The notes beneath the pieces are model-generated. The model ran no database searches. It was given only the letters and a program-made list of their open reading frames with translations, and was not told where the DNA came from. Of a stretch of DNA of 64,000 bases, positions 1 to 64,000 are shown one piece after another. Positions within the stretch are counted from its first letter, which is position 1. Every line of letters begins with the position of its first letter. A program made the position numbers and the translations under genes. The DNA comes from Pseudomonas viridiflava (lineage in GTDB: Bacteria > Pseudomonadota > Gammaproteobacteria > Pseudomonadales > Pseudomonadaceae), in NCBI RefSeq assembly GCF_900601905.1, contig NZ_UWFA01000383.1, positions 62,001 to 126,000 of the forward strand. The letters are read 5' to 3'.

Positions 1-249
1 CAGGTATTCCAGAGAACGGTTACTGCCCTGGCTCAACACCCAGCTCACCTTGCTCTGCGGCAGGGCCTTTTCCAGCCAGCCGAAATGCTTGAGCACCAGG
101 CTCACCGGCGAGTAATAGGCGTAATCGAGCTTCACCTCGGCGGGCGCAGATTCTGCGGCATAGGCCATTGGCTGGAGCCCGAGGGCCAGCACGCTGGCTC
201 CGATCAGCAGCTTGACGCGGGTAAACGAGAACAGGGTTTTTACGTTCAT
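1..249 (-). CDS. Sulfonate ABC transporter substrate-binding protein (N-terminal part, runs off the window)
   Basis: The first 83 codons are visible and the rest lies beyond the left edge. The product begins with a cleavable signal peptide (MNVKTLFSFTRVKLLIGASV, ending near AYAAES). It continues with a segment typical of SsuA/TauA-like periplasmic proteins that bind aliphatic sulfonates (LDYAYYSPVSLVLKHFGWLE). In this family the protein captures sulfonates in the periplasm and delivers them to an SsuBC-type permease and ATPase. It follows the LLM monooxygenase gene on the same strand, separated by about 345 bases that carry a REP-like repeat. A second, different binding protein of the same family lies at 4264-5193, so the locus is rich in organosulfur uptake genes. 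The exact ligand cannot be read from this fragment. Confidence 0.8.
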   Translation of the reverse strand, partial: MNVKTLFSFTRVKLLIGASVLALGLQPMAYAAESAPAEVKLDYAYYSPVSLVLKHFGWLEKALPQSKVSWVLSQGSNRSLEYL

Positions 250-593
250 GGAACGGCTCCAGGCGAGGCGGTGCATTAGGTTTTGCTTATTCAGAAAATG
301 CCAGTTAGCGGCGTCATTAGCTGCCTGAAAGGAATATTGCAGGCTCTGTGCCAACCAGCAGCGTGGCGGGATACGCGGTCTGAAACGCCGGGAGTGCGGG
401 GTTTGTTGTTGGTGGGCGAACAGAGTGTTGAATGGCTGTTGCTGGGTGAACAGGGGGCGAGGTGCGTCCTGGCTGCACACCGCTGTCGGGCTTTAGTCGG
501 GAGGCCGCCGGCCCGTCACTGCACCTGTGTCGTCAGGGCCGCCGCCTTCCCGGTTGAAGCCGGTCCCACGCTCGCCAATAACTGGCGAATGAA
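250..593. repeat. Intergenic stretch with a degenerate REPIN
   Basis: No convincing gene is seen in this 344-base gap. At about 482-569 there is a decayed inverted pair of REP sequences: a GGGCTTTAGTCGGGAG arm and a CTTCCCGGTTGAAGCCGG arm followed by TCCCAC. It resembles the better preserved 85-90 bp REP pairs elsewhere in the window. It may form a hairpin after the monooxygenase gene. Confidence 0.6.
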
Positions 594-1682
594 TCAGGCG
601 ACTTGTTCCCGAGCTTCGCGCTCGCGCCTGGCCACCAGCTCGCGGGTCAGCGGGATGAGTTTTTTGCCGTAGTCGATGGCGTCGTCCAGCGGGTCAAAGC
701 CACGAATCAGGAAGGTGGTGATGCCCAGGTCGTAGTAATCCAGCAGCGCTTCGGCCACCTGCTCCGCAGTACCGACCAGTGACGTGGAGTTACCTTGTGC
801 GCCCAGTAATCCGGCGATGCCGGTCCAAAGGCGCTTGTCCAGGCGCGAACCCTGCGCGGCCGCTGCCAGCAGACGACGCGAGCCTTCGTTGGGCGGCTCG
901 CTCCGCACGAAACCATTACTTTCGGCGATCGTCCTGGCGCGTTCCAGAATGCTCTCGGCGCGGGCCCAGGCTTGCTCTTCGGTGTCCGCGAGGATCGGCC
1001 GCAATGACAGGCTGAAGCGTACGGTCCGGCCATGTCTGGCGGCCTCGGCGCGTACCTCTTTGACCACCGCGCGCACCTGGTCGTAGGTCTCGCCCCACAG
1101 CGCGTAGACGTCGGCATGCTTGCCCGCCACTTTGATGGCTGCTGGAGAAGAACCGCCGAAATACACCGGAATGTGCGGTTGCTGCGGGGATTTGACCAGT
1201 GAGTGCGCCCCCTCGAACTGGTAGTACTCGCCCTGATGATCAAAAGGTGTGTCGCTGGTCCATTCCTGACGCACGACATTCAGATATTCGTCGGTACGTG
1301 CGTAACGCTGGTCCTTGCCGAGATGGCTGCCGTCGGCACGCAGCTCCTTGTCGTCGCCACCGGTGATGATGTGGATCGCGGTGCGTCCGCCATTGAACAC
1401 ATCCAGCGTCGCAAACTGCCGGGCTGCGACGGTAGGCGAGATGAAGCCAGGACGGTGAGCAATGAGGAATTTCAGTGTGGTCGTTACGCTGCTGGCATGC
1501 GCCGCGACGAAGGCACTGTCCGGGCTATTGGAGTGGTAGGCCACCAGAGCACGATCAAAGCCTGCTTCTTCATGGGCCCTGGCGACCTTGGCAACATAGT
1601 CGGGCTGGATGCTGGGGCCGCTGCGCGGGTGGATTTCCGAGCCCGGTTGGGTCGCGATGTAGCCGATGAATTCGATGCTCAT
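594..1682 (-). CDS. LLM-class FMNH2-dependent monooxygenase (alkanesulfonate monooxygenase-like)
   Basis: A 362-residue luciferase-like flavin-dependent monooxygenase related to SsuD. Members use FMNH2 and O2 to cleave C-S bonds of organosulfonates, releasing sulfite for growth without sulfate. Visible family features are the N-terminal strand MSIEFIGYIATQPGSEIHPR, the RPGFISPTVAARQFATLDVF segment, the FNGGRTAIHIITGGDDKE flavin-site region and the YFGGSSPAAIKVAGKHADVYALWGE segment of SsuD relatives. The start at 1682 has an AGGAG Shine-Dalgarno. Earlier in-frame codons add 25 residues without family similarity. The gene lies upstream of a sulfonate-binding protein on the same strand. Which sulfonate is oxidised is unknown, and no flavin reductase partner is seen beside it. 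Confidence 0.85.
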   Translation of the reverse strand: MSIEFIGYIATQPGSEIHPRSGPSIQPDYVAKVARAHEEAGFDRALVAYHSNSPDSAFVAAHASSVTTTLKFLIAHRPGFISPTVAARQFATLDVFNGGRTAIHIITGGDDKELRADGSHLGKDQRYARTDEYLNVVRQEWTSDTPFDHQGEYYQFEGAHSLVKSPQQPHIPVYFGGSSPAAIKVAGKHADVYALWGETYDQVRAVVKEVRAEAARHGRTVRFSLSLRPILADTEEQAWARAESILERARTIAESNGFVRSEPPNEGSRRLLAAAAQGSRLDKRLWTGIAGLLGAQGNSTSLVGTAEQVAEALLDYYDLGITTFLIRGFDPLDDAIDYGKKLIPLTRELVARREREAREQVA

Positions 1683-1851
1683 GAACAGCTCCTGCTTGTA
1701 GTCATGCCAGATGAGGTGGACGCATTCCAGAGGCGTCCTGGTCCGTCCTTGCAACATATGGCGATAGAAGCGAGCTGTGAAATTCTATTTTGGCCTAACG
1801 ATATTATAAAAATATTGCATGTAATGGCGGCTGCTTGATACCGCCGCTTTG

Positions 1852-1893
1852 CCTGTTGCCTGTTGCCTGTTGCCTGTTGCCTGTTGCCTGTTG
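1852..1893. repeat. Six tandem copies of a 7-bp repeat (CCTGTTG)
   Basis: Six perfect head-to-tail copies of CCTGTTG occupy 42 bases between the divergent monooxygenase (start 1682) and TonB receptor (start about 2143). The copies are identical. That pattern is expected of a simple-sequence tract able to change length by slippage. It lies about 170 bases upstream of the monooxygenase start and about 250 bases upstream of the receptor start. Confidence 0.95.
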
Positions 1894-2080
1894 CCGGTGC
1901 AGGCGGCGTAGGAACCTGATCCGCTTGCCAGCGGTATTGCCCTGGGGGCCGAGGCTGTCGGGCAATGTCCATATTCCATTGCCCAAGGCTTTGGCTCAGG
2001 GGTTGGCAAAGGGTGTGTAATATAGATGAAACACTTTGACACAATCCATCAAGGGAACTTTAAAGGAATGATTAACGCTA

Positions 2081-2099
2081 GCTAATAGCAATCATTATT
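2081..2099 (+). promoter_or_regulatory. Fur-box-like operator
   Basis: GCTAATAGCAATCATTATT matches the 19-bp Fur consensus GATAATGATAATCATTATC at 14 positions, including an unbroken AATCATTAT. It lies about 45 bases before the TonB receptor start, where a Fur repressor would block the promoter under iron sufficiency. Binding is predicted, not shown. Confidence 0.6.
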
Positions 2100-2142
2100 A
2101 TTCGCGGCGCTTCAACACCTCTCCCTTTTGGATGCGCTTCAG

Positions 2143-4245
2143 ATGTCTGTTCTTTTGCGTTTTACGCCTGCCGCACTTGGTTTTTGCTCGCTGCTCACAG
2201 CCAGCCCCAGTCAGGCCGCCACGGTTCTGCCGGAAATCTCGATCAACGCCCAGACTCAGACCCAGGCCGACAACGACGATCCCCGCGTCAAGGAAACCAG
2301 TACGGCAACCCGTACCGCCACCCCGGTGCGCTACGTGCCCCAGGCCATTGACTCGACTAAAACCTCTCACAGCGCTGATTACGGGATCTACGACCTGGGC
2401 ACTGCCCTGAGCGGGATTCCCAATGTTAGCAGCGGCGCGGACACGCGCTTCGACAGCCTGCGCATTCGTGGTTTCGACGCCAGCAATGACTTTTACCTGG
2501 ATGGCATCCGAGACGACAGTCAGTACATTCGCGACCTGCACAACATCGAACGCATCGAAGTGCTCAAAGGCCCGGCCGCTGTGCTGTATGGTCGCGGCAG
2601 CCAGGGCGGGATCGTCAATCGGGTCAGCAAGCTGCCGCAAGCGGGGCGCCGATCGAGCATTGAAGCCCAGGGCGGCAGCGAGGATTTGCGCAGCCTGTAT
2701 GCCGATCTCAGCACCGACCCCAGTGACACCGTCAGCCTGCGTTTGAACATGGGCAACATGGACCACAACAGTTTTCGCGACGGCGTCAGTGGCAGTCGGC
2801 AGTTGTTTGCGCCGTCCATGAGCTGGCAACTGACCCCCGACCTGAACTGGCTGGTGCAATACGAATACAGCCGCTACAACCGCACCCCGGACCGCGGCGT
2901 GCCGGGTGTCGGCGGCAGGCCAGCCGATGTGGGTCGCGATACGGTTTATGGCAGCAACCACGATTTCATCGATGACAAGACTCAATCGCTGCGCTCGAAA
3001 CTCAGCTACGAGCTCAATGCCGACTGGCAGTTGCGCCATACCCTGGGGGTTTTCAAGCTCGACAGCGATTTCGACAACACTTACCTGACCGGCTACGTCC
3101 CGGCCAGCAACAGCGTTACGCGTCAGCACTGGCAGCAGGACCTGACCACCCGCAATGTGTTCAATAACCTTGAGCTCGAAGGCGCACTGGAAACCTTCGG
3201 CCTCGAGCACCGTCTGCTGACCGGCGTCGAAATCGGCAGTCAGCGTCGCGATCCCAAGCTGTACACCGCTGCAACCTCGGGCGCGGGCTTTTCTGCCGTG
3301 CCCTCCCAGAACCTGTATTTCCCCAACCGTGACCTGCGCCACACCGGGCGCATGCAGGTCTCAAGCGATGCCCATACGGAAGTCGAAAGCCGCGCCTTGT
3401 ACGTGCAAGATCAGTTGCGCCTGAACGATCAATGGCAGTTGCTGGCAGGTTTGCGTTACGACACTTTCGACATCGAATCCACCAACCGCCTGCGAGGCAT
3501 GACCGAGGACCGCGACAGCCACAGCACCAGCCCCCGCGTGGGTGTGGTCTGGACCCCGCTGGCCGATCATTCGTTTTACGCCTCATGGACCAAGACCTTT
3601 TCTCCGGCCGGTGGCGGGCTGATCGGCATTACCCCTGGTGCGGCGGGCAACGTCAACGATCTGAGCCCCGAACTGACCAAACAGAAGGAAATCGGCGTCA
3701 AGAGTGACTGGCTGGATGAACGCTTCAGCACCACCTTCGCGATCTACGAACTGGAACTCTACAACCGCCGCACCAGCGATCCCAATGACCCGACCATCAC
3801 GCTGCTCAGCGGGCTGCAGCGCTCCCGGGGTATCGAGCTGACCGGCACCGGCAAGATCGTCGGCAACTGGTATGTGCGCGGTGGCGTCGGGGTGCAGGAC
3901 GCTACTGTGGAAAAGGACAACAACGGGTTTGAAGGCAAGCGCATCAACAACGTCGCCAAGCACAACGGAAGTCTGTTCCTGACCTGGAAACCGGACCTGG
4001 GCTGGTACGCCGAAACCGGTATTACCCTGGTCGGGCAGCGTTATGCCGACAACCTGAACACCACTGTTCTGCCAGGCTACGGGCGCTGGGATGCGTTGGC
4101 CGGGTTCCGGCAGAAGGACTGGGACCTGCGCGCAGCACTGGGCAACATCACCGACCAGATCTATTACTCCTCGGCAACCAGCGCTGCCCAGATCCAGCCC
4201 GGCGCACCGCGCAATCTGGTGGTCACCGGGACATACAGTTTTTGA
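2143..4245 (+). CDS. TonB-dependent outer-membrane receptor (catecholate-siderophore Fiu-like)
   Basis: About 700 residues, the usual size for a TonB-dependent siderophore receptor. A signal peptide ends near SPSQA|ATV. A plug domain follows with SLRIRGFDASNDFYLDGIRD and the conserved RIEVLKGPAAVLYGRGSQGG motif. A 22-strand barrel ends in the aromatic C-terminus VTGTYSF. Such receptors import ferric siderophores, or sometimes other ligands, using TonB-ExbBD energy. A Fur-like box lies just upstream, which supports iron regulation. The flanking sulfonate-binding protein and monooxygenase leave open an organosulfur ligand. ATG at 2143 was chosen because it gives a clean signal peptide. An in-frame TTG at 2128 is the alternative. 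It is convergent with the next gene, with only 18 bases between. Confidence 0.9.
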   Translation: MSVLLRFTPAALGFCSLLTASPSQAATVLPEISINAQTQTQADNDDPRVKETSTATRTATPVRYVPQAIDSTKTSHSADYGIYDLGTALSGIPNVSSGADTRFDSLRIRGFDASNDFYLDGIRDDSQYIRDLHNIERIEVLKGPAAVLYGRGSQGGIVNRVSKLPQAGRRSSIEAQGGSEDLRSLYADLSTDPSDTVSLRLNMGNMDHNSFRDGVSGSRQLFAPSMSWQLTPDLNWLVQYEYSRYNRTPDRGVPGVGGRPADVGRDTVYGSNHDFIDDKTQSLRSKLSYELNADWQLRHTLGVFKLDSDFDNTYLTGYVPASNSVTRQHWQQDLTTRNVFNNLELEGALETFGLEHRLLTGVEIGSQRRDPKLYTAATSGAGFSAVPSQNLYFPNRDLRHTGRMQVSSDAHTEVESRALYVQDQLRLNDQWQLLAGLRYDTFDIESTNRLRGMTEDRDSHSTSPRVGVVWTPLADHSFYASWTKTFSPAGGGLIGITPGAAGNVNDLSPELTKQKEIGVKSDWLDERFSTTFAIYELELYNRRTSDPNDPTITLLSGLQRSRGIELTGTGKIVGNWYVRGGVGVQDATVEKDNNGFEGKRINNVAKHNGSLFLTWKPDLGWYAETGITLVGQRYADNLNTTVLPGYGRWDALAGFRQKDWDLRAALGNITDQIYYSSATSAAQIQPGAPRNLVVTGTYSF

Positions 4246-4263
4246 AGGACTGTATAGGATGAC

Positions 4264-5193
4264 TCAGTTCCAGACCGAGTCGGCCACCTTGATCGGCTTG
4301 GGCAGCAGCTTGTTCTGATAGAACAGGTCCGCTGTCGCCTGTTGCGCGGCAATGATGCTGGCGTCAATCGGCAGGATCGGCGACGGCGGGCGGTTATCCA
4401 GATAGAGCTCGATCACGGTCTGCGGCAAGCCCATGGTGCGGGTCAGAATGTCGATGCTCCGTTGGCGCTGGCTGCGGGTCTGGGCTTCGGCGGCGGTCAG
4501 CTCATCGAGCAGCGCATGGATGAAGGCCGGGTTTTGCCTGGCGTAGTCGCGACGGGCACTGTAGATCGGGCCTGACAAGCCCAACCCGGTGCCGTCGGCG
4601 AGCAGCCGGCTGCGACCTTCGAGCAAGGCCAGCGAGGCATAAGGGTCCCAGATCGCCCAGGCATCCACGCCGCCTTGTTCGAACGCAGCCCGGGCATCGG
4701 CGGGGCTGAGATAGATCGGCTGGATGTCCTTGATGCTCAACCCGGCCTTGTTCAACGCGCGCAGCAACAGGTTGTTGGAACTGGAGCCTTTCTGGAAGGC
4801 GACCTTCTTGCCCTTGAGGTCGGCAACGCTTTGCAGCGGGCTGTCTTTGGCGACCAGGATGGTTTCCGCTGCGGGCTTGGCCGGTTCAGCGCCGATGTAC
4901 ACCAGATCAGCCCCGGCGGCCTGGGCAAACAGCGGCGGGATATCCCCCGTCGAACCGACGTCCAGCGCGCCGATGTTCAGGGCTTCGAGCATCTGCGGCC
5001 CGGCAGGAAATTCGATCCACTGCACTTTGGTGGCAGCGAAGCGTTTTTCCAGCAGGCCTTGTTCCTTGGCAATCACCAGCGCGATGGAGCCTTTCTGGTA
5101 GCCGACGCGCAGCGTCTGCGGGTCCGCCGCAAGCGCGGAGTGTGCCGATGCCAGGCTCAACAGCGTGGCGAGCAGGAGTGCGATGGGTTTCAT
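4264..5193 (-). CDS. Aliphatic sulfonate ABC transporter substrate-binding protein (SsuA family)
   Basis: A complete 309-residue periplasmic binding protein. The signal peptide ends near SALAAD. It is followed by RVGYQKGSIALVIAKEQGLL, the GPQMLEALNIGALDVGSTGD pattern and AFQKGSSSNNLLLRAL, all typical of SsuA-like proteins. The family binds alkanesulfonates for an inner-membrane SsuBC permease. No permease or ATPase gene is next to it here, so it may feed a transporter encoded elsewhere or beyond the left edge. It is followed upstream on the same strand by an aldo/keto reductase, with about 80 bases between. It converges on the TonB receptor gene. Confidence 0.9.
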   Translation of the reverse strand: MKPIALLLATLLSLASAHSALAADPQTLRVGYQKGSIALVIAKEQGLLEKRFAATKVQWIEFPAGPQMLEALNIGALDVGSTGDIPPLFAQAAGADLVYIGAEPAKPAAETILVAKDSPLQSVADLKGKKVAFQKGSSSNNLLLRALNKAGLSIKDIQPIYLSPADARAAFEQGGVDAWAIWDPYASLALLEGRSRLLADGTGLGLSGPIYSARRDYARQNPAFIHALLDELTAAEAQTRSQRQRSIDILTRTMGLPQTVIELYLDNRPPSPILPIDASIIAAQQATADLFYQNKLLPKPIKVADSVWN

Positions 5194-5272
5194 GTGAATA
5201 CATCCTGATCGGTTGAATACGAGCCGCTGTACGCGCGCGCTTGCCGGTGATGTTGACTGTTCGACTGGTTTT

Positions 5273-6310
5273 TCACTCGGCCAACGACGGTTTTTCCCAC
5301 AGGTTGATCCCTCCTTCCTGGGCGAAGCGGTCGATTTCGCTCAGTTCTTCCTGGCTGAATTCGAGATTTTTCAGGGCCTCGACGTTTTCGATGATCTGCT
5401 CCGGACGACTGGCGCCAATCAGGGCCGAGGTCACACGCGGGTCGCGCAAGGTCCAGGCCAGGGCCATTTGGGCCAGGCTCTGGCCCCGTCGCCGGGCGAT
5501 TTCATTCAGGGCCCGGACATGGGCGAGATTGGCTTCGGACAAATGCGAAGCCTGTAACGAACCGCCGCCGGGGCGATTGACCCGTGCGTCCTGGGGTACG
5601 CCGTTGAGGTATTTGTCGGTCAGCAAACCCTGAGCCAGAGCGGTAAAGACGATCACTCCGGCGCCCAGTTCGTCAGTGGTGTCCAACAGGTCTTTTTCGA
5701 CCCAGCGGTTGAGCAGGTTGTAAGCCGGTTGGTGGATCAGCAGGGGCACGTTCCAGGCCTTGAGCAGGGTGGCCATTTCCCGGGTCTTGGCTCCGGAGTA
5801 AGAGGAGATCCCGATGTACAGCGCCTTGCCCTGCTGCACGGCGGTGGCCAGGGCGCTGGCCGTCTCTTCCAGTGGCGTGTCCGGATCGAAGCGGTGCGAG
5901 TAGAAGATATCCACGTAGTCCAGGCCCATCCGTGCAAGGCTCTGATCAAGACTGGCCAGCACATATTTACGCGAGCCGCCGCCCTGACCGTAAGGCCCCG
6001 GCCACATGTCCCAACCGGCTTTGGTGGAGATGATCAGCTCGTCGCGATAGGACTGGAAATCCTCGCGCAGCAGCCGCCCGAAATTGGTTTCGGCGCTGCC
6101 ATAGGGCGGGCCGTAGTTGTTGGCCAGGTCAAAGTGGTTGATGCCCAGGTCGAACGCCGTGCGCAGCATGGCCCGCTGGGTCTGTATGGGTGTGCTGTCG
6201 CCAAAGTTGTGCCACAGGCCCAATGACAGCGCAGGCAAGACCAGCCCGCTGCGGCCGGTGCGGCGATAAGGGATTTGCTCGTAGCGGTTTGCGGCAGCGG
6301 TATAAGTCAT
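5273..6310 (-). CDS. Aldo/keto reductase, L-glyceraldehyde 3-phosphate reductase-like (YghZ/Gpr family)
   Basis: A 345-residue NADPH-dependent aldo/keto reductase with a TIM-barrel fold, the length of E. coli YghZ. The catalytic tetrad is visible: Asp and Tyr in HFDLANNYGPPYGSAE, Lys in IISTKAGWDMWPGPYG, and His in DIFYSHRFDPDTPLEE. The WPGPYGQGGGSRKYVLASLD stretch and the C-terminal NADP-binding ALIGASRPEQIIEN are strongly YghZ-like. YghZ reduces L-glyceraldehyde 3-phosphate and methylglyoxal, a detoxification role. The physiological substrate here is not fixed by sequence. The neighbouring sulfonate-binding gene on the same strand suggests possible co-transcription. Confidence 0.88.
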   Translation of the reverse strand: MTYTAAANRYEQIPYRRTGRSGLVLPALSLGLWHNFGDSTPIQTQRAMLRTAFDLGINHFDLANNYGPPYGSAETNFGRLLREDFQSYRDELIISTKAGWDMWPGPYGQGGGSRKYVLASLDQSLARMGLDYVDIFYSHRFDPDTPLEETASALATAVQQGKALYIGISSYSGAKTREMATLLKAWNVPLLIHQPAYNLLNRWVEKDLLDTTDELGAGVIVFTALAQGLLTDKYLNGVPQDARVNRPGGGSLQASHLSEANLAHVRALNEIARRRGQSLAQMALAWTLRDPRVTSALIGASRPEQIIENVEALKNLEFSQEELSEIDRFAQEGGINLWEKPSLAE

Positions 6311-6340
6311 GGTCGGTCTCGGGCGGGAGTGTCAGTAGGG

Positions 6341-6580
6341 TCAGCAGGCGCAGGCCAGGACAAAGTGCTGGTTGATATTGTTGATTCGGGCACTGTCCCA
6401 GACCTGCTCAGCATAGGCGGAAAAATCATCGGGATGAGCACTGGCAGCGGCCGGTATCGGATTGGGCGCGAGGTTGTGTCGGGCATTCTTGAACACCAGC
6501 AGGTAACGATTGGCATTGCGCGCGCCTTCAGCCAGGTGCCGGACGTCATTAGCATAACCGTCAAGTGATGGGTTGAAGCG
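6341..6580 (-). pseudogene. Remnant of a dienelactone-hydrolase-like alpha/beta hydrolase (C-terminal part)
   Basis: The translation on the minus strand contains SLDGYANDVRHLAEG, then RYLLVFKNARHNLAPNPIP, then YAEQVWDSARINNINQHF. These match in order the C-terminal end of predicted dienelactone hydrolases of the alpha/beta fold, including the catalytic His of the NARHN motif. The nucleophile elbow and catalytic acid are absent. The open frame extends upstream to 6694, but that part does not look like the family. After QHF the sequence leaves the family and stops within a few residues. It therefore looks like the decayed tail of a lost gene, ending 31 bases from the aldo/keto reductase start. 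A functional mini-protein is unlikely. Confidence 0.65.
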
Positions 6581-6731
6581 TGACTCAGAAAACTTCGTTG
6601 TTTTTACAGGCTGTTCCTTTGACATGGGGCCGGCCTGTATTTTTCCTGACCACACTACCCTGTAGATACTCTGTTGGGGGAGCCCTAAAACCATGAATAT
6701 CCAGCAGCGGCGGCGACGCTAATTCACCTTT

Positions 6732-6772
6732 GCGCCCTTACGGCGCGTCACTTTTGTCTTGGAAAAAGTGAC
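6732..6772. repeat. Two adjacent short hairpins (GCGCC-CTTAC-GGCGC and GTCACTTTT..AAAAGTGAC)
   Basis: Two back-to-back inverted repeats occupy this stretch: a 5-bp stem with a CTTAC loop at 6732-6746, and a 9-bp stem at 6747-6755 pairing with 6764-6772. I believe similar sequence recurs in other Pseudomonas intergenic regions, from memory and unchecked. It lies between the hydrolase remnant and the efflux operon, in a stretch with no gene from 6581 to 6962. Confidence 0.6.
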
Positions 6773-6870
6773 CGGCCGTCAGGACGGAACCTGACTCAGC
6801 AGCGCCCGGATGCTGTTGTCGGCACTCAGTTCAAGGCTCCCCCCTGATTCGCCGAAGCAACAGACATACA

Positions 6871-6937
6871 AGGAGCTGCCGAAGGCTGCGAATAGCGGCG
6901 TGTCATGAGAACTGGTTCGCAGCCTTGGGCAGCTCCT
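6871..6937. repeat. REP inverted pair of the GGAGCTGCCGAAGGCTGCGAA class
   Basis: Near-perfect inverted arms AGGAGCTGCCGAAGGCTGCGAA (6871-6892) and TTCGCAGCCTTGGGCAGCTCCT (6916-6937) flank a short loop. The pair lies 26 bases after the efflux operon's last stop codon and could act as its transcript end. Confidence 0.8.
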
Positions 6938-6962
6938 AACGCAATCTGTCTGGCTTCACCCT

Positions 6963-8372
6963 TCAACCCTTCGGCCAACCGCCACCCAATGCCCGATACA
7001 GTCGAACCCGATCAATCGCCGCTGCCGTGGCGCTGTCCACCAGGGCGCTCTGGGTTTCCAGCAGCGCGCGTTGCACACCCAGCACGTTGATGAAGTCTGC
7101 CGCGCCCTGGGTATAGCGATCCCGGGCAGTGCTCAAGGCGATGTTGTTCTGGGTCACAGCTTCCATCAGCGCCGAGTGTCGTTGTTTTTGCGCGGCATAG
7201 TCGCTCATGGCGTTGTCCACTTCGTGCCAGGCACCGAGCACCACACGCTGATAATCAAGCGCCGCTTCCTGCTGTTGTTTTTTACGCAGCTCCAGGGTGC
7301 CCGTCAGGCGCCCACCCTGGAAAATCGGCAGATACAGAGTCGGCCCGTACGACCATTGCCGCGAACTCCAGCTGCCGATATCCGAACCATCCTTTGCCTG
7401 AGTCCCGAAGCTGGCGCCGAGGCTGATCCGGGGATAGAAGTCAGCCTGGGCAACGCCGATTTCGGCGGTGGCCTGGTGCAGTGCGGCTTCGCTCTGTTGA
7501 ATGTCCGGCCGCCGCTGCGCAAGCTCCGACGGCAAACCCAAGGGCACGTCCGGTGCCGGGTGAGGGATGCTTTTAGGTTCGATCAGTTCGGCGTTCAACG
7601 CCTGGGGCGGCGCAGCCAGCAGATAGCTCAGGGCGTTGATCAGGCGATCCCGCTCGGCGCCGAGTTCGGGAATCACCGCCTCGATGCTTGCCACCTGCGC
7701 CGCAGCATTGGAGGTGTCGAGGTTGGTGGTCACGCCATTCTCAAACCGGGCCTGGGTCAGCTGGCGACTTTGCCGGGCGATTTCCAGGTTCTGCCGCGCC
7801 ACGCCCAGCCTGGCCTGAATGCCGCGCAAGCGAATGTAATCGGTAGCGGTTTCAGCGGCGATGCTCAGCAGCACACCGTCACGCTGCGCCTGAGTCAGCT
7901 GGATCTGCGCGTCGGCGGCTTCGACATTGCGCGCCACATGGCCCCACAGATCGATCTCCCAACTGGCGTCCAGTGCGACGCTCCACAGTTCGAAAGGTGC
8001 CTGGCCCGATTCGCCGGACGGATCATTCAAACCCTCGGCGCTGTTGCGCGCCCGGCGATAGCTGCCGTTGGCCGCGACGCCGGGCAACTGCTGGCTGCCG
8101 GTGACCTGGCGCATGACGCGGCTCTGCTCCAGGCGATTGCTGGCCGCGCGCACGTCGAGATTGGCCTTGGCCGCGCGCTCCACCAGATCGGTCAACTGCG
8201 CATCGCCCAGTTGCTGCCACCATTGACTGTCGGCCGGGCTGCCCGGCGCCGTGCCCGCATGGGGCGAGGCTTGCCAGGTTGGCGGCAGTTGCGCTTGCGG
8301 GCGCTGGTAGTCGGGGCCGACCGAGCAGGCACCCAGGCTGAGCAGGGCGGCGAATAACAGACAATATTTCAT
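6963..8372 (-). CDS. Outer-membrane efflux lipoprotein (NodT/OprM family)
   Basis: A 469-residue outer-membrane channel of the TolC superfamily. It begins MKYCLLFAALLSLGACSVGPDY with a clear lipobox (LGAC), so it is probably acylated after signal peptidase II cleavage. The two repeated OEP domains contain heptad-rich helices, and the PLGLPSELAQRRPDIQQSEA motif marks the NodT family. It forms the outer-membrane duct for the adjacent membrane-fusion and MFS pump proteins. The start at 8372 is set by the lipobox. It lies just beyond the upstream gene's stop, so the three genes form one operon. A hairpin-forming REP pair follows the stop codon. Confidence 0.93.
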   Translation of the reverse strand: MKYCLLFAALLSLGACSVGPDYQRPQAQLPPTWQASPHAGTAPGSPADSQWWQQLGDAQLTDLVERAAKANLDVRAASNRLEQSRVMRQVTGSQQLPGVAANGSYRRARNSAEGLNDPSGESGQAPFELWSVALDASWEIDLWGHVARNVEAADAQIQLTQAQRDGVLLSIAAETATDYIRLRGIQARLGVARQNLEIARQSRQLTQARFENGVTTNLDTSNAAAQVASIEAVIPELGAERDRLINALSYLLAAPPQALNAELIEPKSIPHPAPDVPLGLPSELAQRRPDIQQSEAALHQATAEIGVAQADFYPRISLGASFGTQAKDGSDIGSWSSRQWSYGPTLYLPIFQGGRLTGTLELRKKQQQEAALDYQRVVLGAWHEVDNAMSDYAAQKQRHSALMEAVTQNNIALSTARDRYTQGAADFINVLGVQRALLETQSALVDSATAAAIDRVRLYRALGGGWPKG

Positions 8373-8373
8373 C

Positions 8374-9417
8374 TCAATGGGCCTTTGCCGGGGACTGGGC
8401 CGTATCAATTCTCGCCATCACCGACATGCCGATGCGCAGCTTGTCCAGGTCCGGCTGGTCGGCGTCGAACCTGATCTTGACCGGGATGCGCTGGGTCACT
8501 TTGGTGAAGTTGCCGGTGGCGTTGTCCGGCGTGATGGGTGAAAACGACAGGCCAGTGGCGGGTGCAATGCTGTCGATGTAACCGCTGAAGCTGTGCTCGG
8601 GGAAACTGTCGACGCTCAGTTCGACTTTTTGCTGGCCCTGCATATGGGCCAGCTGGGTTTCTCGGAAGTTGGCGACCACGAAGGCTTCCTGCAAGGGCAC
8701 CACCGCCATCAACGCCTGGCCCTGGGACACATAAGCGCCGACCCGCACCGAGCGCTGGCCCACCATGCCGTCCTGGGGCGCGGTGATACGCGTGTAGGCG
8801 ATATTCAGTTCGGCCTGTTGCAGCGCCGCCTGGTCCTTGGCCAGTGCCGCTTTGGCCATTTCCAGTTGTGCCTTGAACACGTCGAGGCTTTTTGACGCCG
8901 CAACCCGGGACGCTTCGTCGCGGTCACGGGCAGCTTGCCAGCCGAGTAACTCGGCATCGGCTTTCTGACGTTCCTGCTGCGTACCGGCGCCTGCGTTGGA
9001 CAGGTTCAGATAGCGCCTGGCGTTTTCCTGGGCGAATTTCAGCGAGGCGGCAGTGGCGCGGGTGGTGGCGCTGGCCTGATCAATCACGGCGGCCTGACGC
9101 TGGATGCTCGCTTGCAGGTTCTGGATCTGCGCCGTTGCGGCTGCAACGTTGGCCTTGGCCGACAGGCGCGCGACTTGAAAGTCGGCGCTGTCGATTTCAG
9201 CGAGCAGATCACCGGCCTTGACCCGCTGGTTGTCTTGCACCGCGACCTTGACGATCTGCCCGGACAGGCGCGATGACACCAGCACCGAGTCGGCGCGGAT
9301 GTAGGCGTCGTCGGTCTGCTGCACGCTGCCACCACTGAGCAGTCGATAGCCGATATAAAAAACGCAGACGAGCAGGGCGATGCCGGTCAGCGATAGGGCG
9401 GTTCTGTGCTGTTTCAT
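8374..9417 (-). CDS. HlyD/EmrA-family membrane fusion protein of a drug efflux pump
   Basis: A 347-residue periplasmic adaptor with one N-terminal transmembrane anchor (ALSLTGIALLVCVFYIGYRL). A biotinyl-lipoyl-like half follows (GQIVKVAVQDNQRVKAGDLL), then a coiled-coil hairpin of about residues 80-190. The second lipoyl half and beta barrel contain APQDGMVGQRSVRVGAYVSQ. This is the EmrA architecture, which links an inner-membrane MFS pump to an outer-membrane channel. Its ATG overlaps the upstream MFS stop (ATGA), indicating translational coupling. The next gene encodes the NodT channel, completing a tripartite system. The exported compound is unknown. Confidence 0.93.
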   Translation of the reverse strand: MKQHRTALSLTGIALLVCVFYIGYRLLSGGSVQQTDDAYIRADSVLVSSRLSGQIVKVAVQDNQRVKAGDLLAEIDSADFQVARLSAKANVAAATAQIQNLQASIQRQAAVIDQASATTRATAASLKFAQENARRYLNLSNAGAGTQQERQKADAELLGWQAARDRDEASRVAASKSLDVFKAQLEMAKAALAKDQAALQQAELNIAYTRITAPQDGMVGQRSVRVGAYVSQGQALMAVVPLQEAFVVANFRETQLAHMQGQQKVELSVDSFPEHSFSGYIDSIAPATGLSFSPITPDNATGNFTKVTQRIPVKIRFDADQPDLDKLRIGMSVMARIDTAQSPAKAH

Positions 9418-10943
9418 GACGGTCCCGGAGATTGCGGTGGATAGGCGCGTTTGGGCAGAGTCATGAGAATGACCAGCAAAACGCCGATGACGAACAGCAG
9501 CGCGTGGAAGGCGTCGCTGTAACTCAATACATAGGCTTGCGCCGATACCTGACGGGCCAGGGTGGCGCTGCCCTGCACGGTTTGCAGTGGGTCAAGCCCC
9601 TGCAAACGTGAGCCGACACCATCGAGCAGCACGTTGGAGTGGAAGTGCTCGCGGTGGGTGACGAAGTTTTCCAGGGCGGCCCCGGCAATCACCGAGAACA
9701 GGCCGCGCAAGGTGTTGACCATGGACGACGCGAACGGCCCTTCCAGCGGTTGAATGACGCCGGTGGCATTCATCAACAGCGGCACCACCACCAAGGGCTG
9801 GCCGAAGGTGTGCAGCATCTGCAGGGCGTAGAAATCATCACGAATCCATTCGCTGGTGATCAGCGAACCGCCCATGCAGGCCAGGGTCAGCAGCCCCAGA
9901 CCGAAGGCAATGACGTAGCGTGAATCAACCCAGTTGCGATTGATCAGCAGCGCCACCAGCGGCGCGAGCAGCAATTGCGGCACGGCAATGATCAACGCCG
10001 TGGGCATGGTTTGCAGCGGGCGATAGCCCTGGATGTGGGTCAGGTACGAGGCAGGTATCGCGCTGCCTGCCAGGCCGACGAACATGAACAGGCAAAGGGT
10101 GACCAGGCCATAGCTGAAGTTGCGTCTTTTCAGCAATTGCAGCTTGAACAGCGGCAGCGGGTGAAACCATTCGTTGATCAGGAAAGCCGGGATGCACAAC
10201 AGAGCGCCCAACAGCAGCAGCGTGATCAGTGGTGAATTTAGCCAGTCCAGGCGTTCGCCCTGCGTGACGGCGATGACCAGCATGGTAATGCCACTGACGC
10301 CCAGCAAGGCGCCGCGCCAGTCTGCCTGCTTGAAGCGCTCCAGCCGCAGAGGATCCTGTGGTAGCCCGTAAGCAATCAGTGCGGCGGCAATCAGGCCGGC
10401 CGGGATGATCTGCCAGAAGACCATTCTCCAGTCCACGCCTTCGGTCCAGAGTGCGGCCAGAGGCATTGCCAGGTTCGGCCCGAAGGTCGCGGTCAAGGCG
10501 TAGGCAGACAGGCCGTACAACTTGATGTGCCAAGGCAGAAAACGCAGGGCTGCGGTCATCAGCAACGGCGGCAACGCACCGCCCGCCAGGCCTTGCAGGA
10601 CGCGCAGGGTGATCAGGCTTTCGAGGTTGGGCGCGAACGGGATAATCGCGCCGAACGAGGTGAAAGCTAAGGTCGCGACGATGGCGAACCGGCGCAGGGA
10701 AAAGGTCACCGCGAACCATGGCGCGAGCAACATGGCCGACACTTCAGCGGCCGCGTAGACCGAACTGATCCAGGTGCCTTGATCGTGTCCCAGGCCATAC
10801 ACCCCGAGAATGTCCGCCAGACTGATGTCTGTGACCCGGTCATTGATACCCGAAGTCAGGGCGGCAATCAGCACGCCGATCAGGCCAAGGGCCAGACGGG
10901 ACGTGAAGGGCGCGGGCGTCGGTGGCGAAGGAGGGGGTGACAC
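9414..10943 (-). CDS. MFS drug:H+ antiporter, DHA2 family (EmrB-like)
   Basis: A 509-residue integral membrane protein with about 14 hydrophobic segments, as in the DHA2/EmrB family. The motif C-like region GLAGGALPPLLMTAALRFLP and the N-terminal LGLIGVLIAALTSGINDRVT fit that assignment. It should pump small toxic molecules from cytoplasm or inner membrane into the tripartite conduit formed with the two downstream genes. The start is a GTG at 10943 preceded by AGGA. The first 14 residues are proline-rich and precede the first helix. It is divergent from an IclR regulator, which is the likely controller. Confidence 0.92.
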   Translation of the reverse strand: MSPPPSPPTPAPFTSRLALGLIGVLIAALTSGINDRVTDISLADILGVYGLGHDQGTWISSVYAAAEVSAMLLAPWFAVTFSLRRFAIVATLAFTSFGAIIPFAPNLESLITLRVLQGLAGGALPPLLMTAALRFLPWHIKLYGLSAYALTATFGPNLAMPLAALWTEGVDWRMVFWQIIPAGLIAAALIAYGLPQDPLRLERFKQADWRGALLGVSGITMLVIAVTQGERLDWLNSPLITLLLLGALLCIPAFLINEWFHPLPLFKLQLLKRRNFSYGLVTLCLFMFVGLAGSAIPASYLTHIQGYRPLQTMPTALIIAVPQLLLAPLVALLINRNWVDSRYVIAFGLGLLTLACMGGSLITSEWIRDDFYALQMLHTFGQPLVVVPLLMNATGVIQPLEGPFASSMVNTLRGLFSVIAGAALENFVTHREHFHSNVLLDGVGSRLQGLDPLQTVQGSATLARQVSAQAYVLSYSDAFHALLFVIGVLLVILMTLPKRAYPPQSPGPS

Positions 10944-10992
10944 GTAAATAATCCTGTTGATGCTGTCAGGCGCGGCCTGTTAGGCGGTACAC

Positions 10993-11033
10993 TGTATCAA
11001 TCAGCAATACATATAACAAGTTGTGTCAATCAG
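10993..11033. promoter_or_regulatory. Direct repeat TGTRTCAATCAG in the efflux/IclR divergent promoter
   Basis: TGTATCAATCAG (10993-11004) and TGTGTCAATCAG (11022-11033) differ at one base and start 29 bp apart. They lie in the 99-base region between the efflux operon and the IclR gene, the second copy ending only 9 bases before the regulator's start. They are candidates for an operator of the adjacent IclR protein. Confidence 0.45.
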
Positions 11034-11042
11034 GGTGTGTTC

Positions 11043-11798
11043 ATGACAATTACGGAAGCGGATCGCGGCGGTGTGCAGGTAATTTCCCGGGCGGCGGCGA
11101 TTTTGCGCAGCCTTGAAGGTGAACCTGCAGGCCTGAGCCTGGGGGAAATCGCCAAGCGTTGCGGGCTGCCGCGTTCGACTGTGCAGCGCCTGGTGGATGC
11201 GCTGGCGCTGGAAGAACTGCTGGAAGTTCATGGCCGAGGCGGGATTTGCCTGGGGCCGGCGTTGATGCGCCTGGCGTCACACAGCCATGTGGACATCGTG
11301 CAGAAGGCGCGGCCTTATCTGGAAAGCCTGGGGGCCGAAACCGGCGAGACCATTGTGCTGGCCAGCGCGGCGGGTGCCGAGTTGTTGATCCTGCATACAG
11401 TGATTTCCAGCCATGCGCTGCGGGTGTCTTCCGGGCCGGGCGGTTTTCTGAATATCTATGGCATTGGCGGCGGCAAGGCTTTGTTGGCGCGGATGGATAA
11501 CGAGGCCGTGATCAAGTTGATTGGCCGCAAGATCAAGGCACTGACCCCCAATACCCTGAGCCTGCCGCAGTTGCTGGAGCAGCTCGACGAGATCAGGAAT
11601 ACCGGAATCGCCTTTGGCAACGAAGAACACACCCCCGGCGTGTCCTCGGTAGCGGTCAGCCTGCAAACGCCCCAGGGTTTTTATTCCATCGACGTCGCAG
11701 GCCCGGCCTGGCGAATCGCGCAGGCCAGAGACAGCATTGAAAAGGCGCTGCTCAAATGTCGGGAGGAATTGGGGAGTGGGTTGCGGGGGCGTGAGTGA
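11043..11798 (+). CDS. IclR-family transcriptional regulator
   Basis: A 251-residue regulator with the IclR layout. An N-terminal winged helix-turn-helix comes first (LSLGEIAKRCGLPRSTVQRL, about residues 33-52). A ligand-binding GAF-like domain follows with GIGGGKALLARM and GVSSVAVSLQTPQGFYSI. IclR proteins bind small aromatic or organic effectors. It is transcribed away from the EmrB-type efflux operon, so it probably senses the pump's substrate and controls that operon and itself. ATG at 11043 is preferred over a GTG six bases earlier. A REP pair follows the gene. The effector cannot be predicted. Confidence 0.92.
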   Translation: MTITEADRGGVQVISRAAAILRSLEGEPAGLSLGEIAKRCGLPRSTVQRLVDALALEELLEVHGRGGICLGPALMRLASHSHVDIVQKARPYLESLGAETGETIVLASAAGAELLILHTVISSHALRVSSGPGGFLNIYGIGGGKALLARMDNEAVIKLIGRKIKALTPNTLSLPQLLEQLDEIRNTGIAFGNEEHTPGVSSVAVSLQTPQGFYSIDVAGPAWRIAQARDSIEKALLKCREELGSGLRGRE

Positions 11799-11812
11799 CC
11801 CTAAGCGAACTC

Positions 11813-11901
11813 GTGGGACCGGCTTTAGCCGGGAAGGCTGCATTTCAGGCGACTTATTACAGTGACTTTGCCTGCCTCTTCCCGGCGGAAGCCGGTCCCA
11901 C
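11813..11901. repeat. REPIN (GTGGGACCGGCTTTAGCCGGGAAG class)
   Basis: Inverted arms GTGGGACCGGCTTTAGCC and the complementary GGCGGAAGCCGGTCCCAC enclose a variable core, 89 bp in all. It is one of several such elements of nearly constant length in this window. It lies just downstream of the IclR gene. Confidence 0.9.
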
Positions 11902-11933
11902 AGATCAGGCAGCTCCAGCTGCACCCCATAGGT

Positions 11934-11956
11934 GGTCTCTGGTCTCTGGTCTCTGG
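11934..11956. repeat. Short tandem 7-bp repeat (GGTCTCT x3)
   Basis: Three perfect copies of GGTCTCT plus a partial GG lie between the REPIN and the DUF1624 gene, about 105 bases before that gene's start. Confidence 0.9.
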
Positions 11957-12060
11957 TTGCTGTTTGGTTTGGTATAACATAACATTATTGCGTCTTTTTC
12001 AAGATCACCCGCAGTGCTTCGTTCTATTGATACCAGCCGTTTCTGCACCAATCCCTCACC

Positions 12061-13233
12061 ATGAGTTTCTCGATGACGACCCAATTATTGAAGCCGTTGG
12101 CTTCCACGCGATTGCAATCGATCGACGCGTTGCGCGGCCTGATCATTCTGTTCATGCTGCTCGATCATGTTCGTGAAACCTTCCTGCTGCATCTGCAGGT
12201 TTCGGACCCCATGGACGTGGCCACCACGCCGCCGGAACTGTTCCTGAGCCGCACCCTGGCGCATTTGTGTGCGCCGTTGTTCATCTTCCTGACCGGCCTT
12301 TCTGCCTTCCTTTATGGCGAGCGTTACGGCAAGGGCGAAGTGTCGGGCTTTCTGTTCAAGCGCGGCCTGTTCCTGATCGTGCTGGAGTTCACCCTGGTCA
12401 ACTTCGCCTGGACCTTTCAGTTCCCGGCGACCTCGGTGTACCTGCAGGTAATCTGGGCGATCGGACTGAGCATGGTGGCGTTGGCCATTCTGGTGAAATT
12501 GCCGCGGGCGGCATTGGTCGCGCTCGGCGTCGTGATTGTTGCCGGGCATAACCTGCTCGATGGTCTGCATTTCGCCAAGGATTCGGCGATGTATGTGCCA
12601 TGGGCCATCCTGCACGACCGCAGCTGGCTGATGCCGTGGGAAGGGTTGCGCTTGCGTACCTCTTATCCGGTGCTGCCGTGGATCGGTGTGATTGCATTGG
12701 GTTATGCGGCAGGCCCCTGGTTCGCTTCCGGTGCCGATGCGCGCCAGCGTCAGAATCGTCTGCTGGCCGCAGCACTGGGTTTGCTGGCGTTGTTTTTCAG
12801 CCTGCGCCTGCTCAATGGTTACGGCGAGAAACCCTGGTCATTCGGTGAAACCGGGGTGCAAACCGCGATGAGTTTTTTCAACATCACCAAGTACCCGCCA
12901 TCGCTGATGTTCGTCTGCCTGACGTTGGGTATCGGCCTGTTGCTGCTGGTCTGGTTCGAGCGGGCGGCAGGGCGCGTCTGGTTGAAACCGCTGCTGGTGT
13001 TTGGCGCGGCACCGATGTTTTTCTACTTGCTGCATTTGTATGTGCTGAAGATCCTGTACCTGATTGCCGTGGCGATCTGGGGCACCAACAAGGGTGATTA
13101 CTTCGGCTTCGATTCGGTGGGCGCAGTGTGGATCTGCTCAGCGCTGCTGGCCGTGGCGTTGTTTCCGGCAGTCAAGGCGTTCGCCAGCTTCAAGGCGCGG
13201 CGCAAGGATATTGCCTGGTTGAAGTATTTCTAA
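12061..13233 (+). CDS. DUF1624-family polytopic membrane protein (acyltransferase-like)
   Basis: A 390-residue membrane protein with about nine or ten hydrophobic segments. It begins with the diagnostic LQSIDALRGLIILFMLLDHV, in which an Arg and a His flank the first helix, as in DUF1624/heparan-alpha-glucosaminide N-acetyltransferase relatives. APLFIFLTGLSAFLYGERYG and the C-terminal ALFPAVKAFASFKARRKDIA also fit. Relatives transfer acyl groups from cytoplasm across the membrane to sugars, but most bacterial members have no proven substrate. It is a single gene between a REPIN and a REP-containing gap, so its neighbours give little information. Confidence 0.85.
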   Translation: MSFSMTTQLLKPLASTRLQSIDALRGLIILFMLLDHVRETFLLHLQVSDPMDVATTPPELFLSRTLAHLCAPLFIFLTGLSAFLYGERYGKGEVSGFLFKRGLFLIVLEFTLVNFAWTFQFPATSVYLQVIWAIGLSMVALAILVKLPRAALVALGVVIVAGHNLLDGLHFAKDSAMYVPWAILHDRSWLMPWEGLRLRTSYPVLPWIGVIALGYAAGPWFASGADARQRQNRLLAAALGLLALFFSLRLLNGYGEKPWSFGETGVQTAMSFFNITKYPPSLMFVCLTLGIGLLLLVWFERAAGRVWLKPLLVFGAAPMFFYLLHLYVLKILYLIAVAIWGTNKGDYFGFDSVGAVWICSALLAVALFPAVKAFASFKARRKDIAWLKYF

Positions 13234-13340
13234 AGGCGATCTTTGGAGTGGGTTGCGGATGCGGCGTATCAGGCAAACCGCATTCGTCGCCGTCGTAACC
13301 TCCAACAACTCCTACAGGGCGGCGACATGCCCCAACCCTG

Positions 13341-13375
13341 CAGGAGCTGCCGAAGGCTGCGAACAGCGGCTTCGG
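13341..13375. repeat. Single REP sequence (CAGGAGCTGCCGAAGGCTGC class)
   Basis: One copy of the GAGCTGCCGAAGGCTGCGAA repeat, the same class as the pair at 6871-6937. It lies in the convergent gap between the DUF1624 gene and the DUF4198 gene. No clear inverted partner is nearby. Confidence 0.7.
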
Positions 13376-13386
13376 CGTGAACGCTA

Positions 13387-14109
13387 TCAATCGTGATGCG
13401 CTTCGCCAACAAAGCTCAGCGAAGTAAACAGGCCTTCTTCCTCGATGTCCGGGTTGCCGGTGATTTTCACCACGGTCTCCACCGCGATGATGTTCAACCC
13501 TTCGTTACGCACCACGACGTTGGCCCGCCCTTCGGCGTCCGTGGTGGCGCTCACTTCATCCGGCTGGCTGCGGTAGTCACCGATCAGTTTGGCTCCGGCC
13601 AACGGCTTGCCATCGAGCAGCACCTTGACCGGCAACGGTTTGCCCGGGCCGACGCTCAGGGGATCGGCTTGCGGCACGATCACCAGCCTCAGGTTTTTCA
13701 GGGACGGCAGTTTCACGCCTGGCTGATAGATCGCCAGGCTGTATTTGAAGGTCTGCAGCGCGGTGACCGTGCCTGGCACTTTGGTACGGCCTTCGTTGGT
13801 CCACTTCTTGTCGGCGGTCTGCGACCACATGCCATTGTTCAACGCCACCGACATGACCGCTGGCTGGCTCAACGGCACCAGGCGGGCGTGATCGGCCAAA
13901 CGTTCGACGGTGACGGGAATCATCTTGCCGCCCGCGTCATACGCCCAGGCGCCACTGACTTTCTCGGCCTTGAATTTATTGTCTTCGGCGCCATGCCCGT
14001 ATACCACTTCGATATTGCCGCGCCGCTCTTCGGTCCACAGGCCATGGGCGCTGGCCTGTTGCATCGCGCCGAGCAGGCTCAGGGCCAGGATTGTTTTTGT
14101 GAAGTGCAT
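13387..14109 (-). CDS. DUF4198 periplasmic protein associated with a TonB receptor
   Basis: A 240-residue secreted protein. The signal peptide ends near QQASAHG, so the mature protein begins with an exposed His. The region after that carries DUF4198-type beta-sandwich features: HGLWTEERRGNIEVVYGHGA, the KPLPVKVLLDGKPLAGAKLI segment and TDAEGRANVVV. The family is found with metal or siderophore transporters, where mature-end His residues can bind metal such as nickel or cobalt. It starts 17 bases after the receptor's stop codon on the same strand, with an AAGGA ribosome site, so it is almost certainly co-transcribed with that receptor. A role in periplasmic handling of the imported metal complex is plausible but unproved. 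Confidence 0.85.
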   Translation of the reverse strand: MHFTKTILALSLLGAMQQASAHGLWTEERRGNIEVVYGHGAEDNKFKAEKVSGAWAYDAGGKMIPVTVERLADHARLVPLSQPAVMSVALNNGMWSQTADKKWTNEGRTKVPGTVTALQTFKYSLAIYQPGVKLPSLKNLRLVIVPQADPLSVGPGKPLPVKVLLDGKPLAGAKLIGDYRSQPDEVSATTDAEGRANVVVRNEGLNIIAVETVVKITGNPDIEEEGLFTSLSFVGEAHHD

Positions 14110-14125
14110 GGTGAGTCCTTGTTGA

Positions 14126-16240
14126 TCAGAGGCTGAGGGAAAGGCTGACAGTGAGGTTGCGTGGTTCGCCCGGAGCGACCCAGTAATTGCTGTAGGAACG
14201 CTCGTAATACTTCTCGTCAAACAGGTTATTCAGGTTCAGGCCCACGGTGACGTTGTCGCTGGCCTTGTAGTGGGCCAGCAGGTCGACGGTGTGATAAGCC
14301 GGCAGTTCGAAGCTGCTGCCTGCTTCGCCTGAACGATCACCGACATAGGTGAACGCTGCGCCCAGATCCGAGCCTTTGAGCGCGCCGTTCTGGAACTCGT
14401 AAACGCTCAGCAGACTGCCGCTGCGTTTGGCCACGCCGAGGATACGGCTGCCGGTGGGAATTGTCGTGTCGCCTTTCGTGACCTCGGCATCAATCCAGGC
14501 AAAGGCGCCGATGACGCGCACAGCGTCGGTCACCTGACCATTGAATTGCACGTCGAAACCCTGACTGCGGGCCTGGCCCATGGCGCGGCTGGAATCAGTG
14601 CCGGGATCCAGCGCCAGCACGTTTTCCTTCTCGATATGGAAGGCGGCGAGGGTGGCGCTCAAGCGTTCGTCGAACAGCTCGGTCTTGATCCCGGCTTCGT
14701 AGCCTACGCCTTCTTCGGGCTTGAAGGTCTTGCCTGCCGCATCCAGGCCGTTGTTGGGTTTGAACGAGGTGGAGGCGTTGGCGAACACGCCGATTTGGGG
14801 GATGAATTGGTAAAGCAGGCCGGTGCGATACGTCACTTCGTCATGCCGCTGTGTGCTGGTGGCGTTGCGGGTGAAGTCGTCGGTGCTCTGCTCGAAGTGC
14901 TCGAAACGCGCGCCGATCATGCCGCGCAGCTTGTCGGTGAAAACGATCTGGTCCTGCAGGTTCAGCGCCTGGCTCTCCACGTGCTCAAAGAAGTCAGTAC
15001 CCGAGCGCACGCCGTTGGGTTTGGCCTGACCATAAACCGGCTGGTAGATGTCGATGGCGTACGGGCTGCCGGCCGTGGTGGTGACGCGCTCGTTCTTGCG
15101 GTAGTTCTCGTATTCGGTGCCGATCAACACTTGGTGCTCCAGGCCACCGATGTCCAGCAGCCCGCGCAGTTCCAGCTGGGTGATGCTGTCATGCCAGTTC
15201 ATGTCCCGCTCGCGATAACGGCGGTTGACGGTATGGCCGTCGGCGTTCAATGCGCGGCTCTCCGAGGCATAACCGGACAGCTCGCCTTCCTTGTAGTGGC
15301 TGGCCAGACGCAACGACCAGACATCATTCAAACGGTGCTCCAGCGCCGCCTGAATCATGTTGTTGTCGTTATCGATATCCCCGTCATTCGGCTCGCCCAG
15401 GAAAGTCCGGCGCGACATGCCACTCCACTTGTTGTTGGGCGCAACAATGCCGCGATCAAAGGTCGAGCTGTGGCGCACGAACTCGGTTTCTACTGACAGG
15501 TGCGTGTCGGGGTCCAGTTGCCAGCTCAGGGTCGGGGCGACGAAGACCCGCTTGCTCTCGACGTGATCACGAAAGCTGTTGTTATCTTCCACAGCGAGAT
15601 TGACCCGTGACAGCAGGGTCTTGTCGTCATTGAGCGGGGCGTTGACGTCCAGCGCCGTGCGGTAACGATCCCAGCTGCCCGCACTGGTCTGCAGGGTGGT
15701 GAAGGCATCGGCTTGCGGTTTCTTGGTGACGATGTTTACCGTGCCGCCCGGATCACCGCGGCCATACAGGCTGGCGGCGGGGCCTTTGAGCACTTCGATG
15801 CGCTCGACGTTGGCGGCGTCCGGCGTGGTCGGGTAGCCGCGATTGGCGCTGAACCCGTCCTTATAGAACTCGGACGTGGTGAAGCCGCGAATGCTGTATT
15901 CGTAGAGCGTCAGGCCGCCGAAATTGTTCTGTTTGGACACACCGCCCGCGTAGTCAAGGGCGCGTTCCACGTTGTGGCTACCCAGGTCGTTCAAGACACT
16001 GGCAGGGATCACGCTGATGGCCTGGGGAATGTCCTTGATCGCGGTGTCGGTCTTGGTGGCGCTGGCCGATCGGGTGGCGCGATAGCCGCTGACCGGGCCG
16101 GTGGCCGATTCATAGATGGAATCGGCATTGACCGTGGTGGCGTCCAGTTCGTAGGTTTTCTGTAGATCGTCGGCGAAGCTGGCATCGGCCAAAAGACCAA
16201 AAGCGAGGCCTGCAAATGAGACCATTTTACGAGGGGGCAT
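14126..16240 (-). CDS. TonB-dependent siderophore receptor (FhuE/FpvA-like)
   Basis: About 704 residues with an N-terminal secretion signal ending near ASFADD. There is a plug domain with DIPQAISVIPASVLNDLG, SIRGFTTSEFYKDGF and the signature RIEVLKGPAASLYGRGDPGG. The barrel ends in a canonical NLTVSLSLSL-type C-terminus. The TVTKKPQA-like plug and overall pattern are those of hydroxamate or pyoverdine-type (FhuE/FpvA) receptors. There is no long N-terminal signalling domain, so it probably does not drive its own ECF sigma factor. ATG at 16240 has AGGA at good spacing; an ATG three codons earlier is possible. A weak AT-rich Fur-like site lies around 16285-16303. The DUF4198 gene follows in the same operon. 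Confidence 0.9.
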   Translation of the reverse strand: MPPRKMVSFAGLAFGLLADASFADDLQKTYELDATTVNADSIYESATGPVSGYRATRSASATKTDTAIKDIPQAISVIPASVLNDLGSHNVERALDYAGGVSKQNNFGGLTLYEYSIRGFTTSEFYKDGFSANRGYPTTPDAANVERIEVLKGPAASLYGRGDPGGTVNIVTKKPQADAFTTLQTSAGSWDRYRTALDVNAPLNDDKTLLSRVNLAVEDNNSFRDHVESKRVFVAPTLSWQLDPDTHLSVETEFVRHSSTFDRGIVAPNNKWSGMSRRTFLGEPNDGDIDNDNNMIQAALEHRLNDVWSLRLASHYKEGELSGYASESRALNADGHTVNRRYRERDMNWHDSITQLELRGLLDIGGLEHQVLIGTEYENYRKNERVTTTAGSPYAIDIYQPVYGQAKPNGVRSGTDFFEHVESQALNLQDQIVFTDKLRGMIGARFEHFEQSTDDFTRNATSTQRHDEVTYRTGLLYQFIPQIGVFANASTSFKPNNGLDAAGKTFKPEEGVGYEAGIKTELFDERLSATLAAFHIEKENVLALDPGTDSSRAMGQARSQGFDVQFNGQVTDAVRVIGAFAWIDAEVTKGDTTIPTGSRILGVAKRSGSLLSVYEFQNGALKGSDLGAAFTYVGDRSGEAGSSFELPAYHTVDLLAHYKASDNVTVGLNLNNLFDEKYYERSYSNYWVAPGEPRNLTVSLSLSL

Positions 16241-16379
16241 TTCGGACATTCCTGTTTGATTCGTTACAGTATAACGTCTCTAACGGGAATTATTTCTATT
16301 TGTGTGTGTCGGTGGATGTTTCTGGATGTTTCGGTCGTTAAAAGAGCCAGCTTCGGCATTCAGGAGGAAACCGAGTCCT

Positions 16380-16464
16380 GTAGGAAGTGAGCTCACTCGC
16401 GATGGGGTCTTGTCTATGAATAAATCGTCTGACCCGACGCCATCGCGAGCAAGCTCACTCCTAC
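16380..16464. repeat. REPIN (GTAGGAAGTGAGCTCACTCGCGA class)
   Basis: An inverted pair with arms GTAGGAAGTGAGCTCACTCG and CGAGCAAGCTCACTCCTAC, 85 bp, in the gap between the receptor gene and the chemoreceptor gene. Confidence 0.85.
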
Positions 16465-16487
16465 AGAGAACAGCATTTGAGGTGCGA

Positions 16488-18434
16488 TCAGGTCTTGAAG
16501 CGCCTGACCAGCCCATCCAGTTCGCTGGACAGCGCCGCCAGGCTGCGCGAATCCGCTCGCGCCGACTCTGCCAGCTCGGCCACCAACTGCGCATCGCCAT
16601 GGATCTGGCTGATGTGGCGGTTGATGTCTTCAGCCACGTGGTGCTGTTCTTCAGCGGCAGTAGCGATCTGCGTGTTCATGTCGCGAATTACGTCCACCGA
16701 CTCGCGAATCAGGCCAAAGCTGCTGCGCGCCTGACTGATTTTCTCCACCGATTGCTGCGACACGCTAAGGCTGGCGTTCATCTGTTGGGTGACCGAAGAC
16801 GTACGGCGTGCCAGCGTACCTAGCAGGTTGTCGATCTCGGCAGTGGAATCGGCTGTGCGCTTGGCCAGGGCCCGAACTTCATCGGCGACCACGGCAAACC
16901 CGCGCCCTTGTTCACCTGCGCGGGCCGCTTCAATGGCCGCGTTAAGGGCCAGCAGGTTGGTCTGTTCGGCGATGGAGCGGATGGTGTCGAGGATCGACTG
17001 AATCGCGTTGCTGTCTTTTTCCAGCTGCACCATGGCGGTAGCAGACTGGGAGATCTCCGTGCTCAGTTGATCAACGCTGGCGACAGCGTCGTCGATCTGG
17101 CGCTGGCCTTCACGGGCCTGGCGCTGACCGTTATCGGCCGAGTCAGCGGCCTGGCTGCAGGAGCGGGCGACTTCGTTGGCGGTGGCGACCATTTCGTGGA
17201 ACGCGGTGGAAACCATGTCCACGGCTTCGCGCTGGCGCCCGGCGGCGTCGGCCATGTTGTTCGACACCTGGGTCGAGCTGGTGGAGGTGTCGAGGATCTT
17301 GTGCGCCGCCTGACCAATGCTCTGGATCAGGTTGCGAATGGCCGCCAGGAATTTGTTGAACCAGTTGGCCAGTTGGGCGGTTTCGTCGTTGCCGCGCACA
17401 TCCAGGTTGTGGGTCAGGTCGCCTTCACCCTGAGAAATGCCTTCCAGACCGCTGGCCACACTGCGGATCGGCCGCACGATCAGCGAAGCGAAGCTGGCGC
17501 CGATAATCGCGAACACCAGCGCCAGGACCGCGGCGATCACCCCAATCAGCCAGGTCAGGCGCGTGGCCGAACTCATGACCTCATCCTGTTTGATCAAACC
17601 GATGAAGTTCCAGCCCAGTTGCTCGGAAGGGAATACGTTGGCCATGTAGCGCTCGCCATCGAGTTCGACTTCGACCAACCCGCTGCTGACCTTGGCCAGT
17701 TCGGCATAGCCCGCGCCCAGATCAGCGATCTTCTTGAAGTTGTGCTCGGGTTTGCGAGGGTCGACCAGGATGTTGCCGCTTTTTTCCAGCAGCATCAGGT
17801 AACCGCTTTCGCCCAGCTTGATCTGTTTGACGATGCTGGTCAGTTGCTTGAGGGTCACGTCAATGCCCACCACGCCGCCAGGGTTGCCCAGACCGTTGGA
17901 AATGGTGCGCCCGGTGTTAACCATGACCGCGTCGTCCGCCGCCCAATAGTAGGCATCGCTGCGTACTACTTTGCCAGGGTTGGCCAGCGCGGCCTTGTAC
18001 CACGGGCGCACGCGTGGGTCGTAATCACCGAAATTCTGGCCGTCCGGCCATGGCACATAGCTGCCATTGGCCAGTCCGTAAGAAATGTAAGCGTAGGCAG
18101 GGTGGCTGACGCCCACTCGGTTGAACAGGGCAATGATGCTCTTGTCAGTCTCAGATTGCGGAGCCTTCTGCTCAGCCGGGGTCATGAAGCTTTTCAGCCC
18201 GGTGCCCGCGCCCGTCACCAACGGGTTGGCCGCGAGGTATTCGACGTTCTGGCTGATGCCGTCAAAGAACAGTTGCATGGCATTGGCGACCTGACGGATC
18301 TCCCGTCCACTGCTGTCGACAAAGCCCTTGGTCGCATCGCTGCGCAAATTGATGACCACGATGCTGGCCACGACAATGATCGGTAGACACGCGATAACCG
18401 CAAATGCCCACGTCAGTTTCTGTTTGATATTCAT
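16488..18434 (-). CDS. Methyl-accepting chemotaxis protein with a dCache_1 sensor
   Basis: A 648-residue transmembrane chemoreceptor. TM1 is near residues 10-30. A periplasmic double-Cache domain spans about 35-280, with its characteristic [14 protein letters not shown] and [13 protein letters not shown] segments. TM2 is near 290-310, followed by HAMP and a cytoplasmic hairpin with the conserved tip [20 protein letters not shown]. dCache sensors bind small ligands such as amino acids, amines or organic acids, and this one's ligand is not evident. The C-terminus lacks a CheR-binding pentapeptide. ATG at 18434 follows GGAG at close spacing. It is an isolated gene flanked by a REPIN downstream. 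Confidence 0.93.
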
Positions 18435-18749
18435 CAACGCTCCGATTGCAGTTCTGGCTCACGCCCCAGGCCTGTGCCGAGGGTGGTTTTGGCAGTGACG
18501 TACAAGTGCTTCTAATTGTATTTGTGGTATCCGGCTATCGGCGGCGCGGCGGGCTTCTTGAAGGGCGCGCAGCACGATGTGTACAAACGGTGGCAGGGTG
18601 GGTTCAGGCATTTCGTCGGCATGTACAGCAACTGGCCGGAACGGCTGGCGTGGGTTTCGATCCACAGAACTGACCGTGGCGTCATGCAGGCGTGGTTTTC
18701 GCAACGGTCAGCAGTCCATCGAACCATCACTTTTCAATGAGGTGCCGAC
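18435..18749. other. Intergenic stretch without a supported gene
   Basis: The 315 bases between the chemoreceptor and the DUF892 gene carry open frames of 70-80 codons on both strands. The longest plus-strand one (18516-18740) reads GFLKGAQHDVYKRWQGGF and WPERLAWVSIHRTDRG. None has a clear ribosome site or recognised family. The coding potential is uncertain, and the region must also hold both promoters. Confidence 0.4.
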
Positions 18750-19259
18750 ATGGCCAGGACATCTACACGAACCACGGTTGACGATCTGTTCATTCATGAG
18801 CTGTCCGATGTTTACAGCGCGGAAAAACAGATCACCAAAGCCTTGCCGCGCCTGGCAAGGGCGTCTACCAACCCGCTGCTCAAAGAAGCTTTCGAGTCGC
18901 ATCTGGAAGAGACCTACGGGCAGATCGAGCGGATCGATCAGTTGGTGGAGCAGGGCGGACTCAAGCTCAAACGCATGAAATGCGCAGCCATGGAGGGGCT
19001 GGTGGAGGAGAGCAAGGAATTGCTCGACGAGATAGAGAAGGGCGAGGTACTGGACGCCGCACTGATTGGCGCCTGCCAGAAGGTCGAGCATTACGAGATT
19101 GCCGCTTATGGCACCTTGATCGCCATGGCCAAGCAGCTGGGAATGAAGGATGCGGCGAAGCTGTTGGGCGAGACGCTCACCGAGGAAAAATCCGCAGATG
19201 AAAAACTGACTGCCATCGCTGAGCAGGGCGGTAATCAGGCGGCGACCATGGCGAGTTAG
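18750..19259 (+). CDS. DUF892 ferritin-like protein (YciE/YciF family)
   Basis: A 169-residue all-helical protein of the DUF892 family. LFIHELSDVYSAEKQITKAL begins the four-helix bundle. Conserved acidic and His residues follow in HLEETYGQIERIDQLVE and KVEHYEIAAYGTLIAMAKQL, which match the di-iron ligand pattern of ferritin-like YciF. Members are induced by stress and osmotic challenge in enterics and appear as dimers, but their reaction is not established. Its neighbours are a chemoreceptor and hypothetical genes, which do not specify a role. A REPIN follows the stop. Confidence 0.92.
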   Translation: MARTSTRTTVDDLFIHELSDVYSAEKQITKALPRLARASTNPLLKEAFESHLEETYGQIERIDQLVEQGGLKLKRMKCAAMEGLVEESKELLDEIEKGEVLDAALIGACQKVEHYEIAAYGTLIAMAKQLGMKDAAKLLGETLTEEKSADEKLTAIAEQGGNQAATMAS

Positions 19260-19304
19260 CGCCAGACGATGGGAGCTCCAAGCCGGCATGCACTGCACAG
19301 TGTT

Positions 19305-19394
19305 GTGGGACCGGCTTTAGCCGGGAAGGCGGCATTTCTGGCAACACATGTGCAGCGCATGCCTCGGCCTCTACCCGGCTAAAGCCGGTCCCAC
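19305..19394. repeat. REPIN (GTGGGACCGGCTTTAGCCGGGAAG class)
   Basis: A 90-bp inverted pair with arms GTGGGACCGGCTTTAGCCGG and CCGGCTAAAGCCGGTCCCAC, perfect over 20 bases. It lies between two convergent genes and could end both transcripts. Confidence 0.95.
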
Positions 19395-19403
19395 AGCATC
19401 CGG

Positions 19404-20096
19404 TCAAGCGATGCTGTAACCCTCAAACGCCTTGCCTTGTTGCAAGGCGGTGACGATGTTCTTGCGGGTCACCGGCAGTTCAGTGCCTTCGCTGTCGGTA
19501 AAGGTCTCGCTTTGCAATTCTGCCTCGTCGCCTTCTCCGACAAACGTGAAACCGAGGAACTCGAGCGCCTGGCGATCCACGTTGAGCCTGGAGCGCGGCG
19601 TGCGCAGGGGCAGGCTGACGCTTTGGCCGTCCTTGCTGATGGTGTAAACCTCGGCTTCCTTCTTGGCGCGGGCGGTCTTGCTCTTGCCGGCGCTGGGGTT
19701 GCTGATCGCCTGATGCGTGTGGTTCAGCACCTTGAGCGCGAGGCTGTAGACCAGCTCCTGAAAGGCCGGATCGTCCTTGTAGCTGGACAGAATCCGGCTG
19801 ATCGGGAACTGCGTGCTCAAGTCCGCAAGGGCAGCGCTGTCAGCGGCTTCGGCGTCCTTGAGGCGCTTGAGTTCGCCCATCAGCTCGTAAGCCTGGTCGT
19901 CGTCGAGGTCGTCCTGCGCCTGGCGGATGGCGGCGCGCAACTGGCGAATTTCTTCGCTTTCCTTGGCCGTCTGGAAGGCATCCAGGACCATCTCGCTGAT
20001 GGTCTTGGCCTGCGGCGCGTGCTGGGACAGACCGATGGAGTTTTCATACTCCAGCTTGGAAGAGGTCACGGATTCGTTTGTCTGGGAGTCGAGCAT
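19404..20096 (-). CDS. Hypothetical protein with a charged central coiled region
   Basis: A 230-residue soluble protein that I do not recognise. The N-terminal 30 residues are polar. Residues about 35-90 are strongly charged and predicted helical or coiled (ESEEIRQLRAAIRQAQDDLD, MGELKRLKDAEAAD). A Lys/Ala-rich linker follows (SAGKSKTARAKKEAE). The C-terminal 70 residues look like a compact domain with LNVDRQALEFLGFTFVGEGD and a terminal VTALQQGKAFEGYSIA. No signal peptide, membrane segment or catalytic motif is seen. Codon use looks like the neighbours. It converges on the DUF892 gene with a REPIN between. Nearly the same third-position bias throughout argues it is a real gene. Confidence 0.7.
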   Translation of the reverse strand: MLDSQTNESVTSSKLEYENSIGLSQHAPQAKTISEMVLDAFQTAKESEEIRQLRAAIRQAQDDLDDDQAYELMGELKRLKDAEAADSAALADLSTQFPISRILSSYKDDPAFQELVYSLALKVLNHTHQAISNPSAGKSKTARAKKEAEVYTISKDGQSVSLPLRTPRSRLNVDRQALEFLGFTFVGEGDEAELQSETFTDSEGTELPVTRKNIVTALQQGKAFEGYSIA

Positions 20097-20316
20097 TGAA
20101 TTTCACTATTTCAGGTTTGAGGCGCGAAAAGCCACGGGTCTTTTCGGGGCGCCTAATCTAGTGGACGGGGGAGCGGTTGTCACGAACCGATGGCCGACGT
20201 CTCTACACAGGGGCTTTGCGGGCGGATCTTGGGCGATGGCTTATCACGGGCTTGTTTTTTCCGTCGCGGCTGTTGATCATCGCGCCCATTGATCACTGAC
20301 ATAGAGAAAGCTGCAC

Positions 20317-20685
20317 ATGAGCACTGGGTTGACCGAAGACGATATGCGCCGTGCGTTGGGTCTGGATGTTCCTTCATCGGCACCAGCAACCCCCGCTGAG
20401 CCTGAGCCCGCGTTTGAACCGGCCCCTGAACCCGTGGCCGAGCCTGAGCCAGCACCTGAGCCGGTAGTGAAAGCCGCGCCTGCGCCCAAGCCGAAAACCA
20501 AGCGTCTGTCTCCGGCGCTGGTTGTCACGTTACGGGTGACCAAGGTATTCGAGGGCGAGGAAACGCTGTTTGTCCACGAAGCAAAAACCTTGAGCACCTT
20601 CGACGCCGAGCAGGAAGCCCGTAAAGCGGCGGCCAAAGAGAAGTACAAATATTTCGAAGTGGTGTCGATCAAGCGGGTTGAGTAG
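20317..20685 (+). CDS. Hypothetical protein with Pro/Ala/Glu-rich repeats
   Basis: A 122-residue protein. A short N-terminal amphipathic segment (TGLTEDDMRRALGLDV) is followed by a low-complexity linker of imperfect EPEPAxEPAPEP repeats over about residues 25-55. A small C-terminal domain of about 60 residues contains LVVTLRVTKVFEGEETLFVH and YKYFEVVSIKRVE. The linker resembles periplasm-spanning or inter-domain spacers, but there is no signal peptide or membrane helix, so a cytoplasmic two-part protein is more likely. It is a single gene followed by a REPIN. Function unknown. Confidence 0.65.
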   Translation: MSTGLTEDDMRRALGLDVPSSAPATPAEPEPAFEPAPEPVAEPEPAPEPVVKAAPAPKPKTKRLSPALVVTLRVTKVFEGEETLFVHEAKTLSTFDAEQEARKAAAKEKYKYFEVVSIKRVE

Positions 20686-20710
20686 CAGTGCTCTGAAGTC
20701 GATGGCTGTC

Positions 20711-20800
20711 GTGGGACCGGCCTTAGCCGGGAAGAGGCCCTTACAATCCCTGCAGTTCTAGCGTCAGATAAACTGCCTTCCCGGCTATAGCCGATCCCAC
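20711..20800. repeat. REPIN (GTGGGACCGGCCTTAGCCGGGAAG class)
   Basis: A 90-bp inverted pair with arms GTGGGACCGGCCTTAGCCGG and CCGGCTATAGCCGATCCCAC. It separates the hypothetical gene from the end of the rut operon, one base before the rutF stop codon. Confidence 0.93.
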
Positions 20801-20801
20801 A

Positions 20802-21320
20802 TCAACCAACCCCATGATAAGCCCGGTCGAAATACACCAGCCCCGCCGCTTCCTTCTGGCGACTCAACGCCAGCACTTCGCAGAACAGAATGTCATGGGT
20901 GCCGACGCTCACGGTCTGGCTCACCCGGCAATCGAACGAGGCCGCGGCACCTTCCAGCACCGGTGAACCGGACACCCAGGTGGCCCATTGCGCGGCGGCG
21001 AAGCGCTCGGCCATCGGCGTCTTGCCACCGAACAAATTGGACAGCGCCTGCTGCTCGTGGCTCAGGGTGTTGACGCACAACGACGCGTTGGCGGTCAGCG
21101 CGGCATGCACCGACGCCGAGCGATTCAGGCACACCAGCAGGGTCGGCGGAGAATCGGTCACGCTGCACACCGCGGTAGCGGTGAAGCCGCAGCGTCCATG
21201 GGGGCCATCGGTTGTGACCACGTTGACTGCCGCAGCCAGGCTGGCCATGGCGTCACGGTAGTCCTGTTGGGCGATGGGCAGCAGCGTCTGGGCCACGGCG
21301 AGCAGTTCGCAAGCTTGCAT
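20802..21320 (-). CDS. rutF: RutF flavin reductase for pyrimidine monooxygenase
   Basis: A 172-residue flavin reductase of the split-barrel FMN-binding family. FRDAMA-like entry ([20 protein letters not shown]), [20 protein letters not shown] and the late FDRAYHGVG motif fit RutF. It supplies reduced FMN to the RutA oxygenase using NADH. Its start has a GGAG site and lies 14 bases after rutD, so it closes the operon rutABCDF. In E. coli a rutE gene separates rutD and rutF; here there is no space for it. Assignment rests on family motifs plus operon position. Confidence 0.92.
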
Positions 21321-21334
21321 GGGGGTATCTCCGT

Positions 21335-22129
21335 TCAGGCCTGGCTGGCCGATGACTGGCGGGTTAAATAGTCAAGCAGTACACGGTTGAAGGGCTCTAC
21401 ATCGCTGACACTTGACGCATGGCCGCCGTATTCGAGCAGCACTAATTCAGCCGCAGCGAGCGTGTCGGCCAGATGTTGCGAACGCTGCCACGGCACCAGC
21501 ATGTCGTCGCGGTTGGCGATCAGCAGCGTCGGGGTTTGAATGCTGGCCAGGCGATCTTCAATATCGAACGCCTGCAATGCTGCAATCCGCCGCAACAGAT
21601 TGTCGGTATCAGGAAAGTGCGCCAGTGCATGGGCTTCGTCTTCTGCCAGCTGCGCGCTGTGTTCGGCGATCCAGTCGGCGGGGTATAAAAACAGTGCCTG
21701 GGCCTGTACATACGCGGCCGGGCCGCTGTCGCGCAGCAGGTGTTTGCGCACCGCAAAGCAACGGGCGCTGTGCGGGTTCGGGCTGCTCCAGGCATTGATC
21801 AAAACCATGCTTTGCAGCAACTGCGGCCGTTGCAGGGCCAGTTCAAGGCCGACCAGGCCGCCCAGCGCATGGCCGATGAAGTGGCACTGTTGAACGCCAA
21901 TGCGATCAAGCAACTCCAGCAGCTCGCCCGCCATGCTCGCAATCGAATAGTCCTCTGCCAGTATCGCCGGGCTGCGGCCAGTGCCCGCCTGATCGTAGAC
22001 CACCACGCGATACTGTTCTTCCAGCACCGGCAACTGCGGAGCCCAGAATCGGGTGGAACCGCCAAGCCCGGAACTCAAGACCAGCGTCGGCGCGTTGCTG
22101 GCCGGGTTGCCGAGGATTTCGTAATGCAT
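21335..22129 (-). CDS. rutD: RutD, alpha/beta-hydrolase-fold aminoacrylate hydrolase
   Basis: A 264-residue alpha/beta hydrolase matching RutD in length and sequence ([57 protein letters not shown]). It speeds hydrolysis of 3-aminoacrylate to malonic semialdehyde and ammonia. The nucleophile elbow reads GHALGG. The usual Ser is Ala, as I recall for RutD relatives, while the late His (GGHAS) remains. The gene lies between rutC and rutF on the same strand. Confidence 0.9.
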
Positions 22130-22182
22130 GCAAGACTCCAGTGCAGGCGTTCATGCGTCTGCTTTCGAGGGGTACGTCGGAC

Positions 22183-22566
22183 TCAGCCGATGTGGGCGAT
22201 GCTGGCGATTTCAATCAGCGCCTCGGGTTTCACCAGGCCGCACTGGATGCAATAGCGCGCAGGTTTTTCCCCGGCGAAATATTCGGCGTAGACCTCGTTG
22301 ACCTTGGCGTAGTCGGCCCAGTCCTTGATCATGATCATGTTGAAGGTGACGTCATCCATCGTGCCGCCAGCGGTTTCAATCACGCTTTTGATGGTCTCCA
22401 GCACATGCCGGGTCTGGGCCGTGGCATCGCCGACGTGCACCACGTTGTTGTCCTTGTCGAAGGGCAGGGTGCCGGACACATACAGCACACCATCGGCCAT
22501 GGAGCCGGGTACGAACGGCGCGATGGGTTTGCTGGTACCGGCTGGAATGATCGCTTTTTTGCTCAT
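22183..22566 (-). CDS. rutC: RutC, Rid-family aminoacrylate-forming enzyme of pyrimidine degradation
   Basis: A 127-residue YjgF/YER057c/UK114 (Rid) protein. Family-diagnostic segments are [20 protein letters not shown], the [20 protein letters not shown] helix and the C-terminal [20 protein letters not shown] with the conserved active-site Arg. In E. coli RutC acts on the aminoacrylate intermediate made from the uracil ring after RutA and RutB. Rid proteins form trimers in the cytoplasm. It lies between rutB and rutD. Confidence 0.93.
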
Positions 22567-22590
22567 GGGGTTGCCTCGAATGAAAGGGGA

Positions 22591-23318
22591 TTAAACGGTC
22601 TGGAAAGTGCTGCAGAACTCATCGACGCTGGAGACCCAGCCAAAAAACGTCTCGATGTTGAACAATGCCGCCTGCTGCGCGAACGCAGGGCCCGCCTGAT
22701 GGGTCGCATCGGCTAGTACCACGCCGAAGTATTCGAGGAAGAAACCGTCCCGCAGGGTGGATTCCACGCAGACATTGGTGGCGATGCCTGTGAACACCAG
22801 GTTGCGAATGCCACGGCTGCGCAGCACGCTGTCGAAGTTGGTATTGAAGAAGCCGCTGTAGCGGGTTTTCGGCAATACGATGTCGCCTGGCTGGGGTTGC
22901 AGTTCGTCCACCAACTGATAATCCCAGCCGCCCTTGGCCAGCAACGTACCTTGCAGTTCCGGACGCTTGCGCATGGTTTTCAGGGCGTTGGATTTGTGCC
23001 AGTTAGGCGATCCGGGCCCACCGGCTTCTACATAGTCCGAGTCCCAGCCGTTCTGGAAAAAGATCACCTGAATGCCTGCCGCTCGCGCCGCCGTCAGGGC
23101 TTTCTGAATGCTGGCGATGACCGGGCCGGTGCTGCTGACATCAAAACCTGCCAGATCGAGATAACCGCCAGCAGTGGAGTAGGCGTTCTGCATGTCGATG
23201 ACGATCAGTGCTGTCTCACTGGCTTTAAGGCTCAGTGCTTCTGGCCGGGCGGGCAGTTCGCGGGCAGCGGCGGGGGACTCCGGCAGCAGGTAGCCGGACA
23301 CGGATGCAGGTGCATTCA

Positions 23319-23319
<1 letters not shown>
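22591..23319 (-). CDS. rutB: RutB, ureidoacrylate/peroxyureidoacrylate amidohydrolase
   Basis: A 242-residue isochorismatase-like cysteine hydrolase. The catalytic triad is visible as Asp in [20 protein letters not shown], Lys in [20 protein letters not shown] and Cys in [20 protein letters not shown]. RutB removes the ureido group from ureidoacrylate formed after ring cleavage, giving aminoacrylate, carbamate and ammonia. Its ATG overlaps the rutA stop by one base (TGATG), so the two are translationally coupled. Confidence 0.95.
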
Positions 23320-24401
<1,082 letters not shown>

Positions 24402-24543
24402 GTGTAGGCCTCTTGCATGCGATCTATGAACAATGCGCCCCGAGCATCCCGGTAGCACCCGACTCAAGGGGTTTTGCATGAAGCAGGCCAGTTTTTGATT
24501 GTCTTTTTAAAACAAGGAGTTGATGTGAGAGGGGTGATTATTT

Positions 24544-24559
24544 CAGACCATTTGGTCTA
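24544..24559. promoter_or_regulatory. RutR-type operator upstream of rutA
   Basis: CAGACCATTTGGTCTA contains the perfect inverted repeat GACCA-TT-TGGTC of the RutR consensus TTGACCANNTGGTCAA. It lies about 145 bases before rutA and 235 before the divergent rutR. RutR is released from such sites by uracil or thymine in E. coli. Recognition here is inferred from match and context. Confidence 0.8.
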
Positions 24560-24615
24560 GGTTAGAGCACTTGGTTTGTGCGCGGTGCACGGGGATGGGG
24601 CAAAAGCATGCCTCT

Positions 24616-24703
24616 GTAGGAGCGAGGCTTGCCCGCGATCAGGTTTAGGTGGTTCCCTTGCCAGACCGCGTCCAGCCTTGTCGCGGGCAAGCTTCGCTCC
24701 CAC
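24616..24703. repeat. REPIN (GTAGGAGCGAGGCTTGCCCGCGA class) between rutA and rutR
   Basis: An 88-bp inverted pair, arms GTAGGAGCGAGGCTTGCCCG and CGGGCAAGCTTCGCTCCCAC, inside the divergent rutA-rutR promoter region. It separates the RutR box from the rutR start. Confidence 0.9.
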
Positions 24704-24790
24704 AGGTTTACCGCGTTGCCCCAGGCCAACTCTTTACCCCATCCCCACCACACAAGGTAAAGTGCCCCGGTATTCCAGATAGATCCGGTC

Positions 24791-25519
24791 GTGAACGTGA
24801 ACAACAAACCCCCAGCGAAAACCGTCAAAGCCAAGCCTGCAGAGAAGGGCAAAGGCACCCGGGCGGCCAGTGCTTCGACGGTCAATCGGCGTCTGCGTCT
24901 GATCGAAGGCAAGCGCACGGTGATCCTGGAGGCGGCACTGGAGATCTTTTCCCGCTTTGGTCTGCACGGCACCAGCCTGGATCAAGTGGCGAGCATGGCT
25001 GATGTGTCCAAGACCAATCTGCTTTATTACTTCGCCAGCAAGGAAGAGCTCTACACCAGCGTACTGCGCCAGTTGCTGGATGTCTGGCTCAAGCCGCTGC
25101 GTGGTTTCAGTGCCGAGCAGGATCCGATCGATGCGATCAGCGACTACATCCGCGTCAAGCTGGAACTGTCTCGCGACCATCCCGCCGAGTCGCGGCTGTT
25201 CTGCCTCGAAATCATGCAAGGCGCGCCGTTGATGCTCGCTGAGCTGGAGCAACCGCTGCGGGATATCGTTGAAGCCAAGGTCAGCGTGATTCAAGGCTGG
25301 ATAGAAGCAGGCAAGCTGGCGCCGGTGGAACCGCACCACCTGATTTTTTCGCTCTGGGCCACCACCCAGCATTACGCCGACTTCGCCAGCCAGATCAATG
25401 CCGTGACCGGCAAGACTCTTGCTGATCCTGAATTCTTTGCCCAGACCCTGGAAAACATCCAGGCGCTGATTCTCAATGGCATTCGTCCGCGGGCTCAAGA
25501 AACGGACCCACCGCCATAG
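24791..25519 (+). CDS. rutR: RutR, TetR-family pyrimidine-responsive regulator
   Basis: A 242-residue TetR-family protein closely similar to RutR. The helix-turn-helix is SLDQVASMADVSKTNLLYYF. The RutR ligand domain follows with SRLFCLEIMQGAPLMLAELE, KLAPVEPHHLIFSLWATTQH and DPEFFAQTLENIQALILNGI. In E. coli it represses rutA and is relieved by uracil or thymine. It starts with GTG at 24791, or a second GTG two codons on, after a Lys-rich tail longer than in E. coli. It is divergent from rutABCDF, and a matching operator lies between. A second likely target is the next operon. Confidence 0.93.
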   Translation: MNVNNKPPAKTVKAKPAEKGKGTRAASASTVNRRLRLIEGKRTVILEAALEIFSRFGLHGTSLDQVASMADVSKTNLLYYFASKEELYTSVLRQLLDVWLKPLRGFSAEQDPIDAISDYIRVKLELSRDHPAESRLFCLEIMQGAPLMLAELEQPLRDIVEAKVSVIQGWIEAGKLAPVEPHHLIFSLWATTQHYADFASQINAVTGKTLADPEFFAQTLENIQALILNGIRPRAQETDPPP

Positions 25520-25563
25520 TGCGAGATGGTTTGGGAATTCTCTGTTGGCCTCCAATGCACATT

Positions 25564-25651
25564 TTGGGATCGGCTTTAGCCGGGAAGAGGCCTTTATAGG
25601 GGCTGTAAACGGCGTCTGAAATGCAGCCTTCCCGGCTAAAGCCCGTCCCAC
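25564..25651. repeat. REPIN (GTGGGACCGGCTTTAGCCGGGAAG class)
   Basis: An 88-bp inverted pair, arms TTGGGATCGGCTTTAGCC and GGCTAAAGCCCGTCCCAC, after rutR. It probably ends the rutR transcript before the oxygenase operon. Confidence 0.9.
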
Positions 25652-25742
25652 AGACTGACGCTTGCCCGATCAACCCCATTGACCCACCCCAATCCTCATG
25701 CCCGCTTTTCGTGCCAACGCGCCCAAACCAAGTGCTCTGCTT

Positions 25743-25758
25743 CGGACCATTTGATCTG
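25743..25758. promoter_or_regulatory. Second RutR-like operator, upstream of the oxygenase/ABC importer operon
   Basis: CGGACCATTTGATCTG has the GACCA half-site, TT centre and TGATC second half, one base from the perfect palindrome found upstream of rutA. It lies about 140 bases before the oxygenase start, a distance like that of the first box to rutA. The match suggests RutR controls this operon too. Confidence 0.6.
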
Positions 25759-25897
25759 TTTTTAGTCCGGTAAATCGTTAACTCACTGAAAGCCATAGCA
25801 ATTCGGATACTGGCACAGTTACTGCTTTTCTCCTTCGCACATTCAGGCCGGGCGACCGGTGCGTATTCAATGTCGTGTCGAGAGAGGAGTGAGTCGT

Positions 25898-26911
25898 ATG
25901 ACCCTGCAATCTGTACCCATCATCGATCTGGCACCGTTTTTTTCCGGTGAGCCTGAGGGCAAGGCCGCCGTGGCGCGCAAGGTCAGTCAGGCCTGCAAGG
26001 ACATTGGTTTTCTGGTGATCACCCATCACCAGATTCCTGCCGAGCTGATTCAGCGGGTGTCCACCCTGACTCGTGCATTCTTCGATCTGCCCTTGGCCCA
26101 GAAGCGCAAAGTCGACCGGCCCAGCCCTGAGATGGTGCGCGGCTACAGCGCGATCGCTGAAGAAAGCCTGTCCTATTCCCTGGAAGAAAGCGCCCCGGGG
26201 GATCTGAAAGAATCCTTCTCTATCGGCCCCAGCGACGTGCCGGAAGACGACTACTACCACAACGCAATCGCCGGTTCTCATTTCGCGCCCAACGTCTGGC
26301 CCCCTGAAACCCTGCTGCCGGGTTTTCAGCAGGCCTACCGCGAATACTTCACGGCGATGAGCGATCTGGCGGCGTCGATGATGCGCATCTTTGCCTTGGC
26401 CCTTGAGCTGGACGAAGACTATTTCGACAAGACCATCGACCGCCACATCAGCATGTTCCGCAGCCTGAGCTACCCGGACATCAAGTCGCAGGTTGAAGCC
26501 GGGCAGATGCGTGCCAGCGCCCACACCGATTACGGCAGCATGACCATCGTCCGTCCAGACAGCGCGCTGGGCGGTTTGCAGGTGCGCAATCAGTCGGGGG
26601 AGTGGGTGGAGGTGCCGTATGTCGAAGACGGTTTCGTGGTCAATATTGGCGATCTGATGATGCTCTGGACCAATGACCGCTGGATTTCCACCTTGCACCG
26701 GGTGGTCAATCCGCCGCTGGAAAGTGAAACCGACAACCGCCGCCAGTCTCTGGTGTTTTTCCATCAGCCCAACTACGACGCTTTGATCGAATGCCTGCCG
26801 GGTTGCCTGTCCGGGGGCCAACAACCTCGTCATGCGCCGGTCACGTCTGGCGACCATCTGCTGTCGAAATTCGTCAAGCAGACCACCTTCGGCGGCAGCA
26901 AGGTGGCCTGA
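25898..26911 (+). CDS. 2-oxoglutarate/Fe(II)-dependent oxygenase (isopenicillin N synthase-like)
   Basis: A 337-residue cytosolic dioxygenase with the two-domain plant-type layout. An N-terminal DIOX_N segment comes first (VPIIDLAPFFSG). A cupin core follows with iron ligands H209 and D211 (HTDYGS) and H267 (STLHRVV), and the 2-oxoglutarate-binding RRQS at R282/S284. The substrate is not determined by motif. Thymine 7-hydroxylase belongs to this superfamily, and the RutR-like box, the adjacent rut genes and the base-importer genes favour a pyrimidine or modified base. ATG at 25898 has a GGAG site; a GTG 13 codons upstream is unlikely. Its TGA overlaps the next gene's ATG by one base. Confidence 0.88.
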   Translation: MTLQSVPIIDLAPFFSGEPEGKAAVARKVSQACKDIGFLVITHHQIPAELIQRVSTLTRAFFDLPLAQKRKVDRPSPEMVRGYSAIAEESLSYSLEESAPGDLKESFSIGPSDVPEDDYYHNAIAGSHFAPNVWPPETLLPGFQQAYREYFTAMSDLAASMMRIFALALELDEDYFDKTIDRHISMFRSLSYPDIKSQVEAGQMRASAHTDYGSMTIVRPDSALGGLQVRNQSGEWVEVPYVEDGFVVNIGDLMMLWTNDRWISTLHRVVNPPLESETDNRRQSLVFFHQPNYDALIECLPGCLSGGQQPRHAPVTSGDHLLSKFVKQTTFGGSKVA

Positions 26912-27297
26912 TGAACAACCTGTCCTACGTCAATGTGTTCGCTCGCGACATTGTCGCCCTCAGCGATTTTTACGCACAGCTGTTTGGCTTCGCGGAAATC
27001 GAGGCAATCCGCTCACCGATCTTTCGTGGCCTGGACACCGGCAAGTCGTGCATCGGTTTCAACGCCCCTCAAGCGTACGAACTGCTGGGGCTTGGCGACT
27101 ATGCCGACAGCGTCGGGGTGAAGTTTCTGCTCAATATCGACGTCACGTCTCAGGCCGAGGTCGAGCGTCTGGTGCCGCTGGCGCAGGCCAGGGGCGCGAC
27201 CCTGATCAAGGCACCTTACCTGACGTATTACAACTGGTACCAGGCCGTGCTGCTGGATCCGGAGCAGAACGTGTTCCGTATCAATTTCATGCTTTGA
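26911..27297 (+). CDS. VOC (glyoxalase/bleomycin resistance-like) family protein
   Basis: A 128-residue vicinal-oxygen-chelate fold protein, one module of two beta-alpha-beta3 units (LSYVNVFARDIVALSDFYAQ and VKFLLNIDVTSQAEVERLVP). The C-terminal NWYQAVLLDPEQNVFRINFM has the typical Asp-Pro-x-x-Asn turn. VOC proteins use a divalent metal for lyase, isomerase or dioxygenase chemistry, and some only bind ligands. Clear metal ligands cannot be assigned from the short sequence. It is coupled by a TGATG overlap to the 2OG oxygenase and lies 45 bases before the importer genes, so it likely acts on the same imported compound or its oxidation product. Confidence 0.8.
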   Translation: MNNLSYVNVFARDIVALSDFYAQLFGFAEIEAIRSPIFRGLDTGKSCIGFNAPQAYELLGLGDYADSVGVKFLLNIDVTSQAEVERLVPLAQARGATLIKAPYLTYYNWYQAVLLDPEQNVFRINFML

Positions 27298-27342
27298 ATC
27301 CCCTCTCTGTTTCTTGCTAGCCAACCATCAGGATGATCAACA

Positions 27343-28434
27343 ATGCTCAACAGATTTCTAAAGCACAGCCTGGCTGCGGCGGTATTGCTCGGGCTGGCGA
27401 ACAGCGCATCGGCAGAGGGCCTGACCCTGGAAAAGCCGGCCAAGATTGCCATGGTCTACATCAGCCCTCGCAATGACGGCGGCTGGACTCAGGCGTTTGA
27501 CGAGTCCCGGGTCAAGCTGGAAAAAGAGCTCGGCACCAAAATTCAGTACGTCGAAAGCGTGCCGGAAAATGCTGCCGCCATTACCCCCGTCGTTGATCGG
27601 CTGATTTCCCGGGGCGCCAACGTGATCATCGGGACCGCGTTCGGCTACTCCGACACTTTCCTGGAGCTGGCGAAAAAGTATCCGAAGATTGCCTTCCTCA
27701 ATGGCTCGGGCACCACCAAAGCGCCGAACCTGGAATCCTTCTATGGCCGCACGTATGAAAGCCAGTACCTGTGCGGCATGGCGGCAGGCGCCGCTTCGAA
27801 AACCGGCAAGCTGGGCTTCGTCGCCGCCAACCCCTTCGGCCAGGTCAACTGGACCGTCAACGCCTTCGAGCTGGGCGCGCGACAGATCAACCCCAACGCT
27901 ACCGTCAACGTGATCTACACCGGTGCCTGGAACGACCCGGTCAAAGAACGCGCCGCCGCCATGGCCCTGATCGACAACGGCGCCGACGTGATCGGCCAGC
28001 ACGTGGACAGCCCGACCCCGCAGATTGTCGCTCAGGAACGCGGCGTTTTGGGCACCGGTCACCATCGCGACCTGAGCGAGTTCGCGCCCAAGGCCACCAT
28101 CTGTTCATCGGCCTGGGTCTGGGACCGCTTTCTCGGCCCTGAGCTGAAAAAGGTCATTGCCGGTAACTGGGTACCCAACCCCAATGGCGCGTTGCTGTCC
28201 ATGGAGCAGGGCGGCACCGATATCACCCTGACCGCTGGCGAGCGCATTTCGCCGGAGAACAAAAAGAAGATCGAACTGGCCCGCGAAGAGCTTATGAACG
28301 GAGAAAAGATCATCTACAGTGGCCCGATGAGTGATCGCGACGGCAAAGAACGTATTGCGGCTGGCAGCCATATGTCCGACGGCGACTTGTGGAAAATGGA
28401 CTGGTTTGTCAAAGGCGTGGCCTCCCAGCAATGA
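27343..28434 (+). CDS. BMP-family ABC transporter substrate-binding protein (nucleoside/base type)
   Basis: A 363-residue periplasmic binding protein with signal peptide ending near SASAEG. The BMP (basic membrane protein) family features are visible: KIAMVYISPRNDGGWTQAFD, DRLISRGANVIIGTAFGYSD, YGRTYESQYLCGMAAGAASK and HVDSPTPQIVAQERGVLGTG. Characterised BMP proteins bind nucleosides or purines. It is the first of four coupled genes for a complete importer. Its stop overlaps the ATPase start (ATGA). Confidence 0.9.
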   Translation: MLNRFLKHSLAAAVLLGLANSASAEGLTLEKPAKIAMVYISPRNDGGWTQAFDESRVKLEKELGTKIQYVESVPENAAAITPVVDRLISRGANVIIGTAFGYSDTFLELAKKYPKIAFLNGSGTTKAPNLESFYGRTYESQYLCGMAAGAASKTGKLGFVAANPFGQVNWTVNAFELGARQINPNATVNVIYTGAWNDPVKERAAAMALIDNGADVIGQHVDSPTPQIVAQERGVLGTGHHRDLSEFAPKATICSSAWVWDRFLGPELKKVIAGNWVPNPNGALLSMEQGGTDITLTAGERISPENKKKIELAREELMNGEKIIYSGPMSDRDGKERIAAGSHMSDGDLWKMDWFVKGVASQQ

Positions 28435-29945
28435 GTCAGGCGAGCGCGATCCAACTCACCGGCATCAGCAAATCATTCGACGGCTTTCAGGCCCTGACTG
28501 ACGCGCATTTCACCGGCAAGTGGGGTGAGGTGCATGCGTTGCTTGGCGAGAACGGCGCCGGTAAGTCTTCACTGATGAATATCGCCGCCGGATTGTATGC
28601 GCCGCAGAGCGGGTCGCTGCTCATTGATGACAACCCGGTGCGGCTTGGCGGCCCCAAGGACGCCAGCCGTCATCGTATCGGCATGGTTCATCAGCATTTC
28701 AAACTGGTACGGCCGTTTACCGTCGCCCAGAACATTCTGCTCGGCCTGACTGATTCGCCGGGGCAGGGCAGCTACAGCAAGCGGCTGCTGGTCCTTGAAC
28801 AGCAGATCAGCGCCAAGGCTCAGGAACTGGGCTTTGCCATTGATCCCCGGCAAACCATCGAGAACCTGTCGATTGCCGAGCAGCAGCGGGTGGAAATCCT
28901 CAAGGTCCTGCTGGCTGGCGCGCGGATCCTGATTCTTGACGAGCCCACGGCCGTGCTCACCGATCAGGAGGCTGAACGCCTGCTGACCACCGTGCAGTCG
29001 TTTGCCCGCCAGGGCGCGGCGGTGATTCTGGTCACCCACAAGATGTCCGACGTGAAGCGTTACGCCGATCGGGTCACGGTCATGCGCGGCGGCCGGACCG
29101 TGGAAACCCTCGACCCCAAGACCGTTTCGGTGGAGCAATTGGTGCGGCTTACGGTGGGTGAGTCGCAAGCTGCGGGCGAGCAGGCCAGGGCGCCAGCGGG
29201 TGAGGCACGGCTGACGCTGCGTAACCTGCGCTCGCCGCCGGGTCAGGGGCCGTTGGCGGGGGTCGACATGACCTTGCACGCCGGGCAGATCTACGGCATT
29301 GCGGGGGTCGGCGGCAATGGTCAGAGCGAACTGGCCAACGCGTTGATGGGCCTGCCTCAGGCCGTGGAAGGTGAAATGCTGCTGCAAGGGTTTGGCGATT
29401 TGTGTGGCGCGCCTGCCGAGCGCAGGCGTGATCTGCGCATTGCGTGCATCCCCGCTGATCGCTACGGCGCAGCGCTGGCCGGTTCGCTGTCGGTGGCTGA
29501 GAACTTCGGCATCGGCCAGATTCACAGCGGGCGCTATGGATCGTTCTTTCGGCTGCGCGGCAAACGTATGGAACAGGACGCCACCGAGGCCATCAGCGCG
29601 TTCGACGTTCAGGGCGTGCGCTCCTTGCAACAGAAAGCGGCTCTGCTGTCCGGGGGCAACGCGCAGAAACTGGTGATCGCCCGGGAATTCAGCCGCGATC
29701 CACAGCTGGTGCTGGTGCACAGCCCCAGTCGCGGCCTGGACGCCAAGGCCACGGCTGCAGTGCATGCACGGCTGCGTGCGGCACGCGCTGCCGGTGCGGC
29801 GGTGCTGGTGATCAGCGAAGACCTGGATGAAGTGCTGATGCTGGCAGACCGCATCGGCGTCATGAACAGCGGCCGCATCGTCGCAGAATTCGAATGCCCG
29901 GCAGACCGCCAGGCCATCGGCAAGGCCATGGTGAGTCATGACTGA
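28431..29945 (+). CDS. Nucleoside/base-type ABC transporter ATP-binding protein (tandem ABC domains)
   Basis: A 504-residue protein with two ABC cassettes, as in the sugar/nucleoside CUT2-like group. The first has Walker A LLGENGAGKSSLMN, signature LSIAEQQRVEILKVL and Walker B ILILDEPTAVL. The second is degenerate: GVGGNGQSELANAL replaces Walker A, LSGGNAQKLVIARE keeps the signature, and VLVHSPSRGLD lacks the usual Walker B carboxylate pattern. The asymmetry is typical of this subfamily. It starts at ATGA overlapping the BMP stop and ends inside the next permease start, so all four importer genes are one operon. Confidence 0.93.
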   Translation: MSQASAIQLTGISKSFDGFQALTDAHFTGKWGEVHALLGENGAGKSSLMNIAAGLYAPQSGSLLIDDNPVRLGGPKDASRHRIGMVHQHFKLVRPFTVAQNILLGLTDSPGQGSYSKRLLVLEQQISAKAQELGFAIDPRQTIENLSIAEQQRVEILKVLLAGARILILDEPTAVLTDQEAERLLTTVQSFARQGAAVILVTHKMSDVKRYADRVTVMRGGRTVETLDPKTVSVEQLVRLTVGESQAAGEQARAPAGEARLTLRNLRSPPGQGPLAGVDMTLHAGQIYGIAGVGGNGQSELANALMGLPQAVEGEMLLQGFGDLCGAPAERRRDLRIACIPADRYGAALAGSLSVAENFGIGQIHSGRYGSFFRLRGKRMEQDATEAISAFDVQGVRSLQQKAALLSGGNAQKLVIAREFSRDPQLVLVHSPSRGLDAKATAAVHARLRAARAAGAAVLVISEDLDEVLMLADRIGVMNSGRIVAEFECPADRQAIGKAMVSHD

Positions 29946-31071
29946 CCTTACAACCCAAGCAATCGGGCAATCTGCTGTGCCCACCCGAGCCCGACGCCAA
30001 CCACTGCTGGCCCGGCGTTACACCCTGGAAATCCGCCAGCAACTGGCCTGGCACTGGCAGGCACTGATCATCGGCCTGGCGCTGCTGGTCGGGCTGGGTA
30101 TTTCGGCGGTGATTCTGGTGGGCGCGGGTGTACCGGCCACCGAGCTGCTCAATGAATTCGTGGTCTTGACGGTACTCGACCCACAGAACTTCAAGGCGGT
30201 GCTGTTTCAGGCGGCACCGATGATTCTCGTCGGACTGGCCGGATGCATGGCGTTTCGTGCGCGCTTCTGGAACCTGGGGCTGGAAGGCCAGATGATCTGG
30301 GGCGGCATCGGTGCGACCGCCATCTCGCTGTTCGAAGTCGGCCCTGAATCGACTCGCTTGCCGTTGATGCTGGCGACGGCAATGGTCTGCGCCATGCTCT
30401 GGACGGTGGCCCCGGTGCTGCTCAAATTGCGGCTCAAGGTCAACGAGATCATCTCGACACTGATGCTCAATTACATCGCAGCCAACTTTCTGCTGCATCT
30501 GCTGTACGGCAGCTGGAAAGACCCGCGCGACAACTTTCCGTACTCGCCAGCCTTGCGCAGTTTTGAGCGGTTGCCGGATCTGCTCGACGGCTATAACGCG
30601 GCAATCGTCCTGGCGATCATCGTGACCCTGTTCGCGTTGTGGTTCATCGGTATTTCCCGGGCGGGTCTGTACTTGCGTTTCGTCGATGCCAACCCCCGCG
30701 TGGCCGGGGCAGTGGGCGTGCCCGTGGGCAAAATGATCATCGGCACGGTGCTGCTTTCCGGTGCGCTGGCGGGTATCGCCGGGTTTATCGTCACCGCCGG
30801 GCAGGAAGGGCGCCTGACCCAGTCGTTCTATCAGGGCTATGGCTTTTCCGGGATTCTGATCGCCTTTCTGGCCCGCAATAACCCGCTCGCCGCCACCATC
30901 GTCGCGCTGTTGGTGGCGCTGCTGTTCGTGGCCGGACGCAGCTTGCAGGTGTTCTACCAGATACCGTTTTCCATGGTGCAACTGATCCAGGCCATCCTGG
31001 TGATTTGCGTGGCCTCGTCGGATTTTTTCATTCGCCATCGCATGTGCGTGATTCAGAAGGCAGAGCAGTAA
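29938..31071 (+). CDS. ABC importer permease 1 (nucleoside/base type)
   Basis: A 377-residue inner-membrane permease of the BPD_transp_2 family. It has about nine helices and the conserved EIISTLMLNYIAANFLLHLL and SRAGLYLRFVDANPRVAGAV segments typical of BMP-dependent nucleoside transporters. It pairs with the next gene's permease and the double ATPase. Its ATG overlaps the ATPase gene by 8 bases. Confidence 0.9.
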   Translation: MTDLTTQAIGQSAVPTRARRQPLLARRYTLEIRQQLAWHWQALIIGLALLVGLGISAVILVGAGVPATELLNEFVVLTVLDPQNFKAVLFQAAPMILVGLAGCMAFRARFWNLGLEGQMIWGGIGATAISLFEVGPESTRLPLMLATAMVCAMLWTVAPVLLKLRLKVNEIISTLMLNYIAANFLLHLLYGSWKDPRDNFPYSPALRSFERLPDLLDGYNAAIVLAIIVTLFALWFIGISRAGLYLRFVDANPRVAGAVGVPVGKMIIGTVLLSGALAGIAGFIVTAGQEGRLTQSFYQGYGFSGILIAFLARNNPLAATIVALLVALLFVAGRSLQVFYQIPFSMVQLIQAILVICVASSDFFIRHRMCVIQKAEQ

Positions 31072-32009
31072 TGGACATGATCGCCAACTGGCTGGGCAAT
31101 TCCCCGGACTTCGCCGTACCGTTCGCACTCGCCGCTTTGGGGCTGATCCTCACCGAGCGCGCAGGCGTCCTGGCGCTGGGAGCCGAAGGCTTGATGCTGG
31201 TGGGTGCGCTGGTCGGCATCGGCGCGCAGTTGAGCTTTGGCACACCGATGATCTCGCTGGTCCTGGCGATGCTTGCCGCCAGCGTGGTGTCCTTGCTGTT
31301 CGCCCTGATGGTGCTGGTGATGCGCATCAATCAGGTCATCGCCGGGCTGGCGCTGGTGTTCTTCTGCCAGGGGCTGACGGGATTGCTCGGCACCCTGCTG
31401 GAATGGACCAACCATCCGGTGACGGGCTTGTCGGCGGTGGCGCTCTGGCCGCTGTCCGAGCTGCCGTTGATTGGCAAGGTGTTCATCCAGAATCCGCTGG
31501 TTTACCTCACGCCGCTGATTTTCTTCGCCGTGGTCTGGTTTCTGTATCGCAGCAACGCAGGCCTGCGCTTGCGGGCGGTGGGTGAAAACCCGCAAGCGGC
31601 GGACGCGGCAGGTATCTCCGTGCTCGGTTACCGACTGGCGGCAATTCTGGCCGGTGCCGCACTGATCGGCCTGGCGGGCGGTTACATCTCGGTGCTCAGC
31701 ACCAAAATGTGGATCGCCGACATGACCGGCGGTCGCGGCTGGATTGCCGTCTCGCTGGTGATCTTCGCTCGTTGGTCACCCTGGCGCGCCCTGGCCGGTG
31801 CGGTGCTGTTCGGCTGCATTGAAGCACTGATCCCGCAACTGGCCTCCACCGGGATCCGCTTGCCTCAGTACTTCGTTTTGATGACGCCCTATGCCGTTAC
31901 GTTGCTGGTCATGATCTGGGTCGCCATGGGCATGCGCGGATCGAACCAGGGCTCGGGTAGCCAGCCCGGAGCATTGGGGGAGCCGTTTATCCGGGAAGAG
32001 CGGCGGTAG
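31071..32009 (+). CDS. ABC importer permease 2 (nucleoside/base type)
   Basis: A 312-residue permease, the second subunit of the importer. Helices with LTERAGVLALGAEGLMLVGA, LRAVGENPQAADAAGISVLG and TGGRGWIAVSLVIFARWSPW match the family. Its ATG overlaps the stop of permease 1 (TAATG). It ends the operon of oxygenase, VOC, BMP, ATPase and two permeases. About 190 bases follow before the GAF gene. Confidence 0.9.
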   Translation: MDMIANWLGNSPDFAVPFALAALGLILTERAGVLALGAEGLMLVGALVGIGAQLSFGTPMISLVLAMLAASVVSLLFALMVLVMRINQVIAGLALVFFCQGLTGLLGTLLEWTNHPVTGLSAVALWPLSELPLIGKVFIQNPLVYLTPLIFFAVVWFLYRSNAGLRLRAVGENPQAADAAGISVLGYRLAAILAGAALIGLAGGYISVLSTKMWIADMTGGRGWIAVSLVIFARWSPWRALAGAVLFGCIEALIPQLASTGIRLPQYFVLMTPYAVTLLVMIWVAMGMRGSNQGSGSQPGALGEPFIREERR

Positions 32010-32203
32010 GCAGGTCAAGACGTCCTTGCAAAACCCCATTCGCAGCCTGATGCCGCTTGTGCGCGCCTGCAAAAACCTCGGCATTGCCCTTGGTCAGTAG
32101 CGCTGCCAAACCGTCCAGCCGGTGTGACAAGGCGGCTGTTGCTGGAAAGAGGGCCCGCACGTAGGATGCCGGGTGGCACGGGTTTTGTGACCCAGGCCTC
32201 ACA

Positions 32204-32731
32204 ATGTGGCGTAATCGACCCCTTCGAGTGATAAAAGACGTGACAGCAATCCTATTGAGTGCGGCTGAAATAGCGGCTATCGCCGAAGTCGAGTCGACCT
32301 CTGACATTTTGCGGCTGATGACGCGGCTGACGCATTTGCGTTTCGCCGCCATCGCCAAGGTAACGGAACAGCGTTGGGTCGCCTGTGCGGTGGACGATGA
32401 GATCCATTTTGGTGTCGGCCCCGGTGACGAACTGGCTATTGAATTGACCATTTGCAACGAGGTCCGAAGGGACCGTTCAGCGGTGGTGATTTCCTGCGTC
32501 AGCGATGACCCGCGCTTCAAGGACCATCCGCTGCCCAAGCTCTATGGGTTCGAAAGCTATCTGTCGCTGCCGATCATGCTCAGTGACGGCTCGTTCTTCG
32601 GCACGCTATGCGGGCTTGACCCGTTGCCAGCCAAGCTCGATGACCCTGATCTGATTCAGACGCTGGAAATCTTCGCCCGCCTGATTGGCACAACGCTGGA
32701 CTTGCATGCTCGCGTCGTAGCGTCGGTCTAG
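32204..32731 (+). CDS. Stand-alone GAF-domain protein
   Basis: A 175-residue protein with a single GAF domain: IAEVESTSDILRLMTRLTHL, FAAIAKVTEQRWVACAVDDE, LCGLDPLP and the last helix. It resembles the input GAF of histidine kinases and diguanylate cyclases, but no output domain follows before the stop. GAF domains bind small molecules or cyclic nucleotides. An in-frame GTG at 32228 could be the true start. It lies between the importer operon and a chemoreceptor with no overlap to either, so it looks orphan. Confidence 0.7.
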   Translation: MWRNRPLRVIKDVTAILLSAAEIAAIAEVESTSDILRLMTRLTHLRFAAIAKVTEQRWVACAVDDEIHFGVGPGDELAIELTICNEVRRDRSAVVISCVSDDPRFKDHPLPKLYGFESYLSLPIMLSDGSFFGTLCGLDPLPAKLDDPDLIQTLEIFARLIGTTLDLHARVVASV

Positions 32732-32964
32732 AAACGTTTTGCAATGAATCCCTCTGCCGGGCTGTCTTGTCCCGGCAACCCCTCTTGAATCAAGCCGCTG
32801 CGCCGGATGCATCAGGTCACCGGCCTGGCCGTGCGTGGCCGATTTGTTCCGGTGGCTGAAACGTTTTCGCTACAATGATGTCACTTTGATGCCACGCATT
32901 ATGGATGTGCGTCCAAGAGAGCAAGGTCGCCCTCACACCTTCGAATCAATCCGGGACGGTTTTT

Positions 32965-34863
32965 ATGCTCACAGCGGTTAACAAAACACTCGCCAATATC
33001 AGTGTCAAAGCGAAACTTTCACTGGGTTTCGCCCTGGTGCTGATATTGACCTGCCTGATTGCCTTCACCGGTTGGTCGGGTTTGCAATCGCTGGCAGAGC
33101 GTGGCGACAAGGTCGCGGAGATTTCGCTGCTCAATGAGCAGGCCCGGGATCTGCGGATTGCCCGCCTGAGCTACATGCTCAACCCGGACACCGAGCGCGC
33201 CACCAACGTCACCACCACACTGGGCAAACTGCAGGCTCAGACCGACAAGATGAAAACCCTGTTTACCACGGGCGCAAGTCTGGGGTTGATTGGCGAGGTG
33301 AGCGGTGCCGTCGGCATCTACAAGACCCACTTCAATGAGTTTGTGCAGGCTACCCAGGGCCGTGATGCGGCACGCGCTGCCATCAACGCTCAGGTTGAGA
33401 CGATGACGCTCGATCTGGAGAAACTCCAGGATCAGGGGCGCGAATCCGACGCTGATGCTCGCGCGATGACGACTCAGCAACGCCTCATTCAACAGGCGCG
33501 TTCCCAGACCCAGACGTACATCTACAGCGCCAAGTCCGAGTATCTGCCTGCTGCGCTGGCAGCGATTGATGCGGCGCGCAATAACCTGAAGAACCTCACT
33601 CAGTTCGCACCGCAGGCGACCCAGGGCATTGATCAGTCGCTGGTGGCGTTTCGCACAGCGGTGGGCCAGTTCACCGATAGCGTGAACAAGGCCGCACAAG
33701 TGCAGATCGCACTCACCGACGACGTGACCCGTTTGCTCGACGCCAGCAAGCAGATGACGGCCAACCAGATCGTGCTGCGTACCAACGATGTACATGAGGC
33801 CAATCTGTTGCTGAGCGGCGCAACGCTGGCGGCGTTGCTGTTCGGCGTCCTTGCGGCGTGGGTGATCACCGGCCTGATCGTCGGGCCACTGATGCAGACC
33901 TTACGCAATGCCGAGTTGGTGGCGGCTGGCGATTTGAGCCAGGACGTGGTCGTGACCCGTCGTGATGAACTGGGCCAGTTGCAAACCAGCATGCAGCGCA
34001 TGACTGTCAACCTTCGTCAGTTGATCGGTGGTATCCGCGACGGTGTCGTGCAGATCGCCAGCGCTGCCGAGCAATTGTCTGCCGTCACTGAGCAGACCAG
34101 CGCCGGGGTCAACAGCCAGAAGGTCGAGACCGACCAGGTGGCCACGGCCATGAATGAAATGACCGCGACGGTGCAGGAAGTCGCACGCAATGCCGAGGAC
34201 GCCTCCGAAGCGGCCGTCAATGCCAGCCGCGAGGCGAAGCAGGGCGATGAAGTGGTGACCCAGGCGATGCAGCAGATCGAGCGTCTGGCCGATGAGGTGG
34301 GCCATTCCACCGAAGCCATGAACGACTTGCAGACTGAAAGCGACAAGATCGGCAGCGTGCTGGACGTGATCAAGGCGGTGGCCCAGCAAACCAATCTGCT
34401 GGCTCTCAACGCCGCGATTGAAGCGGCACGGGCCGGTGAGGCCGGGCGCGGTTTCGCGGTGGTAGCTGATGAAGTGCGCAGCCTGGCCCAGCGTACCCAG
34501 ACCTCTACCGAAGAGATCGAAGGCCTGATCAGCGGCTTGCAGACCGGCACCAAGCGGGTCGCGACCATCCTCGAAAACAGCCGGGCGTTGACCGACAGCA
34601 GCGTGCAACTGACCCGCCGTGCGGGAACATCGCTGGAGAGCATCACGCGTTCGGTATCGTCCATCGAGTCGATGAACCAGCAAATCGCCGCCGCTGCCGA
34701 ACAGCAGAGCGCGGTGGCCGAGGAGATCAACCGCAGCGTACTCAACGTGCGCGACATCTCTGAACAGACCTCCGCCGCCAGCGAAGAGACGGCCGCGTCC
34801 AGTGTTGAACTGGCACGCCTGGGCGTGCATCTGCAAACCATGGTAGGTAAGTTCAAGGTTTAA
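32965..34863 (+). CDS. Methyl-accepting chemotaxis protein with an HBM (McpS-like) sensor
   Basis: A 632-residue transmembrane chemoreceptor. TM1 is near residues 16-38. A long all-helical periplasmic helical bimodular domain follows ([20 protein letters not shown]). TM2 comes next ([20 protein letters not shown]), then HAMP and a signalling hairpin with [23 protein letters not shown] receptors such as P. putida McpS sense TCA intermediates and acetate; the ligand here is not proved. It has no CheR-tethering pentapeptide. ATG at 32965 was chosen because the upstream in-frame ATG adds 20 non-conserved residues. Confidence 0.92.
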
Positions 34864-34889
34864 AGGGAGTTAACTGCAAGGCACAACCT

Positions 34890-34979
34890 GTGGGAGCAAG
34901 CTTGCTTGCGAAGGCTGTATTCCAGGCGATAAATAACTTCCGGGTGGCATGGCCTCTTCGCGAGCAAGCTCGCTCCCAC
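34890..34979. repeat. REPIN (GTGGGAGCAAGCTTGCTTGCGAAG class)
   Basis: A 90-bp inverted pair, arms GTGGGAGCAAGCTTGCTTGC and GCGAGCAAGCTCGCTCCCAC, after the chemoreceptor gene. Confidence 0.92.
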
Positions 34980-35111
34980 AGATAGATTTTACTCAAACCA
35001 ACGGGTGTGAGTTCAAGGTACGGGCCGTCAAGAAATCGAACTATCAACAAGCACAACGGGTCGGTTAATACAACGCCATTTTGAATGGCTCGAACCGACC
35101 CGGAGCCTTGC

Positions 35112-35798
35112 ATGAAGCCTTATGTCATCTGCCACATGATGTCGTCCCTTGATGGTCATGCCCTGACCGACGGCTGGGAGCGGCCTTTCAAGAATGCGGC
35201 GGGCGAGCTTTACGAAGCGCTGGCCAAAACCTTTGACTTCGATGCCTGGATTTGCGGCCGCGTGACCATGCAGGAAATCGCCCACGGCGACGATTACCCC
35301 CGCGGGCTGGCGAAGTCGCCGCTGCCGCGCACTCATCACTTCGCTGATCGCAACGCCGACAGTTACGCCGTCTCTATCGACCCCCACGGTAAAGTCGCCT
35401 GGAAAAGCAATCAGGCGCTGGGCTCACACGTGGTCGAAGTGGTCAGCGAAGCGGTCGAGGACGATTACCTGGCGTACCTGCAATCCATCAACGTGTCCTA
35501 CCTGTTTGGCGGCAAGACCGAGATTGATCTGGCCAAGGTGGTGCAGGTGCTGGCCAGTGAGCTGGGGCGCAAGCGGATCATTGTCGAGGGCGGGCCTCAC
35601 GTCAGCGGCTCGTTCCTGAATGCCGGCCTGGTGGATGAAGTCAGTGTGCTGGTGCTGCCATTGATCGATGGCCGAGGCGAGCATCCGGCTTCTTTTGAAG
35701 TGCCTGCCCAGGCCTGGAAGCAACCGGCCTACCTGAAATTGACCAGCGCCGAGGTTCAGGAAGGTGGTGGGGTGTGGTTGCGGTATTTGCCGCGGTAG
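35112..35798 (+). CDS. RibD C-terminal-domain reductase (dihydrofolate reductase family)
   Basis: A 228-residue NADPH-dependent reductase of the RibD_C/DHFR superfamily. CHMMSSLDGHALTDGWERPF, ICGRVTMQEIAHG, and the nucleotide-site region KRIIVEGGPHVSGSFLNAGL followed by VLVLPLIDGRG match the family. In RibD this domain reduces the ribosylamino-pyrimidine in riboflavin synthesis, but stand-alone members have varied or unknown roles. The start ATG at 35112 follows GGAG. It is flanked by REPINs, so it is probably a single transcription unit. Confidence 0.85.
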   Translation: MKPYVICHMMSSLDGHALTDGWERPFKNAAGELYEALAKTFDFDAWICGRVTMQEIAHGDDYPRGLAKSPLPRTHHFADRNADSYAVSIDPHGKVAWKSNQALGSHVVEVVSEAVEDDYLAYLQSINVSYLFGGKTEIDLAKVVQVLASELGRKRIIVEGGPHVSGSFLNAGLVDEVSVLVLPLIDGRGEHPASFEVPAQAWKQPAYLKLTSAEVQEGGGVWLRYLPR

Positions 35799-35813
35799 CA
35801 CACAGGTCTGCGC

Positions 35814-35903
35814 GTGGGACCGGCTTGAGCCGGGAAGGCAGCTGTTGATTGGGGAAATATTCAGCGCCTGTCCCGGCCTCTTGCCCGCTAAAGTCGGTTC
35901 CAC
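35814..35903. repeat. REPIN (GTGGGACCGGCTTGAGCCGGGAAG class)
   Basis: A 90-bp inverted pair with a diverged right arm (CGCTAAAGTCGGTTCCAC). It lies in the gap between the reductase gene and pobA. From 35904 to 36112 I see no gene. Two DnaA-box-like 9-mers occur at 35942-35976 and are noted under rejected signals. Confidence 0.85.
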
Positions 35904-36112
35904 GCGCTGTCCGGCCGACTTGGGTCTATCACTCAAGAAAGTTGTCCACGGAAAGTGGGGGTATGTCTGTGGATAACTTCGGCAACGCCTTATGGGCTGC
36001 GCTATTCGGGCAATGATCAGGAAATGAACAGCGACCGAAATACGGAATTTCCCTTGATTTTCAGTTGCTTTGCAGTGCAGAGCGGCTTTCAGGTGATATT
36101 GGATTGATATCC

Positions 36113-37369
<1,257 letters not shown>

Positions 37370-37417
37370 TTATCCGTAGCATCTTCTGGATTTTTCATGG
37401 GTGGTGGAGGGCGGGTC

Positions 37418-38281
37418 ATGGCAGGCAGATCAGTCCCAGTGTTCAAGCTGTACGGCGAAACCACGCTCTGGCCGACGCCGGATTTGCTGCATTGCGAGTC
37501 GATCCCGGAGCGTAGCCAGTTGCACGGGTGGGAAATCCAGACCCATTCTCATAGCGACCTGGTGCAGCTGCTTTACGTGCAATCGGGTCAGGCCACTCTG
37601 CAGGTCGAAGGTGCCACGCGGCAGGTGCAGAGCGCCGTGTTACAAGTCATTCCGGCACTGAGCGTGCATCGCTTCAGCTTTGCCCCGGATATTGAGGGTT
37701 ACATCCTCAGCCTGGCGCAGCCGCTGGCAGAGCAGTTGAACGCAGCGCTGGCGACTGCGGCGTTGAATCTTGCCCAGTGCCACCCCGTCGATAACGAGCA
37801 GCGCCAGCAGTTGGACCCGCTTTTCGCCGCCCTCAGCGATGAATACGCAGAGCACCGACCCGGCAGGGACACGATGCTGCACGCGCTGATCAGCATGCTG
37901 TCGATCTGGCTGGATCGTCGCAGCCTCGGGTTATCCGGTGCGCAAGTGCCCGCCCCGGAGCGCGGTCGTGAACACTTGCAGGGTTTCAGTCGCTTGGTGG
38001 GTGAGCATTTTCGGCAGCATTGGTCCATCGAACGGTACGCGGCGCAGCTGAGCATCAGCGCCGCGCACTTGAATAGCCTGTGCCGACGCTTCACCGATCA
38101 ATCGGCATTGCAGATCATCAATCAGCGCCTGTTGCTGGAAGCCAAGCGCGATCTGGTGTACACCACCCTGACGATCAATCAGGTCTCGGACCGGCTGGGG
38201 TTTTCGGAACCGGCGTATTTCTCGCGGTTCTTCAAACGCTTCACCGGCAGCTCGCCGAGGGCGTTTCGTGGTACTCGGTAA
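37418..38281 (+). CDS. pobR: PobR, AraC-family activator of pobA
   Basis: A 287-residue AraC/XylS-type regulator. An N-terminal cupin-like sensor comes first (HGWEIQTHSHSDLVQLLYVQ). The C-terminal two helix-turn-helix motifs are in AAQLSISAAHLNSLCRRFTD and INQVSDRLGFSEPAYFSRFF. In Pseudomonas, PobR of this family activates pobA in response to 4-hydroxybenzoate. It is divergent from pobA with a 120-base intergenic promoter region, which supports that role. ATG at 37418 has GGAGG at good spacing; a nearby earlier ATG (37397) is less likely. Confidence 0.88.
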   Translation: MAGRSVPVFKLYGETTLWPTPDLLHCESIPERSQLHGWEIQTHSHSDLVQLLYVQSGQATLQVEGATRQVQSAVLQVIPALSVHRFSFAPDIEGYILSLAQPLAEQLNAALATAALNLAQCHPVDNEQRQQLDPLFAALSDEYAEHRPGRDTMLHALISMLSIWLDRRSLGLSGAQVPAPERGREHLQGFSRLVGEHFRQHWSIERYAAQLSISAAHLNSLCRRFTDQSALQIINQRLLLEAKRDLVYTTLTINQVSDRLGFSEPAYFSRFFKRFTGSSPRAFRGTR

Positions 38282-38389
38282 GTCACTGGAGAAACCCCCA
38301 ATGGAGAAACCCATAGCTGTGGGAGCGGTGCTCACTCGGCTAAGCTGCTTTATGCTGGCTGGCAGCTCCTTTGAGCAAGGCAATACGCA

Positions 38390-39319
38390 TTGAACATCGA
38401 CACCCGCATCAAATTCCGTCACCTGGTGTGCTTTCTTGAAGTCGCACGCCAGGGCAGTCTGGCGCGCGCTGCGGATCAGTTGGCGATCAGCCAGCCAGCC
38501 TTGTCCAAGACCCTCAAGGAACTGGAAAGCCTGCTGGAAACCCAGTTGTTCCTGCGCAGCAAAAGCGGCGCGGCGTTGACCGAGGCGGGTGTGGCTTTTT
38601 TGCGTTTTGCCGGGCCCAGCGTGCAATCGTTGCGCGAAGGGGTGAACAGCCTGCGGTCCGGGGAGCATGAGCCGGTAACGGCCAGGCTGGGCGTGCTCTC
38701 GACCGTCGAGAGCCTGTTGGTGCCGGAAGTGGTGCGCCGTCTGCATGAGCGCCATCCGGCGTTGATCGTCAGCGTCATGACCGGCCCCAGCGCGTATCTG
38801 CTCTCGCAACTGCGGGTTGGCGAACTGGATCTGGTGGTCGGCCGCATGACCGACAGCCCACAAATCCAGGGCCTGACTTTCGAGCACCTGTACAGCGAAT
38901 CAATGACCCTGGTGGTGCGCCGCGATCACCCCTTGCTGCACGCACAGCTGCAGCGCGAAAGCCTGGAAAACTACCCCATGGTCCTGCCGCTGGCCGGAAC
39001 CACCATTCGCAAGTTTGCTGACAGCCTGTTCGTGCAGTGCGGCATCAGCCCGCCGCGCCAACGCCTGGAAACCCTGTCCCTGACGTTGAGCCGCCGCTAT
39101 GTGCAGTGCAGCGATGCCATCTGGATCGCGCCTTTCGATGCCGTTCAACAGGATCTGCACAGTGGTGACTTGCGCGAGCTGGAACTGGGGATCCGCGAAC
39201 CCGGCGGTTCCGTGGGCATTTGCAGCAACCCGGCGCTGCCGCTGTCCCGGGCGGCGCAATGGTGTGTCGACGCGCTGCGCGAAGTCGGCAAGGCCTACGG
39301 CAAGGTGGAGTATCCATAA
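38390..39319 (+). CDS. pcaQ: PcaQ, LysR-family regulator of protocatechuate genes
   Basis: A 309-residue LysR-type activator. The N-terminus IKFRHLVCFLEVARQGSLAR and the helix ADQLAISQPALSKTLKELES fit PcaQ, as do SYVQ-like effector-domain features (LSLTLSRRYVQCSDAIWIAP). PcaQ activates pca genes in response to the pathway intermediate beta-carboxy-cis,cis-muconate. It starts with TTG at 38390 after AAGG at good spacing, with no better start nearby. It reads in the same direction as pcaHG, 115 bases downstream. Confidence 0.9.
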   Translation: MNIDTRIKFRHLVCFLEVARQGSLARAADQLAISQPALSKTLKELESLLETQLFLRSKSGAALTEAGVAFLRFAGPSVQSLREGVNSLRSGEHEPVTARLGVLSTVESLLVPEVVRRLHERHPALIVSVMTGPSAYLLSQLRVGELDLVVGRMTDSPQIQGLTFEHLYSESMTLVVRRDHPLLHAQLQRESLENYPMVLPLAGTTIRKFADSLFVQCGISPPRQRLETLSLTLSRRYVQCSDAIWIAPFDAVQQDLHSGDLRELELGIREPGGSVGICSNPALPLSRAAQWCVDALREVGKAYGKVEYP

Positions 39320-39433
39320 CCAAACGGTTATGGATAGGTTTGAACTATTCAATTCAGGTTTTGGGTGCGGCGGGCGAGACTGCGCCCCATCCACTCGAAA
39401 TACTCCCAATAATAAAAGCCTGCGGAGAACCCC

Positions 39434-40153
39434 ATGCCTGATGCAAGCAGCAGCCGTTTTGTCATCCGTGACCGAAACTGGCACCCCAAAGCCCTGACTC
39501 CCGACTACAAGACTTCGATCCTGCGCTCGCCGCGACAGGCGCTGGTCAGCATCCCGCAATCAGCCTCGGAAGCCACCGGCCCGGACTTTTCCCATCTCAA
39601 GTTCGGCGAGCACGACAACGACCTTTTGCTCAACTTCAACAACGGCGGCTTGCCTATCGGCGAGCGTATCATCGTCGCCGGACGCGTCTGCGACCAATAC
39701 GGCAAACCGATCCCGCACACCCTGGTGGAAATCTGGCAAGCCAACGCAGGGGGGCGTTATCGGCACAAGCGCGATGCGTACCTGGCGCCCATCGACCCCA
39801 ATTTCGGCGGTGTTGGCCGGGTCCTGACCGACCGTGACGGCAATTACAGCTTCCGTACCGTCAAGCCGGGCCCGTATCCATGGCGTAACGGCCCCAACGA
39901 CTGGCGCCCGGCGCACATCCACGTCTCCGTCAGCGGGCCGTCGATTGCCACGCGCCTGATCACTCAGCTGTATTTCGAGGGTGACCCGTTGATTCCGCTG
40001 TGTCCGATCGTCAAATCCATTGCCGACCCGGACGCCGTGCAAAGCCTGATCGCCCGGCTGGACATGGGCATGGCCAACCCCATGGATTGCCTGGCGTATC
40101 GCTTTGACATCGTGTTGCGCGGCCAGCGCGCCACGCACTTCGAAAACCGCTGA
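39434..40153 (+). CDS. pcaH: Protocatechuate 3,4-dioxygenase beta subunit
   Basis: A 239-residue intradiol dioxygenase subunit that holds the catalytic Fe(III). The ligands are visible as Y109 ([11 protein letters not shown]), Y148 (KPGPYPW) and H161/H163 ([10 protein letters not shown]). With PcaG it opens protocatechuate to 3-carboxy-cis,cis-muconate. The N-terminal [20 protein letters not shown] segment is the family's usual opening. The start is ATG at 39434. It is followed by pcaG after 26 bases with an AGGAG site. Confidence 0.97.
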
Positions 40154-40179
40154 TCAGAACAACAAGAGGAGCCACGAGC

Positions 40180-40782
40180 ATGCCTGTTCAATTGCTGCCT
40201 GAAACCCCTTCGCAAACCGCGGGCCCTTACGTGCATATCGGCCTGGCGCTGGAGGCGGCCGGCAACCCGCCCCGCGATCTTGAAATCACTCACGAGATGG
40301 TCATGGCCAATGCGCCAGGTGAACACATCGTGTTGCTGGGCAACGTCTTCGATGGCAACGGCCATTTGATTCGTGATGCGTTTCTGGAATTCTGGCAAGC
40401 CGATCATCAAGGGGTTTATGACCCGATCTACGACCCGCAAAAGCCGTTCAACGGTTTCGGGCGCACGGCGACCGGGGAGGACGGCCAATGGCTGCTCAAC
40501 ACCATCAAGCCTGGCACCGTCAACAACGCGGCGGGTGTGCCGATGGCGGCGCACATCAACGTTTCGCTGTTCGCCCGTGGTATTAACATTCACTTGCACA
40601 CGCGGCTGTATTTCGAGGATGAAGCCCAGGCCAATGCCCAGGATCCCGTGCTGACTCTGATTGAACAGCCGGTCCGTCGCGAAACCCTGATCGCCAGGCG
40701 CTGCAGCGTTGATGGCAAGCTGGCCTATCGTTTTGATATCCGCGTGCAGGGCGAGGGTGAGACGGTCTTCTTCGATTTTTAA
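40180..40782 (+). CDS. pcaG: Protocatechuate 3,4-dioxygenase alpha subunit
   Basis: A 200-residue alpha subunit, the usual length. It starts LLPETPSQTAGPYVHIGLAL, contains DAFLEFWQADHQGVYD and GFGRTATGEDGQW, and lacks iron ligands, as known for the alpha chain. It pairs with PcaH to form the active oligomer and contributes to the substrate pocket. A strong AGGAG site precedes ATG at 40180. Confidence 0.97.
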   Translation: MPVQLLPETPSQTAGPYVHIGLALEAAGNPPRDLEITHEMVMANAPGEHIVLLGNVFDGNGHLIRDAFLEFWQADHQGVYDPIYDPQKPFNGFGRTATGEDGQWLLNTIKPGTVNNAAGVPMAAHINVSLFARGINIHLHTRLYFEDEAQANAQDPVLTLIEQPVRRETLIARRCSVDGKLAYRFDIRVQGEGETVFFDF

Positions 40783-40902
40783 GCTTGATGGGTGATTTAC
40801 CTGTACACCCCATCTGCAGGAGCGCCACCCCGGTCGCTGCTACAGATCTGTGGGTAGATTCAAAAATAGCGAAACCCCAAAAAACAATAACAAGGAAACA
40901 CC

Positions 40903-42252
40903 ATGACGCTTTCGGCTCGCGTGCCCGAGGCCGGCACGCTGGATGTGCAGGCTTTCATCAATGCTCAACCCTTGTCCCGTTATCAGTGGCGAGTGGTGAT
41001 TCTGTGTTTTCTGATCGTGTTTCTCGATGGCCTGGACACCGCGGCCATGGGCTTCATCGCCCCGGCGCTCAGCGCCGAATGGGGTATCGACCGCTCAAGC
41101 CTCGGGCCGGTGATGAGCGCCGCACTGATTGGCATGGTCTTCGGAGCGTTGGGTTCCGGACCGCTGGCCGATCGCTTCGGACGCAAGGTGGTGCTGGTGG
41201 CGGCGGTGTTTCTCTTCGGCCTGTTCAGCCTGCTATCAGCGTTCAGCAGCAACATCGACCAGTTGCTGATCCTGCGCCTGCTGACCGGTCTGGGTCTTGG
41301 CGCGGCGATGCCCAACGCAACGACGTTACTGTCGGAATACACCCCGGAGCGCCTCAAGTCCTTGCTGGTCACCAGCATGTTCTGCGGCTTCAACCTGGGC
41401 ATGGCCTGCGGCGGTTTTGTCTCCGCCAAGTTGATTCCGGCCATGGGCTGGCACAGCCTGTTGATGCTCGGCGGGATTCTGCCGCTGATGCTCACCGGGG
41501 TGCTGATGATCTGGCTGCCAGAGTCGGCGCGGTTTCTGGTGGTGCGCAACCTGGGCGCAGAGCGGATTCGCAAAGTGCTGGCACCGATTTCCCGTCAGGA
41601 AGTCGAGGCGGCCAAGGATTTCAGCGTTCCGGAACAGAAAACCGTGAGCAGCCGCAACGTCCTCAAAGTGGTGTTTTCCGGCAGCTACAGCGCGGGCACC
41701 TTGCTGCTGTGGCTGACCTACTTCATGGGTCTGGTGATTGTGTATCTGCTGACCAGCTGGCTGCCGACCCTGATGCGCGACAGCGGCGCGAGCATGGAAC
41801 AATCGGCGTTCATTGGCGCTCTGTTTCAGTTTGGCGGCGTGTTGAGCGCCGTCGGTGTGGGCTGGGCCATGGACAAGTACAACCCGCATAAAGTGATTGG
41901 CTGCGCGTATTTTCTGGCCGGTATCTTTGCCTGGCTAGTCGGGCAGAGCCTGGGCAATGTGGCGGTGCTGGCGACGTTGGTGCTGTTGGCCGGGATGTGT
42001 ATCAACGGTGCACAATCGGCCATGCCATCCTTGGCGGCGCGTTTTTATCCGACGCAAGGCCGCGCCACCGGCGTTTCATGGATGCTGGGTATCGGTCGTT
42101 TCGGCGCGATTCTGGGTGCCTGGGCCGGTGCGACACTGCTCGGGCTGGGCTGGAATTTCGAGCAGGTGCTGACCGCGCTTGTGGTGCCAGCGGCACTGGC
42201 GGCAATTGCCGTTCTGATCAAGGGCTGGGTCAGCCATTCGGACGCGACATAA
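40903..42252 (+). CDS. pcaK: PcaK, aromatic acid/H+ symporter (4-hydroxybenzoate and protocatechuate uptake)
   Basis: A 449-residue MFS transporter of the aromatic acid:H+ symporter family with 12 predicted helices. Conserved features include DGLDTAAMGFIAPALSAEWG in the first helix (the DGxD aromatic-acid motif), GPLADRFGRKVVLVAA between helices 2 and 3, and the ARFYPTQGRATGVSWMLGIG segment. It imports 4-hydroxybenzoate and protocatechuate, and in P. putida also supports chemotaxis to them. It lies between pcaG and pcaB, which fits its role. Confidence 0.94.
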   Translation: MTLSARVPEAGTLDVQAFINAQPLSRYQWRVVILCFLIVFLDGLDTAAMGFIAPALSAEWGIDRSSLGPVMSAALIGMVFGALGSGPLADRFGRKVVLVAAVFLFGLFSLLSAFSSNIDQLLILRLLTGLGLGAAMPNATTLLSEYTPERLKSLLVTSMFCGFNLGMACGGFVSAKLIPAMGWHSLLMLGGILPLMLTGVLMIWLPESARFLVVRNLGAERIRKVLAPISRQEVEAAKDFSVPEQKTVSSRNVLKVVFSGSYSAGTLLLWLTYFMGLVIVYLLTSWLPTLMRDSGASMEQSAFIGALFQFGGVLSAVGVGWAMDKYNPHKVIGCAYFLAGIFAWLVGQSLGNVAVLATLVLLAGMCINGAQSAMPSLAARFYPTQGRATGVSWMLGIGRFGAILGAWAGATLLGLGWNFEQVLTALVVPAALAAIAVLIKGWVSHSDAT

Positions 42253-42271
42253 CCATGGTGGGAGCAACCTT

Positions 42272-43633
42272 TTGAACCGATCAAGCCAGCAATTGTTCGA
42301 CGCCTATTTCAGTCAGTCGGCCATGCGCGCAGTCTTCTCCGATCACGGTCGGCTGCAAGGCATGCTCGACTTCGAGGCGGCGCTTGCCCGGGCTCAGGCC
42401 AGCACCGGCTTGATCCCGGCGCAAGTCGTCGGGGATATCCAGGCCAGCTGTCGCGCCGAGCTGTTTGATTTTGCCGAGCTGGCTATGGCCATCGGCAATG
42501 CCGGTAATTCGGCAATCCCGCTGGTCAAGGCGCTGGGCAAAAAGATTGCGACCGTCAATCCTGCGGCAGAGCGCTATGTGCACATGGGCGCTACCAGCCA
42601 GGACGTCATGGACACCGGGCTGGTGCTGCAACTGCGCGATGCGCTGGGCTTGATCGACGCGGATCTGGCCCAGTTGGCCGATGCGCTCGCTCGGCAGGCG
42701 CAACGCTACGCTACCACTGCGTTGGCCGGGCGCACCTGGCTGCAACAGGCCACGCCGGTCACCTTGGGGATGAAGATCGCCGGTTGGCTGGGGGCGATAA
42801 CCCGGCATCGGCAACGCCTTGAGCAAATCAGGCCGCGGCTGTTGACCCTGCAGTTCGGCGGCGCGTCCGGCACCCTGGCGGCATTGGGTGAGCAGGCGTT
42901 GCCGGTGTCCCAGGCATTGGCTGATGAGCTGCAATTGAGTCTGCCCGAGCAGCCCTGGCACACCCAGCGCGACCGGCTGGTGGAGTTCGCCAGCTGGCTG
43001 GGGTTGATGGCGGGCAGCCTGGGCAAGGTCGGGCGCGATATCAGTCTGCTGATGCAGACTGAAGTTGCCGAAGTTTTCGAACCGGCAGCGGCGGGCAAGG
43101 GCGGCTCTTCGACCATGCCCCACAAGCGCAACCCGGTCGGCGCGGCGGTGATGATCAGCGCCGCAGTGCGTGCGCCGGGCCTGGTGGCCACGATGTTCGC
43201 CGCGATGCCTCAGGAGCATGAGCGCAGCCTGGGTCTGTGGCATGCCGAATGGGAGACGTTGCCCGAGCTGTGCTGCCTGATTTCCGGCTCGTTGCAGCAG
43301 GCTTTACAGGTCATCCCCGAGCTTGAAGTGGATGCCGGGCGGATGCTCGGCAACCTCGACGCGACGCAAGGCCTGGTGCTGGCCGAAGCGGTGAGCATTG
43401 CCCTGGCGCAACGTCTGGGGCGCGATGCGGCCCATCATCTGATTGAGCAATGCTGCCGCCGCGCTGTCCAGCAAGGCGTTCATTTGCGGGAGGTGCTGAG
43501 CGCCGAACCACAGGTCAGCGCCGAACTTTCGCCCCAGGAACTGGACCAGTTGCTCGACCCGGCGCATTACCTGGGTTTGGCCCGGGAGTGGGTGCAGAGG
43601 GCGGTGGCCGAACATCAAAGAATTTCAGACTGA
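42272..43633 (+). CDS. pcaB: 3-carboxy-cis,cis-muconate cycloisomerase
   Basis: A 453-residue fumarase/aspartase superfamily enzyme. The superfamily signature GGSSTMPHKRNPVGAAVMIS is near residues 277-296, and MGATSQDVMDTGLVLQLRDA lies near 106-125. It converts 3-carboxymuconate to 4-carboxymuconolactone. The start is a TTG with GGAG upstream, 19 bases after pcaK. pcaD follows after a REPIN-like inverted repeat. Confidence 0.95.
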   Translation: MNRSSQQLFDAYFSQSAMRAVFSDHGRLQGMLDFEAALARAQASTGLIPAQVVGDIQASCRAELFDFAELAMAIGNAGNSAIPLVKALGKKIATVNPAAERYVHMGATSQDVMDTGLVLQLRDALGLIDADLAQLADALARQAQRYATTALAGRTWLQQATPVTLGMKIAGWLGAITRHRQRLEQIRPRLLTLQFGGASGTLAALGEQALPVSQALADELQLSLPEQPWHTQRDRLVEFASWLGLMAGSLGKVGRDISLLMQTEVAEVFEPAAAGKGGSSTMPHKRNPVGAAVMISAAVRAPGLVATMFAAMPQEHERSLGLWHAEWETLPELCCLISGSLQQALQVIPELEVDAGRMLGNLDATQGLVLAEAVSIALAQRLGRDAAHHLIEQCCRRAVQQGVHLREVLSAEPQVSAELSPQELDQLLDPAHYLGLAREWVQRAVAEHQRISD

Positions 43634-43646
43634 AGCGCAACAGGCT

Positions 43647-43734
43647 GTGGACGCGTGGCTTGCTCGCGATGGGGTTCAGGTGATCATCCTGCAAAATGGC
43701 GTTCTGTCTTTTCGCGGGCAAGCCACGCCCCCAC
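43647..43734. repeat. REPIN-like inverted pair between pcaB and pcaD
   Basis: GTGGACGCGTGGCTTGCTCGCGA at 43647 pairs with CGGGCAAGCCACGCCCCCAC ending at 43734, 88 bp. It lies inside the presumed pca operon and could stabilise or attenuate the message between pcaB and pcaD. Confidence 0.8.
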
Positions 43735-43775
43735 AGGAAAATCATTCCAGTTTTTGAATCACGACAGGAGCCAAA

Positions 43776-44564
43776 ATGCCTTTCATCCAACTGCCTGACG
43801 GCCCGCTGCATTACCAGCTCGACGGCCCGCAGGGCGCGCCGGTGTTACTGCTGTCCAACTCTCTGGGCACGGATCTGCGCATGTGGGATTCGCAGATGCC
43901 AGCCTTGACTCGGCATTTTCAGGTGCTGCGCTACGACACACGGGGCCACGGTCAGTCGCTGGTCACCGAAGGGATCTACAGCATGGAGCGCAATGGTCAG
44001 GATGTGCTGGCGCTGCTTGATGCGCTGCAACTGCCCAAAGTGTCATTCTGCGGCTTGTCCATGGGTGGCCTGATCGGCCAGTGGCTGGCGATCAATGCAC
44101 CGCAGCGTTTGCAACGGGTGGTGGTGTGCTGCACCGCCGCCAAGATCGGCAACCCGGACATCTGGAACCCACGGATTGAAATGGTCCTGCGTGATGGCCA
44201 GGCGGCGATGGTCGCCCTGCGCGAGGCGTCGATCGCGCGCTGGTTTACACAAGGTTTTGCCCAGGCGCATCCAGAGCAGGTCGAGCCGGTGGTGGCCATG
44301 CTCGCCCAGACTTCACCCCAGGGTTACGCCGCCAATTGCGCAGCGGTACGCGATGCCGATTTCCGTGAGCAAATCGCCTCGATCAAGCTGCCTGTGCTGG
44401 TGGTGAGCGGTACGGCGGATGCTGTGTGTCCACCTGCCGACGGGCGCTTCATCGTGGAACAGATCGCTGGAGCCGAGTTCGTCGAGTTCGCCGGTGCTCA
44501 CCTCGCCAGCATCGAAGCCGGTGAGGCGTTCAGCGAGCGTGTTCTGTCCTTTCTGCAAGCCTGA
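43776..44564 (+). CDS. pcaD: 3-oxoadipate enol-lactonase
   Basis: A 262-residue alpha/beta hydrolase. The nucleophile Ser is in FCGLSMGGLIGQWLA, and the late His is in FAGAHLASIEAGEAF. It hydrolyses the enol-lactone to 3-oxoadipate. The gene starts after CAGGAG and abuts pcaC, one base apart. Confidence 0.95.
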   Translation: MPFIQLPDGPLHYQLDGPQGAPVLLLSNSLGTDLRMWDSQMPALTRHFQVLRYDTRGHGQSLVTEGIYSMERNGQDVLALLDALQLPKVSFCGLSMGGLIGQWLAINAPQRLQRVVVCCTAAKIGNPDIWNPRIEMVLRDGQAAMVALREASIARWFTQGFAQAHPEQVEPVVAMLAQTSPQGYAANCAAVRDADFREQIASIKLPVLVVSGTADAVCPPADGRFIVEQIAGAEFVEFAGAHLASIEAGEAFSERVLSFLQA

Positions 44565-44579
44565 ATGAGCGACTTTCCA

Positions 44580-44969
44580 ATGGATGAAAAACAACGTTAC
44601 GAAGCCGGCATGCAAGTGCGCCGCGCCGTACTCGGCGATGCCCACGTCGACAACAGCCTGAAAAAGCTCACCCCGTTCAACGAAGAGTTTCAGGAGATGA
44701 TCACCCGGCATGCCTGGGGCGATATCTGGACGCGTCCGGGCCTGCCGCGCCACACCCGCAGCCTGGTGACCATCGCCATGCTGATCGGCATGAATCGCGA
44801 AGGCGAACTGCGCCTGCACCTCAAGGCGGCGAAAAACAATGGCGTGACTCGTGACGAGATCAAGGAAGTGCTGATGCAGAGTGCTATCTATTGCGGGATT
44901 CCGGCCGCCAATGCGACCTTTCACCTGGCTGAAGAAGTCTGGGATGAAATGGGTGTCGAGTCGCTCTGA
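44580..44969 (+). CDS. pcaC: 4-carboxymuconolactone decarboxylase
   Basis: A 129-residue carboxymuconolactone decarboxylase starting MDEKQRYEAGMQVRRAVLGD, the standard N-terminus in Pseudomonas. ITRHAWGDIWTRPGLPRHTR and AIYCGIPAANATFHLAEEVW are the family cores. It decarboxylates 4-carboxymuconolactone to the enol-lactone used by PcaD. An ATG five codons upstream (44565), next to the pcaD stop, is the alternative start. The later pathway genes pcaF and pcaIJ are not in this window. Confidence 0.95.
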   Translation: MDEKQRYEAGMQVRRAVLGDAHVDNSLKKLTPFNEEFQEMITRHAWGDIWTRPGLPRHTRSLVTIAMLIGMNREGELRLHLKAAKNNGVTRDEIKEVLMQSAIYCGIPAANATFHLAEEVWDEMGVESL

Positions 44970-45477
44970 CAACCGATAACTGACGACTCAGCGCTTTAAA
45001 AGGCTGAGTCGACAACGCAGCGGTAGTGCGTTGACTTGTAAGCATTTAGCGAGAGCATTCATACACAGTATCTTTCATGACTGACGGGTCATCGACACTC
45101 TCGTACTGTTGAAACCGTTATCACTCGTAACTATCACCTGCTGACAGTTAGTTAATAACCTGTTTACTAATATTGGATCCAGCTTTGATCCCGGCTACGC
45201 CGCTGATCCTCTGGCTCATGCGGGCGATGGGCTGCGGGCCAGCAGCCATGGCGGGAGGAGACTTCGAAACTTGAATAGTTCCAAAATATATTATCGTCTC
45301 GATAGAAAATATTATTTATCAGCGCATCGGAAATGGCGTAACTTAGCCGCATCCCAAGATTAATGGCACAAAGCCATCCGCTGATCGGGTAGTTGTGGTT
45401 TCAATTAAGGAAGTTTCAGTCAGGGCCGACACGCAACCATCACCACCTGATAATTGCCTTCCTTTCGAGACCTGCCC
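44970..45477. other. Intergenic stretch of about 508 bases without a gene
   Basis: After the terminator-like hairpin at 44984-45011 the DNA is more AT-rich than its surroundings, notably at 45060-45180 and 45270-45420. Only short stop-interrupted frames occur. It must hold the promoter of the downstream four-PAS chemoreceptor, but I see no clear operator. Confidence 0.6.
44984..45011 (+). terminator. Stem-loop after pcaC
   Basis: CGACTCAGC (44984-44992) pairs with GCTGAGTCG (45003-45011), a 9-bp stem with a 10-base loop, 15 bases after the pcaC stop. No strong T tract follows, so termination is likely but not certain to be intrinsic. Confidence 0.55.
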
Positions 45478-47616
45478 ATGTCTACGCCCTCTGCAAACTT
45501 GCCTGCTGAAACTACCATCGACCTCGTTTCATTGATGAACGCCATCAACCATTCCCAGGCGATGATCGAGTTTGACCTCGAAGGGAACATTGTTGGGGCC
45601 AATACCAACTTTCTGGACCGGGTCGGGTATCGTCTGGACGAAGTGCTAGGCCGTCATCACCGTATGTTCTGCACCCCCGAGTACGCCTCCAGTCCTGAAT
45701 ACGCTGAATTCTGGGTGAAGCTGGCGGCTGGGCATTTCGATGAGGGGCAGTACAAAAGGCTGGGCAAAAACGGCAAGGAAATCTGGCTGCAAGCCAGTTA
45801 CAACCCGATCCTCGATCAGGATGGCAAGCCATTCAAGGTGATCAAATTCGCCACCGACATCACTGATCAGCGCATACGCAATGCCGAGTATGAAGGCAAG
45901 GTCGAAGCCATCCAGCGCTCTCAAGGGGTGATCGAGTTTGATCTCAATGGCCGGGTGCTGTGGGCCAATGACAACTTCCTCAAGGTGCTCGGCTACCGTC
46001 TCGACGAAGTGCAGGGCCAGCACCATCGAATATTCTGCGACGATCAATACCTCAACAGCCCGGCGTATCGGGCGTTCTGGGCCAAGCTTGAACGTGGTGA
46101 ATACGATTCCGGCGAATACATGCGTCTGGGCAAGGGCGGGCGTGAAATCTGGATCAGCGCGACTTACAACCCGATTTTCGACCCGGACGGGCGTCCGTAC
46201 AAGATCGTCAAGTTCGCCAACGACGTCACCGAAGTACGTGCCCGGAACGCGGAGTTCGTCGGCAAGGTCACGGCCATCGAGCGCTCTCAGGCCGTGATTG
46301 AATTCGACCTGAGCGGCAAGGTCCTGTCGGCCAACCGCAACTTCCTCGATGTGTTCGGCTATGAGCTGGAAGAAGTGCTTGGCCAGCCGCATCGAATGTT
46401 CTGCACTGAAGAATTTGGCTCCAGCATGGGCTATCGCGAGTTCTGGGAGAAGCTGGGGCGTGGCGAGTACGACACCAGTGAATACCGGCGCAAGCGCAAG
46501 GACGGCAAGGAGATCTGGATTCAGGCGACCTACAACCCGATTCTCAATTCCCATGGGCTGCCCTACAAGGTGGTCAAATTTGCTCTGGATGTGACTGAAA
46601 TCAAAGAAAGCAGCGCCGAGCGTCAAGGCAAGGTCAATGCGATTGACCGCGCTCAGGCGGTGATCGAATTCGACATGGCCGGCAACATCCTTGATGCCAA
46701 CGCCAACTTTCTGAAGTCCCTGGGGTACAGCCTGCCAGAGCTTGTGGGGCAGCATCACCGGGTGTTCTGTGATCAGGAATACGTGCGCAGCACCGCTTAC
46801 CGGGAGTTCTGGCACGGCCTGTCCCAAGGCCAGTTTTTCTCGGGACGCTTCATGCGTTTGAGCAAATTTGGCCAGCACATCTGGATTCAGGCCACCTACA
46901 ACCCGGTCTTCGACAGCGATGGCAAGCCCTACAAAGTGGTCAAGTTTGCGACCGACATCACCCAGCAGGTAGAGCTCGAGGAAGCGATAGAGGCCAAGAC
47001 TCAGGCCATGGGCGCTTCGGTGCAAAACCTGATGAGTGCCATCTCGTATGTCGCGCAGAGCACCGACCAGGCCACTGACCTCGCCCGGCTGACCCGTGAG
47101 CAGGCAAGCCTGGGCTCGCAGACGCTGGTCAAGGCTGCCGAAGCCATGACGATGATTGGCAAGTCCGCTGAAGACATTCAGGACATCATTCAGGTCATCA
47201 GTGAAATAGCCAGCCAGACCAACATGCTGGCGTTCAATGCGGCCATTGAAGCGGCCAGGGCCGGCGAGCACGGCCTGGGCTTCTCGGTGGTTGCCGACGA
47301 GGTCCGCAAGCTGGCCGAGAAGTCTTCGCTGGCCACCAAGGAAATCAACAAGCTGATTCTGGAAACCGTCAGCCGTATTCATTCCGGCAACGAGATTTCG
47401 TTAAGTGCTGGCAGCGCGTTCGAGCAGATCGTCAAAGGCGTTAACGAGACCACGGTCGCCATCGACAACATCAACGCTGCGACCGCCAAGCAGATGGATT
47501 CGGCAGGCCAGGTCGAAACCCTGATTTTCGAGCTGCATCAGACCAAGCTGGGCAATGAACAGGGCGCGGTGAACCTCAGCGTAAACCACAACAAAGCGGC
47601 CGGGTCGCCTGCATGA
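45478..47616 (+). CDS. Soluble four-PAS methyl-accepting chemotaxis protein (BdlA-like)
   Basis: A 712-residue cytosolic chemoreceptor with no transmembrane segment. Four PAS domains occupy about residues 18-130, 140-252, 262-374 and 384-496. Each carries a HHRxFC (or PHRMFC) motif whose second His falls at 61, 183, 305 and 427, an exact 122-residue period. A short MCP signalling domain (about 510-690) follows with [20 protein letters not shown]. It resembles P. aeruginosa BdlA, which has two PAS domains and controls biofilm dispersion. These PAS domains may bind haem or another cofactor, but that is unproved. The last codons overlap the triple-CheW gene (ATGA). ATG at 45478 was chosen; a TTG eight codons upstream is possible. 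Confidence 0.93.
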   Translation: MSTPSANLPAETTIDLVSLMNAINHSQAMIEFDLEGNIVGANTNFLDRVGYRLDEVLGRHHRMFCTPEYASSPEYAEFWVKLAAGHFDEGQYKRLGKNGKEIWLQASYNPILDQDGKPFKVIKFATDITDQRIRNAEYEGKVEAIQRSQGVIEFDLNGRVLWANDNFLKVLGYRLDEVQGQHHRIFCDDQYLNSPAYRAFWAKLERGEYDSGEYMRLGKGGREIWISATYNPIFDPDGRPYKIVKFANDVTEVRARNAEFVGKVTAIERSQAVIEFDLSGKVLSANRNFLDVFGYELEEVLGQPHRMFCTEEFGSSMGYREFWEKLGRGEYDTSEYRRKRKDGKEIWIQATYNPILNSHGLPYKVVKFALDVTEIKESSAERQGKVNAIDRAQAVIEFDMAGNILDANANFLKSLGYSLPELVGQHHRVFCDQEYVRSTAYREFWHGLSQGQFFSGRFMRLSKFGQHIWIQATYNPVFDSDGKPYKVVKFATDITQQVELEEAIEAKTQAMGASVQNLMSAISYVAQSTDQATDLARLTREQASLGSQTLVKAAEAMTMIGKSAEDIQDIIQVISEIASQTNMLAFNAAIEAARAGEHGLGFSVVADEVRKLAEKSSLATKEINKLILETVSRIHSGNEISLSAGSAFEQIVKGVNETTVAIDNINAATAKQMDSAGQVETLIFELHQTKLGNEQGAVNLSVNHNKAAGSPA

Positions 47617-49112
47617 ACAGCCTGCGCGCCTATGGCGTGGTGCAGATAAACGGGGCTTTTCTGGGCATCGATGCCAGCTCCTTGATGGAGGCTGTTCACT
47701 GGCCAGCCAATCTGCAGCGCCATCCGGTGACCCGTGGAGTGCTGGCCGGAGTCTTCACCTTGCGCGGCCGGCCGATCCCTTTGGTTGATCTGCGACCTTT
47801 GCTCGGCGATGAAGCCTTAGAGCAGGCGCCGACCTCTCTGGTGGCCATTCTCAAGTACAACGGCGGCCTGCTGGGAGTTGCCATCGACGGGGTGTGCGAC
47901 ATCGTCAAGGCGGGGGATTCCCAGCTCTGCGCGTTGGGGGCCGATGGCGCGAGCCGGGGGTTGATCCCGACGCTGATCATGACCGGTGACGACAGTCGCT
48001 TGATTTACATGCTCGACCTGGCGTTTCTGGCCAGCCTGCCCGGAGTGATGTTTGCCGCCGATACTGCGGCGGGCCCGGCCAGTCGTGAGTCCTTGCAAGC
48101 CAAAAGCCAGCTCCGTCATTACCTGGTGTTCGAATGTGACGGGCAACATTTCAGCATTGATGCCAGCGTGGTCACCGCGCTGGTGGACAAACCACACATA
48201 GCGCCCACGGATTTCGGTAACGGCTTTTGCCTGGGTATCACCCTGATTCGCGACCTCAAGGTCCCGGTGCTCAGTCTGTCTCAGGTGCTGGGCTTTGATT
48301 GCACGGCTAGCCATGGCAAGAGCCAGCTTTTATTGCTGACCGCGAGCGATGGCAGGGTCTGCGGCTTTGGTTACGATCGAATGGTCGCCATCGAACGTCG
48401 CGATCCGCAAAGCCTGTTGTCGATGCCTGCTTATGGTCTGCGCGAGCCTGCGTTGCTCGCCGGGGTGATGAATCTGGACAAGGGCCTGCAGGCGGTATTG
48501 ATCAATCATCAGGCGTTGCTTGAGCGTGACAGCGTGAAAAACTACGCCGCGCTGTATCAGACGCAATCGCCGTCATCCGAAACCCGAGCCAGCAAGGCCA
48601 AGGCCGTCATGCGTCAGGCCTGCCTGCTGTTCAAGTCACCCACACAGTTCGTGGCGCCGCTGAGCCAGATCCTGGAAATACTCTCGATACCTACGCCGAT
48701 GATCGGCCTCGCTCAGCCGGAAAACCACTTGCTGGGCCAATTCGATCTGCGCGGCGAACAGCTGGCGCTGATTTGCCTGAGCAGCCTGATCGAGAGTGCA
48801 CCGCAAGCGCCTACGCCCTTGTCACGGGTGCTGGTGGTCAAGGGTGATCGGCTGACGTTTGGGTTTGCGGTGTGCCAGGTTGAAGCCATTGATGCGTTCA
48901 ACCAGTTTGACCCGACGATGCTGGCTCAAGGCTGGCAGACCAATGCCGGCAAAGTGGTGTCGGTCAATGACCGGGCACGCTCGCTGGTCAGTATCGGCAG
49001 TGGCGCCAATAGCTGGCGCGCCACCCTGATGGATCTGCAAGGCATCGCCCGGCAACTGGAAGCGACACTGCAACAGCCTGACACTTGCTCATCAGTTGCC
49101 GCAGTGGCGTGA
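47613..49112 (+). CDS. Triple-CheW-domain adaptor protein
   Basis: A 499-residue protein with three CheW-like domains at about 1-150, 160-310 and 330-485. Each holds the CheW beta-fold pattern of an input strand and a VLAGVFTLRGRPIPLVDLRP-like core (LAGVMNLDKGLQAVLIN in the second, LLGQFDLRGEQLALICL in the third). CheW domains link receptors to CheA. It is translationally coupled to the four-PAS receptor by an ATGA overlap, and no cheA lies in the window. It therefore probably scaffolds several contacts at once for that receptor, or joins a core array encoded elsewhere. Confidence 0.88.
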   Translation: MNSLRAYGVVQINGAFLGIDASSLMEAVHWPANLQRHPVTRGVLAGVFTLRGRPIPLVDLRPLLGDEALEQAPTSLVAILKYNGGLLGVAIDGVCDIVKAGDSQLCALGADGASRGLIPTLIMTGDDSRLIYMLDLAFLASLPGVMFAADTAAGPASRESLQAKSQLRHYLVFECDGQHFSIDASVVTALVDKPHIAPTDFGNGFCLGITLIRDLKVPVLSLSQVLGFDCTASHGKSQLLLLTASDGRVCGFGYDRMVAIERRDPQSLLSMPAYGLREPALLAGVMNLDKGLQAVLINHQALLERDSVKNYAALYQTQSPSSETRASKAKAVMRQACLLFKSPTQFVAPLSQILEILSIPTPMIGLAQPENHLLGQFDLRGEQLALICLSSLIESAPQAPTPLSRVLVVKGDRLTFGFAVCQVEAIDAFNQFDPTMLAQGWQTNAGKVVSVNDRARSLVSIGSGANSWRATLMDLQGIARQLEATLQQPDTCSSVAAVA

Positions 49113-49123
49113 TCTGGCTGTTG

Positions 49124-50386
49124 TCAGCCGGTGGTCATCGACAGCGCCGCGAGTGCAGCGATCAACGCCGGCGGCATGACCAGAATGCCCAAGCGCAGAA
49201 ACCCCAGTGCGGTGACGTTCTGGCCTTCGCGGCGCACGGCAATCAGCCATAGCAGCGTGGCCAGGGATCCAGTGATCGACAGATTGGGGCCCAGGTCCAC
49301 GCCGATCACCAGGGCGCTGGTGGTTTCGGTGGGCAGTTGGGCAATCTGCCCCACTGAACCTGCGATCAAACCCACCGGAAGGTTATTCAGCAGGTTGCTG
49401 GCCAGTGCGCCCGTCAACCCGGCCGCCCAGCTGGCTTGAAGGCTGGAATGCTCAGCCAGGGATTTGAGGGCATGGGCCATGTGATCAATGACCCCGGTCA
49501 GTGCCATGCCTTCGACCAGCACAAACAAACCGGCCACCAGCGGCAATACGCCCCATGACACTTCCTTGAGGACGGGCAGCGGGCTGAGCCGCTGGCCCAT
49601 ATGGATCAGCACGACGGTCGCCAGCGCCGCGCAAAAGGTCGGCAGCCCCAGTTGCTTGCCCAGCGCCGAGGCAGCCAGCAAGACCATCGCCGTGAGGCCG
49701 ATACCGACAGCGGTCCATGCCGCCCCTTTGGACAGCGGCTGCAAGACGATGGCGGTTTCCAGTGGCTCGCGCAGATGGCTGCGCTGGGCGAACCGCAGCA
49801 CCAGATACGTCAGGCCGATGGCGGCCACAGAGGGCAGGGTGAAGTGCCACAGCCAGGTGGTCAGCGGCGGCATGTGGCTGCCAAAAATCACCAGGTTGGC
49901 CGGGTTGGAAATGGGCAGCACGAAGCTCGCGGCGTTGGCGATGAAGGCGCAGATGAACAGATAGGGCAGCGGCTCGGCCTTGGCGGCGCGTGCGGCGGCA
50001 TAGACCGCAGGCGTCAGGACCACGGCCGTGGCGTCATTGGACAGGAACACCGTGACCAGCGTGCCGACTACGAACACCAGATCAAACAGGCGCTGACCGG
50101 AGCCTTTGGCATGTCGCGCGGCGAGCATCGCCAGCCAGTCGAACAAGCCCTGTTGTCGGGCGAGCTCGGCCAGCACCATCATGCCGATCAGGAACAGATA
50201 GACATCGACGCCTTCCGCCACCGCTCCAACCGCCTTGTTCCAGGGGATGAAACCCAGCGCCGTGAGCAACAAGGCCGCCCCCATCGCCCAGACAAACTCG
50301 GGCACCCGCAACGGCCTGAAAATAACACCGCAGATCGCCAGCGCGGCGACGATCCAGATAATCGTGGCAGGTTCGAAGGAGGGCAT
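49124..50386 (-). CDS. ArsB/NhaD-family inner-membrane transporter
   Basis: A 420-residue permease of the ArsB (arsenite efflux) group in the ion transporter superfamily, with about 10-12 helices. Family features are FIPWNKAVGAVAEGVDVYLF, VVGTLVTVFLSNDATAVVLT and LPISNPANLVIFGSHMPPLT. ArsB expels arsenite and antimonite, often with ArsA. Here no arsA, arsC or arsR is adjacent, so an arsenical role is not certain and related Na+/H+ or dicarboxylate functions remain possible. It converges on the CheW gene. ATG at 50386 was preferred over a TTG 17 codons upstream. Confidence 0.82.
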   Translation of the reverse strand: MPSFEPATIIWIVAALAICGVIFRPLRVPEFVWAMGAALLLTALGFIPWNKAVGAVAEGVDVYLFLIGMMVLAELARQQGLFDWLAMLAARHAKGSGQRLFDLVFVVGTLVTVFLSNDATAVVLTPAVYAAARAAKAEPLPYLFICAFIANAASFVLPISNPANLVIFGSHMPPLTTWLWHFTLPSVAAIGLTYLVLRFAQRSHLREPLETAIVLQPLSKGAAWTAVGIGLTAMVLLAASALGKQLGLPTFCAALATVVLIHMGQRLSPLPVLKEVSWGVLPLVAGLFVLVEGMALTGVIDHMAHALKSLAEHSSLQASWAAGLTGALASNLLNNLPVGLIAGSVGQIAQLPTETTSALVIGVDLGPNLSITGSLATLLWLIAVRREGQNVTALGFLRLGILVMPPALIAALAALSMTTG

Positions 50387-50468
50387 GAGAAGAGACTCGA
50401 AAAAGGGCAGCTGTGAGACACATGCCGACAGGAACAAGTTCGTCTGGCGCTGAGGATTGTAAGCCTAC

Positions 50469-51008
50469 CGCGTCATCGTTCTTCGCGGGCAAGCCTCGCT
50501 CCAACAGATCTGTAGGAGCGAGGCTTGCCCGCGATAAGGGCGACTCAGGTCCATCAGACACAGCGAGGTGTACTCATTGCGAGCAAGCTCGGCGCCCACG
50601 GGATCGATTTTTTTCAGACACACCGCATCATCGTTCTTCGCGGGCAAGCCTCGCTCAGATCCGTTGGAGCGAGGCTTGCCCGCGAAGAAGGCGACGCATT
50701 CCATCAGACACAGCGAGGTGTACTCATCGCGAGCAAGATCGGCTCCCACAGGGATCGATATTTTTCAGATATACCGCGTCATCGTTCTTTCCGGGCAAGC
50801 TTCGCTCAGATCCGTTGGAGCGAGGCTTGCCCGCGAAGAAGGCGACGCATTCCATCAGACACAGCGAGGTGTACTCATCGCGAACAAGCTCGGCTCCCAC
50901 AGTGATCGATATTTTTCAGACACACCGCATCATCGTTCTTCGCGGGCAAGCCTCGCTCCAACAGCCATTGAGAAGTGCTCTGTGGGAGCGAGGCTTGCCC
51001 GCGATTAG
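50469..51008. repeat. Tandem array of REP pairs, 3.5 units of about 151-155 bp
   Basis: The motif CRTCATCGTTCTTCGCGGGC recurs at 50471, 50626, 50777 and 50928 (periods 155, 151, 151). Each unit also holds an inverted REP pair (GCGGGCAAGC..GCTTGCCCGCG), the stretch CATCAGACACAGCGAGGTGT and a GATCGATATTTTTCAG segment. Units 2 and 3 are almost identical, so the array arose by recent tandem duplication of a REP pair and its flank. It fills the gap between the ArsB-like gene and kdp. Confidence 0.95.
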
Positions 51009-51082
51009 TCGCACTTCAGCCTGCGGGCAGCGATGGAGTTTTCGACAGGTTATGTAGCTTCCGCTCCGCAGCCTGCTTAATG

Positions 51083-51136
51083 TCTTTACGCCATCTTTAC
51101 GCCGCGTTACATCCCTCGCTCTCGTCTCTTTACACC
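51083..51136 (+). promoter_or_regulatory. Phased TCTTTACRCC repeats upstream of kdpFABC (KdpE operator candidate)
   Basis: TCTTTACGCC occurs at 51083-51092 and 51094-51103, and TCTTTACACC at 51127-51136. The starts are 11 and 33 bases apart, so all three face the same side of the helix. The known E. coli KdpE site is a T-rich tract ending TTTACACCCC. The array is 56 bases from the kdpF start, as expected of an activator site. Confidence 0.55.
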
Positions 51137-51191
51137 CTCTGTCCCGACAATTAGCCACACGCGGCAATCGCCGTAGAGACGGAGAATTTCG

Positions 51192-51281
51192 ATGAGTGTT
51201 GTGGACGGGGTGTCGCTGTTGTTGGCAGCAGGGCTGTTCGTGTACTTGCTGGTTGCGCTGTTGCGCGCTGGCAGGAGCTGA
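51192..51281 (+). CDS. kdpF: KdpF small membrane subunit
   Basis: A 29-residue single-helix peptide (SLLLAAGLFVYLLVALLRAG) matching KdpF. It stabilises the KdpFABC complex at the membrane. It was overlooked easily because of its size. The stop lies 4 bases before kdpA, as in other kdp operons. Confidence 0.9.
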   Translation: MSVVDGVSLLLAAGLFVYLLVALLRAGRS

Positions 51282-51285
51282 AGCC

Positions 51286-52980
51286 ATGCACAGTTATGAC
51301 TATTTGCTGATCCTGGCCTTCTTCGCGTTGGTGTTGTTGCCTGCGCCACTGTTGGGGCGTTTCTACTATCGGGTGGTTGAGGGCGAGCGGACCTGGCTGA
51401 CCCCGGTGCTGCGCCCGGTGGAGAACCTCTGTTATCGCCTGTCCGGGGTGGACCCGGCCGTCGAGCAGAACTGGAAGTCCTACCTGTGGGCGCTGCTGGC
51501 GTTCAACCTCGCCGGTTTCGTGCTGTTGTTCGCGATGCTGCTGGGCCAGGGCGCGCTGCCGCTGAACCCGCAGCAGCTGCCGGGGATGGAATGGTCGCAG
51601 GCGTTCAACACCGCCATGAGTTTTGTCACCAACACCAACTGGCAGAGTTACAGCGGCGAAGCATCGCTGAGTTACCTGAGCCAGATGGTCGGTCTGACCG
51701 TACAGAACTTTGTCAGCGCCGCCACCGGTATCGCGGTGTTGCTGGCGTTCTGTCGTGGCATCAGCCGCCGCTCGACCCAGGACCTGGGCAACTTCTGGAC
51801 TGACATGACCCGGGTCACGTTGTACGGCCTTTTGCCGCTGTGCATCGTGCTCGCCTTGTTGCTGGTCTGGCAGGGTGTGCCGCAGAACTTCGCCCACTAC
51901 ATTGATGCGCTGACTTTGCAGGGCGCGGATCAAAGCCTGCCCATGGGCCCGGCCGCCAGCCAGATCGCGATCAAGCAACTGGGTACCAACGGCGGCGGCT
52001 TCTTTGGCGTCAATTCGGCGCATCCGTTCGAGAACCCCACTGCCTGGAGCAACCTGTTCCAGCTGGCCTCGATCCTGCTGATTCCGGCCGCGCTGGTCTT
52101 CACCTTCGGCCATTACGTCAAGGACATGCGCCAGAGCCGGGCAATCATGGCCTGCATGCTGGTGCTGCTGTTGATCGGCGGCTCGGTGTCGATGTGGGCT
52201 GAATACCAACCCAACCCCGCGCTGAACGTCGCCAATGTCGAGCAGACCGCGCCACTGGAAGGCAAGGAAAGCCGCTTCGGCACCACCGGCACGGTGCTCT
52301 GGGCTACCGCGACGACCGCGGCGTCCAACGGTTCGGTCAATGGCATGCACGACAGCCTCAACCCGTTGAGCGGCATGGTCGCGCTGGCCAACATGATGGT
52401 TGGTGAAGTGATTTTCGGTGGCGTCGGTGTGGGCCTCAACGGCATGTTGCTCAACGTCCTGATTGCGGTGTTTCTCGCCGGATTGATGATCGGCCGCACG
52501 CCTGAATACCTGGGCAAGAAGCTGCAGGCCAATGAGGTCAAGCTGCTGGTCGCCACCTTGCTGGTGATGCCGGTGGGCGTATTGGTGCTGGGTGCGGTGG
52601 CGGCCAGTCTGCCAGGGCCTCTGGCCTCGGTGAGCAACCCCGGCCCGCATGGTTTCAGCCAGTTGCTTTACGCCTACACCTCGGCCACGGCCAACAATGG
52701 CTCGGCGTTCGGCGGTTTCAGCGCCAACACCGTGTTCCATAACCTGATGCTCAGCCTGGCAATGTTCATTGGCCGCTTCGGCTACATCCTGCCGGTGCTG
52801 GCCCTGGCTGGCAGCCTGGCGATGAAGAAGAGCGCGCCTCTCGGCCTGAACAGCTTCCCGACCCATGGCCCGCTGTTCGTCACGCTGTTGACCATGACCA
52901 TTCTGATCGTGGGCGGCCTGACCTTCCTGCCGACCCTGGCCCTGGGGCCGATTGCCGAACATCTGAGTCTGGGTTTCTGA
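51286..52980 (+). CDS. kdpA: KdpA potassium-binding transmembrane subunit
   Basis: A 564-residue integral membrane protein of about 10 helices that forms the K+ selectivity pathway, with four repeated pore motifs. KdpA hallmarks are [20 protein letters not shown], the [20 protein letters not shown] segment, and the [10 protein letters not shown] filter-like loop. It pairs with KdpB to import K+ at high affinity under potassium limitation. ATG at 51286 has AGGAG. kdpB follows after 10 bases. Confidence 0.97.
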
Positions 52981-52990
52981 GGAGCCGACC

Positions 52991-55081
52991 ATGAATATTC
53001 ATACTTCTGCAGACAAAACAGCCACGTCGGACCTTGCGCAATCCGCGCAGCCGCAGGCTGTTGCCGAACCCCTCAATACCGGCTTTGGCGCCTTGTGGCG
53101 CCCGGCACTGGTGCAGGCGTTCGTCAAGCTCGACCCTCGGCAGCTGGCCCGTTCACCGGTGATGCTGGTGGTTGAACTGACGGCAATCCTCACCACGATC
53201 CTGTGCGTGATTCCTGACCCTGCGGTGTCCACCGGCGTCGCCGTACAGATCGCCCTGTGGCTGTGGTTCACCGTGCTTTTCGCCAACTTTGCCGAAGCCT
53301 TGGCAGAAGGGCGCGGCAAGGCCCGGGCCGACAGCCTCAAAGCGGGCAGCGAAGGACTCAAGGCGCGGCGCCGCGATGACAGCGGCGCCTTCAGCGTGGT
53401 CAATGCCAGTGCCCTGCGCAAAGGCGACGTAGTGCGAGTCGCGGCGGGCGAAATGATCCCCGGCGACGGTGAGGTCATTGAAGGCATCGCCGCCGTCAAC
53501 GAAGCGGCGATCACCGGGGAATCGGCACCAGTGATCCGTGAGTCCGGCGGCGATCGCTCGGCAGTCACCGGCAACACCCGGCTGGTCTCCGACTGGCTGG
53601 TGATCCGCATCAGCAGCAACCCGGGCGAATCGACCCTGGACCGGATGATTGCCCTGGTGGAAGGCGCCAAACGGCAGAAAACCCCCAACGAAGTGGCGCT
53701 GGACATCCTGCTGATCGGCCTGACCCTGATCTTCCTACTGGTGGTCGTGACCCTGCAACCTTTCGCCCACTTCGCCGGTGGCAGCTTGCCGCTGGTGTTT
53801 CTGGTGGCGCTGTTGGTGACCCTTATCCCGACCACGATTGGTGGCCTGCTGTCGGCGATTGGTATCGCGGGCATGGATCGTCTGGTGCGCCTGAACGTCA
53901 TCGCCAAATCCGGGCGGGCCGTGGAGGCTGCAGGGGATGTGCATGTCCTGTTGCTGGACAAGACCGGCACCATCACCTTTGGCAACCGCCGTTGCACCGC
54001 GCTCTATGCCGCGCCCGGCGTCACACCCAAGGAGCTGAGCGAGGCGGCGCTGCTGGCCTCCCTGGCTGATGACACGGCGGAAGGCAAGTCGATCGTCGAA
54101 TACCTGCGCAACCTGCACCCCATGGTCGAGCCCAAAGCCGGCGATTTGACTGCCGTGCCGTTCAGCGCCGAGACACGTCTGTCTGGCGTGGACTATCAAA
54201 ACCGCTTGTATCGCAAAGGCGCGGTGGATTCGCTGCTGGCCTTTGTCGACATGCAACGCAGCGACTTGCCTGCCGCCCTGGCGCGGGAAATCGACGGCAT
54301 CGCCAAAACCGGTGGCACGCCGTTGCTGGTCTGCGTCGATAAAAAGCTGATCGGCGCAATTCACCTCAAGGACGTGGTCAAGCCCGGCATCCGCGAGCGG
54401 TTTGCCGAACTGCGCAAGCTGGGGATCCGCACCGTGATGGTGACGGGCGATAACCCGCTGACCGCTGCGGCGATTGCCGCCGAGGCCGGGGTCGATGATG
54501 TGCTGGCTGAAGCCACCCCGGAGAAAAAGCTCGAACGCATTCGTGCCGAGCAGAACGACGGGCGCCTGGTGGCAATGTGTGGCGACGGCGCCAACGATGC
54601 CCCGGCACTGGCCCAGGCCGACGTCGGCATGGCGATGAACGATGGCACCCAGGCAGCACGCGAAGCAGCCAACATGGTCGACCTCGACAGTGACCCGACC
54701 AAGCTGCTGGACGTGGTGCAGATCGGCAAGGAATTGCTGGTAACCCGCGGTGCGCTGACGACCTTTTCCATCGCCAACGACATCGCCAAGTACTTCGCGA
54801 TTCTGCCCGCACTGTTCGCCGCGATTTACCCGCAGCTGGGCGTGCTGAACATCATGCACCTGGCCAGCCCGCAGAGCGCGATCCTCTCGGCCATTGTGTT
54901 CAACGCCCTGATCATCGTCGTGCTGATCCCGCTGGCCTTGCGTGGCGTGCGGGTCCAGGCCGCCAGTGCGGCAGCGTTGCTGCGCCGTAACCTGTTGATC
55001 TATGGCCTGGGCGGGATCGTCGTGCCGTTTGTGGGGATCAAGTTGATTGATCTGATTCTGGTGGGGTTGCACTTGGTTTAA
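52991..55081 (+). CDS. kdpB: KdpB P-type ATPase subunit
   Basis: A 696-residue P-type ATPase. The phosphorylation motif DKTGT has its Asp at residue 323. TGES near the start of the actuator domain, [18 protein letters not shown], and the hinge [19 protein letters not shown] are all present. It hydrolyses ATP to drive K+ import with KdpA, KdpC and KdpF. The N-terminal segment before the first helix is about 14 residues longer than in E. coli KdpB. It follows kdpA, but a REPIN and a gap separate it from kdpC. Confidence 0.97.
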
Positions 55082-55098
55082 GGAAGAAACACGGACCT

Positions 55099-55183
55099 GT
55101 GGGAGCGGCGCTTGCCCGCGATAAGGCCACCGCGATGTAGCGTGAACCGCGTTCAGCCTTATCGCGGGCAGCACCGGTCCCAC
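55099..55183. repeat. REPIN between kdpB and kdpC
   Basis: An 85-bp inverted pair, arms GTGGGAGCGGCGCTTGCCCG and CGGGCAGCACCGGTCCCAC. It lies within the kdpFABC operon, 18 bases after the kdpB stop and 36 before kdpC. Confidence 0.9.
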
Positions 55184-55218
55184 AGGGACTGCATTTCAAA
55201 TTCGAAGAGGTATTGATC

Positions 55219-55791
55219 ATGTCCAACGTATTTCGCCCAGCCTTGAGCCTGCTTGTCCTGATGACAGTCATCACCGGAGTCGCCTATCCACTGGTGGTTA
55301 CCGGCGTCGCGCAGGTCGCTTTCCCTGATCAGGCCAATGGCAGCCTGATCCATGATGCCGAGGGCAAGGTGCGTGGCTCGCAGTTGATTGCCCAGTCATT
55401 CACGGGGGATGAATGGTTTCATTCGCGTCCTTCGGCGGGTGCTTTTGCCACCGTTGCCAGTGGTGCCAGCAACCTGGCTCCGAGCAATCCGGCGCTGGTG
55501 GCGCGTATTACCGAAGACGCTGCCAGAGAAGTCGTCAACGATCAGGGCGCAGTGCCGCTGGAACTGTTGACCACTTCCGGCAGCGGCCTTGATCCGCACC
55601 TGTCGCCGCTGTCCGTGGCTTACCAGGCCGCACGTGTGGCCACGGCCCGGCAGTTGCCGCTGGCCAAAGTCCAGGCGCTGATCGAAGCCAATACCTCACG
55701 GCCTTTGATTGGCCCGCCAGTGGTCAACGTATTGAACTTGAATCGCAGCCTGAATGAGTTACCGTCTGCGCAACGTCAAGCGCAGCTTTGA
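55219..55791 (+). CDS. kdpC: KdpC accessory subunit
   Basis: A 190-residue protein with one N-terminal helix ([20 protein letters not shown]) and a periplasmic domain carrying [15 protein letters not shown] and DLL-like [14 protein letters not shown], as in KdpC. It helps the KdpFABC complex bind ATP and K+. ATG at 55219 follows GAGG; an in-frame TTG two codons earlier is unlikely. kdpD follows 16 bases later. Confidence 0.96.
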
Positions 55792-55807
55792 GTGAGCAAT
55801 AACCACC

Positions 55808-58480
55808 ATGAGTGATTCCGGCCGCGCCGATGCCTTGCTAGCAGACATACCCCGCGATGGGCGCGGGCGCCTCAAAGTGTTTCTCGGCGCTGCGCCGGGG
55901 GTGGGCAAGACTTACGCCATGCTGCAGGCGGCGCATACCCAGCTGCGTCAGGGCGTGCAGTTGCTCGCGGGCGTGGTGGAAACTCACGGCCGGGCAGAGA
56001 CCGAAGCCTTGCTGAGCGGCTTGCCGCAGCAGGCGTTGATTCGTTCCGAGTATCGCGGCGTGACCCTTGAGGAAATGGACCTTGACGGCCTGCTCAGGCT
56101 CAAACCGAAGCTGGTGCTGGTGGACGAACTGGCCCACAGCAATGCGCCGGGCAGCCGTCACGCCAAACGCTGGCAGGACATTCAGGAGCTGCTCGCCGCG
56201 GGCATCGACGTCTACACCACGGTCAACGTCCAGCACCTGGAAAGCCTCAATGATCAGGTGCGTGGCATCACCGGCGTGCAGGTCCGCGAGACCTTGCCGG
56301 ACTGGGTGCTGCAGGAGGCCTACGAACTGGTGCTGATCGACCTGCCGCCTCGGGAGCTGCTGGAGCGCCTGCGCGACGGCAAGGTCTACGTGCCGGAGCA
56401 GGCGCGCGCGGCGATTGACGCGTTTTTCACCCAGACCAACCTCACTGCGCTGCGCGAACTGGCGATGCAGACCGCCGCCGCTCAGGTCGATGACGATCTG
56501 GCGCAGGGTTATCGTCAACTCGGTCAGGCCGCCCCGGCATTGCGCGGGCGATTGCTGGTGGGCGTGGATGGCGATTTGCATGCCGAGCGCTTGGTGCGCC
56601 ACGCCAGTCGGGTGGCCCAGCGCCGCCATCTGCCGTGGAGCCTGATCCATGTCGATAATGGTCGGCCCTTTGATGAACAGGCCCGTGCCCGGCTGCAAAA
56701 CGCCCAGCAACTGGCCGAGCGCCTGGGCGGCGAAGTCGTGCTGCTGCGCGCCGGTGAAGTGGCCAAAACCTTGATCCAGCATGCCGGCGAGCGTCGTGCC
56801 AGCGTGGTGCTGGTCGGTCAGTCCCGGCCGCGCTGGCGACGCCGCTGGATGGGCGGAGGCGTCGCCGAGCGCTTGCTGCGCGAGGCCCATGGCCTGGAGA
56901 TCAGTGTGCTGGACAGCGAACCGCTGCCGGATCAGCCGCGTTTGCGCGCCTCTGGTCCTGCGCCGTGGTTCGAGTATGGCCTGGCGTTGATCGCCACCTT
57001 GTTGGCCAGTGCGCTGGCCTGGGCGGTGTCCAGCGTGCTGGACCTGCCAAATATCTCCCTGGTGTTTCTTGCCGCCGTCCTCCTGGTGGCGGTGCGTACC
57101 AGTGTCGGCCCGGCGTTGGCCTGTTCGATCCTGTCGTTTCTGGCCTATGACTTTCTGTTCATGCCGCCGAGCTTCTCGCTGACCATCCAGCGCGAAGAAG
57201 ATGTGCTGACCTTGCTGTTCTTCCTGCTCATGTCGGCCTTGACCGGCAACCTCGCAGCGCGCCAGCGGCGCCAGATGCAGGCGCTGCGTGACACCCAGGA
57301 AGAAACCAGCGAAATGCTCGACCTTTCGCGCAAGCTGACCGCCGCCACTGACAGGCAGGCTGTGATCAGCGCCGCCGGGCAGCATTTGAATGGCTGGCAT
57401 CAATTGCAGGTCTGCCTGATGGACCGCGACGGGCAGGGCGGCTGGAAAGTGCAAAGCGGCATGACCCAACTGGCCCGACAGCTGAGCGAGACAGAGCGTG
57501 CTGCGGCTGACTGGGCCTGGCAGCACGATCAGCCCGCAGGGCATGGCACCGGCACCCTGCCGTCCAGTGCCTGGTGGTGGTGGCCATTGTCCGGTGAAGA
57601 AGGGCCGCTGGCATTGCTGGGCGTTCGTGCCAGCGCGGGAGACGATTTCAGCGCTCAGCGGCGGCGTCTGCTGGTCGCCCTGAGTCAGCCGCTGGCCCAG
57701 GCCCTGGCCCGGGCGCAACTGGCGGACGATCTGGAGGCGGCGCGCCTGCACGGCGAAACCGAGCAACTGCGCAGCGCCTTGCTGGCGTCCGTGTCCCATG
57801 ACCTGCGTACGCCATTGACCGCCATGCGCGGCAGCATCGACAGCCTGCTGGCCCTGGGTGAAGCCATCCCTCTGGAAGATCGCCGGGAATTGCTCGAAGG
57901 CACGCGGGATGAAGCCGAGCGCCTGGACCGCTACATCCAGAACCTGCTGGACATGACCCGCCTGGGCCACGGTGCACTCAAACTGGCCCGGGACTGGGTT
58001 TCACCCGGCGACATTGTCGGCAGCGCGGTGAACCGGTTGCGGGCGGTGCTGGCGCCGTTGCAGGTTCAGGCCCTGTTGCCTGCGGACTTGCCGCTGCTCT
58101 ACGTGCATGCGGCGCTGATCGAGCAGGCGCTGGTCAATGTATTGGAAAATGCCGCGCGTTTTTCGCCGGTCAATGGCCGACTGGAAGTGGAGGCCGGGGC
58201 GATTGATGACGAGCTGTTTTTTGCCGTCAGCGATGAGGGGCCGGGCATTCCCGAGGATGAGCGGGCAAAGATTTTCGACATGTTCTACACCGCCGCCCGT
58301 GGCGATCGGGGCGGGCAGGGCACCGGTCTGGGGCTGGCGATCTGTCAGGGCATGGTCGGCGCCCACGGTGGGCGCATCAGTGTCGGGCAAGGCATTGGTG
58401 GTCATGGCACCTGCATCACCTTATATTTGCCGCTGCAGGCTCAGCCGCAGGGCGAAAGCGAAGCCGAGCTGCTGTCTTGA
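55808..58480 (+). CDS. kdpD: KdpD sensor histidine kinase
   Basis: An 890-residue membrane sensor kinase. The N-terminal half holds the KdpD Walker-type domain (GAAPGVGKTYAM; DELAHSN) and a UspA-like region. Four close helices follow (about residues 390-490, beginning GLALIATLLASALAWAVSSV). The kinase core has phospho-acceptor H664 (SVSHDLRTPLTAM), N and G boxes (DEGPGIP) and GTGLGLAIC. It senses low external K+ and turgor and phosphorylates KdpE. It overlaps no neighbour; kdpE follows after 31 bases. Confidence 0.97.
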   Translation: MSDSGRADALLADIPRDGRGRLKVFLGAAPGVGKTYAMLQAAHTQLRQGVQLLAGVVETHGRAETEALLSGLPQQALIRSEYRGVTLEEMDLDGLLRLKPKLVLVDELAHSNAPGSRHAKRWQDIQELLAAGIDVYTTVNVQHLESLNDQVRGITGVQVRETLPDWVLQEAYELVLIDLPPRELLERLRDGKVYVPEQARAAIDAFFTQTNLTALRELAMQTAAAQVDDDLAQGYRQLGQAAPALRGRLLVGVDGDLHAERLVRHASRVAQRRHLPWSLIHVDNGRPFDEQARARLQNAQQLAERLGGEVVLLRAGEVAKTLIQHAGERRASVVLVGQSRPRWRRRWMGGGVAERLLREAHGLEISVLDSEPLPDQPRLRASGPAPWFEYGLALIATLLASALAWAVSSVLDLPNISLVFLAAVLLVAVRTSVGPALACSILSFLAYDFLFMPPSFSLTIQREEDVLTLLFFLLMSALTGNLAARQRRQMQALRDTQEETSEMLDLSRKLTAATDRQAVISAAGQHLNGWHQLQVCLMDRDGQGGWKVQSGMTQLARQLSETERAAADWAWQHDQPAGHGTGTLPSSAWWWWPLSGEEGPLALLGVRASAGDDFSAQRRRLLVALSQPLAQALARAQLADDLEAARLHGETEQLRSALLASVSHDLRTPLTAMRGSIDSLLALGEAIPLEDRRELLEGTRDEAERLDRYIQNLLDMTRLGHGALKLARDWVSPGDIVGSAVNRLRAVLAPLQVQALLPADLPLLYVHAALIEQALVNVLENAARFSPVNGRLEVEAGAIDDELFFAVSDEGPGIPEDERAKIFDMFYTAARGDRGGQGTGLGLAICQGMVGAHGGRISVGQGIGGHGTCITLYLPLQAQPQGESEAELLS

Positions 58481-58511
58481 GCCACCCCCATAGCAGAAAA
58501 ACAGGGCACTC

Positions 58512-59201
58512 ATGAGTCAGACCGCAACCATTCTGGTAATCGACGACGAGCCGCAGATTCGCAAGTTCCTGCGTATCAGCCTCGCGTCCCAGGGCTACAA
58601 AGTGCTCGAAGCGGCAGACGGCACCGAGGGTCTGACCCAGGCGGCGCTGAACAAGCCGGATCTGCTGGTGCTGGACCTGGGCTTGCCGGATATGGACGGC
58701 CAGCAAGTGCTGCGCGAGTTTCGCGAATGGTCCAGTGTGCCGGTGCTGGTTCTGTCAGTGCGTGCCAGCGAAGCGCAAAAGGTCGAGGCGCTGGATGGCG
58801 GCGCCAATGATTACGTGACCAAACCGTTCGGGATTCAGGAGTTTCTCGCCCGGATCAGGGCTTTGTTGCGTCAGGCGTCAGTGGGTGAACAACCGGGCGC
58901 GGCCCTGGTGTTCGGCCCGTTGACCATCGACCTGGCCTATCGCCGCGTGTTGCTTGATGGCGTCGAGGTCGGATTGACCCGCAAGGAATACTCGGTGCTG
59001 GCGCAACTGGCCCGGCATCCTGGGCGGGTGATTACCCAACAGCAACTGCTCAAGGATATCTGGGGCCCGACCCACACCGAAGACAGCCACTACCTGCGCA
59101 TCGTCGTCGGTCACCTGCGCCAGAAACTGGCTGACGATCCGGCAGCGCCACGGTTTATCGTCACCGAGGCCGGGGTAGGGTATCGGTTGCGCGAGTATTG
59201 A
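58512..59201 (+). CDS. kdpE: KdpE response regulator
   Basis: A 229-residue OmpR-type regulator. The receiver domain has D55 as phospho-acceptor (LVLDLGLPDMDG) and the early acidic pair in VIDDEPQIRKFL. The C-terminal winged helix contains YSVLAQLARHPGRVITQQQL. It activates kdpFABC when phosphorylated by KdpD. Phased repeats upstream of kdpF are its likely site. Confidence 0.96.
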   Translation: MSQTATILVIDDEPQIRKFLRISLASQGYKVLEAADGTEGLTQAALNKPDLLVLDLGLPDMDGQQVLREFREWSSVPVLVLSVRASEAQKVEALDGGANDYVTKPFGIQEFLARIRALLRQASVGEQPGAALVFGPLTIDLAYRRVLLDGVEVGLTRKEYSVLAQLARHPGRVITQQQLLKDIWGPTHTEDSHYLRIVVGHLRQKLADDPAAPRFIVTEAGVGYRLREY

Positions 59202-59219
59202 CTGGTTGACTTCCGACCC

Positions 59220-59306
59220 GTGGGAGCGGTGCTTGCCCGCGATAAGGTTCAGGTGATTTACCTGCACAATCGCGGCGCCCTTATCGCGGGCAAGCATCGC
59301 TCCCAC
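59220..59306. repeat. REPIN after kdpE
   Basis: An 87-bp inverted pair, arms GTGGGAGCGGTGCTTGCCCG and CGGGCAAGCATCGCTCCCAC, just downstream of kdpE. Confidence 0.92.
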
Positions 59307-59417
59307 AGGGTTAGAGCGCTTCAACAGATCTTGTTGTATAAACCCGCCCGATACGGCACTTTTAGCCGCCTTCGTCGTCCAACTCGCACAATCGATTTCT
59401 ATCCTGAGGTAACACCC

Positions 59418-59696
59418 ATGAAAGCCTGGATCTGCCTGCCATTGTTTGCTCTGGTACTTGCTGGTTGCGCGGGTAAAACCGGCTATCGCGACAGCTGCGC
59501 CACTCAGCTTGATTCCGCCTGGCACGAGCTGGATCTGGCCAAGGCCGAAGGTTTCGCCGGGACTGTCAGTTACTCCAAGGCCCTGTCGCTGCTGACCGGC
59601 GCCAAGACCCAGCAACAGTTCGAAGCCTTTGAAGGCTGCACCAGCAAAGCCGAAAAAGCCCGCTTCTACATCCGCGAGTCCCGCGCCGGGCGCTGA
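59418..59696 (+). CDS. Small outer-membrane-type lipoprotein of unknown function
   Basis: A 92-residue predicted lipoprotein with lipobox LAGC after the signal MKAWICLPLFALVL. The mature part holds a CATQLDSAWHELDLAKAEGF helix and a second Cys (FEGCTS). Family and function are not recognised. ATG at 59418 follows GAGGT. The position after the kdpE REPIN suggests a separate transcript. Confidence 0.75.
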   Translation: MKAWICLPLFALVLAGCAGKTGYRDSCATQLDSAWHELDLAKAEGFAGTVSYSKALSLLTGAKTQQQFEAFEGCTSKAEKARFYIRESRAGR

Positions 59697-59716
59697 ACCC
59701 GATAGGTCAGCAACCT

Positions 59717-59802
59717 GTAGGAGCGGCTTTAGCCGCGAGCGGTAGTGTTGTCGATGAAAATCCAGCGCATAGGCCGATTTTCGCGGCTAAAGCCGCTCCT
59801 AC
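59717..59802. repeat. REPIN (GTAGGAGCGGCTTTAGCCGCGA class)
   Basis: An 86-bp inverted pair with arms GTAGGAGCGGCTTTAGCCGC and GCGGCTAAAGCCGCTCCTAC, perfect over 20 bases, between the lipoprotein and moxR-like genes. Confidence 0.95.
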
Positions 59803-59942
59803 GGGTTTCCTGCAGAAAGATCACTCCATCCCCTCCCAACGCATTTTCCTCTTCTCTCTGGCGAAACCACCTACGCTGACTCTAAAGTGCCTGCATTGCA
59901 GTCCTGTTCAAGCCATAGGCAGTCGCCTGGAGAGTGTTTTCG

Positions 59943-60860
59943 ATGGGCAGAAAACTCGATGAGTGCCTTAACGCCATAAACGAAGTGGTGTTGGGCAAGG
60001 AGCCGCAAGTCCGACTGGCAATGACCTGCCTGCTGGGTGGCGGTCATTTGTTGATCGAGGATTTGCCAGGGATGGGCAAGACCACCCTGAGCCACACCCT
60101 CGCCAAAGTGCTGGGCCTGAGCTTTCAGCGTATCCAGTTCACTTCCGATCTGTTGCCGGGCGATATCCTCGGCACATCGGTGTTCGATCGCGACACCGGG
60201 CAGTTCACCTTTCACCCGGGGCCGATTTTTGCAGAATTGGTGCTGGCCGATGAAATCAACCGCGCCACTCCCAAAAGCCAGAGCGCCTTGCTTGAGGCGA
60301 TGGAAGAGGGGCAGGTGACCATCGAAGGTGCGACCCGCCTGTTGCCCGATCCGTTTTTCGTGATCGCCACCCAGAATCCGTTCAGCCAGGGCGGCACCTT
60401 TGCCTTGCCGGAATCGCAGCTGGATCGGTTTCTGATGCGCCTGTCCCTGGGTTACCCGGCGCGCTCGGCGGAGAAAGCCTTGTTGCTGGGCGAGTCTCGC
60501 CGCGACTTGCTGCCGCGCCTGCAACCGCTGTTGAATCACGCTGAACTGGGCTTGCTGCAACGTCAGGCGCGGCAGGTGCGGGTCAGTGATGCGTTGGTCG
60601 ACTACGTGCTGCGGCTGGTGGAAGCAACGCGCAGCCAGGCGCAATTTGCCTACGGTCTGTCGCCCCGTGCCAGCCTGGCGATTCTTTCGGCGGCCCGTGC
60701 CTGGGCCCTGTTGGCGAGCCGCGACTATGTGATCCCCGAGGACGTGCAGGCGGTGCTGCCCGCCGTGGTGGGCCATCGCCTGCGCGAGCGCACCGATGCC
60801 ACCGGGCACAGCGGCGGGGCGCTGGTCCAGTGGCTGCTGCGCGAGGTGCCGGTGCTTTGA
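59943..60860 (+). CDS. MoxR-family AAA+ ATPase
   Basis: A 305-residue MoxR ATPase. Walker A is LPGMGKTTLSHT near residues 41-52, Walker B is in LVLADEINRATPKSQSALLE, and sensor FVIATQNPFSQGGTFALPES is clear. MoxR proteins act as chaperones that help assemble or metallate partner complexes. It is the first gene of a common MoxR-DUF58-transglutaminase cluster. Its stop overlaps the next gene by 4 bases. ATG at 59943 was preferred over a GTG three codons earlier. Confidence 0.93.
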   Translation: MGRKLDECLNAINEVVLGKEPQVRLAMTCLLGGGHLLIEDLPGMGKTTLSHTLAKVLGLSFQRIQFTSDLLPGDILGTSVFDRDTGQFTFHPGPIFAELVLADEINRATPKSQSALLEAMEEGQVTIEGATRLLPDPFFVIATQNPFSQGGTFALPESQLDRFLMRLSLGYPARSAEKALLLGESRRDLLPRLQPLLNHAELGLLQRQARQVRVSDALVDYVLRLVEATRSQAQFAYGLSPRASLAILSAARAWALLASRDYVIPEDVQAVLPAVVGHRLRERTDATGHSGGALVQWLLREVPVL

Positions 60861-61813
60861 TCGAACAGCTCAAACCGACCTGGCAACGCTGGCTGGCGCG
60901 ACGCATCCCGCCTGCATCGCGGATCAAACTCGACCACCGGCGGATCTTCATCCTGCCCACGCGCACGGGCGGCAGCTTCGCGCTGGTGTTGTTTTTGATG
61001 TTGCTGGTGGCGATCAATTACCAGAACAGCCTGGCTTACGGGCTGACCTTTCTCCTGCTGTCACTGGGCGTGCTGGGCATCTTGCATACCTACCGAAACC
61101 TCAGCGGCCTGATCCTCAGCGCAGGCGTTGCGCGCTCGGTCTTTGTCGGCGAGGCGCTGCAATTGCGCCTCAAACTGGAGAGCGACGGCCACGCCCACCA
61201 CGCCATTGCGCTGGGCTGGGACGCCGAGCATCTGCAGCTGGTCGATGTGCCTGGCCAAGGGCTGACAGAGCTTGAACTGAGCCTGCCTGCGCAGCGTCGC
61301 GGCTGGCTGCATGCGCCCCGGCTGCGGGTTGAAAGCGTTTACCCGCTGAGCATTCTGCGCACCTGGAGTTGGCTGGACCTGCAACAGAGCGCGCTGATCT
61401 ATCCATGCCCATTGCCGGGCGCCATGCCGCTGCTCAAGGGCCTGCAACCTCACGCTGAAGATCACGGCCAGGCAACTTTGGGCCCCGGTGTCGATGACTA
61501 CCAGGGCTTACGCGTTTACCAGCCCGGCGACAATCGCCGGCGTCTGCACTGGAAGGCCTACTCACGGGGGCAGGGCTTGCTGGTCAAGGATTTCACCGAC
61601 CTGAGCGGCCACGATTTGTGTCTGGATTTCATGGCGCTGGGCGGCGACATCGAAGAGCGGCTGTCGCGCCTGTGCCATTGGGTGTTGATCCTGTCCCAGC
61701 GGCATCAGCCGTTTGCCCTGCGCCTGCCGGGTTTTCTCTCGCCGGTCGGCAGCGGCGAGCAACATCGCGAAACCTGCCTGCGGGCACTGGCGCTTTACGG
61801 GGTGCGGCCATGA
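60857..61813 (+). CDS. DUF58 membrane-associated protein
   Basis: A 318-residue protein with two N-terminal helices and a C-terminal DUF58 domain, a von Willebrand A-like fold. LRVYQPGDNRRRLHWKAYSR is the diagnostic DUF58 segment. It typically acts with a neighbouring MoxR ATPase and a transglutaminase at the membrane; its biochemical role is unknown. The start is TTG at 60857, overlapping the MoxR stop; a GTG nine codons earlier is possible. Its TGA overlaps the next ATG. Confidence 0.88.
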   Translation: MIEQLKPTWQRWLARRIPPASRIKLDHRRIFILPTRTGGSFALVLFLMLLVAINYQNSLAYGLTFLLLSLGVLGILHTYRNLSGLILSAGVARSVFVGEALQLRLKLESDGHAHHAIALGWDAEHLQLVDVPGQGLTELELSLPAQRRGWLHAPRLRVESVYPLSILRTWSWLDLQQSALIYPCPLPGAMPLLKGLQPHAEDHGQATLGPGVDDYQGLRVYQPGDNRRRLHWKAYSRGQGLLVKDFTDLSGHDLCLDFMALGGDIEERLSRLCHWVLILSQRHQPFALRLPGFLSPVGSGEQHRETCLRALALYGVRP

Positions 61814-63837
61814 GCGTGGCAAGCAGCGCAGCAGTGTCGAGCGCAACTGGCCTCAATCAGCCCATCCCCCGGACCAGCCTTAACTGGCTGATGCTGGCCC
61901 AGGCTCTGGTGGTGGTACCTTTTCTGCAGCACATTCCGCTGTCAATGATTGGGCTGTGGTTGGGCTGTACGGTGTGGCGCATCCAGATACTGCGCATGCG
62001 TGCGCGCAGCCCCGGCACCTGGATCAAGGCCGGGCTGCTGGTCGGCACGGCCGGTGGCGTGTATCTGGCGCGGGGCAGTCTGGTGGGGCTGGACGCTGGC
62101 GCGGCGCTGCTGGTGGCCGCCTTCGTGTTGAAGATGCTCGAAATGCAGACGCGTCGTGACGCACTGGTGCTGATCCTTCTCGGCTTCTTCTGCGTCGTCG
62201 TGGGCTATCTGTTTGAAAGCCACTTGCTGTGGGCGGCGTTCACCCTTCTGCCTGTCTGCGCCTTATTGGCTGGCTTGATCGCGTTGCAGGAATCCACCTC
62301 GATCAGCAGGCCGGCCAGCAGCCTGAAACTGGCACTCAAGCTGATGATGCAGGCGGTGCCGCTGATGCTGGTGCTGTTTCTGTTCTTTCCCCGGCTGGAG
62401 CCGCTCTGGTCCTTGCCCCAGCCAAGCAACAAGAGCCTCACCGGGCTCTCGGACAACATGGCGCCGGGGGATATCGCCGAGCTGAGCAAGTCGGCGGCGC
62501 TGGTGTTTCGCGCCAGCTTTGAAGGGCCGATCCCGGCACGCAATCAACTGTACTGGCGCTCCCTGACGCTTGAACAATTCGACGGCCGACGCTGGTCGCA
62601 GGCAAGCCGCGCGCAAACCGTGCAAGTGCCGCAGTGGCTCAAGCGTGGCGATGCACTGCGCTACAGCATTGTGATGGAGCCCAGCGGCCGCCCCTGGCTG
62701 GCGAGCCTGGATGTAGGGGAGAGCAATCTGCCGGATGTGCGGCAGATGAGCGACTTCCGCTTGCAGCGCCGGCGTCCGGTTGACCAGTCGCTGATGTACA
62801 GCGTGACGTCGTGGCCGGATGCAACACGTGACAGCCAGCCCGGCGAAAACATTCAGCGCCAGGATCTGCAGCTGCCGCCAAAGGGTAATCCGCAGGCCCG
62901 TGAGTGGGCCGCCGACCTGTTGAAACGCTACCCGAAACCCGATGCGCTGGTGGCGGCCATGATGGAATCTTTCGCTCGTGAGCCGTATCACTACACCCTC
63001 AAACCGCCGACGCTGGGGGTCAACAGCGTGGATGATTTCCTGTTCGAAAGCCGGCGCGGTTTCTGTGCACATTACGCCGGGGCCATGACCTTCGTGCTGC
63101 GCGCGGCGGGTATCCCTGCGCGTGTGGTGGCCGGGTACCAGGGTGGCGAGTTGAACCCCAATGGCCAATACCTGACCGTGCGCCAGTTCGATGCCCACGC
63201 CTGGGTCGAATATTGGCAGCCAGGGATCGGCTGGCGCAGCGTCGACCCGACCGCTGCCGTGGCGCCCGAGCGCATCGAGCAAGGGTTGGAGCAGGCGCTG
63301 GCAGCGGATGAAGCCTTTCTCGAAGACTCACCCATGTCAGCCCTGCGATACCGCAACATACCGTGGATCAATGCCGTACGCCTGAGCTGGGACAACCTCA
63401 ACTACGGGTGGCAGCGCTGGGTGCTGGGTTACCAGGGTGACGAGCAGCTCAAAGTGCTCAATCGCTGGTTCTCGGGCCTGCAGGCGCCGGCGTTTCTGGC
63501 GGGGCTGGGCTTGGTCCTGAGCCTGCTGGGTTTATGGATTTTCAAACCCTGGCAGCGAGAAAACGACTCGCAACTTCGGGTGTTCAACGCGTTCGAAAGA
63601 TTGCTGGCGCGACAGGGCCTCAGACGATTACCAGGGGAGGGCGCCGAGGCGTTCGCAAGACGGGCAGCACTTTTTCTGCCTGCTCATGCGCAATGGATCG
63701 AAGCCTTCGTCGAAGAATTTCAGGCCCAGCGCTACGGCGGTAGCCCGTCAGCACCTGCACAATTACGGCGCCTCTTGCGCCAGTTACGTCGGCGTCTGCC
63801 CTGGCGTAAGTCGGTGCTCAACGCCGCTCATGAATAA
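61810..63837 (+). CDS. TgpA-type transmembrane transglutaminase
   Basis: A 675-residue protein with about six N-terminal helices (DUF3488) and a periplasmic transglutaminase-like domain. The catalytic Cys-His-Asp is visible as C419 (RGFCAHYAGA), H463 (DAHAWVEYW) and D479 (RSVDPTAAVA). A C-terminal helix and DUF4129-like region end the protein. The related TgpA of P. aeruginosa is an essential periplasmic enzyme. It closes the MoxR-DUF58 operon with an ATGA overlap. Confidence 0.94.
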   Translation: MSVASSAAVSSATGLNQPIPRTSLNWLMLAQALVVVPFLQHIPLSMIGLWLGCTVWRIQILRMRARSPGTWIKAGLLVGTAGGVYLARGSLVGLDAGAALLVAAFVLKMLEMQTRRDALVLILLGFFCVVVGYLFESHLLWAAFTLLPVCALLAGLIALQESTSISRPASSLKLALKLMMQAVPLMLVLFLFFPRLEPLWSLPQPSNKSLTGLSDNMAPGDIAELSKSAALVFRASFEGPIPARNQLYWRSLTLEQFDGRRWSQASRAQTVQVPQWLKRGDALRYSIVMEPSGRPWLASLDVGESNLPDVRQMSDFRLQRRRPVDQSLMYSVTSWPDATRDSQPGENIQRQDLQLPPKGNPQAREWAADLLKRYPKPDALVAAMMESFAREPYHYTLKPPTLGVNSVDDFLFESRRGFCAHYAGAMTFVLRAAGIPARVVAGYQGGELNPNGQYLTVRQFDAHAWVEYWQPGIGWRSVDPTAAVAPERIEQGLEQALAADEAFLEDSPMSALRYRNIPWINAVRLSWDNLNYGWQRWVLGYQGDEQLKVLNRWFSGLQAPAFLAGLGLVLSLLGLWIFKPWQRENDSQLRVFNAFERLLARQGLRRLPGEGAEAFARRAALFLPAHAQWIEAFVEEFQAQRYGGSPSAPAQLRRLLRQLRRRLPWRKSVLNAAHE

Positions 63838-63853
63838 CGGATAAGGAACGCGT

Positions 63854-64000
63854 ATGTCATCGATGGTTGACCATCTGGTCGCTCAGGTTCTGGCTTTACA
63901 TATCAGGCTGATTGCCTGCCATGAGCGGCTTGCCGCCGCCACCGACAGCGAAGCACTGCACGACCTGCGCACCACCGTGCGCCGCTTGCGCAGCCTGTTA
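63854..64000 (+). CDS. CHAD-domain protein (N-terminal part, runs off the window)
   Basis: The first 49 codons read SMVDHLVAQVLALHIRLIAC and EALHDLRTTVRRLRSLL. The conserved LHDLRTTVRRLRS helix is the start of a CHAD domain, a family linked to polyphosphate granules. The rest is beyond the right edge. ATG at 63854 follows AAGGA and lies 16 bases after the transglutaminase stop. Confidence 0.8.
   Translation, partial: MSSMVDHLVAQVLALHIRLIACHERLAAATDSEALHDLRTTVRRLRSLL

Follow-up and report, generated by a model that had tools for sequence, protein, structure and literature searches.

The genome of Pseudomonas viridiflava contains, next to its rut genes, a gene for a 2-oxoglutarate (2OG) and Fe(II)-dependent oxygenase that overlaps with a gene for a protein of the VOC fold, which raises the question of what these two proteins would act on. 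Uracil breakdown in bacteria proceeds either by the Rut pathway or by reduction and, to our knowledge, the bacterial use of altered pyrimidines, whether they stem from RNA, from DNA or from plants, has been little studied. A first-pass annotation had suggested that the pair may oxidise a modified pyrimidine or nucleoside, such as thymine, and process the product. We have followed up this proposal in a stretch of 64,000 nucleotides of P. viridiflava, termed the window, whose positions serve as coordinates. The relevant features are listed with their evidence in brackets.

20802–21320, minus strand: rutF, FMN reductase of the Rut pathway, context (TIGR03615, 260.5 bits, cut-off 254.75)
21335–22129, minus strand: rutD, context (TIGR03611, above cut-off)
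22183–22566, minus strand: rutC, context (TIGR03610, above cut-off)
22591–23319, minus strand: rutB, context (TIGR03614, above cut-off)
23319–24401, minus strand: rutA, context (TIGR03612, 694 bits, cut-off 498)
24544–24559, unstranded: predicted RutR-type operator between rutA and rutR, CAGACCATTTGGTCTA (pattern match, 23.3 bits, best of the window)
24791–25519, plus strand: rutR, TetR-type regulator (NF011584, 302.7 bits, cut-off 230; TIGR03613, 340.5 bits, cut-off 368)
25743–25758, unstranded: predicted RutR-type operator 155 bp upstream of the oxygenase start, CGGACCATTTGATCTG (pattern match, 17.5 bits, second best of the window)
25898–26911, plus strand: 2OG-Fe(II) oxygenase, IPNS/T7H-like, 337 amino acids, ATG start (open reading frame, Pfam, orthologues, structure search)
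26911–27297, plus strand: VOC-fold protein, 128 amino acids, free of histidine (open reading frame, Pfam, solved VOC structure 2rbb)
27343–28434, plus strand: BMP/PnrA-type substrate-binding protein of an ABC importer (PF02608, 7e-47; closest solved structures AtzT and 3s99)
28431–29945, plus strand: ATPase of the ABC importer (PF00005)
29938–31071, alternative start at 29977 possible, plus strand: permease 1 of the ABC importer (PF02653)
31071–32009, plus strand: permease 2 of the ABC importer (PF02653)

The overlap of the pair described at the outset is confirmed by the open reading frames, with the oxygenase gene closing on a TGA codon at 26909–26911 and the ATG of the VOC gene starting at its last base, so that the two share a single nucleotide. 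Equally, the complete set of residues assigned to iron and 2OG (H209/D211/H267/R282/S284) is found in the translation and invariant in eight orthologues. The pyrimidine context is real, since rutA, B, C, D and F each score above their NCBIfam cut-offs and RutR scores above that of NF011584 (and below that of TIGR03613). What had gone unmentioned is that the unit is larger than the pair, which stands at the head of six tightly packed genes on the same strand that also encode a BMP protein, an ATPase and two permeases. This cassette is preceded by rutR and, further upstream, by the divergent rutABCDF genes. The arrangement resembles the Rut system of E. coli in its rutABCDF genes, in rutR and in a RutR-type operator, and differs from it in the rutE-like and rutG-like genes, neither of which was seen within the rut cluster of the window. 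We know of no 2OG, VOC or BMP genes in the rut operon of E. coli.

To define the conservation of the cassette, we scanned the named genomes with an alignment of eight sequences and retained the best 80 of 381 relatives, which share 67–96% identity and include loci from Pseudomonas, Stutzerimonas, Halopseudomonas, Marinobacter, Variovorax and other genera. As closest relatives, these 80 best loci are mutually non-independent, and contig ends were scored as misses in all counts. The VOC gene directly follows the oxygenase gene in 79 of the 80 best loci, the exception being the contig end in L093, and the two genes thus form a conserved unit instead of a chance overlap. Importer genes accompany them in most of these 80 loci (BMP in 67, the ATPase in 65 and each permease in 63), with the complete set of six genes found in 63/80. 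The rut genes are frequently nearby, with rutA within 10 kb in 44 and rutR in 45 of the 80 best loci, in several gene orders that are either divergent from rut, as in the window, or collinear after rutF (L073–L075, L078–L080, L096 and L097). Two isochorismatase-type hydrolases recur in 17 and 16 of these best 80 loci; they are closest to RutB and biuret hydrolase but remain below the NCBIfam cut-offs of these models, as does a YdfG-like dehydrogenase found in 14 loci for its own model. The hydrolases and the dehydrogenase would fit the final steps of pyrimidine breakdown. The oxygenase–VOC pair is found without a BMP gene or rutA nearby in 12 of the 80 best loci, belonging to P. syringae-type Pseudomonas and related bacteria; nine of these 12 contain the first of the two hydrolases. 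Two genomes of this type from a separate collection (G339 and G367) carry rutA elsewhere. Neither the GAF gene at 32204 nor the chemoreceptor gene at 32905 was retained as a member of the unit, with no GAF relative at 38% identity and relatives of the chemoreceptor in 2/80 of the best loci. In broader samples, matches were few, amounting to 5/274 genomes of the class at 1e-60 and 5/398 of the phylum at 1e-15, the own genome included in both cases. No paper on a 2OG-VOC-BMP cassette was found in the open-licence PMC literature. The combination of oxygenase, VOC, BMP and ABC genes is also present on a plasmid from Tistrella, where we observe that the gene after the cassette (L145:15289–16797) resembles AMP nucleosidase from a reading of its sequence.

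The link to the Rut pathway is also manifested in the promoter region. RutR boxes are described in PMC10891134 as palindromes of about 16 bp. We built a 16-bp matrix from 22 distinct sites in rutA promoters, using the E. coli consensus as seed, and compared the oxygenase genes with other genes of the same loci after exclusion of promoter regions shared with rutA. With starts from the gene finder, sites of at least 12 bits precede 60 of the oxygenase genes in the 80 best loci, compared to 9/1205 other genes and 6/2400 shuffled sequences, and at a threshold of at least 10 bits, the respective counts are 67/80, 25/1205 and 19/2400. If the oxygenase start is instead taken from the protein match, with gene-finder starts retained for the control genes, the numbers increase to 67/80 (at least 12 bits) and 74/80 (at least 10 bits), including seven Variovorax loci where the gene-finder starts are too early. 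Sites are also found in those of the 80 best loci that have no rutA nearby (26/36 at 12 bits or more and 30/36 at 10 bits or more, with protein-match starts). Among the six loci below 10 bits, four contain sites of 7.8–8.4 bits at the usual distance and two (L082 and L090, the latter with 194 bp of upstream DNA) score below 2 bits. In the genome of 5.75 Mb, the exact operator pattern has six occurrences, including the sites at 24544 and 25743, and within the window we count three strand hits versus 0.06 expected. Since strand hits across the genome are no fewer for a reversed control pattern, the pattern alone proves little, and the case for the operator rests on its placing and conservation. 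Both suggest that RutR would bind at the candidate site ahead of the oxygenase gene. Leyn et al. 2016 have described RutR regulons of 743 genes in 68 genomes (PMC5343134), and the link of the operator to the cassette may already be contained in their gene lists or in RegPrecise.

All nine control genes that reach 12 bits are from Marinobacter loci and nucleobase-like; these nine are the ones whose identities were inspected among the 25 control genes reaching 10 bits. They encode the 2OG enzymes c70 and c34, the 8-oxoguanine deaminase c49 (above cut-off) and the amidohydrolase c67, which look like further RutR targets, with c70 and c49 counted twice in three loci where they share one divergent promoter.

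A relationship to the Rut pathway is further reflected in the distribution of the genes within the genus, where the VOC protein is found in 5/149 and RutA in 13/149 genomes, with RutA present in all five VOC-containing genomes. With the own genome excluded, RutA accompanies 4/4 VOC genomes compared to 12/148 overall, which corresponds to a chance probability of 2.6e-5 if kinship is ignored. Conversely, RutA is found without the cassette VOC in 8/13 genomes, and the Rut pathway is thus independent of this protein.

The thymine 7-hydroxylase (T7H) of Neurospora crassa belongs to fungal thymine salvage, and we know of no VOC partner of fungal T7H. The oxygenase of the cassette resembles this enzyme in its fold and in the residues for iron and 2OG. 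Its sequence matches the Pfam families DIOX_N and 2OG-FeII_Oxy far above their cut-offs, and the HxD...H triad for iron and the RxS motif for 2OG are invariant in 81/81 cassette enzymes. T7H (5c3p, PMC4787775) is its closest solved relative by sequence (2.8e-51, 34.5% identity). An AlphaFold model of the oxygenase (pLDDT 87) again places T7H at the first position, both in Foldseek (5e-35) and in VIA-align (Z 38.7, 2.0 Å over 302 residues), where the next entry outside T7H is 3oox with a Z of 35.0. A non-pyrimidine family with a better match, which the first-pass annotation had named as evidence against its proposal, was sought by sequence and fold among solved structures and was not found.

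For the substrate pocket, we mapped the residues described for T7H onto the 81 cassette enzymes and a set of paralogues. Equivalents of R190, Y194, Y217 and F292 of T7H, which include its aromatic sandwich, are retained in 81/81 cassette enzymes; because they are also found in nearly all compared paralogues, including those from other contexts, they are not diagnostic and tell little about the substrate. In contrast, the thymine-contacting residues N87, E122 and N294 of T7H are replaced by V, S and Q in 81/81 cassette enzymes. As reported for T7H, the single changes N87A and E122A do not severely impair the activity on thymine while reducing that on later intermediates, and N294A leaves thymine activity unaffected (PMC4787775), which weakens the case that these pocket residues make against thymine. 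In a phylogenetic tree with flagged long branches, T7H groups with the Marinobacter protein c70 (support 96/79) and the cassette enzymes are separated from both (98/93), and the latter look like an orthologous group of their own with a probably flat substrate. The c70 protein (L083:1943–2899, also found in L084 and L088) has 42% identity with fungal T7H and retains N87, and its RutR-type site also serves the divergent gene for the 8-oxoguanine deaminase. With these sequence features, it would be a better candidate than the cassette enzyme for a bacterial thymine hydroxylase.

Importers with BMP-family binding proteins often transport nucleosides, and the ability of this family to bind nucleosides as well is a point against a base as ligand. 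The closest solved relatives of the BMP protein of the cassette are AtzT from Pseudomonas sp. ADP (6pi5), which binds guanine with 110 nM, and 3s99, in which adenine was modelled (PMC6834077). The two positions of AtzT that stack onto the base (Y45 and W194) are both occupied by tryptophan in 67/67 aligned BMP sequences of the cassette. The binding site differs from AtzT in the residues expected for purines, since S97 is replaced by alanine in 66/67 sequences, and the position of E165 is never a glutamate but Q in 41, V in 24 and P in two of the 67 sequences. Both S and E are retained in 3s99, in the BMP protein of locus L139 described below and in a BMP paralogue from the own genome (L002). 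The combination of stacking aromatics with the loss of the purine-type residues is compatible with a non-purine free base as putative ligand.

The VOC protein scores 20.6 bits against the Glyoxalase model PF00903, exactly at the cut-off of 20.6. Over 126 of its 128 residues, it matches the solved VOC structure 2rbb (1e-57), whose title gives no more than the name of the fold. A predicted model (pLDDT 67) was excluded from the fold search. VOC enzymes of the glyoxalase I type coordinate metals by His and Glu ligands. Because the window VOC contains no histidine, and none is found among the invariant columns of 17 VOC sequences, the protein is probably not a metal-dependent VOC enzyme, and the missing ligands also led us to reject an ordinary glyoxalase.

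In the taxonomic family of genome G612, the VOC model matches at 26 places in 20/250 genomes. At 24 of these places, a 2OG gene lies no more than 1.5 kb away, in one case in convergent orientation. Together with the adjacency in 79 of the 80 best of 381 loci, this bears out the earlier assignment of the VOC protein to the oxygenase. Of the two other places, L138 combines the VOC gene with BMP-ABC genes, a hydrolase and rut, with a 2OG gene on the far side beyond rut. In L139 (918–11720), 15 kb of sequence yielded no 2OG gene, and the VOC gene instead resides beside one for a Rieske oxygenase related to NdmA (1.7e-170), along with genes for a second Rieske-type and a GST-like protein, each matched weakly by its model, and for an S-formylglutathione hydrolase and a xanthine permease (both above cut-off). 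Its gene content makes this locus most likely a cluster for the N-demethylation of methylxanthines, and the same is probable for a locus on a plasmid, typed as conjugative, of Komagataeibacter nataicola from a kombucha culture (L143), where the VOC gene follows an NdmA-like gene at about 0.7 kb. The VOC proteins of these two clusters are 33–39% identical to those of the cassette; in an ndm-like cluster on a P. putida plasmid, the annotated VOC protein gave no match to the L139 VOC at 1e-10. Besides the Rieske oxygenase, the Ndm clusters differ from the cassette with its 2OG enzyme in their formaldehyde genes, as no relatives of frmA or fghA were found at 1e-30 in the 80 best of 381 cassette loci. 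Finally, a Rhodococcus plasmid (L144:5170–9384) contains a base permease, two 2OG genes and the VOC gene in a row, and we observe the same succession in a proteobacterium (L004), where the permease is named from a reading of its sequence; by gene content, both would be versions of the cassette with another importer. The VOC family thus appears to accompany oxygenases of either type whose substrates are, or probably are, nucleobases. This association was the least expected result, and from it we infer methyl oxidation as a possible shared chemistry of the oxygenases. In the cassette, processing of the oxygenase product by the VOC protein, the support for which is gene linkage, is possible.

The conserved cassette with its link to rut and a RutR-type operator, the intact cofactor residues of the oxygenase and its T7H-like fold lead us to propose, with a probability of roughly 0.6, that the cassette is a RutR-controlled branch for the import and oxidation of a substituted free pyrimidine base that feeds the Rut pathway. 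In this process, the ABC importer would take up the free base, probably carrying a methyl group or another alteration, which the oxygenase would then oxidise with Fe(II), 2OG and O2, with the flat ring sandwiched by F288 and Y212. The VOC protein would bind the substrate or an oxidised intermediate and aid its conversion to uracil or a different ring amenable to opening by RutA, from which the Rut enzymes would extract the nitrogen. Synteny, the operator and the co-occurrence within the genus thus lend good support from the genome to the pyrimidine role suggested at the outset, and the proposed example of thymine is neither specifically supported nor contradicted, with V, S and Q found at its contact positions. 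In a bolder and considerably more tentative version of this proposal, the VOC proteins would constitute an undescribed metal-free family serving as second component of nucleobase-oxidising oxygenases, either of the 2OG type on pyrimidines or of the Rieske type on methylxanthines. In such systems, the oxygenase would hydroxylate a ring methyl group and the VOC protein would break the resulting hydroxymethyl (hemiaminal) intermediate, in analogy to the lyase that completes peptidylglycine alpha-amidation, and together with the RutR-controlled importer this would define an undescribed route from methylated pyrimidines via uracil into the Rut pathway.

Several other explanations have to be weighed against the proposed branch. 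The enzyme could be an oxidative N-demethylase of N-methylated uracils such as 1- or 3-methyluracil, and thus a 2OG-dependent counterpart of the Rieske enzymes NdmA and NdmB acting on caffeine, with the VOC protein operating on the N-hydroxymethyl intermediate. The proximity of VOC and NdmA-like genes in L139 and Komagataeibacter nataicola argues for this reading, which we consider doubtful but worth serious attention, as the lack of frmA and fghA relatives in the 80 best loci speaks somewhat against it and the NdmA-linked VOC proteins are but distantly related to those of the cassette. We regard it as unlikely that the cassette encodes a bacterial thymine 7-hydroxylase, which would oxidise thymine to 5-hydroxymethyluracil, 5-formyluracil and 5-carboxyuracil; the VOC protein would assist in cleaving off the carbon at C5, leaving uracil. 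T7H being the closest solved relative in sequence and fold, the retained R190, Y194, Y217 and F292 equivalents and the considerable or full thymine activity of the single T7H mutants at N87, E122 and N294 (PMC4787775) are consistent with this idea, as is a title cited in PMC10891134 that terms RutR uracil/thymine-sensing. However, the three contact residues are jointly replaced in 81/81 enzymes, the retained residues are equally present in paralogues from other contexts, T7H groups with c70 in the tree, and inspection (as opposed to a homology search) of the recurring neighbours revealed no candidate for a decarboxylase.

Two further readings appear improbable. The oxygenase might open a nucleoside by 1'-hydroxylation and in this way release uracil from uridine or deoxyuridine taken up by the importer, for which the common role of BMP importers in nucleoside uptake and a BMP-2OG-deaminase-like cluster in the own genome, which would suit a common nucleoside chemistry, could be invoked. 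This is countered by the close relationship of the BMP protein to AtzT and 3s99, both binders of free bases, by the aromatic residues retained at both stacking positions in 67/67 sequences, and by oxygenase–VOC pairs that are found with NCS2 base permeases (annotated as such in L144 and read from the sequence in L004). With a similarly low probability, the cassette would detoxify or salvage a product of the Rut pathway and import no new substrate, as might be concluded from the shared RutR-type control and from the 12 of the 80 best loci that have no importer genes nearby. Here, the complete set of six genes including the importer in 63 of these 80 loci and the presence of RutA without VOC in 8/13 genomes point in the opposite direction.

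If the proposed import-and-oxidation branch is correct, a cassette in which import, oxidation and the Rut pathway are joined by a common operator would contribute to closing the gap in what is known of the bacterial use of altered pyrimidines, assign a substrate class to 2OG oxygenases that have none, provide a job for a VOC family with a solved structure (2rbb) and yield a short and testable list of substrates. A purine-looking counterpart might reside in the own genome at L002 (G000:C333:16199–20134), where genes for a BMP protein, a 2OG oxygenase with 41% identity and a protein named from its sequence as adenosine/adenine-deaminase-like follow each other. The window also holds two chemoreceptor genes, one at 32905–34863 with an HBM sensor domain and one at 16488–18437, and an apparently unrelated aromatic-acid region at 36113–39319 encoding a 4-hydroxybenzoate 3-monooxygenase and a PcaQ regulator, both above cut-off.
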